Origin: Sphingomonas abietis
Lineage (GTDB): Bacteria > Pseudomonadota > Alphaproteobacteria > Sphingomonadales > Sphingomonadaceae
Length of the DNA stretch: 64,000 nt
Reading direction: 5' to 3'
Assembly (NCBI RefSeq): GCF_027625475.1
Contig: NZ_CP115174.1
Coordinates: forward strand, 992,001-1,056,000
Shown here: positions 1-64,000 of the stretch, piece after piece
Layout of the letters: every line of letters starts with the position of its first letter
How positions within the stretch are numbered: the first letter of the stretch is position 1
The notes under the pieces: model-generated
What the model was told of the DNA's origin: nothing
Seen by the model: the letters and a program-made list of their open reading frames with translations, nothing else
Databases searched by the model: none
Program-made: the position numbers and the translations under genes

Positions 1-1149
1 GTGGCGCTGCACCGCGCGGGCGCGCCGAAGGCGGGCTGGGCGGCGCTGCTGATCGGGTTGCTGCCGCCGATGATCGACTGGCTGGTGGTGATCGACAAGG
101 ATGCGCAACTGATCGGCGCGACGGTGGCGGCGACCGGTCTGCTCGCGCGGTTTCGGCTGACGCGGCGGCCGACGCCCTGGTGGGCGGTGGTGCTGATCGT
201 CGTGCTGCTCGGCTATGCGGTGCTGCTGCGCGCCAATTCGGTGTTCGCGATCGCGCCGCTGGCGCTGGCCTGGGCGGGATGGTTCGGGTTGAAGCGCTGG
301 TGGGCGCGTGCGGTGCTGCTGCTCGCCGCCACCGGATTGGTGCTGGGCGCGTCGGGGCCGATCAACCATGGCCTGCTCGGCGCCGATCGATCGGGCGTGC
401 AATATACGCTGCCGCTGTTCGATCTGGCCGGCATCGCGACCCGCGCGCCGCTCGATCCGATGCCCGGCCTGTCGCGGCAGGATTGGGCACGGGCGCAGCG
501 GCTGCATTGCTACACGCCGTTCTTCTGGGATCCCTTCGCCGATTATGCGCGCTGCGGCCCGATGGCCGACGCGATGCTGGCCGACGACAATGGCCCGCCG
601 CCGGTCTATCGCCACTGGGTCTCGGCGGTGGTCGCCCATCCGCTGGCCTATCTCGAACACCGCCTCGCGCATCTGAACGCGACGCTGCGCATCCGGGTGC
701 CGGTGGACGAGCACAGCAATGCGGCGCCGGCGAAGACGCCCCCCAATCTCTACAATGTCGGCGGCGGCGAGACGATGGCGACCGACACGATGCGCGCGGT
801 GACGATGGCCGTGGACGAGACGCCGGCCGGATCGCCGGCGGTGTGGCTGATACTGGCCGCGCTGCTCGGCTGGACGCTGCTCGGCACGCCGGACCAGCCG
901 GCCCGGGCGTTCGGGCTTCCGCTGATCCTCTCGGCGCTGCTGATGACGGCCAGTTTCGCGGTGGTGAGCATCGCCTCCGATCTGCGCTACCATCTCTGGC
1001 TGTTCACCGCGACGGCGCTGGCCGCCGTGCTTCTCGGCAGCTGCCGGGGGGTGCCGAAGGGGCGGCTGATGGTGACGCTGGCGGTGATGGCCGGCGTCTG
1101 CCTGCTGTCGGTGGTGTTGCGGGCCGGGGCGCCGCCGCTCGGTTATTGA
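1..1149 (+). CDS. Polytopic inner-membrane protein, probably 5'-truncated
   Basis: The frame is open from the first base of the window, so the true start is probably upstream and only the C-terminal part is seen. The 382 visible residues are very hydrophobic, with several membrane segments near residues 14-50, 60-120 and 280-375. Between them lies a polar, probably periplasmic, region of about 150 residues with few charged motifs. The overall look (hydrophobic bundle, LLRANSVFA-type segment, large loop, C-terminal helices) resembles GT39-like or undecaprenyl-linked glycosyltransferase membrane proteins, but no catalytic motif is visible. I do not assign a function. Confidence 0.6.
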   Translation: MALHRAGAPKAGWAALLIGLLPPMIDWLVVIDKDAQLIGATVAATGLLARFRLTRRPTPWWAVVLIVVLLGYAVLLRANSVFAIAPLALAWAGWFGLKRWWARAVLLLAATGLVLGASGPINHGLLGADRSGVQYTLPLFDLAGIATRAPLDPMPGLSRQDWARAQRLHCYTPFFWDPFADYARCGPMADAMLADDNGPPPVYRHWVSAVVAHPLAYLEHRLAHLNATLRIRVPVDEHSNAAPAKTPPNLYNVGGGETMATDTMRAVTMAVDETPAGSPAVWLILAALLGWTLLGTPDQPARAFGLPLILSALLMTASFAVVSIASDLRYHLWLFTATALAAVLLGSCRGVPKGRLMVTLAVMAGVCLLSVVLRAGAPPLGY

Positions 1150-1284
1150 GCGGGCGGCGGGACCGATAGCCGTGGCCGGCATCGGCACGGCGCGTCCATG
1201 TCGGAAATGTGACGCTTTGGGCTTTCCGTTTCGCCCCGGGCGGCGTAGTGGACGAATCAGCCTTGCTTCACTATATCGAGCGGT

Positions 1285-1899
1285 ATGAAAAACACTGAGA
1301 CCGCCGTTGCCACGCGTGGCAGGCCGCGCGAGTTCGATGCCGCAGAGGCATTGGCGGCGGCGCTCCGCGTGTTCTGGACACGCGGATATGAGGGCGCTTC
1401 GCTCACCGAACTGACCGAGGCGATGGGCATCACGCGGCCCAGCCTCTATGCCTGCTTCGGCAACAAGGAGGCGCTGTTCCGCAAGGCGCTCGATCTCTAC
1501 GAGACCGAGAAGCTCGCCTTCATGAACACGGCGCTCGAGGCGCCGACCGCCCGCGGCGTCGCCGACCGGCTGCTGCGCGGGGCGCTCGCCAACCAGATGA
1601 GCGCCTGCGATCCCAAGGGCTGCCTGGGCGTCATCTCCAGCGTCGCCTGCGGCGCCGAAGCGGAAGGCATCAAGGCCGAGGTGGTGGCGCGCCGCGTTTC
1701 GTCCACCGCGGCCCTGGTCCAGCGTTTCGAGCGGGCCAAGCAGGAAGGCGATCTGCCGGCGGAACTCGAGCCGGAGGCGCTGACCCATTATCTGATTGCG
1801 CTGCTCCAGGGGCTTTCCGTGCAGGCCGGGGCGGGGATGAGTTGTGCCGATCTGGGCCGTATGGTCGATACCGCGCTGGTCGTCTGGCCAGGCCGCTAG
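1285..1899 (+). CDS. TetR/AcrR-family transcriptional regulator
   Basis: A 204-residue protein with the TetR architecture. The N-terminal DNA-binding domain (about residues 15-65) contains the helix-turn-helix signature around GASLTELTEAMGITRPSLY followed by CFGNKEALF. The rest is a helical ligand-binding and dimerisation domain of the usual length. TetR proteins normally repress a nearby promoter until a small ligand binds. A perfect 12-bp palindrome lies 10 bp past its stop codon, just upstream of a promoter for the next gene, so the downstream gene at 2100 may be its target (inference). The ligand is unknown. Confidence 0.9.
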   Translation: MKNTETAVATRGRPREFDAAEALAAALRVFWTRGYEGASLTELTEAMGITRPSLYACFGNKEALFRKALDLYETEKLAFMNTALEAPTARGVADRLLRGALANQMSACDPKGCLGVISSVACGAEAEGIKAEVVARRVSSTAALVQRFERAKQEGDLPAELEPEALTHYLIALLQGLSVQAGAGMSCADLGRMVDTALVVWPGR

Positions 1900-1908
1900 A
1901 AAAAAGTC

Positions 1909-1920
1909 TACCGATCGGTA
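1909..1920. promoter_or_regulatory. Putative TetR-family operator
   Basis: TACCGATCGGTA is a perfect 12-bp palindrome. It closely resembles operators of TetR/AcrR repressors built on ACCGATCGGT. It lies between the end of the TetR gene and a promoter-like sequence at 1931-1960, so binding there could control the gene at 2100. Functional assignment is inference. Confidence 0.55.
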
Positions 1921-1930
1921 CGGAAAGTGG

Positions 1931-1960
1931 TTGACGTTTTCGGCGTCGGTTCTTTATATA
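1931..1960 (+). promoter_or_regulatory. Putative sigma-70-type promoter for the gene at 2100
   Basis: TTGACG at 1931-1936 is followed after 18 bp by TATATA at 1955-1960. A TATACT at 1957-1962 is an alternative -10. An imperfect inverted repeat (TACTG, 2 bp, CAGTA) at 1959-1970 overlaps the -10 and start region. The leader to the ATG at 2100 would be about 130 bp. Confidence 0.45.
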
Positions 1961-2099
1961 CTGCTCAGTAGTAAAGGGGTTGCCATCGGCGGCCGCTGAG
2001 AGGGGGCAAGGCTCCCGATCACATGCTTGATCATCCGGGATCGATGACGGACGGGGCTCTGGCCCGCCGGTCGGTTCTGTTCGTCCGAAGGGAATACCC

Positions 2100-2471
2100 A
2101 TGGCCTATCTCGATACCCGTGAGGGTTTCGCCGGTGCAGCGCCGGTTTTCGCATCCTCCATCCCGGCCGTGTTCGAGCGGCAGGAATGGGAAATCATCGT
2201 GCTCGCCCGGCATGACGGTCTGGCGAGCCTGCAGGAGCCGGGCCGGCTGGCCCGCGCCATGGCCTGGCTGTTCGGCGGCACCATCGATCGCCGTCTGGCG
2301 AGCCCCCGGCTGGAGGCGTTGCGCCGCCTGGCGGTGCTGGCGTGGCACCATGGCTATCAGGCGCCGGTGTCGGCGATGAAGGCGTTCAAGGCGGAGGGCT
2401 TCTCCGCCGATCAGCTGGAATTGCTGCTCGCCAGCGTGGCCACCAGCCGCAGCCAGCTCGCGAGCCGCTGA
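2100..2471 (+). CDS. Hypothetical protein, 123 aa
   Basis: The ATG is preceded by a GAAGGGA ribosome-binding site. The product is small and soluble, with no signal peptide or membrane segment. It is mostly helical in character, with a Leu/Ala/Arg-rich middle and a C-terminal helix ending LELLLASVATSRSQLASR. I do not recognise a family. It is the first gene after the TetR regulator and its putative operator, which suggests regulated expression, but the role is unknown. Confidence 0.7.
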   Translation: MAYLDTREGFAGAAPVFASSIPAVFERQEWEIIVLARHDGLASLQEPGRLARAMAWLFGGTIDRRLASPRLEALRRLAVLAWHHGYQAPVSAMKAFKAEGFSADQLELLLASVATSRSQLASR

Positions 2472-2477
2472 GCAGGC

Positions 2478-2987
2478 TTACCCCCTGATCTGCGCGGCGC
2501 GCGCCAGCACGCGCCGCGCGAGGTGCGACAGGCTGTCGAGCTGATCCTGGCTGGGCAGGGGGCGGGGCTCCCGATCGATCACGCACAGCGCGCCGAGCGG
2601 CTGGCCATTTTCCGCCGCCAGCGGGGCGCCGGCATAGAAGCGGATCTCGGGGCCGGACAGGACAAGCGGGTTTCCCGCGAAGCGCGGATCGGCGTGGGTG
2701 TCGCCGACCTGGAAGACATGGTCGCCATCGACCATGGCATGCGCGCAAAAGGATGCGGCGCGAGGCGTCTCGGAGGTGCCGAGCCCGATTTCAACCGGGA
2801 AATACTGGCGGTCATGATCCACGATCGAGATCGCCGCCATCGGCGTGGCGAACAGCTCTGCCGCCTCACGCAGGATGGAGGCCAGAACCGGATCGCCGGC
2901 AGCGTCGAGAAAGCCGGACTGGTCGACGGCGCGCTGGCGGTCATCCTCGTCCGCGGGACGATTGGCGGGTGTATAATAGAGCGTCAT
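2478..2987 (-). CDS. GAF-domain sensor protein
   Basis: A 169-residue protein that is essentially one GAF domain (about residues 25-160). It shows the characteristic SFCAHAM segment, DPRFAGNPLVL, an IRFYAGAPL strand and the GALCVID strand. GAF domains bind small ligands or chromophores and usually regulate an attached or partner output domain. No output domain is present here. Its ATG overlaps the stop of the GGDEF gene at 2984-3955 by 4 bp, so the two are probably translationally coupled and may work as a sensor/output pair (inference). Confidence 0.88.
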   Translation of the reverse strand: MTLYYTPANRPADEDDRQRAVDQSGFLDAAGDPVLASILREAAELFATPMAAISIVDHDRQYFPVEIGLGTSETPRAASFCAHAMVDGDHVFQVGDTHADPRFAGNPLVLSGPEIRFYAGAPLAAENGQPLGALCVIDREPRPLPSQDQLDSLSHLARRVLARAAQIRG

Positions 2988-3955
2988 GCCGCGTCCGCCA
3001 TCGGGGCCTTGCCGGCGCGCCGACCGGAAATCGGCGTCGGTGATTCCTGATAGGCCGGCTGGAGATCGAGGCGGGCGACGCGGAGCGCGTTCTTGCCCGA
3101 GCGCTTGACCTCGTACATCAGGCCGTCCGCCGCCTCGACCAGCGCTTCCGCCGATCGGATCGAGCGGCTTTCCACCACCATCGCACCCATGCTGCAGGTG
3201 ACGGCATAGCCGGTCTCGCGGAGGATCTGGCTCATCCGATGGTGCAGCCGTTCGGCCGCGACATCGCCCTGGTAGCAGGTCGGGACCGTCATCAGCGCCA
3301 CGAACTCGTCGCCGCCGACCCGTGCGAACAGATCATGCGCGCGGATCGCCTGGCTGGCCTGCTCGGCGAAGGTGGAGAGCAATCTGTCACCGGCGGCATG
3401 GCCGAAATCGTCGTTCACGCGCTTGAAGCCGTCGAGGTCGAAATAGGCCATCAGCAGGGCATCGCCACGGCGCTGGGCCTGGCTGATCTGGGCCGCGAGC
3501 CGGTGCTGGAAGGCGGCCTTGTTGAGCACCCCGGTCAACGCATCGGTGGCGGCGCTCCACCGGGCCTGATCGAGCGAGCGGCGCAATCCGCTGGCCAGCG
3601 CGACCAGGACCGTCATCGATATCGCACGACCGACCATGTTCCAGGCCAGCGCCGCCGCGGTGATGGTGGACGCCGGGCCGTTGACGCTATGCACCGCAAG
3701 CTGGACGAGCACCGAGATCGCCCCCACCGCCAGCCCCACCCGCTCGCCGATGCACCAGGAGCCGAAGCAGGCGATGGCGAGATAGAAAGCGACCAGGCTG
3801 AACTGCGGGCCGGTCGAGAAATCGAGGACGATGGTGGCCGCCATCGCGATCACCAGCAGCGCCCATGCCCGCGACCGCGGCAGGCGCATCGACGCCTCCG
3901 CCATCGCGGCGAAAAGGGACGATAATTTCGAGGCGGTAGGCGGTTGCCGCAACAC
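2984..3955 (-). CDS. Membrane-anchored GGDEF diguanylate cyclase
   Basis: A 323-residue protein. Residues about 30-125 form several membrane segments (MASE-like sensor region), and the C-terminal half is a GGDEF domain. The active-site GGDEF is intact at about residues 214-218. Five residues before it is an RxxD (RAHD), the allosteric I-site that allows product inhibition by c-di-GMP. It should therefore make cyclic di-GMP from two GTP at the inner membrane. It is the first gene of a two-gene unit with the GAF protein. A PilZ-type c-di-GMP receptor is encoded at 19213-19575. Confidence 0.93.
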   Translation of the reverse strand: MLRQPPTASKLSSLFAAMAEASMRLPRSRAWALLVIAMAATIVLDFSTGPQFSLVAFYLAIACFGSWCIGERVGLAVGAISVLVQLAVHSVNGPASTITAAALAWNMVGRAISMTVLVALASGLRRSLDQARWSAATDALTGVLNKAAFQHRLAAQISQAQRRGDALLMAYFDLDGFKRVNDDFGHAAGDRLLSTFAEQASQAIRAHDLFARVGGDEFVALMTVPTCYQGDVAAERLHHRMSQILRETGYAVTCSMGAMVVESRSIRSAEALVEAADGLMYEVKRSGKNALRVARLDLQPAYQESPTPISGRRAGKAPMADAA

Positions 3956-4026
3956 AGGCTTCTCCGAAACAGGATCGGAGGATTAATCTCGATTTATTAC
4001 CCGGACATTGAGAATCGGGCTGGTTT

Positions 4027-4527
4027 TTAGAGTTTTGCGGTGATCGGCGGCACGGGCGCCGGTGCGGGCGGCACGCAGATGCCGACCCAGCGGGCATCGG
4101 TCAGCGTCGCGAGTCGACCGGGCGTCAATCGCACCGAGGATGTGCGCGATCCGGCAGCCGGATAGACCTCGGCGAAATCACGCAGCGACACGTCGCAATA
4201 AATGGGGAGGGGCGTGGCCAGCCCGAACGGGCAAACGCCGCCGATCGGATGGCCGGTCACGGCCTCGACCTCCTCGGCGCCCAGCATCCGCGAGCGGCCT
4301 CCGAAGACGGCCTTGGTCTTCTGGTTGTCGAGCCGGGCGTCGCCGCGCGCGACGATCAGGATCACTTCGTTGTTGATCCTGATCGACAGCGTCTTGGCGA
4401 TCTGGCCCGGCTCGACCCCCAGTGCCAGCGCCGCCTCGGAAACCGTGGCGGTGCTGGCACCCTGGTCTATGATCGCGATATCCGGCGCGTGTTCCGCGAG
4501 GAAGGCGCGAACGGATTCGAGACTCAA
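4027..4527 (-). CDS. YbaK/EbsC-family (prolyl-tRNA deacylase-like) protein
   Basis: A 166-residue YbaK/aminoacyl-tRNA deacylase domain. Members hydrolyse mischarged tRNAs in trans. The conserved lysine region (GQIAKTLSIR, Lys about 45), the VARGDARLDNQKTK stretch and the GGVCPFGL loop are all visible. The start lies 4 bp after the stop of the HU gene on the same strand, so the two are probably co-transcribed. Which tRNA species is edited cannot be told from sequence. Confidence 0.88.
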   Translation of the reverse strand: MSLESVRAFLAEHAPDIAIIDQGASTATVSEAALALGVEPGQIAKTLSIRINNEVILIVARGDARLDNQKTKAVFGGRSRMLGAEEVEAVTGHPIGGVCPFGLATPLPIYCDVSLRDFAEVYPAAGSRTSSVRLTPGRLATLTDARWVGICVPPAPAPVPPITAKL

Positions 4528-4531
4528 CGGA

Positions 4532-4807
4532 TCAGCCGTTCAGCTTGTCCTTCACCGCCTTGGCAGGCGAGAAGCCGAGCTTGCGGGAAGCGGCGATGGT
4601 CATCGCGGCGCCGGTGGCCGGGTTGCGACCCTCGCGTGCGGGGCTGTCCTTCACCTTGAACTTGCCGAAGCCGCTGATCGAGACTTCGGTGCCGGCGGCA
4701 GCCGCATCGGTGATGGCGGCGAAAACGGCGTCGACGACCTTGCGGGCGTCTGCCTTCGACAGGTCGTGGCCGGCAGCAATCTGCTCGGCGAGCTCGGAAT
4801 TGTTCAT
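4532..4807 (-). CDS. HU-family DNA-binding protein
   Basis: The 91-residue product matches HU/IHF proteins: N-terminal helices (MNNSELAEQIA), then the beta-arm region with SGFGKFKVKDSPAREGRNPATG, ending SRKLGFSPAKAVKDKLNG. It bends and compacts DNA as a dimer. The start is set by an AAGGAGG ribosome-binding site 8-9 bases before the ATG; the frame stays open far upstream but without HU homology. It precedes the ybaK-like gene by 4 bp. Confidence 0.93.
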   Translation of the reverse strand: MNNSELAEQIAAGHDLSKADARKVVDAVFAAITDAAAAGTEVSISGFGKFKVKDSPAREGRNPATGAAMTIAASRKLGFSPAKAVKDKLNG

Positions 4808-4893
4808 GGAACTCGTCTCCTCCTTAACGAAGCCGATGCACATAGACGGGGAAATCCGCCAAGGTCCAGTGTCTCCGGCGTTTTTGGGCGAAA

Positions 4894-5871
4894 TCAGGGC
4901 AGAAGGACCGTCGCGCCCGTCGTGGCGCGGAATTCCAGCGCGCGATGGGCATCGGCGGCGTCGGCCAGCGCGAAGGTCTGGCCGATCGGGATCGTCACCG
5001 CGCCACCGGCGATCGCGTCGAACAGCTTGCCGGCGAGATCGCGGCGTTCGGCGGCGTTGCCGGCATAATCGGCGAGCGTCGGGCGGGTGACGAAGACGGA
5101 GCCGGCCTTGGACAGCGACAGCACGTCGATCGGCGCGACGGCACCGCTGGCATTGCCGTAGGTGACGAGCAGGCCGCGCCGCGCGAGAGACTGCAACGAG
5201 GCATCCCAGCTGGCCTTGCCGACCCCATCCAGCGCCACCGCGACCCCCTGGCCGCCGGTGATCGCGCGCACCTCGGTGGCGAGCGCATCCAACGGGCAGG
5301 AGAGGGCGTGGTGCGCACCGAGCTGCCGCGCCTGCTCGGCCTTGGCTGGCGATCCGGCATGGGCGATCACGGTGACATCCAATGCCTTCAGCCACTGGAC
5401 GAGGATCGAGCCGACCCCGCCGGCGGCGGCATGGACGAGCACGGTCTGCCCGGCTTCGATCCGCGCGCAGGGGCCGATCAGATAGGCGGCGGTCATGCCC
5501 TTGAGCATCGCGGCGGCGGCGGTGCGATCGTCGATCGTGTCGGGCAGCGGCACCAGCAGGTCTGCGGCCAGCGTCCGCACCGTCGCATAGGCGCCGGGCG
5601 CGCCGCCGGCGTAAGCGACGCGATCGCCGACTGCCAGCCCCTCCACGCCGTCGCCGACGGCCTCGATCGTGCCGGCCGCCTCGCTGCCGAGCCCGGTTGG
5701 CAGGTCGAGCGTGTAGAGGCCGCTGCGATGATAGGTGTCGATGAAGTTCAGCCCGATCGCCGATTGCCGCACCCGGACCTGGCCGGTGCCGGGATCGACC
5801 GGGCTGATCGCCTCGCGCTCGATCGCCTCGGGGCCGCCGGTCTGGCGGATGATCATGCGGAAATCGGACAT
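4894..5871 (-). CDS. Quinone oxidoreductase (zeta-crystallin type, MDR family)
   Basis: A 325-residue medium-chain dehydrogenase/reductase without the structural zinc cysteines. It has the GroES-like N-terminal domain (GLNFIDTYHRSGLY) and a Rossmann domain with the nucleotide motif AAAGGVGS (about residues 149-156). Family members reduce quinones or alpha,beta-unsaturated carbonyls with NADPH. Length is normal for Qor. It lies 22 bp after the Gre-factor gene on the same strand. Confidence 0.92.
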   Translation of the reverse strand: MSDFRMIIRQTGGPEAIEREAISPVDPGTGQVRVRQSAIGLNFIDTYHRSGLYTLDLPTGLGSEAAGTIEAVGDGVEGLAVGDRVAYAGGAPGAYATVRTLAADLLVPLPDTIDDRTAAAAMLKGMTAAYLIGPCARIEAGQTVLVHAAAGGVGSILVQWLKALDVTVIAHAGSPAKAEQARQLGAHHALSCPLDALATEVRAITGGQGVAVALDGVGKASWDASLQSLARRGLLVTYGNASGAVAPIDVLSLSKAGSVFVTRPTLADYAGNAAERRDLAGKLFDAIAGGAVTIPIGQTFALADAADAHRALEFRATTGATVLLP

Positions 5872-5893
5872 GCTGCTTCCTTATCGAGGGGGG

Positions 5894-6361
5894 TCAGGCG
5901 GGGATCGCCCCGGCCGACAGGATTTCGAGCGCATCGGCCTTGCCGCCGAACGCCAGCTGTTCGCCGGGATAGGCCCCGATCATGGCGCGGGCGAGCGGGG
6001 CGGAGAAGGCGATGCGGCCGGCATGGGGCTCGGCCTCGTCGTCGCCGACGATATCGATCTGCTTGGTCTGGCCGTTGAGGGTGAAGGCGACGCGCGATCC
6101 GAACGCGATCTCGTCGTCGGCCGGCGGCGATACCGGCTGGGCGGTCGCCTGCCGGGTTCGCCAGTAGCGCAGGGTGCGCAGATGCTGCTCGCGATCGGCT
6201 TCGGCCAGCGCGGCGGTATCGGCGGCTTCCAGCTCCGCGACCTTCGCCTCGATCAGGGCGAGGCCGCGCGCGGTCACCAGATTGGGGCCGGCGGGCAGCG
6301 GCAGCTCGAACTTCGGTTCCTTATGTTCCTCATCGCCATCGCGGCGAAACGCTACGCTCAC
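5894..6361 (-). CDS. GreA/GreB-family transcription elongation factor
   Basis: A 155-residue Gre-type protein. It has an N-terminal coiled-coil segment (LVTARGLALIEAKVAELEAADTAALAE) and a C-terminal FKBP-like domain with the GSRVAFTLNGQ strand and SAPLARAMIGAYPGE. Gre factors stimulate RNA cleavage by backtracked RNA polymerase. The start is taken as GTG at 6361, giving VSVAFRRDGDEEHKEPKFELP, behind a GGGAGAG site. An upstream extension to 6487 is open but unlike the family. GreB-like is likelier than GreA because of the acidic N-terminal extension. Confidence 0.85.
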   Translation of the reverse strand: MSVAFRRDGDEEHKEPKFELPLPAGPNLVTARGLALIEAKVAELEAADTAALAEADREQHLRTLRYWRTRQATAQPVSPPADDEIAFGSRVAFTLNGQTKQIDIVGDDEAEPHAGRIAFSAPLARAMIGAYPGEQLAFGGKADALEILSAGAIPA

Positions 6362-6526
6362 GTCTTCTCTCCCGGTCAATCGGCCAACATGGGAGAAGTC
6401 GGATCGTTCCGCCAGTGCGCCGACGTCGCCGGCGCTCGGCAATGCGGCGCATGTCCCGCACGTGTTGCGTGATGCGCCCGCCCGCATAAATCGCTAGAGG
6501 CGGTGACGAACAGCCGGGAGCGTTGC

Positions 6527-8593
6527 GTGAGCAAGGCGAATACGCATTTTCATTCGATCCATACCCATGGCCTCGTGCGGGTTGCGGCGGCGACGCCGAT
6601 CGCGACGGCGGGCGATCCCGCTGCCAATGCGCAGGCCGCGCTGGCCCTGGCGCGCGAGGCGGATGCGGCGCAGGTCGATCTCGTCGTCTATCCCGAACTC
6701 AACCTGTCCTCCTATGCGGTGGACGACCTCCATCTGCAGGACGGGTTCCGCGCCGCCACCGAGCAGGCGATCGCGACGGTGGTGGCGGGCAGCGCCGGGT
6801 TGAAGCCAGTGCTGGTGCTGGGCGCGCCGCTCCACCGTAACGGCCGGCTCTACAACACCGCGATCGTCGTCGCGCGCGGCAAGGTGCTGGGCGTGGTGCC
6901 CAAGAGCTTCCTGCCCAATTATCGCGAATATTATGAGAAGCGCTGGTTCGCGTCGGGCGCCGGATTGACCGGGCTGACGATGGAGGTGGCGGGCCAGACC
7001 GTGCCGTTCGGCACCGACCTGATCTTCGCCGCCGCCGACCTCCCCGACCTGATCTTCGGGGTGGAGATTTGCGAGGATTATTGGGCGCCGACGCCGCCCT
7101 CCACCCAAGCCGCGCTCGCCGGGGCGCTGATCCTGTGCAACCTCTCGGCCTCCAACATCGTGATCGGCAAGGCGCGCGAGCGCGCGCTGCTCGCCGCCGC
7201 CCATTCGGCGCGGACCTGCGCGGCCTATGTCTTCGCCGCCGCCGGGCCGGGCGAGAGCACCACCGATCTCAGCTGGGACGGGCAGGCCTTCGTCCACGAG
7301 CTGGGCGACGAGCTGGCGTCCTCCACGCGCTTTGCGTCGGTGGCGGAACTGACCATCGCCGATGTCGATGTCGGCCGGCTGCGGGCCGAACGGATGCGCT
7401 TCGGCACCTTCAACGACGCCGCCGTCGCGGCCGGCCATCCCGAGACGCGCTATCGCCGGGTGACGTTCGATCATCGGCCGTCCTTCGCCGATATCGGCCT
7501 GCACCGCGCCGTCGCCCGCTTCCCGTTCGTGCCCGACGATCCCGCCCGGCTCGACGAGGATTGCTTCGAGGCGTTCAACATCCAGGTCGAGGGGCTGGCG
7601 AAGCGCGTCGCCGCCTCGGGCGCCAAGCGGCTGGTGATCGGCGTCTCGGGCGGGCTCGATTCGACCCATGCGCTGATCGTCGCGGCCAAGGCGTTCGATC
7701 GGCTCGGCCGTTCGCGCGCCGACATCCTCGGCTTCACCATGCCCGGCTTCGCCACCGGCACCGACACCAAGGCCAATGCCTGGGCGTTGATGGACGCACT
7801 CGGCATCAGCGGCGCCGAGATCGACATCCGCCCCGCCGCGACCCGGATGCTGGAGGACATGGACCATCCCTTCGCCGGGGGCGCGCCGGTCTACGACATC
7901 ACCTTCGAGAATGTGCAGGCCGGCTTGCGCACCGACTATCTGTTCCGCCTCGCCAATCAGCGCGAGGGGATCGTGGTCGGCACCGGCGACCTGTCCGAGC
8001 TGGCGCTGGGCTGGTGTACCTATGGCGTCGGCGACCAGATGAGCCATTATGCGGTCAATGCCGGGGTGCCCAAGACGCTGATCCAGTTCCTGATCCGCTG
8101 GTGCATCCAGACCGGCCAGTTCGATGCCGCCACCGACGACGTGCTGGCCCGCATCCTCGCCACCGAAATCTCGCCTGAGCTGGTGCCGGCGGGGGCGGAT
8201 GGCGCGATCCAGTCGACCGAAGCGAAGATCGGGCCTTATGCGCTCAACGATTTCTTCCTCCATTATGTCGTGCGCTGGGGGATGGACCCGGCCAAGATCG
8301 CCTGGCTGGCATTGGCGGCGTGGGGCGATGCCGAGGCCGGCGACTGGCCGCCCGGCGTGCCCGCGGCGCAGCGCGTGGCCTACGATCTGCCGACGATCCG
8401 GCACTGGCTCGGGCTGTTCCTGCGCCGCTTCTTCCAGACCAGCCAGTTCAAGCGCTCGGCGATCCCCAACGGCCCCAAGGTCTCGACCGCGGGCGCGCTG
8501 AGCCCGCGCGGCGACTGGCGGGCCCCGTCCGACGGCACCGCGGCGCCCTGGCTGGCGGCGCTGGAGCGGGTGCCCGGAAAACCCAGTGAGTAA
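6527..8593 (+). CDS. nadE: Glutamine-dependent NAD+ synthetase
   Basis: About 688 residues and two domains. The N-terminal nitrilase-fold glutaminase carries the Glu/Lys/Cys triad in YPELNLSSY, VPKSFLPNY and VEICEDYW. The C-terminal ATP-dependent amidating domain carries the pyrophosphatase loop SGGLDST. It makes NAD+ from deamido-NAD+, ATP and glutamine. The GTG at 6527 is preferred because a GGGAG site lies 6 bases upstream; an in-frame GTG at 6503 is poorly placed. The stop overlaps the start of a tiny membrane-protein ORF. Confidence 0.95.
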   Translation: MSKANTHFHSIHTHGLVRVAAATPIATAGDPAANAQAALALAREADAAQVDLVVYPELNLSSYAVDDLHLQDGFRAATEQAIATVVAGSAGLKPVLVLGAPLHRNGRLYNTAIVVARGKVLGVVPKSFLPNYREYYEKRWFASGAGLTGLTMEVAGQTVPFGTDLIFAAADLPDLIFGVEICEDYWAPTPPSTQAALAGALILCNLSASNIVIGKARERALLAAAHSARTCAAYVFAAAGPGESTTDLSWDGQAFVHELGDELASSTRFASVAELTIADVDVGRLRAERMRFGTFNDAAVAAGHPETRYRRVTFDHRPSFADIGLHRAVARFPFVPDDPARLDEDCFEAFNIQVEGLAKRVAASGAKRLVIGVSGGLDSTHALIVAAKAFDRLGRSRADILGFTMPGFATGTDTKANAWALMDALGISGAEIDIRPAATRMLEDMDHPFAGGAPVYDITFENVQAGLRTDYLFRLANQREGIVVGTGDLSELALGWCTYGVGDQMSHYAVNAGVPKTLIQFLIRWCIQTGQFDAATDDVLARILATEISPELVPAGADGAIQSTEAKIGPYALNDFFLHYVVRWGMDPAKIAWLALAAWGDAEAGDWPPGVPAAQRVAYDLPTIRHWLGLFLRRFFQTSQFKRSAIPNGPKVSTAGALSPRGDWRAPSDGTAAPWLAALERVPGKPSE

Positions 8594-8744
8594 TTCGGAA
8601 CTGGGCGTTCTGCTCGTCGCGATTTTCTGCGGCTACGCCCTGTTCGAATATGCGCTCGCCCGGCTGATTGTCCTCGCCTTCCGGCGCGCACGGCAGGAGA
8701 TTATGAGGCAATATTGGAAGGCCAACGGCAGGGGAAAGCCTTAG
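8586..8744 (+). CDS. Small single-pass membrane protein, 52 aa
   Basis: A GTG-initiated ORF that overlaps the end of nadE by 8 bp. It encodes one strong membrane helix (about residues 7-32, LGVLLVAIFCGYALFEYALA) followed by a basic tail (RRARQEIMRQYWKANGRGKP), giving an N-out/C-in arrangement by the positive-inside rule. No family is recognised. The overlap suggests translational coupling to nadE. The hydrophobic/basic pattern makes chance less likely, but it remains a prediction. Confidence 0.5.
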   Translation: MSNSELGVLLVAIFCGYALFEYALARLIVLAFRRARQEIMRQYWKANGRGKP

Positions 8745-8780
8745 GGCCGATCGGCATACAAGCCTCGCCCGTATTTTGGC

Positions 8781-8860
8781 CGTTCGTCCTGAGCTTGTCG
8801 AAGGACGTGCCGCAGGTGCCGCCCTGGAAGCACGCACTTCGACAAGCTCAGTGCGAACGG
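8781..8860. repeat. Palindromic intergenic repeat, family A, copy 1
   Basis: Two REP-like arms in inverted orientation. The left arm begins CGTTCGTCCTGAGCTTGTCG and the right arm is close to its reverse complement, ending TGCGAACGG. Each arm can fold on itself. Similar copies occur at 25246-25328 and 26341-26420. It lies between convergent genes (nadE/small ORF and the DUF2945 gene) and could act as a transcript-end structure. Confidence 0.9.
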
Positions 8861-8882
8861 ATTCAGCGCAAGGCTCGCAGCT

Positions 8883-9086
8883 TTAGCGCTTCGTCAGCGC
8901 GTCCGGCTTGTGCGCGGCCTGCTTGCCCTCGTCGGTCTCGACCAGCAGCTGCGGGTCGTCCTTGCTCGCCGCGACGGTGTGGCCCTTGATCGAGGTGCGC
9001 CTCGTCAGCGTCTTCACGACCTTGCCCTCGGCGGTGCCGCCATGGGATTTCCAGCTCACCTTGTCGCCTGCCTTGGGGTCGGCCAT
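8883..9086 (-). CDS. DUF2945 / HVA1-type Tudor-like small protein
   Basis: A 67-residue basic protein (KAGDKVSWKSHGGTAEGKVVK and then LVETDEGKQAAHKP). This matches the DUF2945 or 'hypervirulence-associated TUDOR' domain, a short beta-barrel of unknown function common in Proteobacteria. It is complete at the usual length, has no signal peptide, and reads divergently from the GH130 gene. Target and role are unknown. Confidence 0.85.
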   Translation of the reverse strand: MADPKAGDKVSWKSHGGTAEGKVVKTLTRRTSIKGHTVAASKDDPQLLVETDEGKQAAHKPDALTKR

Positions 9087-9154
9087 GTCGATCTCCTGTC
9101 CTGTCCCAAGGAACGGGCGGGCCGGGGCGGCGTTCCCGCGCCAGCGGAGGCACC

Positions 9155-10276
9155 ATGCACGACACCCAGGACTATCTGATCTTCGGCCCCGACGATGTCG
9201 ACCTGACCCGCTCGCCGCTGCGCCGGTCGATCGGGGAGCCGACCTTCGTGCTCGGCGCGTTCAACCCGGCGCTGACCCGGCTGCCATCGGGCAACCTGCT
9301 GCTGATGGTGCGGGTGGCGGAGGCGCTGTCGGAGCCGGTGCGGGGCGATCATGTCCATGCGATCCGCTGGACCCCGGACGGCTATGTCCTCGATCCGCAC
9401 CCGCTCGCCTCGGTCGACATGGCCGATCCGCGCTTCTTCCTGGTGCGCGGCGGCGGCTATCCGCAGATGGCGCTGACCTCGCTCTCGTGGCTGCTGCCGG
9501 TCGAGCTGGCACCCGATGGGCGCCGCATCGTTGCCGTCCATTACGAGCGCGCGATCGAGCCGCGCGCCGCCTATCAGGATTATGGCCTCGAAGACCCCCG
9601 CATCTCGGTGATCGACGGGCGCTACCACATGACCGTCTGCTCCTGCTCGGCCGAGCGGCACGGCACCTCGCTCTACACCTCCGACGACGGCGTGGACTGG
9701 CGGCTGGAAGGCCTCGTCCTCGATCACCAGAATAAGGACATGCTGCTGTTCGAGGGGCGGATCGGCGGTCAGGTCTGGGCGCTGACCCGGCCGCTCGGCG
9801 AGCTCTATTTCGCCTATCCGGCCACATCGGATCATGCCGGCGGGCCGGTGATCCATCTCGCCTCCTCGCCGGACGGGCTGCACTGGAAGCCCTGCGACCG
9901 CCCCGGCGTGCGGGCGCGGCGCGGCTCCAGCTCGGCGATGAAGGTCGGCGGCGGCACCCCCCCGATCCTCACCGACGCCGGCTGGCTGATGCTCTACCAT
10001 GGCGTCGAGCCGCGCGAGAAGGTCGGCGTCTATCGCACCTTCTGGGCGCTGCTTGATCGCGACGACCCGGCGACGATCCTGCGCATGGAAGACGAGTCGC
10101 CGCTGATCGAGGCGGACCCCGCGCTCACCGCACCGATCGCCGACCGGCTCTATCTGCCGACCCCGGTGGTGTTCACCACCGGCATCGTGGATGCGGGCGA
10201 TGCCTATATCGTGGCGAGCGGGGAGGCCGATCTGGCGTGCCGGATCAGCCATGTCCCGAAGTCGCGCTTCGCCTGA
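9155..10276 (+). CDS. Glycoside hydrolase family 130 phosphorylase-like protein
   Basis: A 373-residue five-bladed beta-propeller protein of the GH130 type. It contains the conserved GLEDPRIS strand with the catalytic-region Asp (about residue 150), LFEGRIGGQ, and GGGTPPILTDAGWLMLYHG. GH130 enzymes phosphorolyse or hydrolyse beta-mannosides. No sugar transporter or other glycosidase is adjacent, so the substrate cannot be inferred from context. No signal peptide is seen, consistent with a cytoplasmic phosphorylase. Confidence 0.88.
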   Translation: MHDTQDYLIFGPDDVDLTRSPLRRSIGEPTFVLGAFNPALTRLPSGNLLLMVRVAEALSEPVRGDHVHAIRWTPDGYVLDPHPLASVDMADPRFFLVRGGGYPQMALTSLSWLLPVELAPDGRRIVAVHYERAIEPRAAYQDYGLEDPRISVIDGRYHMTVCSCSAERHGTSLYTSDDGVDWRLEGLVLDHQNKDMLLFEGRIGGQVWALTRPLGELYFAYPATSDHAGGPVIHLASSPDGLHWKPCDRPGVRARRGSSSAMKVGGGTPPILTDAGWLMLYHGVEPREKVGVYRTFWALLDRDDPATILRMEDESPLIEADPALTAPIADRLYLPTPVVFTTGIVDAGDAYIVASGEADLACRISHVPKSRFA

Positions 10277-10286
10277 AGCGGCGATC

Positions 10287-10305
10287 CCGTCCCGCTGCGG
10301 GACGG
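10287..10305. terminator. GC-rich hairpin after GH130 gene
   Basis: CCGTCCCGC and GCGGGACGG form a near-perfect inverted repeat 10 bp after the GH130 stop codon. No U-run follows, so it may be only a transcript-stabilising hairpin. Confidence 0.35.
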
Positions 10306-10367
10306 AGGGGCTGGCAGGCTGCGAGAAAGGCGCAGCCGAAAAGTAAACGAAACGTTAAGCCGTGATC

Positions 10368-10610
10368 ATGTCACAGGCATCCCGCGCGCTTTCCCGCCGC
10401 ACGCTTTCCGCCCCATCGCTGTCGGCGACGCTGGTTCGCCGCCGCAGGCCGCTGCGGCTGGCACCGCCGGCCGCTTATGCGACGATGCCGGCCCTTCCTG
10501 CGATCCCCGTCGACGATGCGCCGCGCTGGACGAACTGGCGGGAGGACGTGCGCTTCTTCCTCGCCTGCTATGCCGCCGGCTTCGCCTTCTTCCTGATCAT
10601 GTTGAGCTGA
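10368..10610 (+). CDS. Hypothetical protein with C-terminal membrane helix, 80 aa
   Basis: The product has a basic, Ser/Arg-rich N-terminal half (SRRTLSAPSLSATLVRRRR) and one C-terminal membrane helix (FFLACYAAGFAFFLIMLS), suggesting a tail-anchored protein. An in-frame GTG lies 6 bp earlier. Its last bases overlap the convergent MFS gene by 14 bp. No family is recognised. The coherent tail-anchor layout argues that it is real. Confidence 0.55.
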   Translation: MSQASRALSRRTLSAPSLSATLVRRRRPLRLAPPAAYATMPALPAIPVDDAPRWTNWREDVRFFLACYAAGFAFFLIMLS

Positions 10611-11880
10611 GCGCCGGCTCCGTACAGGCCCGGTGCAGCCGCCATGCGATGATCGCGGCGGCCAGGCTGCCGAGCGCGGTGACGATCAGCGTATCGGCGA
10701 CGTTCACGCCGCAGCGGACCATCCCGGCGAACAGCAGCGCGCCGACCACCATCGCCCCCGAATTGACGATATTGTTGGCCGCCACGGTGCGCGCGGTGTG
10801 GAGCTTGTCCACCGTCGTCGTCAGGAAGGCGTAGAGCGGCACCACGAACATCCCGCCGAACATCGCGACGCCGAACAGATCGGCGAGGATATGGCGGGCG
10901 CTGTGGAGCGCGATGAAGCCCCTCCAGCCGACCATCTCGTCCGGCGCTTCCCAGTGGCTGGCGACATGGTGGAGATCGAGCAGGCACAGCCCCATCAGGA
11001 TGGCGGCGGCGGGCGCGTAGCGGGCCGAGACGGTGCCGCACAGCAGCCGGTTGATCGCGATCGCGCCGACGCCGACCCCGATCGAGAAGACCGACAGGAA
11101 CAGCGTGGCGACCTGCTGATCGGCGCCCAGCACATTCTTGACCAGCGGCACGAACAGGGTGCCGAGGATCGCCGCCTGCATCCAGAAGCAGCTGGTCGCC
11201 GCCACCGCCAGCATCAGCCGGGGGACGTGCAGCGTTTCCGACACCAGCCGGATCGACGAGCGGATGACGTGGAAATCGATGCTGTGATCCTCGACCACCG
11301 GCGGAGCGGGGGGCACCTGGCTGCCGGCGATGCGGCCGAGCAGCGCGACCGCCAGCACCGTCGCGGCGGTGGCGGCGGGCGGGATGATGCCGCCGACGAG
11401 GATGCCGAGCAGCACCCCGCCATAGGTGCCGGCCTCGACCAGCCCGGTGCCGCCGAGCACCTCGTCCTTGTGGAGATGCTGGGGCAGCAGCGCATATTTG
11501 ATCGGGCCGAAGAAGGTGGAATGCACCCCCATCGCGAACAGCGCGCTGAGCAGCAGCGGAATGGATTCGAGCATCAGCCCGGCCGCGCCGACCAGCATGA
11601 TGACGATCTCGCAGCTCTTCACTAGCCGGATGATCCCCGCCTTGTCGCGGGTGTCGGCGACCTGCCCGGCGAGCGCCGAGAACAGGAAGAAGGGCAGGAT
11701 GAACAGCGCGTTGGCGGCGGCATTGAAGGCGGCTTCGCGGCTATCGTCCGAAAAGATGCGATAGGTGACCAGCATCACCATCGACGTCTTGAACAGATTG
11801 TCGTTGAAGGCGCCCAGGAACTGGGTGGTGAAGAGCGGCAGGAAACGCCTGCGCGTAAGAAGCCTCAAGGACAGCTGCAT
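10597..11880 (-). CDS. MFS transporter, LplT-like
   Basis: A polytopic carrier of about 427 residues with 12 predicted membrane segments. It begins MQLSLRLLTRRRFLPLFTTQ and contains LGAFNDNLFKTSMVML, which is typical of the lysophospholipid transporter (LplT) branch of the major facilitator superfamily. Such proteins flip lysophospholipids for re-acylation. The ATG at 11880 gives the family-like N terminus; a longer frame back to 12006 (TTG) exists but looks non-homologous. It diverges from pgsA, another phospholipid gene, which fits a membrane-lipid role (inference). Confidence 0.82.
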   Translation of the reverse strand: MQLSLRLLTRRRFLPLFTTQFLGAFNDNLFKTSMVMLVTYRIFSDDSREAAFNAAANALFILPFFLFSALAGQVADTRDKAGIIRLVKSCEIVIMLVGAAGLMLESIPLLLSALFAMGVHSTFFGPIKYALLPQHLHKDEVLGGTGLVEAGTYGGVLLGILVGGIIPPAATAATVLAVALLGRIAGSQVPPAPPVVEDHSIDFHVIRSSIRLVSETLHVPRLMLAVAATSCFWMQAAILGTLFVPLVKNVLGADQQVATLFLSVFSIGVGVGAIAINRLLCGTVSARYAPAAAILMGLCLLDLHHVASHWEAPDEMVGWRGFIALHSARHILADLFGVAMFGGMFVVPLYAFLTTTVDKLHTARTVAANNIVNSGAMVVGALLFAGMVRCGVNVADTLIVTALGSLAAAIIAWRLHRACTEPALSST

Positions 11881-12051
11881 ATCGGAACGCGGAACCCGTT
11901 TTTCCCTCAAGGTGGAGGCGACATAGCGCAGGCGGACGCCCGCGACAAATCCTACCATGGCCGAAGTCTCGGGATGGCCGATGGAGAAGGATGGCGCGGG
12001 GTGCAAAGCGGTGGTTCAAACCGGCATCGGGTTGGGCTAGGCTGCGCGGCG

Positions 12052-12621
12052 ATGCTATCCCTTCCCAACATCCTCACCCTCTCCCGTATCTTCGCGGTGC
12101 CGATCCTGGTCGGGCTGCTGTGGCATCCGGGGGCGATCGGCTATGTGCTGGCCTTCCTGCTCTACGCGATCGCCGGGATCACCGATTATTTCGACGGCTA
12201 TCTGGCGCGAGCGCAGGGGACGGTCTCGAAGCTCGGCGTCTTCCTCGATCCGATCGCGGACAAGATCATGGTCGCGGCGGTGATCGTCATGCTGATCTCG
12301 ACCGAGCGGGTGATCGGCCCGCATCCGGTGGTGTCCGGCTGGAACGTGATCGCGGCGCTGGTGATCCTGCTGCGCGAGATCGCGGTGTCGGGGCTGCGCG
12401 AGTTCCTGGCGCAATTGTCGGTCTCGGTGCCGGTCAGCCGGCTCGCCAAGTGGAAGACGACCTTCCAGATGGGCGCGCTCGGCCTGCTGATCCTGGCGGG
12501 CGCGCTGCCGGCCTGGCCGTGGGTGCATCTGTTCGGGATCGTCGGCCTGTGGCTGGCGGCGGCGCTGACCGTGATCACCGGCTGGGATTATCTGCGCGTC
12601 GGCCTGCGGCACATGGATTGA
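12052..12621 (+). CDS. pgsA: CDP-diacylglycerol-glycerol-3-phosphate 3-phosphatidyltransferase
   Basis: A 189-residue membrane enzyme. It has the complete CDP-alcohol phosphatidyltransferase signature D-x2-DG-x2-AR-x8-G-x3-D-x3-D (about residues 44-66, from DYFDGYLAR to GVFLDPIAD). It makes phosphatidylglycerophosphate, the committed step to phosphatidylglycerol and cardiolipin. The N terminus LSLPNILTLSRI is typical of PgsA, and length is normal. It is followed closely by moaD and moaE on the same strand. Confidence 0.95.
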   Translation: MLSLPNILTLSRIFAVPILVGLLWHPGAIGYVLAFLLYAIAGITDYFDGYLARAQGTVSKLGVFLDPIADKIMVAAVIVMLISTERVIGPHPVVSGWNVIAALVILLREIAVSGLREFLAQLSVSVPVSRLAKWKTTFQMGALGLLILAGALPAWPWVHLFGIVGLWLAAALTVITGWDYLRVGLRHMD

Positions 12622-12635
12622 GGAGGGCGGGATCG

Positions 12636-12893
12636 ATGGCCGTCCAGCTCCTCTATTTCGCCTGGGTGCGCGAGGCGATCGGCCGCGATGGCGAGCGGGT
12701 CGAGCTGCCGGGGGACATCACCGACGTCGCCGGGCTGATCGGCTGGCTGGCGATGCGCGGCGGCGGCTACGCCACCGCCTTCGCCGAGCCGCAGCGGCTG
12801 CGCTGCGCGATCGACCAGAATTTCGCCGGCTTGGCGACGCCGATCGCCGGCGCGCGCGAGATCGCGATCTTCCCGCCGGTGACGGGCGGATGA
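12636..12893 (+). CDS. moaD: Molybdopterin synthase small subunit (MoaD)
   Basis: An 85-residue ubiquitin-like sulfur carrier that ends in the required Gly-Gly (PPVTGG). That terminus becomes thiocarboxylated and delivers sulfur for the molybdopterin dithiolene. LLYFAWVREAIGRDGERVELP is the family's first beta-hairpin. The start is supported by GGAGGG about 10 bases upstream. It lies between pgsA (14 bp) and moaE (10 bp), so these are probably one transcript. Confidence 0.93.
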   Translation: MAVQLLYFAWVREAIGRDGERVELPGDITDVAGLIGWLAMRGGGYATAFAEPQRLRCAIDQNFAGLATPIAGAREIAIFPPVTGG

Positions 12894-12903
12894 GGCGCGC
12901 CCC

Positions 12904-13407
12904 ATGAGCGTGCGGGTGGCGGCGCAGGAGGCCGATTTCGATATCGCCGCCGAACTCGCCCGGCTCGAACGGCTCGGCGGCGGCGGTGTGGCGAGCTTCA
13001 CCGGCGTGGTGCGCGGCAACGACGATGGCGATGGCAATGGCGATGGCGATGACGGGGCCGCGCTGACCGCGCTCCGCCTCGAAGCCTATCCGGGCATGAC
13101 CCAGCGCGCGCTGGAGGCGATCGCGGCTGAGGCCGCCTCGCGCTGGTCGCTGGCCGGGCTGACCCTGATCCATCGCTTCGGCACGCTCGGCATCGGCGAC
13201 CGCATCGTGCTGGTCGCCACGGCGGCGCGGCACCGTGGCGCGGCGCTGGAGGCCTGCGCCTTCCTGATCGACTGGGCGAAGACGAAGGCGCCGCTGTGGA
13301 AGCAGGAGATCTTCGCCGACGGCACGACGCGATGGATCGACGCGCGCGCGTCCGACGATCTGGCGGCCGCCGCATGGGACGCCAGCGCGGAGCATGGCAA
13401 GCCCTGA
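12904..13407 (+). CDS. moaE: Molybdopterin synthase catalytic subunit (MoaE)
   Basis: A 167-residue MoaE. It shows VASFTGVVR, LEAYPGMTQRALEAIAAEA, LIHRFGTLGIGD and the lysine-rich active-site segment DWAKTKAPLWKQE. With MoaD it converts precursor Z to molybdopterin. A microsatellite-like GATGGC run inserts an Asp/Gly-rich loop (about residues 40-51) right after the FTGVVR strand, where the family normally has a short turn. The reading frame is intact. Confidence 0.94.
   Translation: MSVRVAAQEADFDIAAELARLERLGGGGVASFTGVVRGNDDGDGNGDGDDGAALTALRLEAYPGMTQRALEAIAAEAASRWSLAGLTLIHRFGTLGIGDRIVLVATAARHRGAALEACAFLIDWAKTKAPLWKQEIFADGTTRWIDARASDDLAAAAWDASAEHGKP
13021..13052 (+). repeat. GATGGC hexanucleotide run inside moaE
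   Basis: Imperfect GATGGC/AATGGC repeats encode a DDGDGNGDGDDG loop. The unit is a multiple of three, so copy-number change keeps the frame. Confidence 0.8.
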
Positions 13408-13465
13408 GCGGGATGGCGGGGTGGCGTTGCGATCTATGGCCCTGGTCCCGCCATGCGGTCTTTCC

Positions 13466-13543
13466 GTTCTCCTGCGCAGGCAGGAGCCCAGGGTTTCAGG
13501 CGAAGCCGCTCTCCAGCTGGGCTCCTGCTTCCGCAGGAGCACG
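13466..13543. repeat. Palindromic intergenic repeat, family B, copy 1
   Basis: The left arm reads CTCCTGCGCAGGCAGGAG then CCCAGGG. The right arm reads CTGGGCTCCTGC and then CGCAGGAGCAC. The two inner halves pair to make a long cruciform with about 30 bp between them. Related copies are at 15773-15850, 42184-42262 and, inside a gene, 46690-46762. It lies between the convergent moaE and oxyR genes. Confidence 0.9.
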
Positions 13544-13550
13544 GCGGCCT

Positions 13551-13578
13551 GGTCTATTTTGCGGGGTCTATTTTGCGG
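13551..13578. repeat. Two tandem 14-bp units
   Basis: GGTCTATTTTGCGG is repeated twice without a gap directly downstream of the family-B repeat. It is non-coding and looks like a recent slippage duplication. Confidence 0.85.
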
Positions 13579-13607
13579 GGTTTCCGATCGAGGCCCCTGA
13601 TCCGCCG

Positions 13608-14507
13608 CTACGCCGCCGTCCTGAGCGCGTCGGCGAGCAGCTGGAATTCCTTGGCCCGTGGGCTGCCCTTGCGCCAGGCCAGCGCGATCCGGCGGCTCGG
13701 CTTGTCGGCATCGAGCGGGCGGGTCTGGACGCCGGTGCCGTTGAGGATGCCCGCCTCGATCGCCATCTCCGGGAGCAGCGTGACGCCCAAGCCATTGTCG
13801 ACCATCTGCACCAGCGTGTGCAGCGAGGTGCCGAGCATCGCCGCCTCGGCGCCGAGTTCCGGCCGGGCGCAGGCGGCCAGCGCATGGTCCTTCAGGCAAT
13901 GGCCGTCTTCGAGCAGCAGCAGGCTGTGCTCGTCGATCTCGTCGGCGGTGACCAGAGCGGCGAAGCTGCCCTGCTGCGATTCCGGGAAGGCGAAGAATAA
14001 TTTGTCGTCGAACAGGTCCGCCGATTCGATGTCGCCGCAGCGATAGGGCAGCGCCAGCAGCACGCAGTCGAGCCGGCCGCGCGCCAGCGAATCGCAGGCG
14101 GCGGCGGTGACCTCCTCGCGCAGATACAGCTTCAGGTCCGGCCATTCGGCGCGCAGGCGGGGCAGCAGGCGGGGCAGCAGGAACGGGGCGATGGTGGGGA
14201 TCACGCCCATCCGCAACTCGCCGGACAGCGGCTTGCCGGCGGCGCGCGCGAGATCGGTCAGCACCTCCGCCTCGGACAGCACGCGGCGCGCCTGGGCGGC
14301 GATCTGCTCGCCGACGGGGGTGAAGCGCACCACCCGCCGGGTGCGCTCGACCAGGGTCAGCCCGATCAGCGATTCCAGTTCGCGCAAGCCGGCCGACAAC
14401 GTCGACTGGGTGACGAAGCAGGCTTCGGCGGCATTGCCGAAATGGCCATGCTCCTGCAGCGCCACCAGATATTGGAGCTGCTTGAGGGTGGGAAGGTAAG
14501 TGCTCAT
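13608..14507 (-). CDS. oxyR: LysR-family hydrogen peroxide regulator OxyR
   Basis: A 299-residue LysR-type activator. The N-terminal winged helix (LPTLKQLQYLVALQEHGHFG) is followed by a LysR substrate-binding domain. Two cysteines spaced nine apart, in EDGHCLKDHAL and AACARPE (about Cys204 and Cys213), match the redox pair that forms the disulfide in OxyR on peroxide exposure. This supports the specific name. The ATG at 14507 gives the family N terminus; the frame further upstream reads only a Thr-Ala repeat encoded by a DNA hexamer run. It is divergent from cysE. Confidence 0.9.
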   Translation of the reverse strand: MSTYLPTLKQLQYLVALQEHGHFGNAAEACFVTQSTLSAGLRELESLIGLTLVERTRRVVRFTPVGEQIAAQARRVLSEAEVLTDLARAAGKPLSGELRMGVIPTIAPFLLPRLLPRLRAEWPDLKLYLREEVTAAACDSLARGRLDCVLLALPYRCGDIESADLFDDKLFFAFPESQQGSFAALVTADEIDEHSLLLLEDGHCLKDHALAACARPELGAEAAMLGTSLHTLVQMVDNGLGVTLLPEMAIEAGILNGTGVQTRPLDADKPSRRIALAWRKGSPRAKEFQLLADALRTAA

Positions 14508-14573
14508 CGAGCGAGTTTTCCGATCATGGGCGCTGAAATAATCGATCCGCCTACTGAAAGGAAGTCGGCGCTT

Positions 14574-14620
14574 GGCGGTGGCGGTGGCGGTGGCGGTGGC
14601 CGTGGCGGTGGTGGTGGCGG
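14574..14620. repeat. GGCGGT hexanucleotide array between oxyR and cysE
   Basis: About seven to eight imperfect copies of GGCGGT/GGTGGC form a purine-rich (G-rich) tract in the shared upstream region of the divergent oxyR and cysE genes. The G-rich strand could form non-B structures, and unit number may vary. Confidence 0.85.
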
Positions 14621-14710
14621 ACGGCGTGGAAAAGCCCGTCGTCATGGCCCCTCTCGCAATCCTGGCCGGACAGCCCTAAATGGTTCGCTGGACTCAAGGG
14701 GAGTTTTGCA

Positions 14711-15418
14711 ATGCCCGGCCGCCTGCTGGCCTATCTGGATTCGATCAAGGCGCGCGATCCCGCGCCGCGATCGCGTTGGGAAATCCTGACCTATCCGGGC
14801 GTCTGGGCGCTCGGCTACCATCGCATCGCGCATCGCCTGTTCCGGGCGCGGCTGTTCTTCCTCGCGCGGCTGGTCAACCACTGGTCGCGGATGTGGACCG
14901 CGATCGACATCCATCCGGGCGCCACCATCGGCCGCAATTTCTTCATCGACCATGGCTTCTCGGTGATCGGCGAGACGTCGCTGATCGGCGACGACGTGAC
15001 GATCTACCAGAATGTCACGCTGGGCGGCACCAACCCGGTCAACGGCGTCGCCGGCAAGCGCCACCCGACGTTGCGCGACGGATCGGTGGTCGGCTCGGGC
15101 GCGCAGGTGCTCGGCCCGATCGAAGTCGGCGAGGGCGCCAAGATCGGCGCCAATGCGGTGGTGACGCGCGACGTGCCGGCCGGCGCGACGATGGTCGGCA
15201 TCCCCGCCAAGCCGACGCTGGTCGATGCCTCCGAGACCCAGCGCTTCATGCCCTATGGCACGCCCTGCGGCGAGCAGTTCGACCCCTCCGCCCAGAAGCT
15301 GGAGATGATGCGCTGCGAGATCGAGCGGCTCGCCAAGCGGATCGAGGAGCTGATCCGCGAGCGCGACGATGCCCGATCCCGGCTGACCGGCATCGCGCCC
15401 GATCGGGAGAGCGCGTGA
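14711..15418 (+). CDS. cysE: Serine O-acetyltransferase
   Basis: A 235-residue left-handed beta-helix acetyltransferase with hexapeptide repeats in HPGATIGRNFFIDHGFSVIGE, TIYQNVTLGGT and GPIEVGEGAKIGANAVVT. It makes O-acetylserine, the carbon acceptor for cysteine synthesis. It is the shorter form, lacking much of the N-terminal helical domain of E. coli CysE. GTGA overlap with the downstream DUF2794 gene indicates coupling. Confidence 0.94.
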   Translation: MPGRLLAYLDSIKARDPAPRSRWEILTYPGVWALGYHRIAHRLFRARLFFLARLVNHWSRMWTAIDIHPGATIGRNFFIDHGFSVIGETSLIGDDVTIYQNVTLGGTNPVNGVAGKRHPTLRDGSVVGSGAQVLGPIEVGEGAKIGANAVVTRDVPAGATMVGIPAKPTLVDASETQRFMPYGTPCGEQFDPSAQKLEMMRCEIERLAKRIEELIRERDDARSRLTGIAPDRESA

Positions 15419-15762
15419 GCGCGGTCGTCACGCCGTTTCCGGCCGCCTCCGGGCGGGCCCAGCAGGTCGGCTTCGAACGGATCGAGCTGATGCGCATCCT
15501 CGATCTCTACGGCCGGATGGTCGCGGCGGGGCACTGGAAGGATTATGCGATCGATCTCGGCCGGGAGGCGGCGACCTTCTCGGCCTTCCGCCGCACCGCC
15601 GAGCGGCCCGAATTTCGCATCGTGAAACGGCCGGCGCTGCGCAACCGGCAGGGCATGTGGGCGCTGGTCGGCGAGCATGGCGCGGTGCTCAAGCGCGGGC
15701 ATGAGCTCGGCCCGGTGCTGGCGCCGGTCGAACGCCGGCTGCTCCGGCTGGTCGAGGAATAG
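15415..15762 (+). CDS. DUF2794 protein
   Basis: A 115-residue soluble protein of the alphaproteobacterial DUF2794 family, with FERIELMRILDLYGRMVAAG, WKDYAIDLG and RPEFRIVKRPALRNRQGMWAL. The function is unknown. The GTG start overlaps the cysE stop (GTGA), so the two genes are translationally coupled, an arrangement that suggests a shared sulfur-assimilation context (inference). Confidence 0.88.
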   Translation: MSAVVTPFPAASGRAQQVGFERIELMRILDLYGRMVAAGHWKDYAIDLGREAATFSAFRRTAERPEFRIVKRPALRNRQGMWALVGEHGAVLKRGHELGPVLAPVERRLLRLVEE

Positions 15763-15772
15763 GGCGAGGGAA

Positions 15773-15850
15773 GTGCTCCTGCGAAGGCAGGAGCTCAGGG
15801 ACGCACATGCTCCGCCCGCAGCTCTGGGCTCCTGCGTTCGCAGGAGCACC
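15773..15850. repeat. Palindromic intergenic repeat, family B, copy 2
   Basis: Starts GTGCTCCTGCGAAGGCAGGAG and ends CTGGGCTCCTGCGTTCGCAG then GAGCAC. It has the same arm layout as the copies at 13466 and 42184. It begins 11 bp after the DUF2794 stop, between convergent genes. Confidence 0.9.
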
Positions 15851-15869
15851 GGCCTGTCAGGCCTCGCCC

Positions 15870-16292
15870 CTAATTCCTGTCGGTCTGTTCCGGGATGCCG
15901 GGCAGCCGCGAGGCCTCGGTGACGGGCAGCCCGGCCTCGGTCGGCACGTAGATCAGCTTGGCGTTGTTGGTCTCCAGCGCCTGGATCTGGAGATAGCGCA
16001 GATAGCCCTCCGGCCCGCCCAGCGAATTCTGGAGGATGTGGTTGGCCTTGGCCGCACCCTCGGCGCGGGTGACTTCGGCCTGGGCGAGCGAGGTCGCGCT
16101 CTCCATCTTGGCGCGCGCCTCCAGCACCGCGACCTGGCGCGAGGATTGCGCCTCGGCCAGCTTGGCGCGGCCCGCCATCTCCTGCTGATAGACATTGTAG
16201 CGGGGGCAGCCGACCAGGATGCCGGTGATCAGGATGATCAGCAGCAGACCCGCCGCCATCACGATGCCGAATAGGCTTCTCTGACCGTCCAT
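15870..16292 (-). CDS. Membrane-anchored coiled-coil protein, SPFH-tail-like, 140 aa
   Basis: An N-terminal membrane helix (FGIVMAAGLLLIILITGILVG) is followed by a long Ala/Glu/Arg-rich helix (AEAQSSRQVAVLEARAKMES) and a segment HILQNSLGGPEGYLRYLQIQALE. That segment resembles the C-terminal part of SPFH/band-7 proteins, but the band-7 domain itself is absent. The ATG at 16292 is chosen because it directly precedes the membrane helix. Role unknown, possibly an assembly partner at the inner membrane. Confidence 0.7.
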   Translation of the reverse strand: MDGQRSLFGIVMAAGLLLIILITGILVGCPRYNVYQQEMAGRAKLAEAQSSRQVAVLEARAKMESATSLAQAEVTRAEGAAKANHILQNSLGGPEGYLRYLQIQALETNNAKLIYVPTEAGLPVTEASRLPGIPEQTDRN

Positions 16293-16361
16293 CACTGTCG
16301 CTCCCCTGTTGCCCGGCGGCGATCTTATCATGCCGGTGGGCGTCGCCAAGACGGGCGGGCT

Positions 16362-16622
16362 TCAAAAGGGAAGGCGCATCTTGACCTTCTTGCCGCGGAT
16401 CCGGATTTTCGGCCGGTCCTGCGGCGGGCCGGGCGGCGGATCGAGATCGGAGACCGTCCAGCGCGGATCGTCCTTGGTCGCGGTGGCGGCGAGCGCGTCG
16501 AGGTGGGGCTGCACGATCAGGCTGGACAGGTCGAACCCGCTGGCGAGCGGCATCGGCACGCCCGGCGCCGCCTGCCCGGCGGCGGGAAGACCCAGCAATG
16601 AGGCGGCGACCCACCAGCGCAT
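16362..16622 (-). CDS. Small secreted hypothetical protein, 86 aa
   Basis: Starting at the ATG at 16622, the product has a signal peptide (MRWWVAASLLGLPAAGQA) and a mature part of about 68 residues. The mature part ends in a Pro/Arg/Lys-rich tail (PPQDRPKIRIRGKKVKMRLPF). No family is recognised. It lies 69 bp upstream of, and in the same direction as, the SPFH-tail-like gene. Confidence 0.55.
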   Translation of the reverse strand: MRWWVAASLLGLPAAGQAAPGVPMPLASGFDLSSLIVQPHLDALAATATKDDPRWTVSDLDPPPGPPQDRPKIRIRGKKVKMRLPF

Positions 16623-16728
16623 GACCCGGACCCTGTGGAATGACAGCCGATTCAATCCACGACGCGGGGCGCCGGTTCCGATCGATCCGCCGGAACGAGG
16701 GCTGGATGCGATCGCCGTGGCGGCGGAT

Positions 16729-16756
16729 GCCCTCTCCCGCCGGTGGAGGAGAGGGC
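16729..16756 (-). terminator. Hairpin after isocitrate lyase gene
   Basis: GCCCTCTC and GAGAGGGC pair with a 12-nt loop just past the aceA stop. A U-run is absent, so intrinsic termination is uncertain. Confidence 0.4.
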
Positions 16757-16762
16757 GCCCGG

Positions 16763-18355
16763 TCAGGCGAACTGGTTCATCGTGTTGTGGGCGCCGCCGG
16801 CCTTCAGCGCCGCCTCGCCGGCAAAGGCCTCCTTATGGTCGTCGCCGATGTCGGAGCCCGACATGTTCTGGTGGCGGACGCAGGCGATGCCCTCGCGGAT
16901 CTCCTTGCGCTGCACCCCGGCGACATAGCCGAGCATCCCGGCCTCGCCGAAATAGTCCCGGGCGAGATTGTCGGTGCTGAGCGCGGCGGTGTGGTAGGTC
17001 GGCAGCGTGATCAGGTGGTGGAAGATGCCGGCGCGCGCGCTCGCATCCTTCTGGAAGGTGCGGATGCGGTCGTCGGCCTCCCTGGCCAGCTCGGTGCTGT
17101 CGTAGATCACGCTCATCAGCGCCGCCCGCTCATAGTCGGAAACGTCCCTGCCGGCCTTCTCCCACGCATCGAACACCTGCTGGCGGAAGTTGAGCGTCCA
17201 GTTGAAGCTGGGCGAGTTGTTGTAGACCAGCTTGGCGTTGGGCACGACCGCGCGGATGCGATCGACCATGCCGGCGATCTGCTCGATATGCGGCTTCTCG
17301 GTCTCGATCCACAGCAGGTCGGCACCGTGCTGGAGCGAGGTGATGCAATCGAGCACGCAGCGATCGGCGCCGGTGCCGGCCCGGAACTGGAACAGGTTGC
17401 TGGGCAGGCGCTTGGGGCGCAGCAGCTTGCCGTCGCGGTTGAGGATGACGTCGCCATTCCTCGCCGTCGCCGGGTCGATCTCCTCGCAGTCGAGGAAGCC
17501 GTTATACTGGTCGCCGAGGTCGCCGGGCGCGTTGGAGACGGCGATCTGCTTGGTCAGCCCGGCGCCGAGCGAGTCGGTGCGGGTGACGATGATGCCGTCG
17601 TCGACGCCGAGTTCGAGGAAGGCGTAGCGGCAGGCGCGGACCTTGGCGAGGAAGTCCTCGTGCGGCACCGTGACCTTGCCGTCCTGGTGGCCGCACTGCT
17701 TCTCGTCCGACACCTGGTTCTCGATCTGGAGCGCGCAGGCGCCGGCCTCGATCATCTTCCTGGCGAGCAGATAGGTCGCCTCGGCATTGCCGAAGCCGGC
17801 GTCGATATCGGCGATGATCGGCACGACATGGGTCTGGAACGCCTCGACCTGGGCCAGCAGCGCGGTCTCCTTCGCGCTGTCGCCGGCGGCGCGCGCCGCG
17901 TCGATCGCGCGGAACAGGCCGCCCAGCTCGCGCGCGTCGGCCTGCTTCAGGAAGGTGTAGAGCTCCTCGATCAGCGCCGGCACGCTGGTCTTCTCGTGCA
18001 TCGACTGATCGGGCAGCGGCCCGAACTCGCTCCGCAGCGCCGCGACCATCCAGCCGGACAGATAGAGATATTTGCCCTGGGTGGTGCCGAAATGCTTCTT
18101 GATCGCGATCAGCTTCTGCTGGCCGATGAAGCCGTGCCAGCAGCCGAGCGACTGGGTGTAGCGTGCCGGATCGGCATCATAGGCGGCCATGTCCGCGCGC
18201 ATGATCCCGGCGGTGTATTTCGCGATGTCGAGGCCGGTGTGGAAGCGGTTCTGCAACCGCATCCGGGCCACCGCCTCGGCACTGATCCCGTCCCAGCTGC
18301 CGTCCTGGCGCGCGATGAGGGCGTTGGTGCTGTCGATGTGGGTCTGATAGGTCAT
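16763..18355 (-). CDS. aceA: Isocitrate lyase (530-aa class)
   Basis: A 530-residue isocitrate lyase of the longer class known from Pseudomonas. The signature loop appears as EKQCGHQDGK (about residues 218-227), with the catalytic cysteine intact. It cleaves isocitrate to glyoxylate and succinate in the glyoxylate shunt, needed for growth on acetate and fatty acids. A small conserved-looking ORF lies 65 bp upstream on the same strand. Beyond that, at 18722-18750, are alternating TGACA/TGTCA half-sites that could bind a regulator. No malate synthase is in the window. Confidence 0.95.
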   Translation of the reverse strand: MTYQTHIDSTNALIARQDGSWDGISAEAVARMRLQNRFHTGLDIAKYTAGIMRADMAAYDADPARYTQSLGCWHGFIGQQKLIAIKKHFGTTQGKYLYLSGWMVAALRSEFGPLPDQSMHEKTSVPALIEELYTFLKQADARELGGLFRAIDAARAAGDSAKETALLAQVEAFQTHVVPIIADIDAGFGNAEATYLLARKMIEAGACALQIENQVSDEKQCGHQDGKVTVPHEDFLAKVRACRYAFLELGVDDGIIVTRTDSLGAGLTKQIAVSNAPGDLGDQYNGFLDCEEIDPATARNGDVILNRDGKLLRPKRLPSNLFQFRAGTGADRCVLDCITSLQHGADLLWIETEKPHIEQIAGMVDRIRAVVPNAKLVYNNSPSFNWTLNFRQQVFDAWEKAGRDVSDYERAALMSVIYDSTELAREADDRIRTFQKDASARAGIFHHLITLPTYHTAALSTDNLARDYFGEAGMLGYVAGVQRKEIREGIACVRHQNMSGSDIGDDHKEAFAGEAALKAGGAHNTMNQFA

Positions 18356-18420
18356 GAGGCTTCCTGGGATCTTATCGGGCTGGGATCATATCGGGGGTGT
18401 CGGGGCCGGGGCCGGTCGCC

Positions 18421-18612
18421 TCAGCCGAGGCGGCCGAGGCGATGATAGAGGTTGCTGAACTTCACCGATTCCGGCTGGTCCGCGATCGTGCGCAGATGGG
18501 CGACGACCGCCTCGCGCAGCAGCGCGAAATCCTCGGTCGAGAAGACGGCGCGGGCGCGTGCCGGCTCGGGATGGGGGGAAGAGCGGGGCAGGGTCTGCGT
18601 TTCGGTGGTCAT
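18421..18612 (-). CDS. Small hypothetical protein upstream of aceA, 63 aa
   Basis: A short soluble protein with a disordered Pro/Ser-rich N terminus and a helical C-terminal half (FSTEDFALLREAVVAHLRTI then KFSNLYHRLGRLG). It has no signal peptide or membrane helix. Same strand as aceA, 65 bp upstream, so it is probably the first gene of the aceA transcript. Function unknown. Confidence 0.55.
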   Translation of the reverse strand: MTTETQTLPRSSPHPEPARARAVFSTEDFALLREAVVAHLRTIADQPESVKFSNLYHRLGRLG

Positions 18613-19212
18613 AGCGTCTCTCCATGAGCGGCGGCCCGGAACGGGTGTCGCCGCGATGGACAGGGAGATGCGCGCTCGCCGCGGCGCTTTGAAGGACGAT
18701 CAGTGACGCGATGTAGGGCTATGACATGTCCACATTGTCATGATGTGACAGAGTGCCATGGCATCGGCAGAGGGGTGCAGGGCCTGAAGGCTGTAGGATT
18801 TGCGGGCACAATTCTCCCGCCGCTGGGGGCAGGGAAGGCGGCCGGCGCCCCGCGCGTGCCTCGTTGCATCGCGGGGGTTTGGAGGTGTCTCAGTTACCCT
18901 CCGAGGGCCTGTGCCCCACTTCCTCGGCCACGTCGGGGCGGAGGTGGGAAGCGTCCCGGTTGTGGCGGACGTGGGCCGGACGCGCCCTTGGCACGGGCGC
19001 GGCGGGCTTCACGCTGGCCTGGTGGACGGTAGGGTTGCGGGAATCCACCCGGATGCCCGGCGCGCCGGCCGCTGGATGCACGGAGGCCGAAACCGCCGCC
19101 ATCCCCTCCTGTCACCGCGCACCTCGATCAAGGGTGTGGGCGACGGGCCACGCAATAACCTATATGGATATAAATGTCAAGAATAATGAACGCTGGTGGC
19201 GCGGGGCTGCGG
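18613..19212. other. 600-bp intergenic region without a recognised gene
   Basis: This gap lies between the PilZ gene and the aceA block, both on the minus strand. It holds a candidate minus-strand promoter (TTGACA at 19180-19175, 17 bp, TATTGC at 19157-19152), several GC-rich self-complementary stretches at about 18860-19080, and a weak 70-codon minus-strand frame (18890-19102) preceded by AGGAGGGG but without recognisable homology. Overlapping plus-strand frames are also open. It could hold a structured RNA, a small gene or a degenerate element. I cannot decide from sequence alone. Confidence 0.5.
18722..18750. promoter_or_regulatory. Candidate operator upstream of the aceA block
   Basis: Three alternating half-sites, TGACA (18722), TGTCA (18736) and TGACA (18746), make two overlapping inverted repeats spaced by 9 and 5 bp. 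A CACAT...ATGTG pair is nested within them. The site is about 110 bp upstream of the first gene. The binding protein is unknown. Confidence 0.4.
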
Positions 19213-19575
19213 CTAGCCCGTCCGGCTGTCGCGATAGACCGACTGGACGTCGGCCGAGATGCCGGGGGTACGGCTCATCTGCATGACGTCGTCAAATTCG
19301 AAGCCGTGCATCCGCCGGTGGAAAGCGAGGCCGAAGGCGTGCGTCTCCACCCAGACGATGGTGGCGACCATCGACAGCATGTCGCCGACGACGAGGATGA
19401 TCTCCTGGCCCTTGAACAGGCCGCGGAATTTGCCGGTGACGAGCGCGCCCGCGGTCGAGACATCGGACATGACGAGATTCTGGGCGGGCAGCCGATAGGG
19501 CTTGATCGACACCGCGATATCGACGGTCAGCCGGAATTCGGATCGGGAATCCACGACTTTTCGGACCAGATTCAT
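19213..19575 (-). CDS. PilZ-domain c-di-GMP receptor protein
   Basis: A 120-residue single PilZ domain. It shows the RxxxR motif (RSEFR, about residues 11-15) and the D-x-S-x-x-G motif (DVSTAG, about 38-43), which together bind cyclic di-GMP. It has no membrane segment or output domain, so it probably acts by binding a partner. A ribosome-binding GGAG precedes the ATG at 19575. With the diguanylate cyclase at 2984-3955 it makes two c-di-GMP components in this window, though not adjacent. Confidence 0.88.
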   Translation of the reverse strand: MNLVRKVVDSRSEFRLTVDIAVSIKPYRLPAQNLVMSDVSTAGALVTGKFRGLFKGQEIILVVGDMLSMVATIVWVETHAFGLAFHRRMHGFEFDDVMQMSRTPGISADVQSVYRDSRTG

Positions 19576-19755
19576 CAGACACGCTCCGCAACACCCGTCG
19601 CACCGCTATTACGACTAAAGGCTAATGCGGGGTTAAAGCGATCTTAAGTGTAAAATGATTTGCCCGGCAGGAATTGCGCCGGCGATTATTTCGTTTCGGT
19701 GTCGTTTCTTTTGGGGAATGGCGACGCCGATGGCCCGGGCGAGCGGCGCCACCAG

Positions 19756-19795
19756 CCGGCCAGCCACCGGCCAGCCACCGGCCAGCCACCGGCCA
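19756..19795. repeat. 11-bp tandem repeat, about 3.6 copies
   Basis: CCGGCCAGCCA is repeated three times and partly a fourth time, 20 bp beyond the parE stop codon. Non-coding. Confidence 0.9.
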
Positions 19796-19814
19796 TCCTC
19801 CGCGCCCCGCCTGC

Positions 19815-21803
19815 TCAGGCGTCGATCTCTTCCTCGTCCACGCGGGCGGCGTTTTCCTGGATGAAGGTGAAGCGGTGATGGGCCTCCTTGCCCATCAGCC
19901 GGTCGACCAGATCGCGGACCTGCGCGCGGTCCTCATATTCCTGCGGCAGCGTCACCCGGATCATGCCGCGCGTCTGCGGGTCCATGGTGGTCTCGCGCAG
20001 CTGCTGCGGGTTCATCTCGCCGAGGCCCTTGAAGCGCGAGACCTCGACCTTGCGGCCCTTGAACGCGGTCGCCTCGATCCGGGCGCGGTCGGCCTCGTCG
20101 CGGGCGTAGAGCGACTTGGCGCCGGCGGTCAGCCGGTAGAGCGGCGGCTGGGCGAGGTAGAGATGGCCCCTGCGCACGACGTCCGGCATCTCCTGGAAGA
20201 AGAAGGTCATCAGCAGGGTGGCGATGTGGGCGCCATCGACATCGGCGTCGGTCATGATCACGATCCGCTCGTAGCGCAGCAGGCTGGCGTCGCAGCGCTC
20301 GCGGGTGCCGCAGCCGAGCGCCAGGATCAGGTCGGCGATCTCCTGGTTGGCGAGGATCTTGGCGGTGTTGGCGGACGCCACGTTGAGAATCTTGCCGCGG
20401 ATCGGCAGCACCGCCTGGGTCTTGCGGTCGCGCGCCTGCTTGGCCGAGCCGCCGGCCGAATCGCCCTCGACGATGAACATCTCGGTGCCCTCGGGGCTGT
20501 CCGACGCGCAATCGGTGAGCTTGCCGGGCAGGCGCAGCTTGCGGCCCGAGGTGGCGGTCTTGCGCTTGACGTCGCGCTCCGCCTTGCGCCGCAGCCGCTC
20601 GTCCATGCGATCGAGCACATAGCCGAGCAGCGCCTTGCCGCGATCCATGTTCTGGCCGAGGAAATGGTCGAAATGGTCGCGCACCGCGGCCTCGACCAGC
20701 CGTGCGGCGTCGGGCGAGGTCAGCCGGTCCTTGGTCTGGCTCTGGAACTGGGGATCGCGGATGAACACCGAGAGCATCAGTTCCGATCCGGTCATCACGT
20801 CCTCGGGCGCGATGTCCTTGGCCTTCTTCTGGCCGACCTGATCGGCGAAGGCGCGGATGCCCTTGACCAGCGCGGCGCGCAGCCCCTGCTCATGGGTGCC
20901 GCCGTCGGGGGTCGGGATGGTGTTGCAATAATAGCTGTAAGACCCGTCCGAATAGAGCGGCCACGCCACCGCCCATTCGGCCGAGCCCTGGCTGTCGGGG
21001 AAATCCTGCCGCCCGGTGAAGAAATCGGCGGTGGCGCATTCGCGATCGCCGACCTGCTCGCGGAGGTGATCGGCGAGGCCGCCGGGGAACTGGAACACCG
21101 CCTCGGCCGGGGTGTCGTCGGTGATCAGCGACGGATCGCATTTCCAGCGGATCTCGACGCCGGCGAACAGATAGGCCTTGGACCGGGCGAGCCGATAGAG
21201 CCGCTGCGCGCGGAAGCGGAGATCGCCGAAAATCTCGCTATCGGGCACGAAGCTGACCGAGGTGCCGCGCCGGTTGGGCGCCGCGCCGATCTTCTCCAGC
21301 GATCCCTGGGGATGGCCCTGCACGAAGCGCTGGCGGTACAGCTCCTTGTTGCGCGCCACTTCGACCACCGTCTCGATCGACAGCGCGTTGACCGCGCAGA
21401 CGCCGACGCCGTGCAGGCCGCCCGAGGTCTGGTAGGCGCCGCCCGAGAATTTGCCGCCCGAATGGAGCACGGTGAAGATCACCTCGAGCGCCGATTTGCC
21501 GGGGTGGCGGGGATGCTCGTCGATCGGGATGCCGCGGCCATTGTCGACCACGGTGACGCGGTTGCCGGCGGACAGCGTCACCTCGATGCGGGTGGCGTGG
21601 CCGGCGACGGCCTCGTCCATCGCATTGTCGATCACCTCGGCGGCGAGATGGTGGAGCGCGCGCTCGTCGGTGCCGCCGACATACATGCCGGGGCGGCGGC
21701 GGATCGGCTCCAGCCCTTCCAGCACCTCGATCGAGGAGGCGTCGTAATTGCCGCTGCCGGGGGCGGCACCCGCAGGGGCGGCGAAGAGATCGTCATGGGC
21801 CAT
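19815..21803 (-). CDS. parE: DNA topoisomerase IV subunit B
   Basis: A 662-residue type IIA topoisomerase ATPase subunit. It has GHKL ATPase motifs (DNAMDEAVAG, DNGRGIPIDEHP, GGLHGVGVCAVNALS) in the first 150 residues. A TOPRIM domain with IVEGDSAGGSAKQARD and the metal-binding DADVDGAHI follows. The C-terminal GLGEMNPQQL segment is complete. Length and the absence of a long insert favour ParE over GyrB. With ParC it decatenates daughter chromosomes. Confidence 0.95.
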   Translation of the reverse strand: MAHDDLFAAPAGAAPGSGNYDASSIEVLEGLEPIRRRPGMYVGGTDERALHHLAAEVIDNAMDEAVAGHATRIEVTLSAGNRVTVVDNGRGIPIDEHPRHPGKSALEVIFTVLHSGGKFSGGAYQTSGGLHGVGVCAVNALSIETVVEVARNKELYRQRFVQGHPQGSLEKIGAAPNRRGTSVSFVPDSEIFGDLRFRAQRLYRLARSKAYLFAGVEIRWKCDPSLITDDTPAEAVFQFPGGLADHLREQVGDRECATADFFTGRQDFPDSQGSAEWAVAWPLYSDGSYSYYCNTIPTPDGGTHEQGLRAALVKGIRAFADQVGQKKAKDIAPEDVMTGSELMLSVFIRDPQFQSQTKDRLTSPDAARLVEAAVRDHFDHFLGQNMDRGKALLGYVLDRMDERLRRKAERDVKRKTATSGRKLRLPGKLTDCASDSPEGTEMFIVEGDSAGGSAKQARDRKTQAVLPIRGKILNVASANTAKILANQEIADLILALGCGTRERCDASLLRYERIVIMTDADVDGAHIATLLMTFFFQEMPDVVRRGHLYLAQPPLYRLTAGAKSLYARDEADRARIEATAFKGRKVEVSRFKGLGEMNPQQLRETTMDPQTRGMIRVTLPQEYEDRAQVRDLVDRLMGKEAHHRFTFIQENAARVDEEEIDA

Positions 21804-21891
21804 CGCCGCAGACTATAGGCGGGATGCGGCCCCGCGCAAAGGGCGTTCCGGGTTCGTTCAAATGCGGTGATAACGCGCGAAAGGTGTGCCG

Positions 21892-22068
21892 ATGGCAGTC
21901 GTGGGATGCTTGGTTCTGATCATTTTCCCGCTGCTCGGGCTGATGGCGGGGTTGTTCCTCGACGGGGCGCCGGGGGCGATCTGGGGCGCGGCCGCGGGCT
22001 TCGTCCTCGCGCTCGCCGTCTCCGGGGTGATGACCTACGGACTGGTCAAGGCGAGCCGGCGCGACTGA
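21892..22068 (+). CDS. Small two-helix membrane protein, 58 aa
   Basis: Two hydrophobic helices (VVGCLVLIIFPLLGLMAGLFL and AAAGFVLALAVSGVMTYGLV) are separated by a short polar turn, and a basic tail KASRRD follows. This is a plausible hairpin inner-membrane protein. The ATG at 21892 is preferred over a GTG at 21886. Divergent from parE. No family assigned. Confidence 0.6.
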   Translation: MAVVGCLVLIIFPLLGLMAGLFLDGAPGAIWGAAAGFVLALAVSGVMTYGLVKASRRD

Positions 22069-22115
22069 GGCGCAGGCGGCGCGCCCGATGGGGGAGGAGG
22101 GTCATGCCCGCACGC

Positions 22116-22195
22116 CCCCTCACGAACCCGGCCCCTCACGAACCCGGCCCCTCACGAACCCGGCCCCTCACGAAAAAGGCCCCTCACGAAAAAGG
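22116..22195. repeat. 16-bp tandem repeat, five copies in two variants
   Basis: Three units CCCCTCACGAACCCGG are followed by two units CCCCTCACGAAAAAGG with no gaps. The AAAAAGG end of the last unit runs into the gcrA terminator, supplying its A-run (U-run on the minus strand). Confidence 0.93.
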
Positions 22196-22219
22196 CCGCC
22201 CGCATCGCTGCGGACGGCC
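22189..22219 (-). terminator. Rho-independent terminator of gcrA
   Basis: Read on the minus strand, a GGCCGTCCGCAG...CTGCGG-like stem (plus-strand 22194-22219, outer arms GGCCG/CGGCC) is followed by five T residues (22193-22189). It lies 24 bp after the gcrA stop. Confidence 0.8.
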
Positions 22220-22242
22220 CTTTCGGTTACGGAGTTGGGGGC

Positions 22243-22974
22243 TCAGCGGACGCGCGGGCCGCCATAGGGCATCGGCGGCGGCGGGCGGCGATCGCGGCGC
22301 GGCATCTGCGCCTGATAGGCCTGCCCGCAATGCTGCACGCAATAAGGGAAGCCCGGGTTCACCTGCACGCCGCAGAAGTGGAAATCGGGCTCGCCGGGGT
22401 GGCCGAGCGGCCACTTGCAGATGCGGTCGTTGAGCTCGAGCAGCGAGGTCTTGTCCGCCATGTCGGCCGACGGCTTGGCCGGCACCAGGCGGCGCGGCGG
22501 CGCCGGCGGGATCGGCGACTGCTGCTCGCCCGGCTGCTGGCGCTGGAAGCCGCCGGGGCCGATCGAGCGATAGACCGGCTGCGGCGTGCTGGGCACGACC
22601 GGCGCATCGGCATCGGATCCGGTGGCCGCGGCCGGTGCAGGCGCCGGGGCGGCCGCGATCGGGGCGGGGCGGGGCGCCGGCGCCGGGCGGGGAGCCTCGG
22701 CGACGACCGGGCGCGGCTTCGGCGCCTCGGCCGCCTTCGGGGCCGGCGGTGGCGGCGCGGCCTCCTTCGGCGCGGGGGCGGGCGCGGCCGGCGCTTCCGC
22801 CGCCGTGTCGTTGCCCTTCACCGGCGACGGCCGGCTTTCGAGGCCGAGGCGATGCGCCTTGCCGATCACCGCGTTACGGCTGACGCCGCCCAGTTCCTCG
22901 GCGATCTGGCTTGCGGTATGGCCCTGGCCCCACAGGCTCTTGAGCTTGTCGATCCGCTCGTCCGTCCACGACAT
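22243..22974 (-). CDS. gcrA: Cell-cycle transcriptional regulator GcrA
   Basis: A 243-residue GcrA. The N-terminal helix-turn-helix domain (MSWTDERIDKLKSLWGQGHT, then ASQIAEELGGVSRNAVIGKAHRLGL) is hallmark. The C-terminal sigma-factor-contacting domain has the Cys/His pattern CKWPLGHPGEPDFHFCG and YCVQHCGQAY. GcrA binds sigma-70 and CcrM-methylated GANTC promoters to drive S-phase genes in Alphaproteobacteria. The linker (about residues 53-165) is unusually rich in Pro and Ala and probably disordered. A good terminator follows. Confidence 0.96.
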   Translation of the reverse strand: MSWTDERIDKLKSLWGQGHTASQIAEELGGVSRNAVIGKAHRLGLESRPSPVKGNDTAAEAPAAPAPAPKEAAPPPPAPKAAEAPKPRPVVAEAPRPAPAPRPAPIAAAPAPAPAAATGSDADAPVVPSTPQPVYRSIGPGGFQRQQPGEQQSPIPPAPPRRLVPAKPSADMADKTSLLELNDRICKWPLGHPGEPDFHFCGVQVNPGFPYCVQHCGQAYQAQMPRRDRRPPPPMPYGGPRVR

Positions 22975-23033
22975 CTTCTGTTTCTACTCCGTATCCCTTG
23001 CGGGGGCGGCACCCAGGGCTTAGGTCGCGATCC

Positions 23034-23882
23034 ATGCTCGACCAGTCCCGCGGTGCGCCGCAACCCGACAATATCTCCCCCCCGGGCGTGCCCGTGATCA
23101 AACAGGTCAACTGGGGAGGATTGCGCACCCTCTATGTGAAGGAGGTGAGGCGCTTCTTCAAGGTCCAGCTGCAAACGGTGTGGGCGCCGGCGGTGACGAC
23201 CCTGCTCTATCTCGTCATCTTCACGGTCGCGCTGGGCGCGCGCTCGGCGGTGCCGGTGGGCGGCACGACCGTGCCCTTCGCCGATTTCATCGCGCCGGGC
23301 CTGATCGTGATGGGCATGATGACCAACGCCTTCGCCAATGCCAGCTTCTCGCTGCTGGTCGGCAAGATGCAGGGCACCATCGTCGACTATCTGATGCCGC
23401 CGCTGTCCACCGCCGAGCTGCTCGCCGGGCTGACGCTCGCCGCGGTGACCCGCGCCTTCCTGGTCGGCGGCGCGCTGTGGCTGGCGATGCTGCTGTGGCC
23501 GGGCGTGCATGTCGGCATGGCGAACCCGCTGGTGGTGCTGTGGTTCGCGCTGATGGGGGCGTTCCTGCTCGCCTTCCTCGGCGTGCTGACCTCGATCTGG
23601 GCGGACAAGTTCGATCATGCCGCCGCCGTCACCAATTTCGTGGTGCAGCCGCTGGCGCTGCTTTCGGGCACCTTCTACTCGGTCGACAAGCTGGCGCCGA
23701 CCTTCCGGATGATCAGCCATTTCAACCCGATCTTCTACGTGATCTCGGGCTTCCGCTCGGGCTTCCTCGGCGTCGCCGATTCGCCGGTGGCGTTCGGCGC
23801 GGGGCTGCTGCTGGCGATCAACGTGGTGATGGGCGCGATCTGCTACACGCTGCTCAGGAGCGGCTGGAAGATCAAGAACTGA
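23034..23882 (+). CDS. ABC-2 family transporter permease
   Basis: About 282 residues with six membrane helices and the ABC-2 permease layout (VKEVRRFFKVQLQTVWAPAVTTLLYLVIF, FADFIAPGLIVMGMMTNAFANAS, LSGTFYSVDKLAPTFRMISHFNP). Permeases of this type pair with a separate ATPase, but none is adjacent here. The substrate (polysaccharide, lipid or drug) is unknown. The ATG at 23034 is chosen; a GTG further in (about 23092) is possible. An intrinsic terminator follows at 23963. Confidence 0.87.
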   Translation: MLDQSRGAPQPDNISPPGVPVIKQVNWGGLRTLYVKEVRRFFKVQLQTVWAPAVTTLLYLVIFTVALGARSAVPVGGTTVPFADFIAPGLIVMGMMTNAFANASFSLLVGKMQGTIVDYLMPPLSTAELLAGLTLAAVTRAFLVGGALWLAMLLWPGVHVGMANPLVVLWFALMGAFLLAFLGVLTSIWADKFDHAAAVTNFVVQPLALLSGTFYSVDKLAPTFRMISHFNPIFYVISGFRSGFLGVADSPVAFGAGLLLAINVVMGAICYTLLRSGWKIKN

Positions 23883-23962
23883 GATTCTCCTCCCGTTCCA
23901 ACCCGCAGGCGCTTGGGGTTGCGCTGTATTTCCCCCGACGCTACAGCGCATCCCTGACATAA

Positions 23963-23987
23963 GGCGGCCAGCCACGGCCGCCTTTTT
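23963..23987 (+). terminator. Rho-independent terminator
   Basis: GGCGGCC, 6-nt loop, GGCCGCC, then TTTTT. It lies 81 bp after the ABC permease stop and 56 bp before argD. Confidence 0.88.
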
Positions 23988-24042
23988 GCGTTCCCGGAGC
24001 CGTTCTCCCAAAGATTGTCCACGAAGAAGGAGTGCCCTGCCC

Positions 24043-25233
24043 ATGACGATCACGCCCCTCATGCCGGTCTATCCGCGCTGCGGTGTGCGTCCCGTCCGAG
24101 GCGAAGGCAGCTACCTGTTCGGGGAAAATGGCGAGCGCTATCTCGATTTCGCCTCGGGCATCGCGGTGAACCTGCTCGGCCACGGCCACCCGCATCTGAC
24201 CAAGGCGTTGCAGGACCAGGTCGCGACGCTGATGCACGTCTCCAACCTCTACGGTTCGCCGCAGGGCGAGGCGCTGGCGCAGCGGCTGGTCGATACCACC
24301 TTCGCCGACACCGTGTTCTTCACCAATTCCGGTGCCGAGGCAGTGGAGTGCGCGATCAAGACCGCGCGCCGCTATCATTTCGCCAGCGGCAACCCGCAGA
24401 AGAACACGCTGATCTGCTTCAACAACGCCTTCCACGGGCGGACGCTGGGCGCGATCTCGGCGACCAACCAGGAGAAGATGCGCGACGGCTTCGAGCCGCT
24501 GCTGCCCGGCTTCACCTATGCGCCGTTCGACGATCTCGCCGCCGCCGAGGCGCTGATCGACGCGAACACCGCCGGCTTCCTGGTCGAGCCGGTGCAGGGC
24601 GAGGGCGGCATCCGCCCGGCGTCGCAGGAATTCCTCAAGGGCCTGCGTGCGTTGGCCGACCAGCATGACCTGATGCTGGTGCTCGACGAGGTGCAGTGCG
24701 GCGTCGCCCGCACCGGCACGCTCTACGCCCACGAGCAGTACGGCATCGTGCCGGACATCATGGCGAGCGCCAAGGGGATTGGCGGCGGCTTCCCGCTGGG
24801 CGCCTGCCTCGCCACCGAGAAGGCGGCCAAGGGCATGGTGATCGGCACCCACGGCTCCACCTATGGCGGCAATCCGCTGGCGATGGCGGCGGGCAATGCG
24901 GTGCTCGACGTGATCCTGGCGCCGGGCTTCCTGGAGCAGGTCAACGCCACCGGCCAGCGCCTGCGCGCCGCGCTGGAGCAGCTGATCCCCAACCATGACC
25001 ATCTGTTCGAGAGCGTGCGCGGCCTGGGGCTGATGCTCGGCGTCAAGATGAAGTCGGACAGCCGCCGCTTCGTCGCCCATGCGCGCGACCATCATGGCCT
25101 GCTGCTGGTCGCGGCCGGCGAGAATGTCGTGCGGGTGCTGCCGCCGCTGGTGATCGAGCAGGCGCATATCGACGAGTTCGTCAGCAAGATGTCGGAGGCT
25201 GCGCGCAGCTATACGCTGCCGAGCGACGATTAA
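24043..25233 (+). CDS. argD: Acetylornithine aminotransferase
   Basis: A 396-residue class-III PLP aminotransferase. It has NSGAEAVECAIKTAR (phosphate loop), FHGRTLG, the Asp of LVLDEVQCGVARTG, and the PLP lysine in SAKGIGGGFPLGA. It transfers an amino group from glutamate to N-acetylglutamate semialdehyde in arginine synthesis and may also serve lysine synthesis. A GAAGGAG site lies about 12 bases before the ATG. It is followed by argF and hslO on the same strand. Confidence 0.95.
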   Translation: MTITPLMPVYPRCGVRPVRGEGSYLFGENGERYLDFASGIAVNLLGHGHPHLTKALQDQVATLMHVSNLYGSPQGEALAQRLVDTTFADTVFFTNSGAEAVECAIKTARRYHFASGNPQKNTLICFNNAFHGRTLGAISATNQEKMRDGFEPLLPGFTYAPFDDLAAAEALIDANTAGFLVEPVQGEGGIRPASQEFLKGLRALADQHDLMLVLDEVQCGVARTGTLYAHEQYGIVPDIMASAKGIGGGFPLGACLATEKAAKGMVIGTHGSTYGGNPLAMAAGNAVLDVILAPGFLEQVNATGQRLRAALEQLIPNHDHLFESVRGLGLMLGVKMKSDSRRFVAHARDHHGLLLVAAGENVVRVLPPLVIEQAHIDEFVSKMSEAARSYTLPSDD

Positions 25234-25245
25234 GACACATAGGCT

Positions 25246-25328
25246 CCGTTCGTCCTGAGCCTGTCGAAGGACGTGCCCCCAGGCGATCCGCTTGCAGCAC
25301 GTCCTTCGACTTCGCTCAGGACGAACGG
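25246..25328. repeat. Palindromic intergenic repeat, family A, copy 2
   Basis: Starts CCGTTCGTCCTGAGCCTGTC and ends with its near reverse complement (GCTCAGGACGAACGG). It lies between argD and argF, so it would be transcribed as a stable hairpin in an argD-argF message. Confidence 0.92.
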
Positions 25329-25354
25329 ATCACCGGAATTGAGGCTGAGACGCC

Positions 25355-26284
25355 ATGACCATCCGCCATTTCCTTGACCTTTCCGATGCCGGGACCGCCG
25401 CGATCGCGGCGATGCTGGCCGATGCCGCCGCCCGCAAGGCGGCGCGTGCGACATCGCCCAAGGGCGCGGCCGATCCCGATCGCCCGCTCGAAGGCCGCAC
25501 GCTGGCGATGATCTTCGAGAAAAGCTCGACCCGCACCCGCGTCTCGTTCGACATGGCGATGCGCCAGTTGGGCGGCACCACCCTGATCCTCGATGCCGGC
25601 ACCACCCAGCTCGGCCGCGGCGAGACGGTGGCGGATACCGCGCGCGTGCTCAGCCGGATGGTCGATGCGATCATGATCCGCACCGACGATCACGCCAAGA
25701 TCGTCGAGATGGCGCAGTACGCGACCGTCCCCGTGATCAACGGCCTGACCGACGCCAGCCATCCCTGCCAGATCATGGCCGACATGCAGACCGTGATCGA
25801 GCGGCGCGGATCGCTTGCCGGCAGCAAATGGGCGTGGCTGGGCGACGGCAACAACGTCCTCCATTCGATCGTGGAGGCGGGCAGCCTGATGGGCTTCGAG
25901 GTCGTCGCGGCCTGCCCCGAGGGCTATGACCCCGATCCCGACGTGATCGGCACCGCGATCAATCGCGGCGGCAAGGTGCGCGTCACCCGCGATGCGGCAG
26001 ATGCGGTGCAGGGCGCCGACATCGTCGTCACCGACACCTGGATCTCGATGGGCCAGAGCCACGCCGAGGCCAAGCTCGCGGCGATGATGCCCTATCAGGT
26101 CACCATCGAGCTGATGGCCAAGGCCAAGCCGAACGGCACCTTCCTGCACTGCCTCCCCGCGCATCGCGGCGAGGAGGTGGTGGACGCGGTGATCGACGGC
26201 CCGCAGTCGGCGATCTGGGACGAGGCGGAGAACCGCCTCCACGCCCAGAAGTCGGTGCTGCTGTGGTGCTTCGGCAAGCTGTAG
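25355..26284 (+). CDS. argF: Ornithine carbamoyltransferase
   Basis: A 309-residue carbamoyltransferase with the carbamoyl-phosphate loop SSTRTR (about residues 57-62), the DASHPCQ segment and [11 protein letters not shown] near the C terminus. It makes citrulline from ornithine. It is bracketed on both sides by family-A palindromic repeats, an arrangement seen nowhere else in the window. Length is normal for the anabolic enzyme. Confidence 0.96.
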
Positions 26285-26340
26285 GGGCCGGGGTGGACAT
26301 CGGGGCACGCGCTTCCGATATGTCTGCCAACTTCCTTCCC

Positions 26341-26420
26341 CGTTCGTCCTGAGCCTGTCGAAGGACGTGCTGCGAGCGTGGCGCTTGTGGCACGCACTTC
26401 GACGGGCTCGGTGCGAACGG
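26341..26420. repeat. Palindromic intergenic repeat, family A, copy 3
   Basis: Starts CGTTCGTCCTGAGCCTGTCG and ends TTCGACGGGCTCGGTGCGAACGG (arms slightly diverged). It lies between argF and hslO. Confidence 0.9.
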
Positions 26421-26446
26421 GCTAAGGTTCCGGGGATAATCGATTG

Positions 26447-27364
26447 ATGACTGACACCGCCACCCGCCCGTGCGACACCGCGCTCGGCTTCACCATCGCC
26501 ACCCGCCATGCCCGTGGCCGCGTCGTGCGGCTGGGGCCGGCGCTCGACACCATCCTCGCCGCCCACGCCTATCCGCCGGTGCTGGCCCGCGTGCTGGCCG
26601 AGGCGCTGGTGCTGGCGGCGCTGCTCGGCTCGACGCTGAAGCATGAGGAGGGCCAGCTCACCCTCCAGGCGCAGACCGAGGGCGGGGTGATCGACCTGCT
26701 CGTTGCCGATTATCGCAACGGCGCGATGCGCGGCTATCTGCGCTACGATGCCGACAAGCTGGCCGAGGCGCCGGCCGATCCCTCGCTGTTCGGGCTGTTC
26801 GGCAAGGGCTATCTGGCGATCACCTTCGACCAGGCGCCGCTGCCCGGCCATAGCAGCGGCGAGCGCTATCAGGGCATCGTGCCGCTGGAGGGCGGCTCGC
26901 TGGCCGATGCCGCCCAGCATTATTTCGCCCAGTCCGAACAGATACCGAGCATCGTCCGCGCCGCGGTGACGACGCTGCCCGATGGCCGCCACGTCGCCGG
27001 CGGCCTGCTCGTCCAGCACCTGCCCGAGGGCGAGGAGGGGCGCGAGCGCCTCCACACCCGGCTCGATCATCCCGAATGGCAGCATGTCGAGGCGCTGGCC
27101 CAGACGGTCAGCCCCGCCGAGCTGACCGATGCGGGCCTGCCGCTCGACGATCTGCTGTGGCGGCTGTTCCACGAGGAGGAGGAGGTGCGGCTGCTGCCGA
27201 TCGCCTCGCTGTCGCGCGGCTGCCGCTGCTCGGCCGCGCACATCCAGACGGTGATCGCCCGCTTCCCGCCCGAGGAGCGCGTCGCGATGGCCGACGCCGA
27301 TGGCTTCGTCCATGTCGATTGCGAATTCTGCGCGAAGAGCTTCCCGGTCGCGCTGCCGGCCTGA
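26447..27364 (+). CDS. hslO: Redox-regulated chaperone Hsp33
   Basis: A 305-residue Hsp33. The C-terminal zinc switch has C-x-C (GCRCS) and C-x-x-C (CEFC), about 70 bp from the end. These cysteines release zinc and form disulfides on oxidation, activating the holdase. The N-terminal core has LLGSTLKHEEGQLTLQAQ. The ATG at 26447 is used; a TTG lies one codon before. The argD-argF-hslO order is common in Alphaproteobacteria (known). Confidence 0.95.
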   Translation: MTDTATRPCDTALGFTIATRHARGRVVRLGPALDTILAAHAYPPVLARVLAEALVLAALLGSTLKHEEGQLTLQAQTEGGVIDLLVADYRNGAMRGYLRYDADKLAEAPADPSLFGLFGKGYLAITFDQAPLPGHSSGERYQGIVPLEGGSLADAAQHYFAQSEQIPSIVRAAVTTLPDGRHVAGGLLVQHLPEGEEGRERLHTRLDHPEWQHVEALAQTVSPAELTDAGLPLDDLLWRLFHEEEEVRLLPIASLSRGCRCSAAHIQTVIARFPPEERVAMADADGFVHVDCEFCAKSFPVALPA

Positions 27365-27484
27365 GGAGGAAGCCGCGCCCGTCCCGTTAAGCGGATGTTG
27401 ACGGGATCGGGTGTAGCGAGGGGGCGTGCTGCCGAGGATGGCGGCGGCGCGATCTCCCTGATCCGGCCCTTGACGGGGCCAACT

Positions 27485-27517
27485 GGGCCGCTCCGCAATG
27501 GGCGGCCCCCTCTTTTT
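27485..27517 (+). terminator. Intrinsic terminator between hslO and queC (possible attenuator)
   Basis: GGGCCGC, 10-nt loop, GCGGCCC then CCTCTTTTT. It ends 41 bp before the queC ATG. Upstream, at about 27464-27480, another GGCCC/GGGGCC hairpin could compete for the same bases. It may terminate hslO mRNA, attenuate queC, or both. Confidence 0.82.
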
Positions 27518-27558
27518 GGGCGCTTGCCCCTGCCAAAGAGCGCGAGTAGCGCAGGACC

Positions 27559-28257
27559 ATGACAGACCTTCACCGCTCCGGCCGCCGCCAGGCCGTCGTC
27601 CTGCTCTCGGGCGGGCTCGATTCGATGGTCACCGCAGGGCTCGCCAAGGAGGCGGGCTATGGTGTCCTCGCGCTCACCGTGAACTATAATCAGCGCCATC
27701 TGGTCGAGCTGGCCTCGGCGCGCCGCATCGCCGCCGCGCTCGAGGTCGATCGCCATGTCGTGCTGCCGATCGATCTGCGCGCCTTCGGCGGCTCCTCGCT
27801 GACCGACGACATCGACGTGCCGAAGGAGGGCGTGCAGCCCGGCATTCCCAGCACCTATGTGCCGGCGCGCAACACCATCTTCCTGTCGCTGGCGCTCGGC
27901 TGGGCGGAGGCGACCGGCGCGCGCGACCTGTTCCTCGGCATCAACGCGCTCGATTATTCGGGCTATCCCGATTGCCGGCCGGAATTCGTCGAGGCGTTCG
28001 AGACGCTCGCGGCGCGGGCCACCAAGGCCGGCGTCGAGGGCGATCGCTTCCAGGTCCACGCGCCGCTCCAGCACATGACCAAGGCCGATATCGCGCGCGA
28101 GGCCGATCGGCTCGGGCTGGATGCCGGGATGAGCTGGTCCTGCTACGATCCGCAGGGCGGCGACCATTGCGGGCTGTGCGACAGCTGCCGGCTCCGTCAC
28201 AAGGGTTTCGAGGAGGCGGGCCTGCCGGACCCGACCTCCTACGCCGTCCTGCCATGA
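27559..28257 (+). CDS. queC: 7-cyano-7-deazaguanine synthase
   Basis: A 232-residue PP-loop ATPase. It has SGGLDSM at the N terminus and a C-terminal zinc site C-x8-C-x2-C-x2-C (CYDPQGGDHCGLCDSC). It converts 7-carboxy-7-deazaguanine to preQ0, a step of queuosine tRNA modification. The stop overlaps the queE ATG by 3 bases (ATGA). Confidence 0.96.
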   Translation: MTDLHRSGRRQAVVLLSGGLDSMVTAGLAKEAGYGVLALTVNYNQRHLVELASARRIAAALEVDRHVVLPIDLRAFGGSSLTDDIDVPKEGVQPGIPSTYVPARNTIFLSLALGWAEATGARDLFLGINALDYSGYPDCRPEFVEAFETLAARATKAGVEGDRFQVHAPLQHMTKADIAREADRLGLDAGMSWSCYDPQGGDHCGLCDSCRLRHKGFEEAGLPDPTSYAVLP

Positions 28258-28886
28258 GCTTCGCGGTCAAGGAGATGTTCCTCACGCTCCAGGGCGAGGG
28301 GATCAATGCCGGCCGCCGCGCGGTCTTCCTGCGCTTCGCCGGCTGCAATTTATGGTCAGGCCGCGAGCAGGACCGGGCGAGCGCGATCTGCACCTTCTGC
28401 GACACCGATTTCGTCGGCATCGACGGCGATGGCGGCGGCCGCTTCGCGGATGCCGCGGCGCTGGCGGCGGCGGTGGCGGCGAAATGGGGCGCGGTCGGCG
28501 GGCGACGGCTGGTGGTGATCACCGGCGGCGAGCCGATGCTCCAGGTCACCGAGGCGCTGATCGACGCGCTCCACGCCGCCGGGTTCGAGATCGCGATCGA
28601 GACCAACGGCACGCTGCCGGTGCCGCGCAGCATCGACTGGATCACGGTGAGCCCCAAGGCGGGCAGCGCGGTCGTCCAGCGCTCGGGCAATGAGCTGAAG
28701 CTGGTCTGGCCGCAGCCGGGGATCGACCCGGACGCGCTGGAGGCATGGGATTTCGACCATTTCCTGATCCAGCCGCTCGACAGCCCGGCACGCGACGAAT
28801 CGCGCGAGGCGGCGATCCGCCATGTCGTCGATCATCCGGCCTGGCGGCTCTCGGTCCAGACCCACAAGCTGCTCGGCATCCGCTGA
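28254..28886 (+). CDS. queE: 7-carboxy-7-deazaguanine synthase
   Basis: A 210-residue radical SAM enzyme with a minimal fold. The iron-sulfur cluster motif is the variant C-x14-C-x2-C (CNLWSGREQDRASAICTFC) known from the Burkholderia-type QueE, not CxxxCxxC. The GGEP motif for SAM binding is at ITGGEPML. It makes CDG from 6-carboxytetrahydropterin and feeds QueC. Translationally coupled to queC. queD is not nearby. Confidence 0.94.
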   Translation: MSFAVKEMFLTLQGEGINAGRRAVFLRFAGCNLWSGREQDRASAICTFCDTDFVGIDGDGGGRFADAAALAAAVAAKWGAVGGRRLVVITGGEPMLQVTEALIDALHAAGFEIAIETNGTLPVPRSIDWITVSPKAGSAVVQRSGNELKLVWPQPGIDPDALEAWDFDHFLIQPLDSPARDESREAAIRHVVDHPAWRLSVQTHKLLGIR

Positions 28887-28895
28887 AACGCCCCG

Positions 28896-28921
28896 CCCCG
28901 CCCCGTCTCGACGGGGCGGGG
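28896..28921. terminator. Strong GC hairpin after queE
   Basis: CCCCGCCCCG and CGGGGCGGGG form a perfect 10-bp stem with a 6-nt loop between the convergent queE and the gene at 28932. No U-run follows on either strand. Confidence 0.5.
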
Positions 28922-28931
28922 ATCGTCGCGG

Positions 28932-29609
28932 TCAGCCGCGGCTCATGCACTTCTTCTTGAGCTCGCCATTCTTGTCGAAGCAGGCGGGCGGGAAGGCCGG
29001 CACCTCGGGATCGACCATCTGGATCGGCGGGGCGATGTTGCTTTCCAGATCGCCGGCCGGCTTCAGGCTGTTGCGCAGCTCGCGCAGGCGATCGCGGGCG
29101 ATCAGCTTGAACGAGCCCTTGGGCGCCATCAGCGCGGCCTGGCCGATGTTGGAGGCGTCCTGGCAGAAGCCGCGCTGGGCATAGACGGTCGAGAAGCTGC
29201 TATAGGTGCGGGTGTTGAAATTATCGAACGCGGCGTTGATCGCGTTGACGCTGGAACCCTTGGCGGCGGTGCGCTTGAAATAGCCCTGCAGCGTCTTGTA
29301 GTTCGTCGCCAGCTCCTTGGCGTGATGGGTCAGCATCGCGTTATAGTTGGAGACGGTCATCAGCGACGGCGCGAACTGGCATTGCAGGGCCGCGAAGTTG
29401 AGCCCCGCGCGCGTCGTCCACACGATCTCGGCATCGACCTCGGCGGCGGTGGCGCCGGGCAGCGGGATCATCACGCCGAGTTCCGGGCCGGTGACGGGCG
29501 CACCGGCGAAATGGGGCGATTTCCAGTAGAGCTGGGCGGAGGCAGGGGCGGACAACAGCCCTGCGATAGACATCAGCGCCACCGTGACCCGGCGCGAACG
29601 AACCCTCAT
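28932..29609 (-). CDS. Secreted hypothetical protein, 225 aa
   Basis: A signal peptide (VTVALMSIAGLLSAPASA) is followed by a soluble helical domain of about 200 residues containing several cysteines (LQCQF, GFCQDA, PACFD, KKCMS), which could form disulfides. The start at 29609 has GGAGAG upstream. I recognise no catalytic motif or family. It is likely periplasmic. Confidence 0.7.
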   Translation of the reverse strand: MRVRSRRVTVALMSIAGLLSAPASAQLYWKSPHFAGAPVTGPELGVMIPLPGATAAEVDAEIVWTTRAGLNFAALQCQFAPSLMTVSNYNAMLTHHAKELATNYKTLQGYFKRTAAKGSSVNAINAAFDNFNTRTYSSFSTVYAQRGFCQDASNIGQAALMAPKGSFKLIARDRLRELRNSLKPAGDLESNIAPPIQMVDPEVPAFPPACFDKNGELKKKCMSRG

Positions 29610-29774
29610 CTTATTCTCTCCGAAAGACCCCGACCGGGGTGCCCTATGCGCGCCATTCAACGGCTTGCCGCCTGCACGCAGCCTTAATCATTCCGAGGCC
29701 GACCGCAAGATGCGGCGGCCCATGCTGCGCTGCAACGTCCTGCAAAACGGCGCGAATTCGATTCGTCCTGACGC

Positions 29775-29805
29775 AAAAAGGGCCGCCCGGTCGCCCGGGC
29801 GGCCC
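29775..29805 (-). terminator. Rho-independent terminator of the small lipoprotein gene
   Basis: On the minus strand, GGGCCGCCCGG and CCGGGCGGCCC form an 11-bp stem followed by five T residues at 29779-29775. It lies 47 bp past the stop codon at 29852. Confidence 0.85.
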
Positions 29806-29851
29806 TTCCTGCGCGTGGCGGGCGCCGTCCCGCAGGACGGTGCCCGTGCGA

Positions 29852-30076
29852 TCACATCGCGTTGCCGGTGGCGTTGCCGCCGGTCGCGGCGTCGTTGGCG
29901 GTGGCGTCCATCGCGCTCGCGTCGTTGGTCATGCCGCTGCTGCTGTCCATCGTGTCCATGTTGGACATGTTGGTGTCGGTGGTGGCGGTGTTGTCGCTAT
30001 GGCCGCAGGCCGCGACCAACAGGGCGCCGCCGACGACCAGCGAGGTGGCGGTCAGGGTCTTGAGAATATTGCGCAT
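29852..30076 (-). CDS. Small lipoprotein, Met/Asp/Ser-rich, 74 aa
   Basis: The N terminus is a lipoprotein signal with the lipobox LLVAAC (Cys about 24), so the product should be lipid-anchored. The mature part of about 50 residues is low-complexity, rich in Met, Asp, Asn, Ser, Thr and Ala (for example NMSNMDTMDSSSGMTNDASA), with no defined fold. The Met/Asp pattern recalls metal- or copper-handling segments, but that is speculation. It has its own terminator. Confidence 0.7.
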   Translation of the reverse strand: MRNILKTLTATSLVVGGALLVAACGHSDNTATTDTNMSNMDTMDSSSGMTNDASAMDATANDAATGGNATGNAM

Positions 30077-30162
30077 ATAGGGCTCCTGGCAAAGATCGGG
30101 GCACCGGCTTGCGGCCGGGCACCCCGCTGAATCCGATCGTGCAACCCCCCGTCGGCCTGCAA

Positions 30163-30810
30163 TCAGGCGTTGGTCAGGCCGGACAGGAAGCTCTCAAACC
30201 CGCTTTGCAGGGCGTCGTCAAACTGTTTCAGGTCGGCAACCTTTCCCAGCTGGGCGAGGCTGGTCACCGGATAGTCGGGCAGGCCGCAGGGCACGATGCC
30301 GCCGAAATGGCTGAGGTCGGGCGCGACGTTCACCGCGAAGCCGTGGAGCGTCACCCAGCGGCGCACCCGCACCCCGATCGCGCCGATCTTGGCCTCCTGC
30401 CCGCGATAGGCGGTCCATACGCCGACGCGGCCGTCCGCGATCCACGCCTCGACGCCGAGTTCGGCGAGCGCGCCGATCAGCCAGGCCTCCAGCCGGTGGA
30501 CGAAGCAGCGCACGTCGCGCCCGCGCTTGTCGAGATCGAGCACCAGATAGCCGACCCGCTGGCCGGGGCCGTGATAGGTGTATTTGCCGCCGCGCCCGGC
30601 CGGATAGACCGGGAAGCGATCGGGCGCGATCAGGTCGGTGGCGACCGCGCTGGTGCCGGCGGTGTAGAGCGGCGGATGCTCCAGCAGCCATACCAGTTCG
30701 CGCGCGGTGCCGGCACGCACGGCGGTGGCGCGCGCCTCCATCTCGGCCAGCGCCTCGGGATAGGGGATCGGGCTTGGCGAAACCCGCCATTCGATATCGT
30801 CGCTCAGCAT
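30163..30810 (-). CDS. lipB: Octanoyl-[acyl carrier protein]:protein N-octanoyltransferase
   Basis: A 215-residue LipB. It carries [33 protein letters not shown], the lysine in [23 protein letters not shown] and the catalytic cysteine in GGIVPCGL. It transfers octanoate from ACP to lipoyl domains. The start is taken as the ATG at 30810; longer upstream frames lack homology. Divergent from the membrane gene at 30889. Confidence 0.95.
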
Positions 30811-30888
30811 GTCGCCCCCGCAGATGGCGTGGCATGGGCCGGCGATCAAGCGGCTTGGCGACGCGCCATGCTCTGCTAGAGGAGGGGG

Positions 30889-31701
30889 ATGATCGAAAGA
30901 ACCAAGATTTCGCTGGGCGCGGTGTGGGAAGAGGCGTTCGCCTTCTGCAAGGCGGAGGTCGCGCTGCTGGCGCCGCTGGCCGTGCTCTGCTTCGGCCTGC
31001 CGCTGGTCGTGCTGGATCTGGTGATGCCGACCAAGCTGGTCGTCGACGGCGCCGTCGCGGTCGGGCCGTGGATGGCGTGGATCATCCCCCATGCGCTGTT
31101 CAGCCTGCTCGGCACGCTGTCGATCACGGCGCTGACGGCGCGCGCCGGGATCAGCGTGCGCGAGGCGTTGCAGACCGGCGTGTCGCGGATGCCGGCGGGG
31201 ATCGCGGTGGCGCTGCTCGCCTTCGGCGCGGTGGTGCTGGCGTCGATCCCGGTGGGCATCGTCGCCGGCATCGAATCCTCGGTGACGGGCAAGGCCGGCG
31301 CGGCCTTCCTGCTCGCCTATCTGCTGGTGCTGGTCGGGCTGGCGTGGCTGGCGATGCGGTTGCTGCCAGTGTGGGCGGCGATCGCGACGAGCCGGGTCAA
31401 TGGCTGGGCGACGGTGCGGGCGACGCTGGCGCTGACCCGCGGGCTGGCGCCGCAGATGCTGCTGCTGCGCATCGTGGCGTGGATCAGCCAGTTCCTCGTG
31501 ATGTCGGTGCTGATGCTGCCGGCGCGCGCGATCTTCGAGCTGATCGGCCGCGCCACCGGCGCCACCGCGCTGACCGATCTGCTGGCGACGCTCGTCGGCA
31601 GCGTCGTCGCGGCGGCGATCGTGACGCTGTGGACGGTGTATGTCGCGCTGCTCTACCGCAAGATGGTCAGTGCGGCGGTGGCGGCGATCAGGGACCAGTG
31701 A
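30889..31701 (+). CDS. Polytopic membrane protein of unknown function
   Basis: A 270-residue, very hydrophobic protein with about six membrane helices and little polar loop. The ATG has GGAGGGGG upstream. The pattern resembles the membrane domain of glycerophosphoryl-diester-phosphodiesterase-like (DUF7847-type) proteins found in sphingomonads, but I see no catalytic domain. Its function is unassigned. Confidence 0.75.
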
Positions 31702-31742
31702 TCGGGCGGCCCTGACCCGCTCCCGCTACCAGCAACTGCCGT

Positions 31743-32348
31743 TCACGCGCCGCCCAGCAGCGGGATGTGCGGGGCGGCGTCGATCGGCAACAGGCCGAGG
31801 ATGCGGGGATCGGTGAAGGTCTCGATCGCGCGCGCATAGGGCATGAAGCCCTGCGCCCGGTAGAAGCCGAGCGCGCGCGGATGATCGAGCGTGCAGGTGT
31901 GGACCCAGACGCGCGCGACGTCGGCGCGCCCTTCCTGCTTGCGCCACGCCAGCGCCAGCGCATGGCCCATCAGCCAGCGCCCTTCGCCCCGCCCGGTGAG
32001 TTCGGGCACGAGGCCGAAATAGCTGATTTCGGCAGCGCCGGCCTGTCGGAAATCGAGTTCGAGCAGGCCGATCTCGATCCCGCGCGGATCGGTGACGGCG
32101 TAGATCTCCACCGCCGGATCATGGGTGATCGCATCGAGCGTCGCATCGTCCATGACCAGCCGGGAAAACCACAGCCACGGCTCGCCGACGCGGCGGAACA
32201 GCGCCCGGTAGCGATCGGACGACGGCGCCCGCCAGCGATCGAGCCGCAGCTTCGAGGGCGTCAGCGCGCGCGCCCTGGGGCGTTCGCGCATCTCCAGCGA
32301 CGTCACGATGGTGGCGATCTCGCCCGGCGCGACGGGGATCAGGCTCAT
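31743..32348 (-). CDS. GNAT-family N-acetyltransferase
   Basis: A 201-residue protein with a GNAT fold. The acetyl-CoA loop region is VPELTGRGEGRWLMGHALALAW (Q/RxxGxG/A variant RGEG), followed by VWVHTCTLDHPRALGFYRAQGF, a typical C-terminal strand-helix. The substrate is unknown. Start/stop overlap (ATGA) with hemF on the same strand suggests one transcript trmL-hemF-GNAT. Confidence 0.88.
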   Translation of the reverse strand: MSLIPVAPGEIATIVTSLEMRERPRARALTPSKLRLDRWRAPSSDRYRALFRRVGEPWLWFSRLVMDDATLDAITHDPAVEIYAVTDPRGIEIGLLELDFRQAGAAEISYFGLVPELTGRGEGRWLMGHALALAWRKQEGRADVARVWVHTCTLDHPRALGFYRAQGFMPYARAIETFTDPRILGLLPIDAAPHIPLLGGA

Positions 32349-33199
32349 TCCCAGATCGCCCGCGGCGGCAGGCTCATCAGGATCGCCTCGACATTGCCGC
32401 CGGTCTTGAGCCCGAAGGTGGTGCCGCGATCATAGACCAGGTTGAACTCGGCATAGCGCCCGCGCCAGGCGAGCATCCGCCGCTCCTCCTCGGCGGTGAA
32501 GGGCAGGCCCATGCGGCGGCGGACGATCTGCGGATAGACGGCGAGGAACGCCTCGCCGACGTCGCGGGTGAAGGCGAAGGCGGGATCGAACGCCGCCCCC
32601 TCGGCCTCGAGATGATCGTAGAAGATGCCGCCGACGCCGCGCTGCACGCCGCGATGGGGGATGAAGAAATACTCCTCCGCCCATTGGCGGAAGCGCGGAT
32701 AGTCGGCGATCGGCGCATGGGCGTCGCAGGCGGCGGCGAAGGCGGCGTGGAAGTCCGCGCTGTCGTCGGCATCGGGCAGCGGCGGGTTGAGATCGGCGCC
32801 GCCGCCGAACCAGCGCTTGGTGGTGACGAGGAAGCGGGTGTTCATGTGGACGGCGGGCACATGCGGGTTGGCCATGTGCGCGACCAGGCTGATGCCGGTG
32901 GCGAAGAAGCGCGGATCGTCGCCGGCGCCGTGGATCGACCGGGCGAACTCGCCCTCGAAGCGGCCGCCGACGGTGGAGACGTTGACGCCGACCTTCTCGA
33001 ACACGCGCCCCTTCATCACCCCGCGCACGCCGCCGCCGCCATCCTCGCCCGAGGGATCGGTGCGCGGCCACGGCGTATAGTCGAAGACGGCATCCGATCC
33101 GGCCTCGCGCTCGATCGCCTCGAACGCCGTGCAGATGCGGGTCCGCAGCGCCTCGAACCAGGTGCGCGCCGCCTGTTGTTGCTCGTCCAGCGCGATCAT
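32345..33199 (-). CDS. hemF: Oxygen-dependent coproporphyrinogen III oxidase
   Basis: A 284-residue HemF, aerobic coproporphyrinogen oxidase of haem synthesis. Conserved segments are VSTVGGRFEGEFARSI, HMNTRFLVTTKRWFGGGADLN and EYFFIPHRGVQRGVGGIFYDH. Length is slightly below the E. coli enzyme, complete at both ends. It overlaps trmL upstream and the GNAT gene downstream by 4 bp each. Confidence 0.96.
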   Translation of the reverse strand: MIALDEQQQAARTWFEALRTRICTAFEAIEREAGSDAVFDYTPWPRTDPSGEDGGGGVRGVMKGRVFEKVGVNVSTVGGRFEGEFARSIHGAGDDPRFFATGISLVAHMANPHVPAVHMNTRFLVTTKRWFGGGADLNPPLPDADDSADFHAAFAAACDAHAPIADYPRFRQWAEEYFFIPHRGVQRGVGGIFYDHLEAEGAAFDPAFAFTRDVGEAFLAVYPQIVRRRMGLPFTAEEERRMLAWRGRYAEFNLVYDRGTTFGLKTGGNVEAILMSLPPRAIWE

Positions 33200-33651
33200 G
33201 TCGGCCAGCCTCCGGTCTGTCTGAGCGCCTCGCCCGCGACGATCGCGCAGGCGGTGGCGAGGTTGAGCGATCGGGCATCCGCCGCGATCGGGATGCGGAC
33301 GCGCAAGGTCGCCGCGTCATGGACATAAGGCGGGGCGCCCGAACCCTCCGATCCGAACAGCAGCACGTCATCGGCCGTGAACGCGACATCGGGCAGGCGG
33401 AGATCGCCGGCGGTGGTGAACAGCACCAGCCGCGCCGGATCGCGCTGCGCCGCCCGGAACGCCGCCCAGTCGGCATGGCGGGTGACGATGGCGCGCGTCG
33501 CATAATCCATGCCGGCGCGTGCCAGCGCGCGATCGGAAAAGGCGAAGCCGCACGGCTCGATCACGTCGACCGCCAGCCCGAGGCAGGCGCCGAGCCGCAG
33601 GATCGTGCCGACATTGCCGGCGATCTCGGGCTGATGGAGGGCGATCCGCAT
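33196..33651 (-). CDS. trmL: tRNA (cytidine/uridine-2'-O-)-methyltransferase TrmL
   Basis: A 151-residue minimal SPOUT methyltransferase. It has the N-terminal MRIALHQPEIAGNVGTILRL, FGSEGSGAP and the trefoil-knot SAM motif SLNLATACAIVAGEALRQ. It 2'-O-methylates the wobble base of leucine tRNAs. The ATG at 33651 matches the family start; a frame back to 33693 is open but not conserved-looking. Confidence 0.92.
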   Translation of the reverse strand: MRIALHQPEIAGNVGTILRLGACLGLAVDVIEPCGFAFSDRALARAGMDYATRAIVTRHADWAAFRAAQRDPARLVLFTTAGDLRLPDVAFTADDVLLFGSEGSGAPPYVHDAATLRVRIPIAADARSLNLATACAIVAGEALRQTGGWPT

Positions 33652-33705
33652 GGCGGTGCGGGCTAGGCCATTAGGCCCATGCTCTGCAAGCATCGCAAAT
33701 CGTGA

Positions 33706-33735
33706 TTGGCAAAACCCCGTTCGGGACGCTATTAA
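33706..33735 (+). promoter_or_regulatory. Putative promoter of petABC
   Basis: TTGGCA at 33706-33711, 18-bp spacer, TATTAA at 33730-33735. It would give a leader of about 115 bp before petA. Weak but the best match in the 204-bp gap between trmL and petA. Confidence 0.4.
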
Positions 33736-33855
33736 TCGCGCCGTGTAGCCTGGACCATAACGGGCGCATTTAGGTCTGAACGGGGATGCCCACGCTGTTG
33801 CTTGTGCCAGGTCGCTCCCCGGCTATGAGACCATAAACTGCGAGGGGCCGAGAGC

Positions 33856-34449
33856 ATGGCGATTGTCGAGACAGAGCTGGAGCCCGGTCATCGCCCGCCG
33901 GTCGACGCCGCCGGTCCCGCAGCGGGGGATGGCCCCCGCCGCCGCGACTTCCTCAACATCGCCGCGGTCAGCTTCGCCGGTGTCGGCGCCGCCACCGTGC
34001 TGATCCCGCTGGTCAACCAGATGAACCCGTCCGCCGACGTGCTGGCGCTGGCCTCGATCGAGGTCGATCTGTCGAAGATCGCGGCGGGCTCCGGCATCAA
34101 GGTGGCGTGGCGCAAGCAGCCGGTGTTCGTGCGCTATCTTACCCCCGCCGAAATCGCCGAGGCCAAGGCGGTGCCGATCGCGAGCCTGCGCGATCCGCAG
34201 ACGCTCGACCAACGGACCAAGCCCGGCAAGGAGAATTGGCTGATCACGATGGCGGTCTGCACCCATCTCGGCTGCGTCCCGCTCGGCATCACGCCGGGCG
34301 AGGACAGGGGCCAATATGGCGGCTATTTCTGCCCGTGCCACGGTTCGCAATATGATACCGCCGGCCGCATCCGCGCCGGGCCGGCACCCAGGAACCTGGC
34401 TGTGCCCGACTACAGCTTCACATCCGCCAACAGTGTCCAGATCGGTTGA
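33856..34449 (+). CDS. petA: Ubiquinol-cytochrome c reductase Rieske iron-sulfur subunit
   Basis: A 197-residue Rieske protein. The N terminus has a twin-arginine-like RRDFLNIAAVSFAG and membrane anchor (about residues 33-55). The [2Fe-2S] site is CTHLGC and CPCHGS with the expected spacing. It is the mobile electron carrier of the bc1 complex. First gene of petA-petB-petC-apt. Confidence 0.97.
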   Translation: MAIVETELEPGHRPPVDAAGPAAGDGPRRRDFLNIAAVSFAGVGAATVLIPLVNQMNPSADVLALASIEVDLSKIAAGSGIKVAWRKQPVFVRYLTPAEIAEAKAVPIASLRDPQTLDQRTKPGKENWLITMAVCTHLGCVPLGITPGEDRGQYGGYFCPCHGSQYDTAGRIRAGPAPRNLAVPDYSFTSANSVQIG

Positions 34450-34461
34450 GGTGACACGATC

Positions 34462-35745
34462 ATGAGCTTCCCCTGGGCCGCGCATTACGCGCCGAAACAC
34501 CCCGTGATGCGCTGGATGGACGAGAGGCTGCCGCTGCCGCGGCTCGTCTACCATGCGGTCGGGGCGGGCTATCCGGTGCCGCGCAACCTCAACTATTTCT
34601 GGAATTTCGGCGCGCTGGCCGGCGCCGCCTTGCTGATCCAGATCGTCACCGGGGTGATCCTGGCGATGCATTATGCCGCCAGCACCAGCGTGGCGTTCGA
34701 CAGCACCGAGCATATCATGCGCGACGTCAATGCGGGCTGGCTGCTGCGCTACGCCCACGCCAACGGCGCCAGCATGTTCTTCATCGTCGTCTATCTGCAC
34801 ATCTTCCGCGGTCTCTATTACGGATCGTACAAGGCCCCGCGCGAGATGGTGTGGCTGCTCGGCGTGGTGATCTTCCTGCTGATGATGGCCACCGCCTTCA
34901 TGGGCTATGTGCTGCCCTGGGGGCAGATGAGCTTCTGGGGGGCGCAGGTGATCACCGGCTTCTTCTCCGCCATCCCGCTGATCGGCGGCCCGATCCACAC
35001 CTGGCTGCTCGGCGGCTTCGCGCCCGACGACGCGACGCTCAACCGCTTCTTCTCGCTCCACTATCTGCTGCCGTTCATCATCGCGGCGGTGATCATCCTG
35101 CACATCTGGGCGCTGCACATTCCGGGCTCCAACAACCCGACCGGGGTGGACGTGAAGGGGCCGCAGGATACCGTGCCCTTCCATCCCTATTACACCGCCA
35201 AGGACGGCTTCGGGCTCGGCCTGTTCCTGATCCTCTTCTCGCTGCTGCTGTTCTTCGCGCCGAACGCGCTCGGCCATCCGGACAATTATATCCCGGCCAA
35301 TCCGCTCTCGACGCCGGCGCATATCGTGCCCGAATGGTATTTCCTGCCCTTCTACGCGATCCTCAAATCCTTCACCGGCAATTTCCTCGGCATCGACGCC
35401 AAGCTGTGGGGGGTGATGGCGATGTTCGGGGCGATCCTGCTGCTGTTCTTCCTGCCGTGGATCGATCGCTCGCCGATCCGCTCGGCCAATTACCGGCCGA
35501 TCTACCAGAAGCTGTTCTGGCTGCTGGTGCTCGACGTGCTGGCGCTCGGCTATCTCGGCCAGGCCGAGGTGACGCCGACGGTGGTGCTGCTCAGCCAGCT
35601 GTGCGCGGGCTATTATTTCACCCACTTCCTGATCCTCATCCCGCTGATCTCGCGGATCGAGACGCCGCTGCCGTTGCCGAACTCGATCACCGAGGCGGTG
35701 CTCGGGCCGCCGGCTGCCGTCGCAGCCGCATCCACCGCCGCCTGA
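34462..35745 (+). CDS. petB: Cytochrome b subunit of bc1 complex
   Basis: A 427-residue cytochrome b with eight membrane helices. The paired haem-ligand histidines sit in [20 protein letters not shown] and [20 protein letters not shown]. The quinol-site PEWY is present ([13 protein letters not shown]). It begins 12 bp after petA. Full length. Confidence 0.97.
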
Positions 35746-35766
35746 TCGCCGGGAGAGGAACCGCTG

Positions 35767-36609
35767 ATGCTCCGCTTTTTCGCCCCGCTGATCGCGCCGC
35801 TGGTTGGCCTCGCCTTCGTCTGCGCCTTGCTCTGGGCGGTGCTGACGACCCCCCACACGCCGGTGGTGCCGAGCGCCGCCGAGGCGTTCCACCGCGCCCC
35901 GCGCGCGATCCATTACAGCTTCGACGGGCCGTTCGGCCGCTACGACAACCAGCAGCTCCAGCGCGGCTTCCAGGTCTATAAGGAGGTCTGCTCGGCCTGC
36001 CATTCGATGCGGCTGGTGGCGTTCCGCGATCTCGGCGGGATCGGCTTCTCCAAGCCGGAGGTGAAGGCGCTGGCCAAGGGCTGGGCGATCGAGACGCCGT
36101 CGCTCAACCCCGATACCGGCGAGCCGGCCACCCGCAAGTCGCTGCCGTCGGACACGATCCCCAGCCCCTATCCCAACGAGATCGCGGCGCGCGCGGCCAA
36201 CAACAATGCGCTGCCGCCGGACATGAGCCTGCTCGCCAAGGCGCGCGAGGGCGGCCCGGCCTATATCGCCTCGCTCGTCACCGGCTATCGGGACGTGCCG
36301 CCGGCGCTGAAGACGGCCTTCCCCGATTTCACCACGCCGCCGGGGCTCCATTTCAATCCCTATTTCGCCAATCTCAACATCGCGATGCCGCCGCCGCTCG
36401 TCGCCGACGATCAGGTCGCCTATGCGGACGGCACCAAGGCCACCCGCGAGCAGATGGCCGAGGACGTCTCCGCCTTCCTGATGTGGGCGGCGGAACCGAA
36501 GATGGAGGATCGCAAGCGCACCGGCGTGGCGGTGGTCGCCTATCTGATCCTGGCGACGCTGCTGGCGTTCGGCGCCTACCGCAACATCTGGCACGGCAAG
36601 ACGCACTGA
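35767..36609 (+). CDS. petC: Cytochrome c1
   Basis: A 280-residue membrane-anchored c-type cytochrome. It has an N-terminal signal/anchor, haem motif C-S-A-C-H (about residues 77-81), the probable axial-Met region NLNIAMPPPL, and a C-terminal anchor helix (VVAYLILATLLAFGAY). It passes electrons from Rieske to soluble cytochrome c. It starts 21 bp after petB. Confidence 0.96.
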   Translation: MLRFFAPLIAPLVGLAFVCALLWAVLTTPHTPVVPSAAEAFHRAPRAIHYSFDGPFGRYDNQQLQRGFQVYKEVCSACHSMRLVAFRDLGGIGFSKPEVKALAKGWAIETPSLNPDTGEPATRKSLPSDTIPSPYPNEIAARAANNNALPPDMSLLAKAREGGPAYIASLVTGYRDVPPALKTAFPDFTTPPGLHFNPYFANLNIAMPPPLVADDQVAYADGTKATREQMAEDVSAFLMWAAEPKMEDRKRTGVAVVAYLILATLLAFGAYRNIWHGKTH

Positions 36610-36668
36610 GCGGGCGCGCGGGGCACGGAGGATTGAATTTCGCGGCCCATCCTGCGAGGAGGCGCGCC

Positions 36669-37226
<558 letters not shown>

Positions 37227-37434
37227 GCGCGACGGCGGCGGCGTCCCCGACCCGCCGCGCGCGTCGGCGGACGCGCAGGAAACTGCTCCGCACCATAACT
37301 TTAGTCGCAAAATCCCGCCGCCGCGAAGGCGGCCGGGGACTCTGTTAACGGCCTTCCGCAAAGCGTGGTGGAGCGTTGCCGAACCAGTAGAGTCCATTGT
37401 GGAAAAGCGAGAGCATATCAATCAGGAGCCGGGC

Positions 37435-37845
37435 ATGGCCGGCGAGATGTCGGTCCAGTTCGACGTCGGCACCGGCAAGATATGCGTCTATGGCAACGGC
37501 TTCTGGTCGTTCCCGCAAGCCACCGCCTTCTTCGACGACTGGAAGCAGATCATCCGGCGCATTCATGCCGCCGGCCTGCCGGTGTCGGCGTTCGTCGACA
37601 TGACCGAAAGCGGCGTTCAGAAAGCGGACGTCGCCCAGCTGATCGCGACCGCGACGCTGGGCCTGTATCGCGATGGCGACGCGATCGCCATGCTGGTGCC
37701 CAACAGCCTGGCCAAGATGCAGATGCGCCGCGTGCTCGAGGCGCGCTTCCACGGCTTCTTCATCTCGCGCAGCGCGGCGACGACGTGGCTGGCCGGCCGG
37801 GCATTCTCGCGGGACTATGTCGGGCGCGGGGCCTCGTCTGGTTGA
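37435..37845 (+). CDS. Hypothetical protein, STAS-like fold possible, 136 aa
   Basis: A soluble protein beginning MAGEMSVQFDVGTGKICVYG. Alternating strands and helices (FFDDWKQIIRRIHAAGLPVSAFVDMTESG) look like the small alpha/beta proteins of SpoIIAA/STAS type seen in sphingomonads, but this is only pattern likeness. AGGAG lies 6 bases before the chosen ATG; an upstream GTG at 37399 is the alternative. Its stop codon lies within a 14-bp tandem repeat. Confidence 0.65.
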   Translation: MAGEMSVQFDVGTGKICVYGNGFWSFPQATAFFDDWKQIIRRIHAAGLPVSAFVDMTESGVQKADVAQLIATATLGLYRDGDAIAMLVPNSLAKMQMRRVLEARFHGFFISRSAATTWLAGRAFSRDYVGRGASSG

Positions 37846-37879
37846 TCCGGGGCGCCTGATCCGGGGCGCCTGATCCGGG
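37843..37879. repeat. 14-bp tandem repeat, 2.6 copies
   Basis: TGATCCGGGGCGCC is repeated twice and partly a third time. The first TGA is the stop codon of the gene at 37435. Confidence 0.88.
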
Positions 37880-37964
37880 CGCGGTCGACCGGCCCGTCGC
37901 GATGACGGCGATCGGGGGAAGGGGCCGGCGGCAGGCGGCGGCCGCCATCTTGTCCCGCCATTTT

Positions 37965-37994
37965 ATGCCCCTCCCGGTGCGACGGGAGGGGCAT
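37965..37994. terminator. 12-bp inverted repeat between convergent genes
   Basis: ATGCCCCTCCCG, 6 bases, CGGGAGGGGCAT. A TTTT run precedes it on the plus strand. It is a strong stem-loop after the glycine-zipper gene (minus strand); U-run placement is not ideal for either direction. Confidence 0.5.
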
Positions 37995-38020
37995 GGACGG
38001 ATGGACGATCTCCGGCGCGA

Positions 38021-38332
38021 TCAGCAGCCGCGGCGATGGCGGGTGTGGGTCTTGTCGAGATGACGGCCGAGCAGGCCGCCGCCGACGCCGCCGGCCACCG
38101 TGCCGAGCGTGCCGCCGCCCAGCGCATTGCCGATCAGCGCGCCGCCGACGCCGCCGGCGATCGTGCCGACCGCGCCGTTGCCGCCGCCGCAGCGATGGCG
38201 ATAATAGCCGCCGCGACCATGATAGCTATGATGATAGCCACGATGATAATCCCGCGCATTCGCAGCGGTGGGCATCACCGCCGGGGCGGCGGTCATCGCC
38301 AGCATGGCAAGCAGCGCGAACTTGTTCTTCAT
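38021..38332 (-). CDS. Glycine-zipper 2TM surface-type protein, 103 aa
   Basis: A signal peptide (MKNKFALLAMLAMTAAPAV) is followed by a His/Tyr/Arg-rich segment (RDYHRGYHHSYHGRGGYYRH) and a glycine-zipper pair (GGVGGALIGNALGGGTLGTV then GGGLLGRHLDK). Such proteins are outer-membrane or envelope associated, often stress-linked (RcnB/glycine-zipper type). The start is set by GGGAG 9 bases before the ATG at 38332. Confidence 0.75.
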   Translation of the reverse strand: MKNKFALLAMLAMTAAPAVMPTAANARDYHRGYHHSYHGRGGYYRHRCGGGNGAVGTIAGGVGGALIGNALGGGTLGTVAGGVGGGLLGRHLDKTHTRHRRGC

Positions 38333-38434
38333 TTCAATCTCCCTCATGACGGGGCCGTAACGCCTCAATCGCAATCGGTTTCCCTGTTCGATCATGCGAA
38401 TAGTCGGCGGTGCTTCGGCAGAGCTTGCGCGCCG

Positions 38435-38881
38435 CTACAGCGCGCGCGTCCGATACAGCGCGATCGGCTCGAACCGCATCACCGGCTCGTCATGGTCGTT
38501 GAGCACCGTCACCCGGCTGCGCACCGATCCCATGCCGGGGCGTTTCTCGGAGGGGCGGACCTCGATCACCTCGCTCTCGACGCGCAGCACGTCGCCGGGG
38601 CGGACGGGTTTCAGCCAGCGCAGATTGTCGATCCCGGCGGCGCCGAGGCTGCCGCCGTCGGTCTTGCCCTGCTCGGCGACGGTCATCGCCATGGTCATCG
38701 CGGCAGTGTGCCAGCCGCTCGCCGAGAGCGTGCCGAAATGGGTGTCGGCGGCGCCCTCGTCCGAGAGGTGGAAGGGCTGCGGATCCCAGCGCCGCGCGAA
38801 ATCGAGCACCTCGTCGCGGGTCACCTCGTAGCGGCCGAACGCGCGCGTGTCGCCGACCGCGAAATCCTCCAGATAGGGCAT
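38435..38881 (-). CDS. MaoC-family hot-dog dehydratase
   Basis: A 148-residue MaoC-like protein. It has YLEDFAVGDTRAFGRYEVT, the catalytic Asp/His in FARRWDPQPFHL, and FGTLSASGWHTAAM. These are (R)-enoyl-CoA-type hydratases. The substrate cannot be told. The ATG at 38881 gives the family start. Confidence 0.9.
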   Translation of the reverse strand: MPYLEDFAVGDTRAFGRYEVTRDEVLDFARRWDPQPFHLSDEGAADTHFGTLSASGWHTAAMTMAMTVAEQGKTDGGSLGAAGIDNLRWLKPVRPGDVLRVESEVIEVRPSEKRPGMGSVRSRVTVLNDHDEPVMRFEPIALYRTRAL

Positions 38882-38944
38882 GTCTCTCTCCTTTTGCCCC
38901 TGCGTAGCAGATCGCAACGGAGTGCCCAACCGGCGGGAGGGAGA

Positions 38945-38966
38945 GGGGCGGCGCGCCGGCCGCCCC
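38945..38966. terminator. Hairpin after ychF
   Basis: GGGGCGGC, 6 bases, GCCGCCCC. It lies immediately after the ychF stop on the minus strand. No clear U-run. Confidence 0.35.
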
Positions 38967-38971
38967 GGCCG

Positions 38972-40072
38972 TCAGACGTTGAAGCGGAACAGCAGGACGT
39001 CGCCGTCGTGGACGACATAGTCCTTGCCTTCGGAGCGCAGCTTGCCGTTGTCGCGCGCGCCGGTCTCGCCGCCGAAGGCGACATAGTCGTCATAGGCGAT
39101 CGTCTCGGCGCGGATGAAGCCGCGCTCGAAATCGGAATGGATCACGCCCGCCGCCTGCGGGGCCTTGCTGCCCTTGGCCAGCGTCCACGCCCGCGTCTCC
39201 TTGGGGCCGCAGGTGAAGAAGGTGATCAGGTCGAGCAGTTCGTAGCCGGCGCGGATCACGCGGGCGAGGCCGGTCTCGGTGAGGCCGAGGTCGGACAGGA
39301 ACTCGCCGCGATCCTCCTGCGCCATGGTGGCGATCTCGGCCTCGATCGCGGCCGACACGACGACCGCGACGGCGCCCTCGGCCGCCGCCTTCTCGAACAC
39401 GCGGGCGGAAAGCGCATTGCCGTCCGCCGCCGAGCCTTCCTCGACATTGCAGACATAGAGCACCGGCTTGCCGGTCAGCAGCTGCGCCTGCTCGAAGATC
39501 GCGATCTCTTCCGGATCGGCCTTGGGCCGGCCGAGGCGGGCGGGCTTGCCCTCGCGCAGCAGATCGAGCACCGGCGCCAGCACGGCCGCCTGCGCCTTGG
39601 CGTCCTTGTCGCCCTGCATCCCCTTCTTGGCGAGGTTGGGCACGCGGCGTTCCAGGCTCTCGAGATCGGAGAGCATCAGCTCGGTCTCGACCGTCTCGGC
39701 ATCGGCGATCGGATCGACCTTGCCCTCGACATGGGTGACTTCGCCCTCGAAGCAGCGCAGCACATGGATGATCGCATCGACTTCGCGGATGTTGGCGAGG
39801 AACTGGTTGCCGAGCCCTTCGCCCTTCGACGCGCCGCGCACCAGCCCGGCGATGTCGACGAAGCCGAGCTGGGTCTCGATGATCTTGGCCGAGCCGGCGA
39901 TGGCGGCGAGCTTGTCGGCGCGCGGATCGGGCACCGCGACCTGGCCGACATTCGGCTCGATCGTGCAGAAGGGATAGTTGGCGGCCTGGGCCGCGGCCGT
40001 CTCGGTCAGCGCGTTGAAGAGGGTCGACTTGCCGACGTTAGGCAGGCCGACGATGCCGCAGCGGAAACCCAT
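38972..40072 (-). CDS. ychF: Ribosome-associated GTPase/ATPase YchF (Obg family)
   Basis: A 366-residue YchF. The G1 motif GLPNVGKST is at residue 8, with [34 protein letters not shown] and YVCNVEE following. A C-terminal TGS domain with [19 protein letters not shown] completes it. It hydrolyses ATP in preference to GTP and associates with ribosomes (known). The start is the ATG at 40072. Confidence 0.96.
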
Positions 40073-40474
40073 GATGTGCGTACCTTGATCGTGCTTCGGA
40101 AGGGCGTGGCGCCCGGTCGTGCGGCCCAATAGCGGCTGGCGGCCGGTTAGGCCAGCGGTGGCGTGATGACGCGGCGGCGACCGGGCGGGATGCCGGCATC
40201 GGGCAGCCGGGCGGGCGCCGCGCGGCCCGAACATTTCGATCGAGATGTGCCGCTGCAATGTCGCGAAATTTTATTGACATGTTGCATATCTACAACAGTC
40301 GACGTGACGGACCTCCCGCCTCATCCGATCGGCCCGGCGCCGATCGATACCCGGACAGGCCGATGATCGGCTGGGTGATGTGGACCCTGCTGCGACCGGT
40401 GGCACCGCCGCCCGACCAGCCGGGCTCGACCGGCGGGGTCACGCCGTCCGCTCTTCCCCCGAAAGGACATGCCC
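40073..40474. other. 402-bp intergenic region between ychF and the gene at 40475
   Basis: No convincing gene. Short overlapping frames are present but show no homology or good start. A -35-like TTGACA at 40274-40279 and an inverted repeat (see 40280) lie in a short AT-richer patch. The remainder is GC-rich with no repeat that I can see. Confidence 0.6.
40280..40297. promoter_or_regulatory. Inverted repeat with adjacent -35-like box
   Basis: TGTTG, 8 bases, CAACA, immediately downstream of TTGACA (40274-40279). It has the size of a repressor site overlapping a promoter spacer. No good -10 is seen at normal spacing. Confidence 0.3.
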
Positions 40475-40783
40475 ATGCAATATGTTCCCATCAAGCCGGC
40501 GACCCCGCCGCAGGTGCCGCTCATCGACAACAGCCTGCTGGGTGAGGTGTTCGTCACCGGCATCGCCGGCTGCGCCAATTTCCATGGCATGTTCGTGGTG
40601 ACGCTGGAGAGCGCGCGGTGCGATCACAGCCATACCCCGCCGCTGGTCGAGCGGATCGTCGTCGCGCGGCTCGCGCTGACCGGCCCGGCGGCGCAGGGGC
40701 TGGTCGCCGGGCTCAACGATTTCCTGACCCAGCAGGGGCTCAGCCCGTCCCAGGCGATGATGGGGGAGGCTACGCGGCAATAG
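40475..40783 (+). CDS. Hypothetical protein, 102 aa
   Basis: A soluble protein (MQYVPIKPATPPQVPLIDN) with two cysteines (GCANFHG, ARCDHSH) and a helical C terminus (LVAGLNDFLTQQG). The ATG at 40475 is chosen because GAAAGGA lies 7 bases upstream; an ATG two codons earlier is too close to it. The 3' end overlaps the convergent permease gene by 14 bp. No family recognised. Confidence 0.55.
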   Translation: MQYVPIKPATPPQVPLIDNSLLGEVFVTGIAGCANFHGMFVVTLESARCDHSHTPPLVERIVVARLALTGPAAQGLVAGLNDFLTQQGLSPSQAMMGEATRQ

Positions 40784-42092
40784 GTGGGGGCGCCGGGGGG
40801 CGGCGATCGGCGCGGCCCGCCCCGGACGCGCCGCGCGGGCGCAGCCAGTAGAGCGGCAGCGCGGTCAGCGTCAGCGCGAGGCCGAGCGCGCTGACCGCGA
40901 TGCCGGCCCCCCACATCGCCCATAAGGTGAAGGGCAGGCCGATCGCGGCGGCGGGCATCGCCACCCGCCGCACCAGCGCGGCGACGCAGAGGGCGAGATA
41001 GAACCACAGGGCCGTCGAGGTGGTCAGCAGCGCCATGAAGGTGAAGATGCCGCCGAGCGACTTGCTGGCATTGCACAGCACCAGCAGGCTGGCGAGCGCG
41101 GTCGACAGCAGCAGCGTCCGCACCGGCACGTCCTGCGCCGAGACCCTGCCGAACCAGCGCGGCAGCAGCCCGGCGCGGGCCATGCCGAGCGGCACCTCGC
41201 TCTGGATCAGGATCCAGCAGTTGAGCGCGCCGACCGCCGAGATCACCGCGAAGGCGGCGACCAGCAATGCGGGGCCATGGCCCCAGAAGGTCTCGATGAA
41301 CAGGGCGACGGGCGCGTTGGAGGCGGCGACGGCGGCGGTGGGCAGCGAGAAGACGATGCCGCAGCTCACCACGACATAGAGCAGCCCGGCGATGGCGGTG
41401 CCGACCATCGTCGCGCGGATCACATTGCGCCCCGGATCGCGGACCCGCTCGGAGGCGACGCCGGCCGCCTCGAAGCCGACCAGCGTGAACATGGTCAGCG
41501 TGATCGCGGCGCCGATTCCGCTCAGCGCGGTCGATGGCGCGGGGAGGGGCGGCAGCTGGCTGCGGCCGGACATGGCGAGCAGCGCCACGATGACGACGAC
41601 CGCGAGCAGCGGCAGCAGCTTGAGCAGCGTCGTGATCATCTGGAACTGCCCGGCGATCCGCGCGCCGGCCAGGTTGAGCAGGGTGATCAGCCAGAGCAGC
41701 GCCACCGCGGTCAGCGCGCCGGCGAGCGGCGTGGTCGCGATCGCCGGCACCAGCACCGACAAATAGCTGGTCGCGCCCAGCGCCAGCATCGCGCTCGCCG
41801 CCCAGCACGACACCCAGTAGCTCCAGCCGTTGAGCACCCCGGGCAGGGTGCCCAGCACCCGGCTTGTGATGGCGACCGCGCCGGTCTCCTCCGGCATCGC
41901 CATCGCCAATGTGCCGAGCGCATAGGCGATGGCGAGCACGCCGCCGATGCTGACGCCCCACGCGATCAGGCCGGTCCAGCCGAACGGCGCGATGTTGGCC
42001 GGCAGCATGAAGATGCCGGTGCCGATCATCCCGCCGACGACGAGCGCAGTGGCGGTCCAGAAGCCGAAGGGTCGTTCCGTCTCGCTGGTCAT
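40770..42092 (-). CDS. APC-family amino acid permease (AdiC-like)
   Basis: A 440-residue carrier with 12 membrane segments and the APC first-helix signature (ALVVGGMIGTGIFMLPANIA), as in arginine/agmatine antiporter AdiC. It is otherwise close to the arginine-ornithine/putrescine branch. Substrate not determined. Convergent with the gene at 40475. Confidence 0.9.
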   Translation of the reverse strand: MTSETERPFGFWTATALVVGGMIGTGIFMLPANIAPFGWTGLIAWGVSIGGVLAIAYALGTLAMAMPEETGAVAITSRVLGTLPGVLNGWSYWVSCWAASAMLALGATSYLSVLVPAIATTPLAGALTAVALLWLITLLNLAGARIAGQFQMITTLLKLLPLLAVVVIVALLAMSGRSQLPPLPAPSTALSGIGAAITLTMFTLVGFEAAGVASERVRDPGRNVIRATMVGTAIAGLLYVVVSCGIVFSLPTAAVAASNAPVALFIETFWGHGPALLVAAFAVISAVGALNCWILIQSEVPLGMARAGLLPRWFGRVSAQDVPVRTLLLSTALASLLVLCNASKSLGGIFTFMALLTTSTALWFYLALCVAALVRRVAMPAAAIGLPFTLWAMWGAGIAVSALGLALTLTALPLYWLRPRGASGAGRADRRPPAPPPIAA

Positions 42093-42183
42093 GCCGCTGT
42101 CCCCCTGGGGCGCAGCCTATACCGCGCCGGGGGCGGCGCAAGCGGCGATGTGGTCGGCGACGAGACGCAAGGCATGACCATCC

Positions 42184-42262
42184 GTGCTCCTGCGCAGGCA
42201 GGAGCCCAGGGCTTCAGACGTGGCAGTGCTTTCACCTGGGCTCCTGCGTTCGCAGGAGCACG
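42184..42262. repeat. Palindromic intergenic repeat, family B, copy 3
   Basis: GTGCTCCTGCGCAGGCAGGA, then GCCCAGGG, a 25-bp middle, then CTGGGCTCCTGCGTTCGCAG and GAGCAC. It lies just beyond the pth stop codon. Same architecture as the copies at 13466 and 15773. Confidence 0.92.
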
Positions 42263-42271
42263 GACGAAGTT

Positions 42272-42841
42272 CTAATCCGCGAGCCGGAGCGCCACGTCGT
42301 TCATGAAGCGGGCATCGTCGCCGGCGGCCAGCCGCGGTGCCTCGGCGGCGATCGCGCCGAGCATGTCGGCCAGCGGGTCGATCTCGGCCTTGGCATAATT
42401 GCCCAGCACATAGCCCGACACCCGATCCTTGTGGCCGGGATGGCCGATGCCGAGCCGGACCCGGCGGAAGGCGTTGCCGATATGCGCCTCGGTGGAGCGC
42501 AGGCCGTTATGGCCAGCGGTGCCGCCGCCGGTCTTCACCTTGACCTTGAACGGCAGCAGGTCGAGCTCGTCGTGGAAGACGGTGACGTCGCCTTCGGTGA
42601 GCTTGTAGAAGCGCAGCGCGTCGCCGACGGCGCGGCCGCTCTCGTTCATGAAGGTGGCGGGCTTGAGCAGCAGGATCTTGTCGGTGCCGACCCGGCCTTC
42701 GCGGACCCAGCCGTGGAAGCCCTTTTTCTCGGGCGAGAAATCATAGGTCTCGGCGATGGCGTCGGCCGCCATGAAGCCGACATTGTGGCGGTGCAGCGCA
42801 TATTGCGCGCCCGGATTGCCGAGCCCGACCCAGAGTTGCAT
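42272..42841 (-). CDS. pth: Peptidyl-tRNA hydrolase
   Basis: A 189-residue Pth. N-terminal LWVGLGNPGAQYALHRHNVGF carries the catalytic His. KPATFMNESG and GGGTAGHNGLRS are the other family motifs. It releases peptides from stalled peptidyl-tRNA. It is downstream of rplY on the same strand, a common pairing. Confidence 0.97.
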   Translation of the reverse strand: MQLWVGLGNPGAQYALHRHNVGFMAADAIAETYDFSPEKKGFHGWVREGRVGTDKILLLKPATFMNESGRAVGDALRFYKLTEGDVTVFHDELDLLPFKVKVKTGGGTAGHNGLRSTEAHIGNAFRRVRLGIGHPGHKDRVSGYVLGNYAKAEIDPLADMLGAIAAEAPRLAAGDDARFMNDVALRLAD

Positions 42842-42903
42842 CGATGGGTCTCCTGGCAGGCAGTCCGTCCGCGCGACCCGGGCCGCGCGGACGGGGAACA
42901 GGC

Positions 42904-43524
42904 TTAGGCCTCGGCGCCTTCGGCATCGCCCTCGGCGGCACCTTCGGACGACTTCAGCGCCGACGGGGCGGTGATCGTCGCGATGGTGAAGTCGCGATCC
43001 TCGATCGCCCAGTGCGCGCCCTGGGGCAGCGTCACGGCCGAGATGTGGATCGAATCGCCGACTTCGATGCCGGTCAGGTCGACCTTGATCTCGTCGGGGA
43101 TCTGGGCCGCATCGACGACCAGCTCGACCTCGTGACGGACGATCGACAGCACGCCGCCGCGCTTGATGCCCGGCGAGGCTTCCTCATTCTCGAACACCAG
43201 CGGCACGTTGACGTGAACGGTGCTGTGCTCGCCGATGCGGAAGAAATCGACATGGAGCGGGCGATCGGAAACCGGGTGGAACTGCACGTCCTTGGGGAGC
43301 GTGCGGATCGTGGCGTCGATGCCGTCGATCATCACCACCGAGTTCATGAAATGGCCGGTGCCGAGCAGCTTGGCGAGCTCACGCTCGTTGACGCTGATCG
43401 AGATCGGATCCTTCTTGTCGCCGTAGATCACGGCGGGCACGCGTCCTTCGCGGCGCAGATGACGGGAGGCTCCCTTGCCAGCCCGATCGCGCGGCTCTGC
43501 GGACAGCGTCAGCTGATCGCTCAT
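42904..43524 (-). CDS. rplY: 50S ribosomal protein L25/general stress protein Ctc
   Basis: A 206-residue L25 of the long Ctc type. The N-terminal L25 domain ([29 protein letters not shown]) binds 5S rRNA, and the C-terminal TL5/CTC beta domain reaches about residue 185. An Ala/Glu/Gly acidic tail closes it ([13 protein letters not shown]). Confidence 0.95.
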
Positions 43525-43639
43525 CGCTCATATCTCCAAATGTTCAAGTGTTTCATGCCGAACAAGCCTCCAGGGATGACCCTGCACGGCAAGCGGGCGC
43601 GCATAGGGGAGATTGGGAGATTCGGCAAGCGGTGGTGGC

Positions 43640-44554
43640 TTATTCCACCCGCACCGCCTTGTAGCCGAGCTTGGCCAGCATCGCCTGCACCGAGTCGCTG
43701 CCGACCAGATGGCCGGCGCCGACGGCGACGAACTGGGTGCCGGGCATCGCCAGCCGGGCGACCAGCGCGTCCGCCCAATGGGCGTTGCGGCGCGCGATCA
43801 GCACGGTGCGCAGCGCGTCCGACTTTTTCATGTCCTTGTCGAAGCTCGCCGCGATGCCCTTTTCGTTGCCATGCGCCCAGGCGCCCAGCATCTTGCCGAA
43901 ATCGGCGACGTCGTCGGCATTCTGATCGGTGACGCCCTGCAGGAACTCGCGCTGCTGCGCCTCGCTCATCGTGTCGAAGAAGCCGAGCTGCTGGTCGAGC
44001 GTCTCCAGCCCCTCGATCGGCTTGCCGGAGGCGCGGAACTGGGCCTTGAGATGCTCCTCCACCCCGTCCGCCGAGCTGACGCCGAGGGTCTGGATGGTGG
44101 TGCCGAACAGCACCAAGCCGGCCGCCCAGGTCTTCATCTTGTCGAGCGTGGCGGCGGGCACCGCGCTCTTCTTCTCCATCGCGGCGAGGCGATCGCGATA
44201 TTGCGGATCGACCCGATCGGCGAGCGGCGGCACCGGGCCGGGCGCCATGCCCATGCGGAACAGGGCGGCGGCCGATTTGGTCGGATCCTGATCGATCACC
44301 GCCTCCAGCACCAGCCGGTCGGCGCTGGTGAGCGCCGCCTGGATCGCCGGCGTCTCCCAGTCGAAATGCGGCGGCAGCGCGTGGATGGTGCCGAACAGAT
44401 AGATGGTGGAGGGCCCCTTCTGGAGCCGCCACAGCGCCGGATGGGCGGCGTGGCCCCGCGCGCTTTCGGCGCGGGCCGCGGCGGCGGCGGGCAAGACGGG
44501 CTGGAGCAGGGCGAGGAAGGCAGCGAAAACAGCGTGCAAGCGGGTCAGTCTCAT
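43640..44554 (-). CDS. TraB/GumN-family protein
   Basis: A 304-residue exported protein with an N-terminal signal peptide ([22 protein letters not shown]). The family GxxH motif is in [13 protein letters not shown] and the second in [15 protein letters not shown]. TraB/GumN proteins are probable metal-dependent envelope peptidases related to Tiki. Substrate unknown. Divergent from glyQ, with 94 bp between. Confidence 0.9.
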
Positions 44555-44648
44555 GGGCCTGTCCTACACCCGCCTTGGTCCTGTACAAGTGTCCTCTGGA
44601 GGCGCCGTTTGCTTGACCGCGCCAAAGCGCTGCGTCAGAGGCTCTGCC

Positions 44649-45551
44649 ATGTCCGACACGCCCGAACCCCTGAGCTTCCAGCGCCTGATCCTCACCCTCC
44701 ATGACTATTGGAGCGATCATGGCTGCCTGATCCTGCAGCCCTATGACATGGAGATGGGGGCCGGCACCTTCCATCCGGCGACGACGCTGCGCGCGCTCGG
44801 GCCGCAGCCGTGGAAGGCGGCCTATGTCCAGCCCTCGCGCCGGCCGACCGACGGCCGCTATGGCGAGAACCCCAACCGGCTCCAGCATTATTACCAGTAT
44901 CAGGTGGTGCTGAAGCCGTCGCCGCCGAACCTCCAGGAGCTGTATCTGGGTTCGCTGAAGGCGATCGGCATCGATCCGCTGCTCCACGACATCCGCTTCG
45001 TCGAGGACGACTGGGAAAGCCCCACCTTGGGCGCCTGGGGGCTCGGCTGGGAGGTCTGGTGCGACGGCATGGAGGTGACCCAGTTCACCTATTTCCAGCA
45101 GGTCGGCGGCTATGACTGCAAGCCGGTGCTGGGCGAGCTGACCTACGGGCTGGAGCGGCTGGCCATGTATATCCAGGGCGTCGACCGGGTGTATGACCTC
45201 AAGTTCAACGATGAGGGCGTCACTTATGGCGACGTCTTCCTCGAAAACGAGAAGCAGATGTCGAAGTACAACTTCGAGATCGCCAACACCGAGGCGCTGT
45301 TCGACGCCTTCCGCAAGGCGACCGCCGAGTGCCAGTCCTGCCTCGACGCGCAGCTGCCGCTGCCGGCCTATGAGCAGGCGATCAAGGCCAGCCACAGCTT
45401 CAACCTGCTGCAGGCGCGCGGCGTGATCTCGGTGGCCGAGCGGCAGGCCTATATCGGCCGCGTCCGCGATCTGGCGAAGGGGGCGTGCGCGAGCTGGATC
45501 GAGAAGAACACGCCCGAATGGGAAGCACGGTTTCCGGGGTGGGTGGCATGA
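44649..45551 (+). CDS. glyQ: Glycyl-tRNA synthetase alpha subunit
   Basis: A 300-residue class-II synthetase alpha subunit. Its motifs are [40 protein letters not shown] and [13 protein letters not shown]. It charges tRNA-Gly with glycine together with GlyS. The ATG at 44649 gives the family start; the frame is open further upstream without homology. The stop overlaps the glyS ATG (ATGA). Confidence 0.97.
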
Positions 45552-47725
45552 GCGATTTTCTCCTCGAAATCCTCTCCGAGGAAATTCCGGCACGGATGCA
45601 GGAGAAGGCGTCCGCCGATCTCGCGCGGCTGTTCGAGGCGGAACTCGCCAAGTCCGGCCTCAAGGCCCACCATATCGAGAGCTTCGTGACGCCGCGCCGG
45701 CTGGCGCTGATCGCCAAGGGGTTGCCGGCAGCGACCGAGGCGGTGTCCGAAGAGCTGAAAGGCCCGCGCGCCGACGCGCCGGCGCAGGCGCTCGCCGGCT
45801 TCCTCGGCAAGACCGGGCTGACCCGCGAGCAGCTGGTCGAGCGCACCGACGCCAAGGGCAATGCCGTGCTGTTCGCGGTCATCGAGAAGCCGGGCCGCCC
45901 GACCGCCGAGGTGTTGGCGGAAGCGATCCCCGCGGTGATCCGCGCCTTCCCATGGCCGAAGGCGATGCGCTGGGGCGCGGCGTCCTCCTCCACCGAGAGC
46001 CCGCGCTGGGTGCGGCCGTTGCAGGGCCTCGTCGCGCTCTATGGCGACGAGATCGTGCCGATCGAGGTCGCCGGCATCGCCAGCGGGCGGACGACGGCGG
46101 GGCACCGCTTCCTGCACGACGGCCCGGTGACGATCGCCAGCGCCGCCGACTATGCCGAGACGCTGCGCGCCGCGCATGTCATCGTCGATCATCGCGAGCG
46201 CCGGCTGATCGTGCGCGAGGAGGCCGAGGAGGCCGCCGCCACCGCCGGCTTCGTGCTGGTCGAGGATGACGGGCTGGTCCACGAGAATGCCGGGCTCACC
46301 GAATGGCCGGTGCCACTGCTCGGCACCTTCGATCCGGCGTTCCTCGCGGTGCCGCGCGAGGTGATCCAGCTCACCATGCGGACCAACCAGAAATATTTCG
46401 CCTGCACCGATGGCGAGGGGCATCTCGCGCCCGCCTTCGTCTGTACCGCGAACATCCTTGCGTCGGACGGCGGTGCGGCGATCGTCGCCGGCAACGCCAA
46501 GGTGCTGGCCGCGCGGCTCGCCGATGCGCGCTTCTTCTGGGAGCAGGATCTCAAGATCCGGCTTGAGGATCAGGCGAAGAAGCTGAACCAGATCGTCTTC
46601 CACGAAAAGCTCGGCACCGTCGCCGACAAGGTGGCGCGCGTGGCGAAGCTGGCGCGCTGGCTGGTGGAGGAGGGGATCGTGCCATCCAGTGTTCCTGCGA
46701 AAGCAGGAACCCAGGGCCACGAAGCCCAAGCCGGCTCTGGGCTCCTGCTTTCGCAGGAGCACAAGGAAGAATTGGCAAACCAGGCGGAGCTCGCCGCGCA
46801 GTTGTGCAAGGCCGATCTCGTCACCGGGATGGTCGGCGAGTTCCCCGAATTGCAGGGCGTGATGGGCGGCTATCATGCCCGCGCCGAAGGCCTGCCCGAT
46901 GCGGTCGCCGACGCGATCCGCGATCACTACAAGCCGGTCGGCCAGGGCGACGACGTCCCGACCGCGCCGGTGACGGTCGCGGTGTCGCTGGCGGACAAGC
47001 TGGATAGTTTGGCTCAATTTTTCTTGATCGGCGAAGTCCCTACCGGCTCCAAAGATCCTTTTGCGCTCCGGCGTGCCGCATTGGGTGTGATTTCTATCAT
47101 TCTCATTAATGCTCTGCGTTTCCGATTGGAGCGAGTGCTGCTGCAAGCGTGCGGTGACGATCTGAGTAAGTTCGAGAAAGTCTTCTACGAGCACATTGAA
47201 AAACGTCTGGGTGATTTCTTCGCCGACCGCCTCAAGGTCCAGCAGCGCGAAGCCGGTGTCCGCCACGATCTGATCGACGCGGTGTTCGCGCTCGGCGGCG
47301 AGGATGATCTCGTCCGCCTGCTCGCCCGCGTGAAGGCGTTGCAGGCGTTCGTCGAGACCGAGGAGGGGGCCAACCTCCTCGCCGGCTATCGCCGCGCCGC
47401 CAACATCCTGCGCGCCGAGGCCAAGAAGGGCGGCGCGGCGATCGCGCCCTTTGCCGGCTTCTCCTACACCCCCGATGCCGCCGAAGCCGCGCTCGCCGAA
47501 ATGCTCGATACGCAATTGCCGGTCGCGGAAACTGCAATCGAGAGCGAGGATTTCGCCGGTGCGATGACTGCGTTGTCAATAATTCGTCCGACAATTGATG
47601 CCTTCTTCGAAGACGTCACCGTGAATTCGTCTGAGGACATCAAACGCTCCACTCGGCTTGCATTGCTTGAAAAATTGCGTGCTGCGATGCACAAGGTAGC
47701 GGACTTCTCCAAAATCGAGGGATAA
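45548..47725 (+). CDS. glyS: Glycyl-tRNA synthetase beta subunit with in-frame repeat insertion
   Basis: A 725-residue GlyS, longer than the about 690 residues usual for the family. It has [14 protein letters not shown] at the start, [22 protein letters not shown] and the HD-like and anticodon domains after residue 400. Residues about 381-405 ([15 protein letters not shown] and [10 protein letters not shown]) are encoded by a family-B palindromic repeat (46690-46762), so they are an insertion. Two segments, about 47005-47222 and 47515-47725, are lower in GC and use other codons than the rest. The frame stays intact throughout. Confidence 0.95.
46690..46762 (+). repeat. Palindromic repeat, family B, copy 4, inside glyS
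   Basis: GTTCCTGCGAAAGCAGGAAC, then CCAGGG; later CTCTGGGCTCCTGC and TTTCGCAGGAGCAC. Same arm structure as the intergenic copies, here translated in frame as about 25 residues of GlyS. Confidence 0.93.
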
Positions 47726-47730
47726 GATTC

Positions 47731-50468
<2,738 letters not shown>

Positions 50469-50472
<4 letters not shown>

Positions 50473-50687
50473 AGATGGTGATGGCCCTGGCGGCGGCGGC
50501 GCTGCTGATCGCGGCGGCGCCGATGAAGATCACGCCGGCGCCGGCCGACGACAAGCCGGCCCAGCCGGTCGGCGCTGCGGCGCGCGCCAAGCATGGCCCG
50601 GAGCCGCTGGCCAAGCCGGCCGACGATATCGGCGCGGCGGAAGACCCGGCCCCGATCGCATCGCCGCCGCCCGCCCAGCCGAAATAA
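50469..50687 (+). CDS. Small exported hypothetical protein, 72 aa
   Basis: The N terminus is signal-peptide-like (MKMVMALAAAALLIAAAPM) and the mature part is rich in Pro, Ala and Asp/Lys (PADDKPAQPVGAAARAK and PPPAQPK), likely disordered. Its ATG overlaps the ppdK stop by 4 bp (ATGA), suggesting coupled translation. No family recognised. Confidence 0.6.
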
Positions 50688-50733
50688 GGCGTCTCGCCCG
50701 CCTCCGGCTTGGGCCGGGGGCGGAGGAGGATGC

Positions 50734-51165
50734 TCAGCGCCGCGCGTCGAGGCTGTAGGCGCCGGCGCCGAACGCCACGACCTGGAGCAGGCCGCCGGCC
50801 ATCGCGATATTCTTCCAGAAGTTGATGAACTGGCTCTGGTCGGCGAGATGGTCGTGGAAGGCGAAGGCGGTCGCCAGCGTGAACAGCGTCATGATCGTCG
50901 CGGTGATCCGGGCGTGGAAGCCCAGCACCAGGGCCAGCCCGCCCAATATCTCGGTCGCGGCGGCGGCGGCGAAGGCGATTGGCGGGAAGGGCAGGCCGGC
51001 CGACTGGATATAGGCGATCGTCGCGGCCGGCGCGGCGAGCTTGGAGAAACCGCTCAGCAGGAAGATCGCGGCCATTGCGGTCCGGCCGATGGCGGGAAGC
51101 GCGGCGGTGCCGGGCGCGGCAAGCGGACGGGCGGAAGATGCGGTGATCGTGGCGGACTGCGACAT
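50734..51165 (-). CDS. DoxX-family membrane protein
   Basis: A 143-residue, four-helix protein of the DoxX/SURF4-like family (AAIFLLSGFSKLAAP, AAATEILGGLALVLGF, FHDHLADQSQFINFWKNIAMAGGLL). DoxX proteins take part in respiratory or redox functions and terminal quinol chemistry, but the role here is unknown. The ATG at 51165 follows a short conserved-looking start; a frame to 51213 is open. Confidence 0.88.
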   Translation of the reverse strand: MSQSATITASSARPLAAPGTAALPAIGRTAMAAIFLLSGFSKLAAPAATIAYIQSAGLPFPPIAFAAAAATEILGGLALVLGFHARITATIMTLFTLATAFAFHDHLADQSQFINFWKNIAMAGGLLQVVAFGAGAYSLDARR

Positions 51166-51234
51166 GATGGGTCTCCAACAAGGCCGTGCCCGATGGCTGG
51201 CCGTTACAGACACATCATGTCGCCGATTGGTGAT

Positions 51235-51282
51235 CTAAAAAACCGATAAAAATCGGGAAAAACATTTCTATAAAATAGAAAT
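51235..51282 (-). terminator. AT-rich double hairpin terminator
   Basis: On the minus strand, ATTTCTA/TAGAAAT (7-bp stem) ends in GTTTTT, and CCGAT/ATCGG (5-bp stem) ends in TTTTTT. Both lie at and just past the stop of the gene at 51282. This forms an AT-rich island in GC-rich surroundings. Confidence 0.6.
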
Positions 51283-51770
51283 CAGACCGGCGTGCCATAG
51301 CGGGTGCGATGCGCATCGAGGTCGTTGCCGCGCAGCATTGCGGCCTGTTCGCGCCATTCCTCTTGGCGGATGGTGCCGTCGCGCAGGCCGAGCCGCGCTT
51401 CCAGCGCCGCCGCGTCGGCCGTGGAGAGATCCTCGATCTGGCGATAGCGATAGAGGCCGGCGTCGTTGAGGCTGATCTCGCGGTCGCGCCCGATGCCGGC
51501 GATCAGCGCGAGGTCGTCGCGCTGGCCTGCCGCGGCCGCGCCGATCGCGCCGGCGGTGCCGGGGCCGACCGGATGCGCGGTCTGGCGTTCGAGTTCGGCG
51601 ATGCGTTCGCGATGCGCGATCGACTGGCGTTCGGCGGCCTGGCGGGCGACGCGCTCCTCCTCATAGGCCCGGCGCCATTTCACGCCGCCCGAGCGCGAGA
51701 GCAGGCCGATCAGCCAGCCGAGGATCAGGACGAGGGCAAGGATCGCCCACTGGTTCGCGGTAAAGCCCAT
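51282..51770 (-). CDS. Membrane protein with HhH-like C-terminal domain, 162 aa
   Basis: An N-terminal membrane helix (WAILALVLILGWLIGLL), a coiled-coil of about 30 residues (WRRAYEEERVARQAAERQSI), and a C-terminal helix-hairpin-helix-like domain (DDLALIAGIGRDREISLNDA, GLYRYRQIEDLS). The C-terminal part resembles the 'predicted flap endonuclease-like/HhH' region found in many alphaproteobacterial membrane proteins. Function unknown. Confidence 0.8.
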   Translation of the reverse strand: MGFTANQWAILALVLILGWLIGLLSRSGGVKWRRAYEEERVARQAAERQSIAHRERIAELERQTAHPVGPGTAGAIGAAAAGQRDDLALIAGIGRDREISLNDAGLYRYRQIEDLSTADAAALEARLGLRDGTIRQEEWREQAAMLRGNDLDAHRTRYGTPV

Positions 51771-51839
51771 GGTTCGCCTCCTGTTGTTACGGAAGCAGAA
51801 CCGACGAAACCGGGGCGACGTTCCCGCCGCCCCGATCGA

Positions 51840-52844
51840 TCATCCCATCTTGCCGCCGGACATGGCATCCGAGATCGAACAGGCCGCCGGCCCGAGGATG
51901 ACGACGAACAATACCGGCAGAATGAAGAGGATCAGCGGCACCGTCATGATCGCGGGCAGCCGGGCGGCCTTCTCCTCGGCGCGCATCATCCGCTCGTTGC
52001 GGAATTCGGCCGAGAGAACCCGCAGCGCGGAGGCGAGCGGCGTGCCGTATTTCTCGGTCTGGATCATGGTGGTGACGACGCCGCGGACGGCATCCAGCGC
52101 GACGCGCATCGCCAGATTCTCGAAGGCCTGGCGGCGTTCCGACAGGAAGCCGAGCTCGATCGCGGTGAGCATGAACTCGTCGCCCAGTTCGGGATAGGCC
52201 TTGCCCAGCTCGCGCGCCACGCGGTTGAACGCGGCATCGACGGTGAGGCCGGCCTCGGCGCAGATCACCAGCAGGTCGAGCGCATCGGGCAGACCCTTGC
52301 GGATCTCGGCCGAGCGCTTGGTGATCTTGTTCTTCAGCCAGATGTCGGCGCCCTTGTAGGACAGCACCAGCGTGCCGGCGACCAAGGCATAATGCTTGAT
52401 CGGCCCCCAGGTCGGGAACCAGCCGAGGCCGTAGACGCCGATGGTGGCGATGCCGCCGAGCACGATCGGCCCGATCATGCGCGAGAAGATCACCGCGACG
52501 GCGGCGTCCTTCGAGCGGATGCCGGCCTGCATCAGCTTGATCTGCGCGGCCTTGAGCTGGCTTTCCTGGAGCAATTTGAGGCTCGACAGCGCCGAGCGCA
52601 TCCGGTCGGTCGCCTCGTTGCGCGAATTGAGCTTGGCGCGGCGTTTCGAGGTGGAGGCGGTGATGCCGAGCTTGAGCTGCTCGCGGCGCTCGTTCAGCGC
52701 CTTCACCCGCTTGGCCATCGGATTGCGGACGGTGGTGGCGGTGTAGAGCGCGAACATCACCGCCATCACCGCCAGCGTGGCCATGAAGGTGCCGAGCAGG
52801 ACGGTATCGACGCCGAGGATGGAGGTGTGGCCGGTGGGTGTCAT
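51840..52844 (-). CDS. tadC: Tad/Cpa pilus inner-membrane platform protein TadC
   Basis: A 334-residue type II secretion F-like platform protein (VICAEAGLTVDAAFNRVARELGKAYPEL is the typical GspF segment). It has membrane helices near the N terminus, about residues 130-170, and at the end. With TadB it forms the inner-membrane platform of the Flp pilus machine. It is the last gene of the pilus block on the minus strand; tadD, tadE and tadG are not in the window. Confidence 0.9.
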   Translation of the reverse strand: MTPTGHTSILGVDTVLLGTFMATLAVMAVMFALYTATTVRNPMAKRVKALNERREQLKLGITASTSKRRAKLNSRNEATDRMRSALSSLKLLQESQLKAAQIKLMQAGIRSKDAAVAVIFSRMIGPIVLGGIATIGVYGLGWFPTWGPIKHYALVAGTLVLSYKGADIWLKNKITKRSAEIRKGLPDALDLLVICAEAGLTVDAAFNRVARELGKAYPELGDEFMLTAIELGFLSERRQAFENLAMRVALDAVRGVVTTMIQTEKYGTPLASALRVLSAEFRNERMMRAEEKAARLPAIMTVPLILFILPVLFVVILGPAACSISDAMSGGKMG

Positions 52845-52860
52845 GATCGTCTATCCCGCC

Positions 52861-53829
52861 TCAAATCTCGAAGCTGACCATCTTGGCCATGATGAAGGCG
52901 CCGATGCCCATCCAGGTCAGGCCCAGCGCGCCGGCGATCTCGAGCCGGGTCTCGTGGAAGAAGCCGGTCATGTAGCTCGGGTTCATGACCCAGACGGTGA
53001 CGAACACGAAGAAGGGCAGCGAGCCGACGATATAGGCGGACGCCTTCGATTCCGACGACATCGCCTTGATCTTGAGCTTCATCTGCGACCGCTTGCGGAG
53101 CACGTCGGCGAGGTTGGCGAGGGTTTCGGCGAGATTGCCGCCGGTCTCGCGCTGGATCGCCAGCGTGATCACGAAGAACTGGAATTCGGGCGTGCCGAGG
53201 CGATCGGCAGTGTCCTGGAGCGACGCCTCCATGGTGCGGCCGATCTTGATGCGGTCGTTGATCAGGCGGAATTCGACGCCGACCGGGCCGGGCACTTCGG
53301 CACCGACCACGCCCATCGTCTCGGTGATCGGCAGGCCCGAACGCAGGCCGCGCACGAGCAGCTCGATCGCATCGGGGAATTTCGCGGTGAACTGGCCGAC
53401 GCGACGCTTGATCATGAATCCCACCACCTTGTGGGGAATGCCGAGGCCGGCGGCGATGCCGACCAGCAGGGCGATGATCAGCGGCACATGCTTGAGCGCG
53501 AGCAGCAGCGTGATGACCAGCCCGATGCCGAGGCAGAACATGAAATATTTGCCCAGCGTCCAGTTCTTGCCGGTCTGCGACAGGCGAACGCGCAGCATCT
53601 CCGGCTTGGGCAGGAAGCGGGTGGCATAGCCATCCATCTTCGTGTCCCGCATCGTCAGGACGCGGCGCATCTGCGCCTGGGCCAATATGTCGCCGGTCTC
53701 GGAATGGCGCGACTTCAGGCTCTCCATCCGGCGCGACTTCGCCTTGCCCGCGCTGGGCCCGGAGAAGGCGAGCAGGATCAGGCCGAGCGAAACGCAGCCG
53801 CTGAATGCCATGAGCAGTGCCGGAAACAT
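52861..53829 (-). CDS. tadB: Tad/Cpa pilus inner-membrane platform protein TadB
   Basis: A 322-residue GspF-like platform protein. It has an N-terminal helix, a cytoplasmic region with FPDAIELLVRGLRSGLPITE and LRKRSQMKLKIKAMSSE, then helices to the end. Partner of TadC (17 bp downstream). Its ATG overlaps the stop of the 24-codon ORF that sits where cpaF is expected, and a GGGAAGG site lies within that ORF. Confidence 0.92.
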   Translation of the reverse strand: MFPALLMAFSGCVSLGLILLAFSGPSAGKAKSRRMESLKSRHSETGDILAQAQMRRVLTMRDTKMDGYATRFLPKPEMLRVRLSQTGKNWTLGKYFMFCLGIGLVITLLLALKHVPLIIALLVGIAAGLGIPHKVVGFMIKRRVGQFTAKFPDAIELLVRGLRSGLPITETMGVVGAEVPGPVGVEFRLINDRIKIGRTMEASLQDTADRLGTPEFQFFVITLAIQRETGGNLAETLANLADVLRKRSQMKLKIKAMSSESKASAYIVGSLPFFVFVTVWVMNPSYMTGFFHETRLEIAGALGLTWMGIGAFIMAKMVSFEI

Positions 53830-53903
53830 CAGCCGATCGCCTTCCCGTCCTTGGAACCACCGATCCGCCGCGCCGCGAGCAGCGCGGCAGGTCGGATCGT
53901 CAT
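53829..53903 (-). other. 24-codon ORF replacing cpaF, coupled to cpaE and tadB
   Basis: The ATG at 53903 overlaps the cpaE stop (ATGA) and the TGA overlaps the tadB ATG (TGATG). The peptide is MTIRPAALLAARRIG, then GSKDGKAIG. No homology to a full CpaF is visible. In most Cpa/Tad loci the CpaF ATPase (about 450-500 residues) lies exactly here. It may be a deletion scar that preserved both coupled ends, or a genuine small peptide. I favour the scar only weakly. Confidence 0.5.
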
Positions 53904-55165
53904 TTCGTCTTGCGCTTGGGCAGCAGCGCCTTGAGGTCGCCGAGCTTGCCGATCAGCGACTTGTCGTTGCCGCCGGCCTTGTCCGGGCCGGCCTCGACGG
54001 CGCTGTTGATGCTGCGGGCGAGCTCGATGATCGGCGCGCCGGTCTTGCCCGACTTGGCGACCTCGGCGAGCGGCTTGCCGAGCTTGGCGGCCTGGGCGAA
54101 GGTCCGCGCGTCATAGGGCACGGCCATGTCGATCTTGCGCTCGATCGAATCCTCGAACTCCTTGCGGCTGATCTCGCTGATGCCGGACAATATCCGGTTG
54201 GCGACGATCGTCACGTTGGCGCTCGGCGCATTCGCCTTGAGCCAGGAGAGCAGGCGGATGGTGTCGCGCGCGGCGGCCAGCGTCAGCTCGGTGACCAGCA
54301 CCACCGACTGCACGTCATGCAGCAGGTGAGGATGCTGGATCAGCATGTGGCGCGGCAGATCGAGCACGGTCGATTCGAACGCCGTCTTCAGCTCTTCCTG
54401 AAGCTGGTAGAAGGCCGAACCGTCGGTGATCAGCGGATGGTTGAGCGGCGCCTCGGCCGACAGCACCGACAGCTTGTCGCTGGTCTTGACCATCGCGCGC
54501 TCGATGAACAGCCCGTCGATGCGGCTCGGATTCTCGATCGCGTCGGTCAGGCCGCGGCCCGGCTCGACGTCGAACGCCAGCGCGCCGGTGCCGAAGTGGA
54601 TGTCGAGATCGAGCAGCGCCGTCGAACGCCCTTCGGTCTCGCCGAGCAGCCAGCCCAGCGAGCTGGCGATGGTCGAGGCGCCGACCCCGCCGCGCACGCC
54701 GATCACCGCGATCATCATGTGCGGCCGATCGGTGCTCTGTTCGGTAACGCGCGGGCCCGACAGGGTGAGCTGGGCGTGGGCGAAGGCTTCGCGCGCCTGA
54801 TCGGCGCTGAACGGCTTCAGCAGATAATCCTGGATGCCGCTGGCGACGAGATCGCGGTAGAGGCGCACGTCGTTGACCTGGCCGGAGGCGATCACCACCG
54901 TGCCCGGCTCGCAGACCTCGGCCAATGCGTTGATGTCGTTGAGCGGATCGCCGCTCTCCGACATATCTACGAACAGGATGTGCGGGCTGGCCGAGACGGC
55001 GAGCGTCTGCACCGCGTTGCGCAGGCCGCCCTTGTGGACCTTCTCGGGCTGCCAGCCCATCTCGATCGCGACGGGGCGCAGCGCATCGGCGGTGGCGTCG
55101 TCGCAGACGAACGCCGCGAACGGATCGCGCAGCGTGGCGGAGCGCGGGTGGAATGGAGCGTTCAT
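53900..55165 (-). CDS. cpaE: Pilus assembly protein CpaE/TadZ (ParA-like)
   Basis: A 421-residue protein. A receiver-like N-terminal domain (about 1-130) is followed by a MinD/ParA-type ATPase with a deviant Walker A, GVRGGVGAST (about residue 154), lacking the usual lysine as in TadZ. It places the pilus at the pole. It overlaps the 24-codon ORF by 4 bp. Confidence 0.92.
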   Translation of the reverse strand: MNAPFHPRSATLRDPFAAFVCDDATADALRPVAIEMGWQPEKVHKGGLRNAVQTLAVSASPHILFVDMSESGDPLNDINALAEVCEPGTVVIASGQVNDVRLYRDLVASGIQDYLLKPFSADQAREAFAHAQLTLSGPRVTEQSTDRPHMMIAVIGVRGGVGASTIASSLGWLLGETEGRSTALLDLDIHFGTGALAFDVEPGRGLTDAIENPSRIDGLFIERAMVKTSDKLSVLSAEAPLNHPLITDGSAFYQLQEELKTAFESTVLDLPRHMLIQHPHLLHDVQSVVLVTELTLAAARDTIRLLSWLKANAPSANVTIVANRILSGISEISRKEFEDSIERKIDMAVPYDARTFAQAAKLGKPLAEVAKSGKTGAPIIELARSINSAVEAGPDKAGGNDKSLIGKLGDLKALLPKRKTK

Positions 55166-55167
55166 GA

Positions 55168-55824
55168 TCAGTTGCCTCCCTTGCTGCTCTCGGCCTTCAG
55201 GGGAGCGGCGCCGGTGGCCGCCGCATCGCGATAGGTCTTGATCGCCTTGACGACGATCTGGGCGTCGCCCGAGCGATCGCCCTGCTGGCCCTCGACCAGA
55301 TCCTGCGGATTGGCGATCATCGCAGCGAGGTTGGAGGCGGTGGCGCAGCCATAGTTGGAGGTCGCGCCGCCGCTATATTCGGGGCTGTTGCCATGGCTGT
55401 AGTCCGGGCAGCCCGGCACGCTCGCGACCGCGCGGCTGACGACGATGCGCAGCGTGCCCCGCGCCGCGTGGCCGGCGGTGATCGGGGCCGGCTGGCGGGT
55501 GACGAGCATCCCGTAGCGGGCGACGATCGCGCCGATCGCATCCTGCGCGGCGCCGCCACGCCAGCCCGACGGATCGTCGAGCGTGATCGTGTCGCCATAA
55601 CCGAGATCGAGCCCGTCGAACCAGCCGGCGAGACGCTCGCTCTCACCGCTGGCCAGGCCGGCCGGGGTGGTGCCGACGTCGAGCACATAATCGGTACGGT
55701 TGACGACCGGCTGATGCACGGTGTCGACGCTGCGGTTGATCGTCCCGGCATGGGCGACGCCAGCGCCGGCGAGGAGCAGCGCGACCGCGGTGGCGGTGGC
55801 GAGCGAACGGATGGGGTGTGCCAT
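55168..55824 (-). CDS. cpaD: Pilus assembly protein CpaD
   Basis: A 218-residue exported protein. It has a signal peptide (ATAVALLLAGAGVAHA) and the CpaD-family pattern (NRTDYVLDVGT, VSRAVASVPGCPDYSHGNSP, NYGCATASNLAAMIANPQDL). CpaD is the periplasmic/outer-membrane partner of the secretin CpaC. The start is 55824; in-frame upstream ATG at 55833 is possible. Spacing to cpaE is 2 bp. Confidence 0.88.
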   Translation of the reverse strand: MAHPIRSLATATAVALLLAGAGVAHAGTINRSVDTVHQPVVNRTDYVLDVGTTPAGLASGESERLAGWFDGLDLGYGDTITLDDPSGWRGGAAQDAIGAIVARYGMLVTRQPAPITAGHAARGTLRIVVSRAVASVPGCPDYSHGNSPEYSGGATSNYGCATASNLAAMIANPQDLVEGQQGDRSGDAQIVVKAIKTYRDAAATGAAPLKAESSKGGN

Positions 55825-55835
55825 GGCGATCATCC

Positions 55836-57338
55836 TCAATTGCTGGAGAAGCCGGGGCCGACGGCCGGCGCCGTGACCGGCGGCGTCGCTGTCGGGCGGG
55901 CGCGCTTGGCGCTGGCCTTGCTGTCCGAATGCTGATCGAGCAGGATTTCCTGCGCGTCATTCCCCATGCGGTAGCCGTCGGTCGGCAAGGCGATCTTGTT
56001 GTCGCTGACCGGCTTGACCAGATAGGGCGTCACCACGACCATCAGCTCGGTTTCGGAGCGCTTCCAGCCGTTCGAGCGGAACAGCTGGCCGAGGATCGGC
56101 AGATCGCCGAGGAACGGCGCCTTGTTGACCGAATTGGTGGTGTTGTTGTTGAGCAGGCCGCCGATCACGAAGCTCTGGCCCGAGCCGAGTTCGACGGTGG
56201 TCTCCACCCGCCGCGTCGTCAGGCCGGGGATGGTGTAGCCCTGGATGCTGACCGTGGACGAGGTCAGCTGCGACACCTCCGGGCGGACCCGCAGCGAGAT
56301 GCGGCCATCGCCCAGCACCGTCGGCGTGAACGACAGGCTGACGCCATATTCCTTATATTCGATGGTGGTGACGCCCTGATATTGCGGCACCGGGATCGGG
56401 ATCTCGCCGCCCGCCAGGAAGCTGGCGGTCTCGCCGGAGAGCGCGGTCAGCGTCGGCTGGGCCAGCGTGGTGGCATAGCCGTCGGTCTCGGCGAGATCGA
56501 GCGCCGACAGCACGTCGAGGCCGAGCAGGTGGCCGGCAAAGCCGAAGCGGGTGGTGCCGCTGGCCGCCGCCGCCAGGTTCGCCACCGTCTGGGTCAGGCC
56601 GGTGGTGGCGTTGGTCGTGTTGGTGAAGCTGCCCGGGCTGCCCTGCGAGATGCCGAAGCCGAAGCCGCCGCTGGTATCCTGGGTCAGGATGTTGAAGCCG
56701 ACATTCTTCGAATAGTCGCGGTTCACCTCGGCGAAGCGGACGCGCAGCATGACCTGCATCGGCGTCGCCGTCTTGATGCGGCTGACGACCTGCACGTCCT
56801 TGCCGACGAAGCTGGAGACGAGGCGGCTGGCCTCCTCGACGTCGTCGGGCGCGGCGACGGTGCCGGTGAGCACCACGACGCCGTTCATCGGCGTCGCGAC
56901 GATCTGGGCATCGGGCATCGCGATCTTCAGCATCTGGGAGATGTTGCCCATGTTGGTGCCGACCCGCGCGGTCGCGGAGAACACCACCGAGCCATCCTTG
57001 GCAGTGGCCGAGATCGTCGTCTCGCCGGGGCCTTTGCCGAACACGTAGAGGCGGGTGGGCGAGCGGACCTGGACGTCGGCGATCGCGGGATCGGCGACGA
57101 ACAGATCGCTCATCGGGCGGGCCAGCGTGATCAGCTGGCCGCGTCCGGTCGACAGCGTGATCAGCTGCCCGGAGGAGATGCCCGTCGCCGGTGCCGCGGC
57201 CCGTGCCTTGGCGGCGTTGGTCGCGGCCGGGTGCGTGCGGGCGGCTGCCGCCGCGCCCGGCGTCGCCGCGAGGGCGAGGACCAGGACGGCGGCGAGCGCG
57301 GTGCCCGCAGCGCCATGGCGCTTCAGATCATGGATCAT
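55836..57338 (-). CDS. cpaC: Pilus secretin CpaC/RcpA
   Basis: A 500-residue outer-membrane secretin. A signal peptide (TALAAVLVLALAATPGAAAA) precedes N-terminal domains (PMSDLFVADPAIADVQVRSP, BON-like VVLTGTVAAPDDVEEA). The C-terminal secretin gate has QGYTIPGLTTRRVETTVELG, SFVIGGLL and the VPQYQGVTTIEYKEYGVSL strand. It forms the Flp pilus exit channel. A GTG two codons upstream is an alternative start. Confidence 0.95.
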   Translation of the reverse strand: MIHDLKRHGAAGTALAAVLVLALAATPGAAAAARTHPAATNAAKARAAAPATGISSGQLITLSTGRGQLITLARPMSDLFVADPAIADVQVRSPTRLYVFGKGPGETTISATAKDGSVVFSATARVGTNMGNISQMLKIAMPDAQIVATPMNGVVVLTGTVAAPDDVEEASRLVSSFVGKDVQVVSRIKTATPMQVMLRVRFAEVNRDYSKNVGFNILTQDTSGGFGFGISQGSPGSFTNTTNATTGLTQTVANLAAAASGTTRFGFAGHLLGLDVLSALDLAETDGYATTLAQPTLTALSGETASFLAGGEIPIPVPQYQGVTTIEYKEYGVSLSFTPTVLGDGRISLRVRPEVSQLTSSTVSIQGYTIPGLTTRRVETTVELGSGQSFVIGGLLNNNTTNSVNKAPFLGDLPILGQLFRSNGWKRSETELMVVVTPYLVKPVSDNKIALPTDGYRMGNDAQEILLDQHSDSKASAKRARPTATPPVTAPAVGPGFSSN

Positions 57339-57340
57339 GT

Positions 57341-58342
57341 TCACTTACCCCCCACGGGCGCATCGGTGACGGTGGTGCCACGCGCGATATGGATGACCGG
57401 GCCGGCCGGCGCGGCGGTCTGCGCGCCGTTCCCCGCCATCGGCGACGATGCCGCGCTCATGCTGGTGCTGGCGAAGCGGGAGACCTCGCCGCCCGTGGTG
57501 AACGTGTCCTTGCCGTCCTGCGGGCGGCTGGCGAGATCGAGCAGCATCTTCTGGTCGGATTTCGGGTCGGTGCCGTTGGGCACGTGGAGGTCGCCGGCGG
57601 CGATCGCCTTTTCGAGATCCTGGTTGCTGTCGGCGAGCGGGCGCAGCGACAGCGACAGCGTGCCGAGCTTCTGGGCGACGGCGAGCTCCTCGGCGAGCTT
57701 GGGCGTCGCCTCCAGCGTGACCATGCTGATCGGCGAGATCTGGGTCTTGCCGTCGGGCGTCGGCTGGTTGTCGAAGCGCTGGTCGGTGGCGAGCACGCGG
57801 ATGTTGCGCACGATCGTCTCCGCCGCATTCAGCGCCGGGCCGCCATTGGCATTGCCCTGCACCGTCTGGGTGAGCATCAGGTCGACGCGATCGCCGGGGA
57901 AGACGAAGCCGGCGACCGCCGACGCGCCACTCACCGAGACGGTGACGGCGCGCATCCCGGGGGTCAGCGCGGCGGCGAGGAAGCCGCGGTCCTGCGGCGA
58001 GACCAGCGAGCCCTGGGTGACCGGCTGGCCGGCGGTGATCTCGGAGCGGACGACCATGCCGATCATCTTGGCCGGATCGACATTGGCCTCGCCGCGCACA
58101 TAATAGGCGCCATCGACGAGATCCTTCGGCCAGGGCTGGAAGCGCACCGAGTCCGGCCCCAGGATCGTGCCGACCGGCAGCGGCTTGGTCGCGACGAGCA
58201 CCAGCGGCCCGGTCGGGACGGCGGGCATCGCGGCGACGACCTGCGGCGCGGCGGTGCTGCCGAACATGCTCTTCGCCATGATGGCAGTCACTGCGGCGAC
58301 GAACAAAGCGCCGACCAGCAATGCGATTTTCTTTCCGTCCAT
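57341..58342 (-). CDS. cpaB: Pilus assembly protein CpaB (SAF domain)
   Basis: A 333-residue membrane-anchored protein. It has a membrane helix near residues 6-25, then the SAF domain region (VLVATKPLPVGTILGPDSVRF, TQGSLVSPQDRGFLAAALTPGMRAVTV, GFVFPGDRVDLMLT). CpaB links inner and outer membranes of the Flp pilus machine. It precedes cpaC closely; the cpaA-cpaB gap is 46 bp. Confidence 0.93.
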   Translation of the reverse strand: MDGKKIALLVGALFVAAVTAIMAKSMFGSTAAPQVVAAMPAVPTGPLVLVATKPLPVGTILGPDSVRFQPWPKDLVDGAYYVRGEANVDPAKMIGMVVRSEITAGQPVTQGSLVSPQDRGFLAAALTPGMRAVTVSVSGASAVAGFVFPGDRVDLMLTQTVQGNANGGPALNAAETIVRNIRVLATDQRFDNQPTPDGKTQISPISMVTLEATPKLAEELAVAQKLGTLSLSLRPLADSNQDLEKAIAAGDLHVPNGTDPKSDQKMLLDLASRPQDGKDTFTTGGEVSRFASTSMSAASSPMAGNGAQTAAPAGPVIHIARGTTVTDAPVGGK

Positions 58343-58388
58343 GACGTCTTTCGCCCCCTAAAGGCCCAACTGCAATTTCAACGCTGCT

Positions 58389-58862
58389 TCATCGCGCCAA
58401 TTGGTAAAAATATCGTTCGGCTAGAATGGGTATGGTCGCCACCGCGATCGCGACACCGTAGGGAATCTCGAGTTTTCCCTCGTTTTTGCGGAGCCGGTGC
58501 CAGGCCATCATGCCGACCGTCAGCAGGCCGCCGCCGATCGACATCCACACGATCATCCGCATGAAATCGAGCGGCACCAGCCACAGGCCGAGCGCCGCGA
58601 TGAGCTTGACGTCGCCGCCGCCCATCGCACCGATCGCGAACGCACCCATGAAGATCAGCAGCGCGATCGCGGCGACCGCGCACTGGATCGCAACCCCCGG
58701 CCACGGCGCCGTCCCGCAGGCATACCACCATAGCGGCGCGGCGAGCGCGATCCCCGCATTCAAGGGGTTCGGGATGATCCGCGCACGGATATCCGTCCAT
58801 ATCGCGTAGACCAGCGCGGCGATGAGGCCGCCCGTCAAAATTCCGATCAGGGCCATCTGCAT
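58389..58862 (-). CDS. cpaA: Flp prepilin peptidase CpaA
   Basis: About 157 residues and the A24 aspartic peptidase layout. The first Asp is in YAIWTDIRARIIPNPLN and the second in the GxGD-type motif MGGGDVKLIAALGLW. It trims Flp pilins. It is the first gene of the block on the minus strand. No flp pilin gene lies upstream, where it normally does; the 49 bp to 58912 is too short to hold one. Confidence 0.9.
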   Translation of the reverse strand: MQMALIGILTGGLIAALVYAIWTDIRARIIPNPLNAGIALAAPLWWYACGTAPWPGVAIQCAVAAIALLIFMGAFAIGAMGGGDVKLIAALGLWLVPLDFMRMIVWMSIGGGLLTVGMMAWHRLRKNEGKLEIPYGVAIAVATIPILAERYFYQLAR

Positions 58863-58911
58863 GGCGACCGCTCTAGACGGCACCGCTTGCCAAACCGTAA
58901 CCAGCGAAAAA

Positions 58912-59865
58912 ATGGCTACGATCGCACGTCCCCCCGAATCGGAGTTCGACCGCCGGACCTATCCGGACGGGATGCGCTTTCCCGTCTGGATCGCGGCGGA
59001 CGGCTGGCGGCATCGCGCCTATGACTGGCCGGCGGACGGGGCACCGCGGGGGAGCCTGATCTTCCAGTCCGGCCGGGCCGATTTCATCGAGAAATATTTG
59101 GAGGCCTGCGATCACTGGCATCGCGGCGGCTGGGCGGTCGAGGGATTCGACTGGCGCGGGCAGGGCGGATCGCGCCGATTCGCGGAAGGGCTCCAGCCCG
59201 ACGATCGGCTTAGCTTCGATCCGCTGATCGACGATCTCGTCGCCTTCGTGGCGGATTGGAAGGCGCGCACGCCGGCGCCGCATGTGCTGGTCGCCCATTC
59301 GATGGGCGGCCATGTCGCGCTGCGCGCCTGCGCCGAGCGGGGGATGGTGCTCGATGCGCTGGTGCTGGTCGCGCCGATGCTGGCGCTCAACACCGGCTTC
59401 ATCCCGCGCCCGATCGCGCAGATGCTGATCGGCGGGGCACGCCTCGCCGGGCTGGGCCATCGTGCCGCCTGGACCGACGATCCCGACGATCCGCGTCGCC
59501 AGTTCCGCCTCACCGCCAGCCGCGAGCGCTACGAGGATTCGCAATGGTGGAAGACCGAGCGGCCGGGCATGGGGCTGGGCACGCCGACCTGGAACTGGCT
59601 GGGCGCGGCGATGGCCGGCGCGCGTCGGATCGGGCGGCGCGGGGCGCTGGCGCGGGTCACGACGCCGGTGCTGCTGCTGGCCGCCGGCTTCGACAAGCTG
59701 GTGCGGGATTCGGCGATCGAAGCGGCCGCCTGGCGCCTGCCCGTCGGCGAATTCCGGCTGCTGCCGACCGCCCGCCACGAGATGCTGCGCGAGGCGGACG
59801 ACAACCGGCTGCCCGCACTCGCCGCCATCGACGACTTTCTCGCGCGCCGGGCGCCGCGGCCGTGA
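58912..59865 (+). CDS. Alpha/beta hydrolase (lysophospholipase-like)
   Basis: A 317-residue alpha/beta-hydrolase of the Hydrolase_4/serine aminopeptidase S33 type. The nucleophile elbow is VAHSMGGHVA, a likely acid is in AGFDKLVRDS, and a likely His is in ARHEMLRE near the C terminus. Members act as monoglyceride lipases or lysophospholipases. Stop overlaps the GTG of the FAD oxidoreductase. It diverges from cpaA. Confidence 0.9.
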   Translation: MATIARPPESEFDRRTYPDGMRFPVWIAADGWRHRAYDWPADGAPRGSLIFQSGRADFIEKYLEACDHWHRGGWAVEGFDWRGQGGSRRFAEGLQPDDRLSFDPLIDDLVAFVADWKARTPAPHVLVAHSMGGHVALRACAERGMVLDALVLVAPMLALNTGFIPRPIAQMLIGGARLAGLGHRAAWTDDPDDPRRQFRLTASRERYEDSQWWKTERPGMGLGTPTWNWLGAAMAGARRIGRRGALARVTTPVLLLAAGFDKLVRDSAIEAAAWRLPVGEFRLLPTARHEMLREADDNRLPALAAIDDFLARRAPRP

Positions 59866-60962
59866 AGCGTTATGACGTGGTCATCGTCGGCGCCGGCATG
59901 GCCGGCGCGAGCCTCGCCGCCGAAGTGGCGCCCCATGCCTCGGTGCTGATCATCGAGGCGGAGGCGCAGCCGGGCTATCACGCCACCGGGCGGTCGGCCG
60001 CCTTCTGGTCGGAGACCTATGGCGGGCCGGGCGTCCAACCGCTGACCAGCGCCTCCGGCCCGTTCCTGTCGGAGGGCGGATTCCTGCGGCGGCGCGGCGG
60101 GCTGCATGTCGCGGCGGAAGCCGATTTCGCGCAGCTGGAGGTGTTCGCGGCGGCCTTCGCCGGGACCGGGATCATGCTCGAAGCGGTGGACGAGCCGACG
60201 ATCGCCGCCGCCGTGCCGGGGCTCAGGCGCGGGCCGTGGCGCGGCGTGCGCGAGAACAGCCTCGCCGACATCGACGTCGCCGGGCTCCATGCTTTCTATC
60301 TGCGCGACGCCAGGGCGGCGGGGGCGGAGCTGCTCTGTTCGGCACCGTTGCGCTTCGCCGCGCGCGAACGGGGCCGCTGGCGGATCGATGCGGGCGAACA
60401 GCTCACTATCGAGGCCGATCTGCTGGTCGATGCGGCGGGGGCGTGGGCGGATACCGTGGCGGGGCTGGCGGAGGCCCGGCCGCTCGGCATCCGCCCCTAT
60501 CGGCGCACCATGGCGCAGCTGCGGATCGCGCCGGACGCGCCGGCGGCGCTGCCGCTGGTGATGGACATCGCCCAGCGTTTCTACTTCAAGGCCGAGGCCG
60601 GCGGGCGGCTCTGGCTCAGCCCGCATGACGAGACGCCGACGCTCCCCGTCGATGCCGCGCCCGAGGAGATCGACGTCGCGGTGGCGATCGACCGCATGGC
60701 CGGGCTGGTCGACTGGCGGGTGGAGCGGGTCGAGCGCAGCTGGGCCGGGCTGCGCAGCTTCGCGCCGGATCGGCTGCCGGTCTATGGCTTCGACGCGGCG
60801 GTGCCGGGCTTCTTCTGGTGTGCCGGGCAGGGCGGCTTCGGCATCCAGACGGCGCCGGCGGCGGCCAGGCTGGGCGCCGCCCTGCTGCTCGGCCGGACGC
60901 CGGATGCGATGGTCGCGGGCATCGATGCGGAGCGCTATCGCGCCACCCGCTTTCAGGCCTGA
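59862..60962 (+). CDS. FAD-dependent oxidoreductase (DadA/DAO family)
   Basis: A 366-residue flavoprotein. It has the N-terminal dinucleotide motif GAGMAGASLAAE (about residues 9-20) and the DAO-like RRTMAQLRI and FFWCAGQGGFGIQTAP segments near the C terminus. Family members oxidise amines or amino acids. The specific substrate is unknown. The GTG start overlaps the hydrolase stop (GTGA). The 3' end overlaps the convergent GNAT gene by 10 bp. Confidence 0.9.
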   Translation: MKRYDVVIVGAGMAGASLAAEVAPHASVLIIEAEAQPGYHATGRSAAFWSETYGGPGVQPLTSASGPFLSEGGFLRRRGGLHVAAEADFAQLEVFAAAFAGTGIMLEAVDEPTIAAAVPGLRRGPWRGVRENSLADIDVAGLHAFYLRDARAAGAELLCSAPLRFAARERGRWRIDAGEQLTIEADLLVDAAGAWADTVAGLAEARPLGIRPYRRTMAQLRIAPDAPAALPLVMDIAQRFYFKAEAGGRLWLSPHDETPTLPVDAAPEEIDVAVAIDRMAGLVDWRVERVERSWAGLRSFAPDRLPVYGFDAAVPGFFWCAGQGGFGIQTAPAAARLGAALLLGRTPDAMVAGIDAERYRATRFQA

Positions 60963-61420
60963 GGGCCAAGCTCCTGCGTCATGAAGACGCTGTTGGGATC
61001 GGGCTTATAGCCTTCGAACGGCGCGCAGGCGACGAAGCCATGCCGGGCATAGAGGGCGCGGGCGGGAATGAAGAAATCCCAGGCGCCGGTTTCGAGGCTG
61101 AGCCGGGTCAGGCCCGCCGCCCGCGCCTCGGCGATGAGATGGGCCAGCATCGCAGCACCGGCACCACGCCGCCGCGCGGCCTGCGCGGTGTGCATCGACT
61201 TCAGCTCGCCGTGCGTCGCCGACAGCCGCTTGAGCGCGCCGCAGCCGAGCAAGATCTCGCCCTCCCACGTCGTCCAGAAGGCGATGTCCGGCGATTGGAG
61301 CGCGGTCAGGTCGAGCGCATGGGCGCTGCCATGCGCGGTTTTCGCGCGCGCGGTGGTGACATGGACGTCGAGCAGCGCCACCACCTGCGGGTCGCCGAAA
61401 TCGCCGCGGACGATCCGCAT
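60953..61420 (-). CDS. GNAT-family N-acetyltransferase
   Basis: A 155-residue GNAT with acetyl-CoA loop RRRGAGAAMLAHLIAEARAAG (R/QxxGxG/A) and a C-terminal ALYARHGFVACAPF. Typical for small-molecule or protein acetyltransferases; the substrate is unknown. It starts 8 bp after rnhA and is probably part of the ispH-thrB-rnhA run. Confidence 0.9.
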   Translation of the reverse strand: MRIVRGDFGDPQVVALLDVHVTTARAKTAHGSAHALDLTALQSPDIAFWTTWEGEILLGCGALKRLSATHGELKSMHTAQAARRRGAGAAMLAHLIAEARAAGLTRLSLETGAWDFFIPARALYARHGFVACAPFEGYKPDPNSVFMTQELGPQA

Positions 61421-61428
61421 CGCGCTGC

Positions 61429-61923
61429 CTATCCGGCCCGCCGCAGCGCGCCGAATTTCAGCGCCTCGGCGCTGGCGAGCTGGTCGACCCGTTCATTCTC
61501 GCTGTGGCCGGCATGGCCCTTCACCCATTTCCAGTCGATCCGGTGGGGTGCTGCGGCGGCGAGCAGCGCCTGCCAGAGATCGGCATTCTTGACCGGCTTG
61601 CGATCGGCGGTCTTCCAGCCATTCTTCAGCCAGCCCTTGATCCATTTGGTCAGGCCATCCATCACATAGCGGCTGTCGGTGGTCAGCGTCACCCGGCACG
61701 GGCGCTTGAGCGCCTCCAGCCCCTTGATCGCCGCCATCAGCTCCATGCGGTTGTTGGTGGTCTGCGCCTCGCCGCCGCTCAACTCCTTCTCGGTGCCGCC
61801 CATGCGCAGCAGCGCGCCCCAGCCGCCGGGGCCGGGATTGCCCTTGCAGGCGCCGTCGGTGAAGATCGCGACCAGGGGGAGTTCTCCAGGGGGAAGTTCT
61901 TCAGGGGGCAGGTTGTCGGTCAC
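61429..61923 (-). CDS. rnhA: Ribonuclease HI
   Basis: A 164-residue RNase HI with the acidic site: Asp in [20 protein letters not shown], Glu in [10 protein letters not shown], Asp in [10 protein letters not shown] and the C-terminal Asp in NERVDQLA, with VKGHAGH. It removes RNA from RNA-DNA hybrids. The GTG at 61923 is preferred, because it overlaps the thrB stop (GTGA). An in-frame ATG at 61935 gives four more residues. Confidence 0.95.
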
Positions 61924-62876
61924 GCGGGGAAGCACTCCGGATGGGCGGCATAGAAATCGAGGCGGCGCAGATAGGCGAGCGGATCCTTGCGCGTCACCAT
62001 CGCGTCGGCCGGCGTGTTCAGCCAGTCCCAGGCGCGGGTCAAGGTGAAGCGCAGCGCCGATCCGCGCGCCAGCACCGGCAGCGCCGCGCGTTCGGCATCG
62101 GAGAGCCCGAAGGTCGCCTCATAGCCGGCGAGCAGCGCGTCGCCGATCTCGGCGCGATAATCGGCGCCGTCGCCGGAGAAGGCCCAGGCGCTGTGGGTGA
62201 CGGCGAGATCCCAGGCGCGGGTCTCGGTGCAGGCGAAATAGAAGTCGATCACCCCGGTCACGGCATCGCCGAGCATCAGCACATTGTCGGGGAAGAGATC
62301 GGCGTGGATCACCGCGCGCGGCAGGTCGGTCGGCCAATGGGCATCGAGGAAGGCGATCTCCTCGGCGATGCGCGCCGACAGGCCGGGGGCGATCGTGTCC
62401 ACCGCGGCGCCGCAGCGCGCGGCCAGCGCGGCCCAGCCGACAAGGCCGAGGCTGTTCGGCCGCTCGGGCGTGAAATCGGCGAGCGCCGCGTGCATCCGGC
62501 CCAAGGCCTCGCCGGTCGCGCGCGCCTGAGCAGGCGTCGGGTGCGAGAGCGAGACGCCTTCGAGGAACTCGATCAGGCAGGCCGGGCGGCCGGCGACGGT
62601 CTGCACCTGCACGCCGTCCCGGTCCCTCAGCGCGCGCGGCACCGGCAGGCCGCGATCGGCGAGATGGTCGAGCAGCGCCAGGAAGAAGGGCAGGTCGCCG
62701 GCATCGACCCGCTTTTCATACAGCGTCAGGATGAAGCGGCCGCCCTCCGCCTCGACCAGATAATTGCTGTTCTCCACGCCCCCGGCGATGCCCTTGGCAG
62801 AGCGCAGGCCGCCCAGGCCATAGCGCGCCAGCAGCGCGGCCATCTCCTCGGCCGGGACATGCGTATAGACCGCCAT
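61920..62876 (-). CDS. thrB: Homoserine kinase (ThrB, APH-like class)
   Basis: A 318-residue kinase of the aminoglycoside-phosphotransferase-like ThrB class common in Alphaproteobacteria. [20 protein letters not shown] forms the nucleotide loop region, and [11 protein letters not shown] and [19 protein letters not shown] hold the catalytic and metal Asp residues. It phosphorylates homoserine for threonine synthesis. It is between ispH and rnhA on one strand. Confidence 0.95.
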
Positions 62877-62901
62877 TTCGCTTATCCCGGAAAGGCCGCG
62901 C

Positions 62902-63882
62902 TCAGGCGGCGAGGCCGCGCGGCAGCTTGAAGATCATGCGCTCGGCGACGGCTTCCACCTCGCGCTCGCGGATCGTATAGCGGGTGGCGAGCCGATCGAC
63001 CACCTCGCGCACCAGGATCTCGGGCGCCGAGGCGCCGGCGGTGATGCCGAGGGTCTTCACCCCGTCCAGCCAGTCGAAATCGATGCACTCGCCGCGCTGG
63101 ACCAGGATCGCCCGCGTGCCCTCGCGCTCGGCGACTTCGACCAGGCGCACCGAATTGGAGGAGTTGGGTGCGCCGATCACCAGCATCGCGTCGCACTGGT
63201 GGGCGATCCGCTTGACCGCCGCCTGCCGGTTCGAGGTGGCGTAGCAGATATCCTCGCCGCGCGGCATCTGGATGTTCGGGAAGCGCGCCCTCAGCGCCTC
63301 CACCATGCCGGCGGTGTCGTCCACCGAGAGCGTGGTCTGGGTGAGGAAGGCGAGATTGTCGGGATCGGCGACGACCAGCGTGGCGACGTCGGCGATGGTC
63401 TCGACCAATGTCATCGCGCCGTCGGGCAGCTGGCCGAGCGTGCCGATCACCTCGGGGTGGCCCTGATGGCCGATGAACAGGATGTGCCGGCCCTGTTCGG
63501 ACAGGCGCTCGGCCTGGCGATGGACCTTGGAGACCAGCGGGCAGGTCGCGTCGAGCCAGGTCAGCCCGCGCTCGGAGGCCTTGAACGGCACCGCCTTGGG
63601 CACGCCATGGGCCGAGAAGACCACCGGCGCATCGTCCGGCACCTCGTCCAGCTCCTCGACGAACACCGCGCCCTTCTGGCGCAGCTCGTCCACCACGAAG
63701 CGGTTGTGGACGATCTCGTGGCGGACATAGACCGGCGCGCCATATTTCTCGATCGCCAGTTCGACGATGCGGATCGCGCGATCGACTCCTGCGCAGAAGC
63801 CGCGCGGGGCCGCGATCAGCAGATCGAGCGGCGGGAGCCCGGATTCGGTGGTCACAGGCGTTTCGAGGTCTGTCTGGGCCAT
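62902..63882 (-). CDS. ispH: 4-hydroxy-3-methylbut-2-enyl diphosphate reductase
   Basis: A 326-residue IspH (LytB). Three cysteines bind the 4Fe-4S cluster: [11 protein letters not shown] (N terminus), [12 protein letters not shown] and the third in [14 protein letters not shown]. The active-site Glu is in [18 protein letters not shown]. It carries out the last step of the non-mevalonate isoprenoid pathway. First gene of ispH-thrB-rnhA. Confidence 0.96.
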
Positions 63883-63930
63883 GTTCGGAAGGCTTTACGC
63901 GATTGCTTGCTTGCGCGGAAGGCGGTTCCT

Positions 63931-64000
63931 ATGATCCGCGCGCTTCCCAGACCTTTTCCAGGACATGCCCCCTTGTCGATGACCAAGCGCCTGCCGTTCG
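63931..64000 (+). CDS. Possible start of a plus-strand gene cut by the window end
   Basis: A frame starting at the ATG at 63931 (or the in-frame ATG at 63979, MTKRLPF) is open to the end of the window. It would diverge from ispH. Too short to identify, and it may be chance. Confidence 0.2.
   Translation, partial: MIRALPRPFPGHAPLSMTKRLPF

Follow-up and report, generated by a model that had tools for sequence, protein, structure and literature searches.

The glyS gene of Sphingomonas abietis, which encodes the beta subunit of glycyl-tRNA synthetase (GlyRS), contains a multicopy palindromic repeat that is read in frame, and the point at which this repeat lies, called here site A, holds in-frame repeats of different families in other members of the Sphingomonadaceae. 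The family of repeat found at site A changes between close relatives, so that a single spot in an essential gene has seen recurrence and turnover of inserts. Our starting point was a 64-kb stretch of the S. abietis genome (hereafter the window), in which an initial annotation had described a 73-bp two-arm palindrome at 46690..46762, alike in structure to three other repeats in the window, translated within glyS and adding about 25 residues to the protein. This description was confirmed, with the correction that the element begins one base earlier and is 74 bp long (Table 1).

Table 1. Positions of glyS, its palindromic insert and related features in the 64-kb S. abietis window.
Feature	Position	Strand	Remarks
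glyS, glycyl-tRNA synthetase beta subunit, 725 aa	45548..47725	+	TIGR00211, 722 bits, residues 3-723
F1 palindromic element, site A of glyS	46689..46762	+	74 bp, two hairpin arms, inverted order
Left hairpin arm of glyS F1, TTCCTGCGAAAGCAGGAAC	46692..46710	+	arm pattern match
Right hairpin arm of glyS F1, CTCCTGCTTTCGCAGGAGC	46742..46760	+	arm pattern match
Insert-type tail, 14 residues (GlyS 406-419)	46763..46804	+	L409 replaces D/S/N/T of insert-free alleles
Site B of glyS, after RRAANIL	47411..47479	+	no repeat at this site in the window
Further F1 copy	13466..13542	+	no two-sided coding signal
Further F1 copy	15773..15849	+	no two-sided coding signal
Further F1 copy, between minus-strand ORFs of 440 aa (40770-42092) and 189 aa (42272-42841)	42184..42261	+	

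The glyS gene, which at its start overlaps the stop of glyQ, gives a single match within the S. abietis genome (one contig, 4.43 Mb). The arm pattern of the repeat, which we assigned to a family named F1, occurs 16 times in the window (eight arms, each found on both strands), compared with a mean of 0.69 and a maximum of 4 in 100 shuffled sequences; the other three copies in the window are those listed in Table 1. The in-frame peptide of 25 residues covers GlyS codons 381–405, and the segment running from the LVEEGIV motif to the KADLVT motif is 41 residues long, versus 14 in relatives that have no insert, G005 among them. As the annotation had anticipated, close relatives (G001, G004 and G005) lack the additional residues and copies of the repeat are found elsewhere in the genome (51 match rows, both strands counted). 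Judging from the open frame, the insert is presumably translated into the mature enzyme.

Alignment with phmmer places site A at residues 379–383 of chain 7yse_C, in E. coli GlyS numbering. The HD domain of GlyS spans residues 341–540 and has a degenerate doublet, Ser393–Lys394 (PMC8464048). On this alignment, site A is predicted to connect two helices of the degenerate HD domain, about ten residues ahead of the doublet, and the earlier idea of a surface loop is compatible with the match to GlyRS chains of known structure. The added peptide would probably form a loop together with a short N-terminal extension of the next helix, leaving catalysis intact.

Of the F1 copies in the S. abietis genome, 21 with two arms were measured: the glyS copy is 74 bp long and the other 20 are 76–78 bp, with the best genomic copies matching the glyS copy at 79–82%. 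A test based on GC content by codon position found both flanks to show coding signal, in one frame, at 1 of 25 F1 places, namely glyS, so entry of F1 into genes of this genome is rare. The annotation's broader suggestion, that the repeat can enter coding DNA and be tolerated there, thus stands in part: a palindromic repeat does lie in frame in an essential gene, but the pattern is not that of a single insertion by one element and F1 is rarely found in genes. RAYT (a Y1 transposase, PF01797, which moves GTAG REPs) was rejected as a candidate mover of F1, as there is no PF01797 match in the S. abietis genome; matches are present in 5 of 14 control genomes.

The glyS copies of F1 in the window, L058, L062 and L295 (here and below, numbers with L denote loci and those with G genomes) are all 74 bp long. 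As this length is found only within glyS and is absent from the 20 other two-arm copies in the genome, exchange seems to connect some glyS alleles. In the genome of L058 (Sphingobium limneticum), F1 is scarce (five match rows). The window allele may have come from Sphingobium: the 74-bp length is common to glyS copies only, but the window insert matches its best own-genome copy (88.7% identity) slightly better than it matches L058 (87.8%).

GlyS sequences were aligned from 60 genomes, including S. abietis, plus 80 named loci, a set that is biased because it comprised the best matches to an insert-carrying query and one of the search patterns overlapped the insert. After exclusion of a duplicate of the window (L025_G000), two genes with a broken frame (G016 and G003), three fragments (G036, G037 and G054) and rows identical over the last 400 residues, 129 rows remained, in which the stop-free frames are partly a matter of construction, as open frames had been chosen. 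From LVEEGIV to KADLVT, insert-free genes have about 14 residues, for example KGADPDLAEQAARL, and insert-carrying genes have 35–67, the DNA of which consists of palindromic repeats of different kinds. Fifty-three rows carry a repeat family at site A, seven have short scar-like loops and 69 have neither; L058 and L068 (Sphingomonas montanisoli) are carriers available in culture. We sorted the 53 inserts by arm motif plus eye into seven families of our own: F1 (three rows), F2 (16), F3 (nine), F4 (nine), F5 (ten), F6 (five) and F7 (one). Placements made by eye include L061, L097 and L101 in F3, although the motif scan put another family first, L034_G030 in F6 (three mismatches, F4 tied) and L065 in F2 (two mismatches), as well as further ambiguities among F2, F4 and F5. 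Single-linkage clustering merged all 53 inserts and was of no use for sorting.

Searches of 589 kb of sphingomonad sequence matched 52 of the 53 inserts to DNA outside glyS, compared with 26 of 159 control glyS segments of equal length, some of the matching controls lying near site B. Folding energy proved too blunt a test for palindromes because the segments include the native tail—35 of these 53 inserts and 18 of the 36 in the second set described below fell under the first percentile of controls—and matches outside glyS were therefore used instead. The F2 insert of G009 has 29 match rows in its own genome and 7, 2, 2 and 2 in four congeneric genomes.

As an unbiased counterpart, 119 Sphingomonadaceae genomes were drawn and searched with an insert-free query; 115 gave a match and four did not. 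Matches at glyS fell into two pieces in 45 of the 115: all eight of these that had already been read carry an insert, and 36 of the 37 fetched in addition have one at site A (G101 was not counted). Inserts at site A are thus present in at least 44 of 115 genomes of the family, with G099, a weak match, left uncounted. Each of the 36 newly read inserts is divisible by three and stop-free, and 32 match DNA outside glyS. This sample overlaps the named loci, with the same insert peptide in L275/L061, L277/L080 and L289/L092.

Within the samples drawn, site A inserts are limited to this family. None of 24 genomes from other families of the same order has an insert of comparable size at site A. From a class-wide draw of 96 alphaproteobacterial genomes, 76 had a glyS match, 74 of them outside the family; in 73 of the 74 the match ran through site A as a single piece, exceeding the query by no more than about 12 residues, and in the remaining one (G206) it ended just before site A.

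Turnover within the family was assessed on a rapid maximum-likelihood GlyS phylogeny built without the variable sites. Parsimony required at least 52 changes for all states, 28 for presence or absence and 29 among families, and a single clade of insert rows was rejected (p-AU 4e-44; the group was defined with the tree already in view). Simple vertical inheritance of one insert is thus rejected. Close rows differ in what they carry: F5 in L055 and nothing in G005; F1 in the window, F2 in G009 and a short tRNA-derived loop in L056; F6 in L111 and F4 in L117; F3 in L097 and F5 in L116. In L083, by eye, the element of L094 has a further hairpin nested within it. Long recombination tracts across site A are not supported, as the 20-codon glyS windows on its flanks stay similar (75–98% identical in the pairs examined).

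Neighbouring genes served as controls. Internal inserts of at least 12 residues were scored in the named loci described above, to which the window added one row, and were seen in 0 of 79 rows for glyQ and in 1 of 71 for ppdK. In G009, a slightly looser form of the F1 test placed coding on both flanks at 2 of 21 F2 places, one being glyS and the other in what we take, from its motifs, to be a MiaB/MtaB-like gene. A search for that gene in 49 genomes, in which 6 of 12 loci tried gave the segment, revealed F6-type inserts in G030 (L319) and G010 (L322) in the same loop as the F2-type insert of G009 (L197). So glyS is not the sole target of translated repeats, but it is by far the strongest seen.

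Repeats are not all that site A takes up. Loop A of L065 starts with the 25-base 3′ end of a tRNA-Met (CAT) and that of L056 with the 25-base 3′ end of a tRNA-Arg (CCG), each a perfect match to a tRNA gene found elsewhere in its own genome; the loops of L098 and L280 resemble these, and a search for the exact tRNA source of the L098 loop found none. The material entering site A is thus not always a precise element.

We consider it probable, with some reserve, that a tolerant link at site A repeatedly captures REP-like DNA, which is filtered for frame and turns over fast. The HD-domain helix link of Sphingomonadaceae glyS would tolerate extra residues, and genomic repeat DNA would be captured there through ectopic copying or template switching. 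Out-of-frame captures would be lost, GlyRS being essential, and alleles could later give way to others, receive nested elements, shrink to short scars or pass from one species to another; the 74-bp F1 of the window would be one such captured allele. Fold tolerance, capture by ectopic copying and exchange between species are steps that we infer from the comparisons above. Several points count against this reading: tolerance alone leaves unsaid why site A of glyS collects repeats and other loops do not; the F4 insert of L081 is nearly single-copy in its own genome (four match rows); the shared 74-bp F1 makes some alleles look exchanged; and a changed tail residue is common to the insert alleles, which is unexpected if insertion was wholly independent.

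Site A might instead be a targeted hotspot, at which a hypothetical sphingomonad agent, for instance an integrase, a homing element or a site-specific nuclease, cuts glyS; repair would then take in whatever genomic DNA is available, and the resulting allele would be protected from recutting. Such an agent would suit the hitting of the same point in many lineages, the restriction to one clade (no split match among the 74 genomes outside the family), the variety of captured material, tRNA 3′ ends included, and the presence nearby of a hypervariable tract at residues 487–556. We nevertheless think it unlikely, given that insertion points scatter over a few bases (F4 occurs in two phases, by eye) and that site B of glyS is similar in behaviour, as is a second gene in three genomes.

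The tail that follows the insert bears on how far the insert alleles share a history. The tail reads (L)ADLAEQAARL. Its first position is occupied by L in 57 of the 60 alleles with an insert or short loop (34 of 36 in the second set), whereas 64 of the 69 insert-free alleles have D, S, N or T there. Residues of these four kinds are typical of helix N-caps, and their replacement by L suggests that the insert probably extends the following helix. The shared change also argues that insert alleles are to some degree of common origin, or have been exchanged, and speaks against wholly independent insertion. An unusual tail, LAQLAYDAARL or similar, occurs in L055, L080, L098 and L294, each with different inserts. 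All this, like the shared 74-bp F1 allele, would be expected had one old ancestral insertion made a long-loop allele with a changed tail that was later subject to repeat-for-repeat replacement by recombination between palindromes, to loss and to transfer of short glyS tracts between species, with few or no fresh insertions into insert-free genes. That history seems to us a little more doubtful still: the insert rows do not form a single clade, and sister species alternate between insert and insert-free states while flanking identity remains near normal, so any exchanged tract would have to be very short. Repeated capture at a tolerant link remains the reading we prefer.

Two other parts of GlyS are variable. 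Site B is a second place of in-frame insertion (examples are L066, L080, L083 and L128) and is at least 36 residues long in 46 of 129 rows; in several relatives these long forms are plainly translated repeats, and in others they are a conserved non-repeat TGEEDPL segment. The hypervariable tract at residues 487–556 (47006–47215) has sharp edges, after LADKLD and before FFADRLKVQ. Among 32 close pairs with DNA identity of at least 88% over residues 1–360, 16 lose at least 0.2 in codon identity across this tract, even at residues that both share, and its median codon identity is 0.63 (32 pairs) versus 0.80–0.85 in other tracts. The 16 pairs without a drop fall among L071–L113, one part of the tree, and a close partner exists for few rows. 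GC content goes down to about 0.49–0.51 in the tract. The pattern resembles replacement of a block, or hypermutation confined to the region, around a conserved 10-residue motif.

A more speculative thought, which we hold to be improbable, is an arms race in which some agent attacks glyS or its product near the HD domain and the gene responds by admitting random DNA, in frame, at both insertion sites and by replacing residues 487–556 as a block; were it true, an essential synthetase would be behaving as a hypervariable target. Very improbable, finally, is selection for the hairpin or peptide itself, by which an mRNA stem would tune GlyRS translation, or an HD-domain interaction would be altered, and the gain of any palindrome favoured: this would accommodate the many gains of unrelated palindromes alike in structure and the stronger folding of inserts relative to control glyS segments (median −0.61 versus −0.40 kcal/mol per base), but 69 of 129 rows lack an insert, short loops and tRNA pieces also fill site A and any REP is expected to fold strongly.

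Palindromes within reading frames are already known. In Rickettsia, palindromic repeats termed RPEs lie in frame in protein genes (Ogata et al., 2000, 2002, as summarised in PMC10969869). The F1 of glyS is likewise a palindromic repeat in frame within an ORF, its translation here being read from the open frame. RPEs differ, by that account, in being spread over many unrelated genes per genome. We found coding on both sides at 1 of 25 F1 places in S. abietis and 2 of 21 F2 places in G009, and the glyS system concerns one site in one gene, occupied by seven repeat families (on our own sorting) across a bacterial family.

A second comparison involves E. litoralis and S. alaskensis, both of which are sphingomonads. 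Intragenic REPs and REP dimers of the CGTC and GTAG superfamilies code for 20–30 amino acids, and they have been described in tRNA synthetases of these two species, the synthetase gene not being named in the relevant section (PMC3733652). The same section reports different REPs at about the same site in recB of two Xanthomonas species, and mentions no glyS hotspot, family-wide turnover or tRNA pieces. The core of the F2 insert at site A in G009 starts with CGTC and ends with GACG, as in CGTC REPs, whereas the F1 of the window starts with GTG and ends with CAC and so lacks the CGTC tag. In literature searches that paired palindromic repeats with glyS, with glycyl-tRNA synthetase or with sphingomonads, none of the matches listed reports a family-wide glyS hotspot, and the one at site A is apparently new.

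Site A amounts to a natural repeated experiment in repeat DNA becoming protein, with insert-free sister species as controls, in which the rate of gain and loss, the route of capture (at which the tRNA pieces hint) and the consequences for the enzyme are directly testable. A caution also follows for GlyS alignments and trees of sphingomonads, which contain non-homologous segments.

Sequences that match the site A insert also occur just upstream of the glyS start in L057, L080, L081, L092, L098 and L117 (at about 3360–3498). At the other end of the gene, the last 200 bases of glyS in the window (47525–47725) have a GC content of about 0.51, versus 0.71 just upstream, and a drop of at least 0.10 at this end is seen in 7 of 129 rows, including the window and G009.
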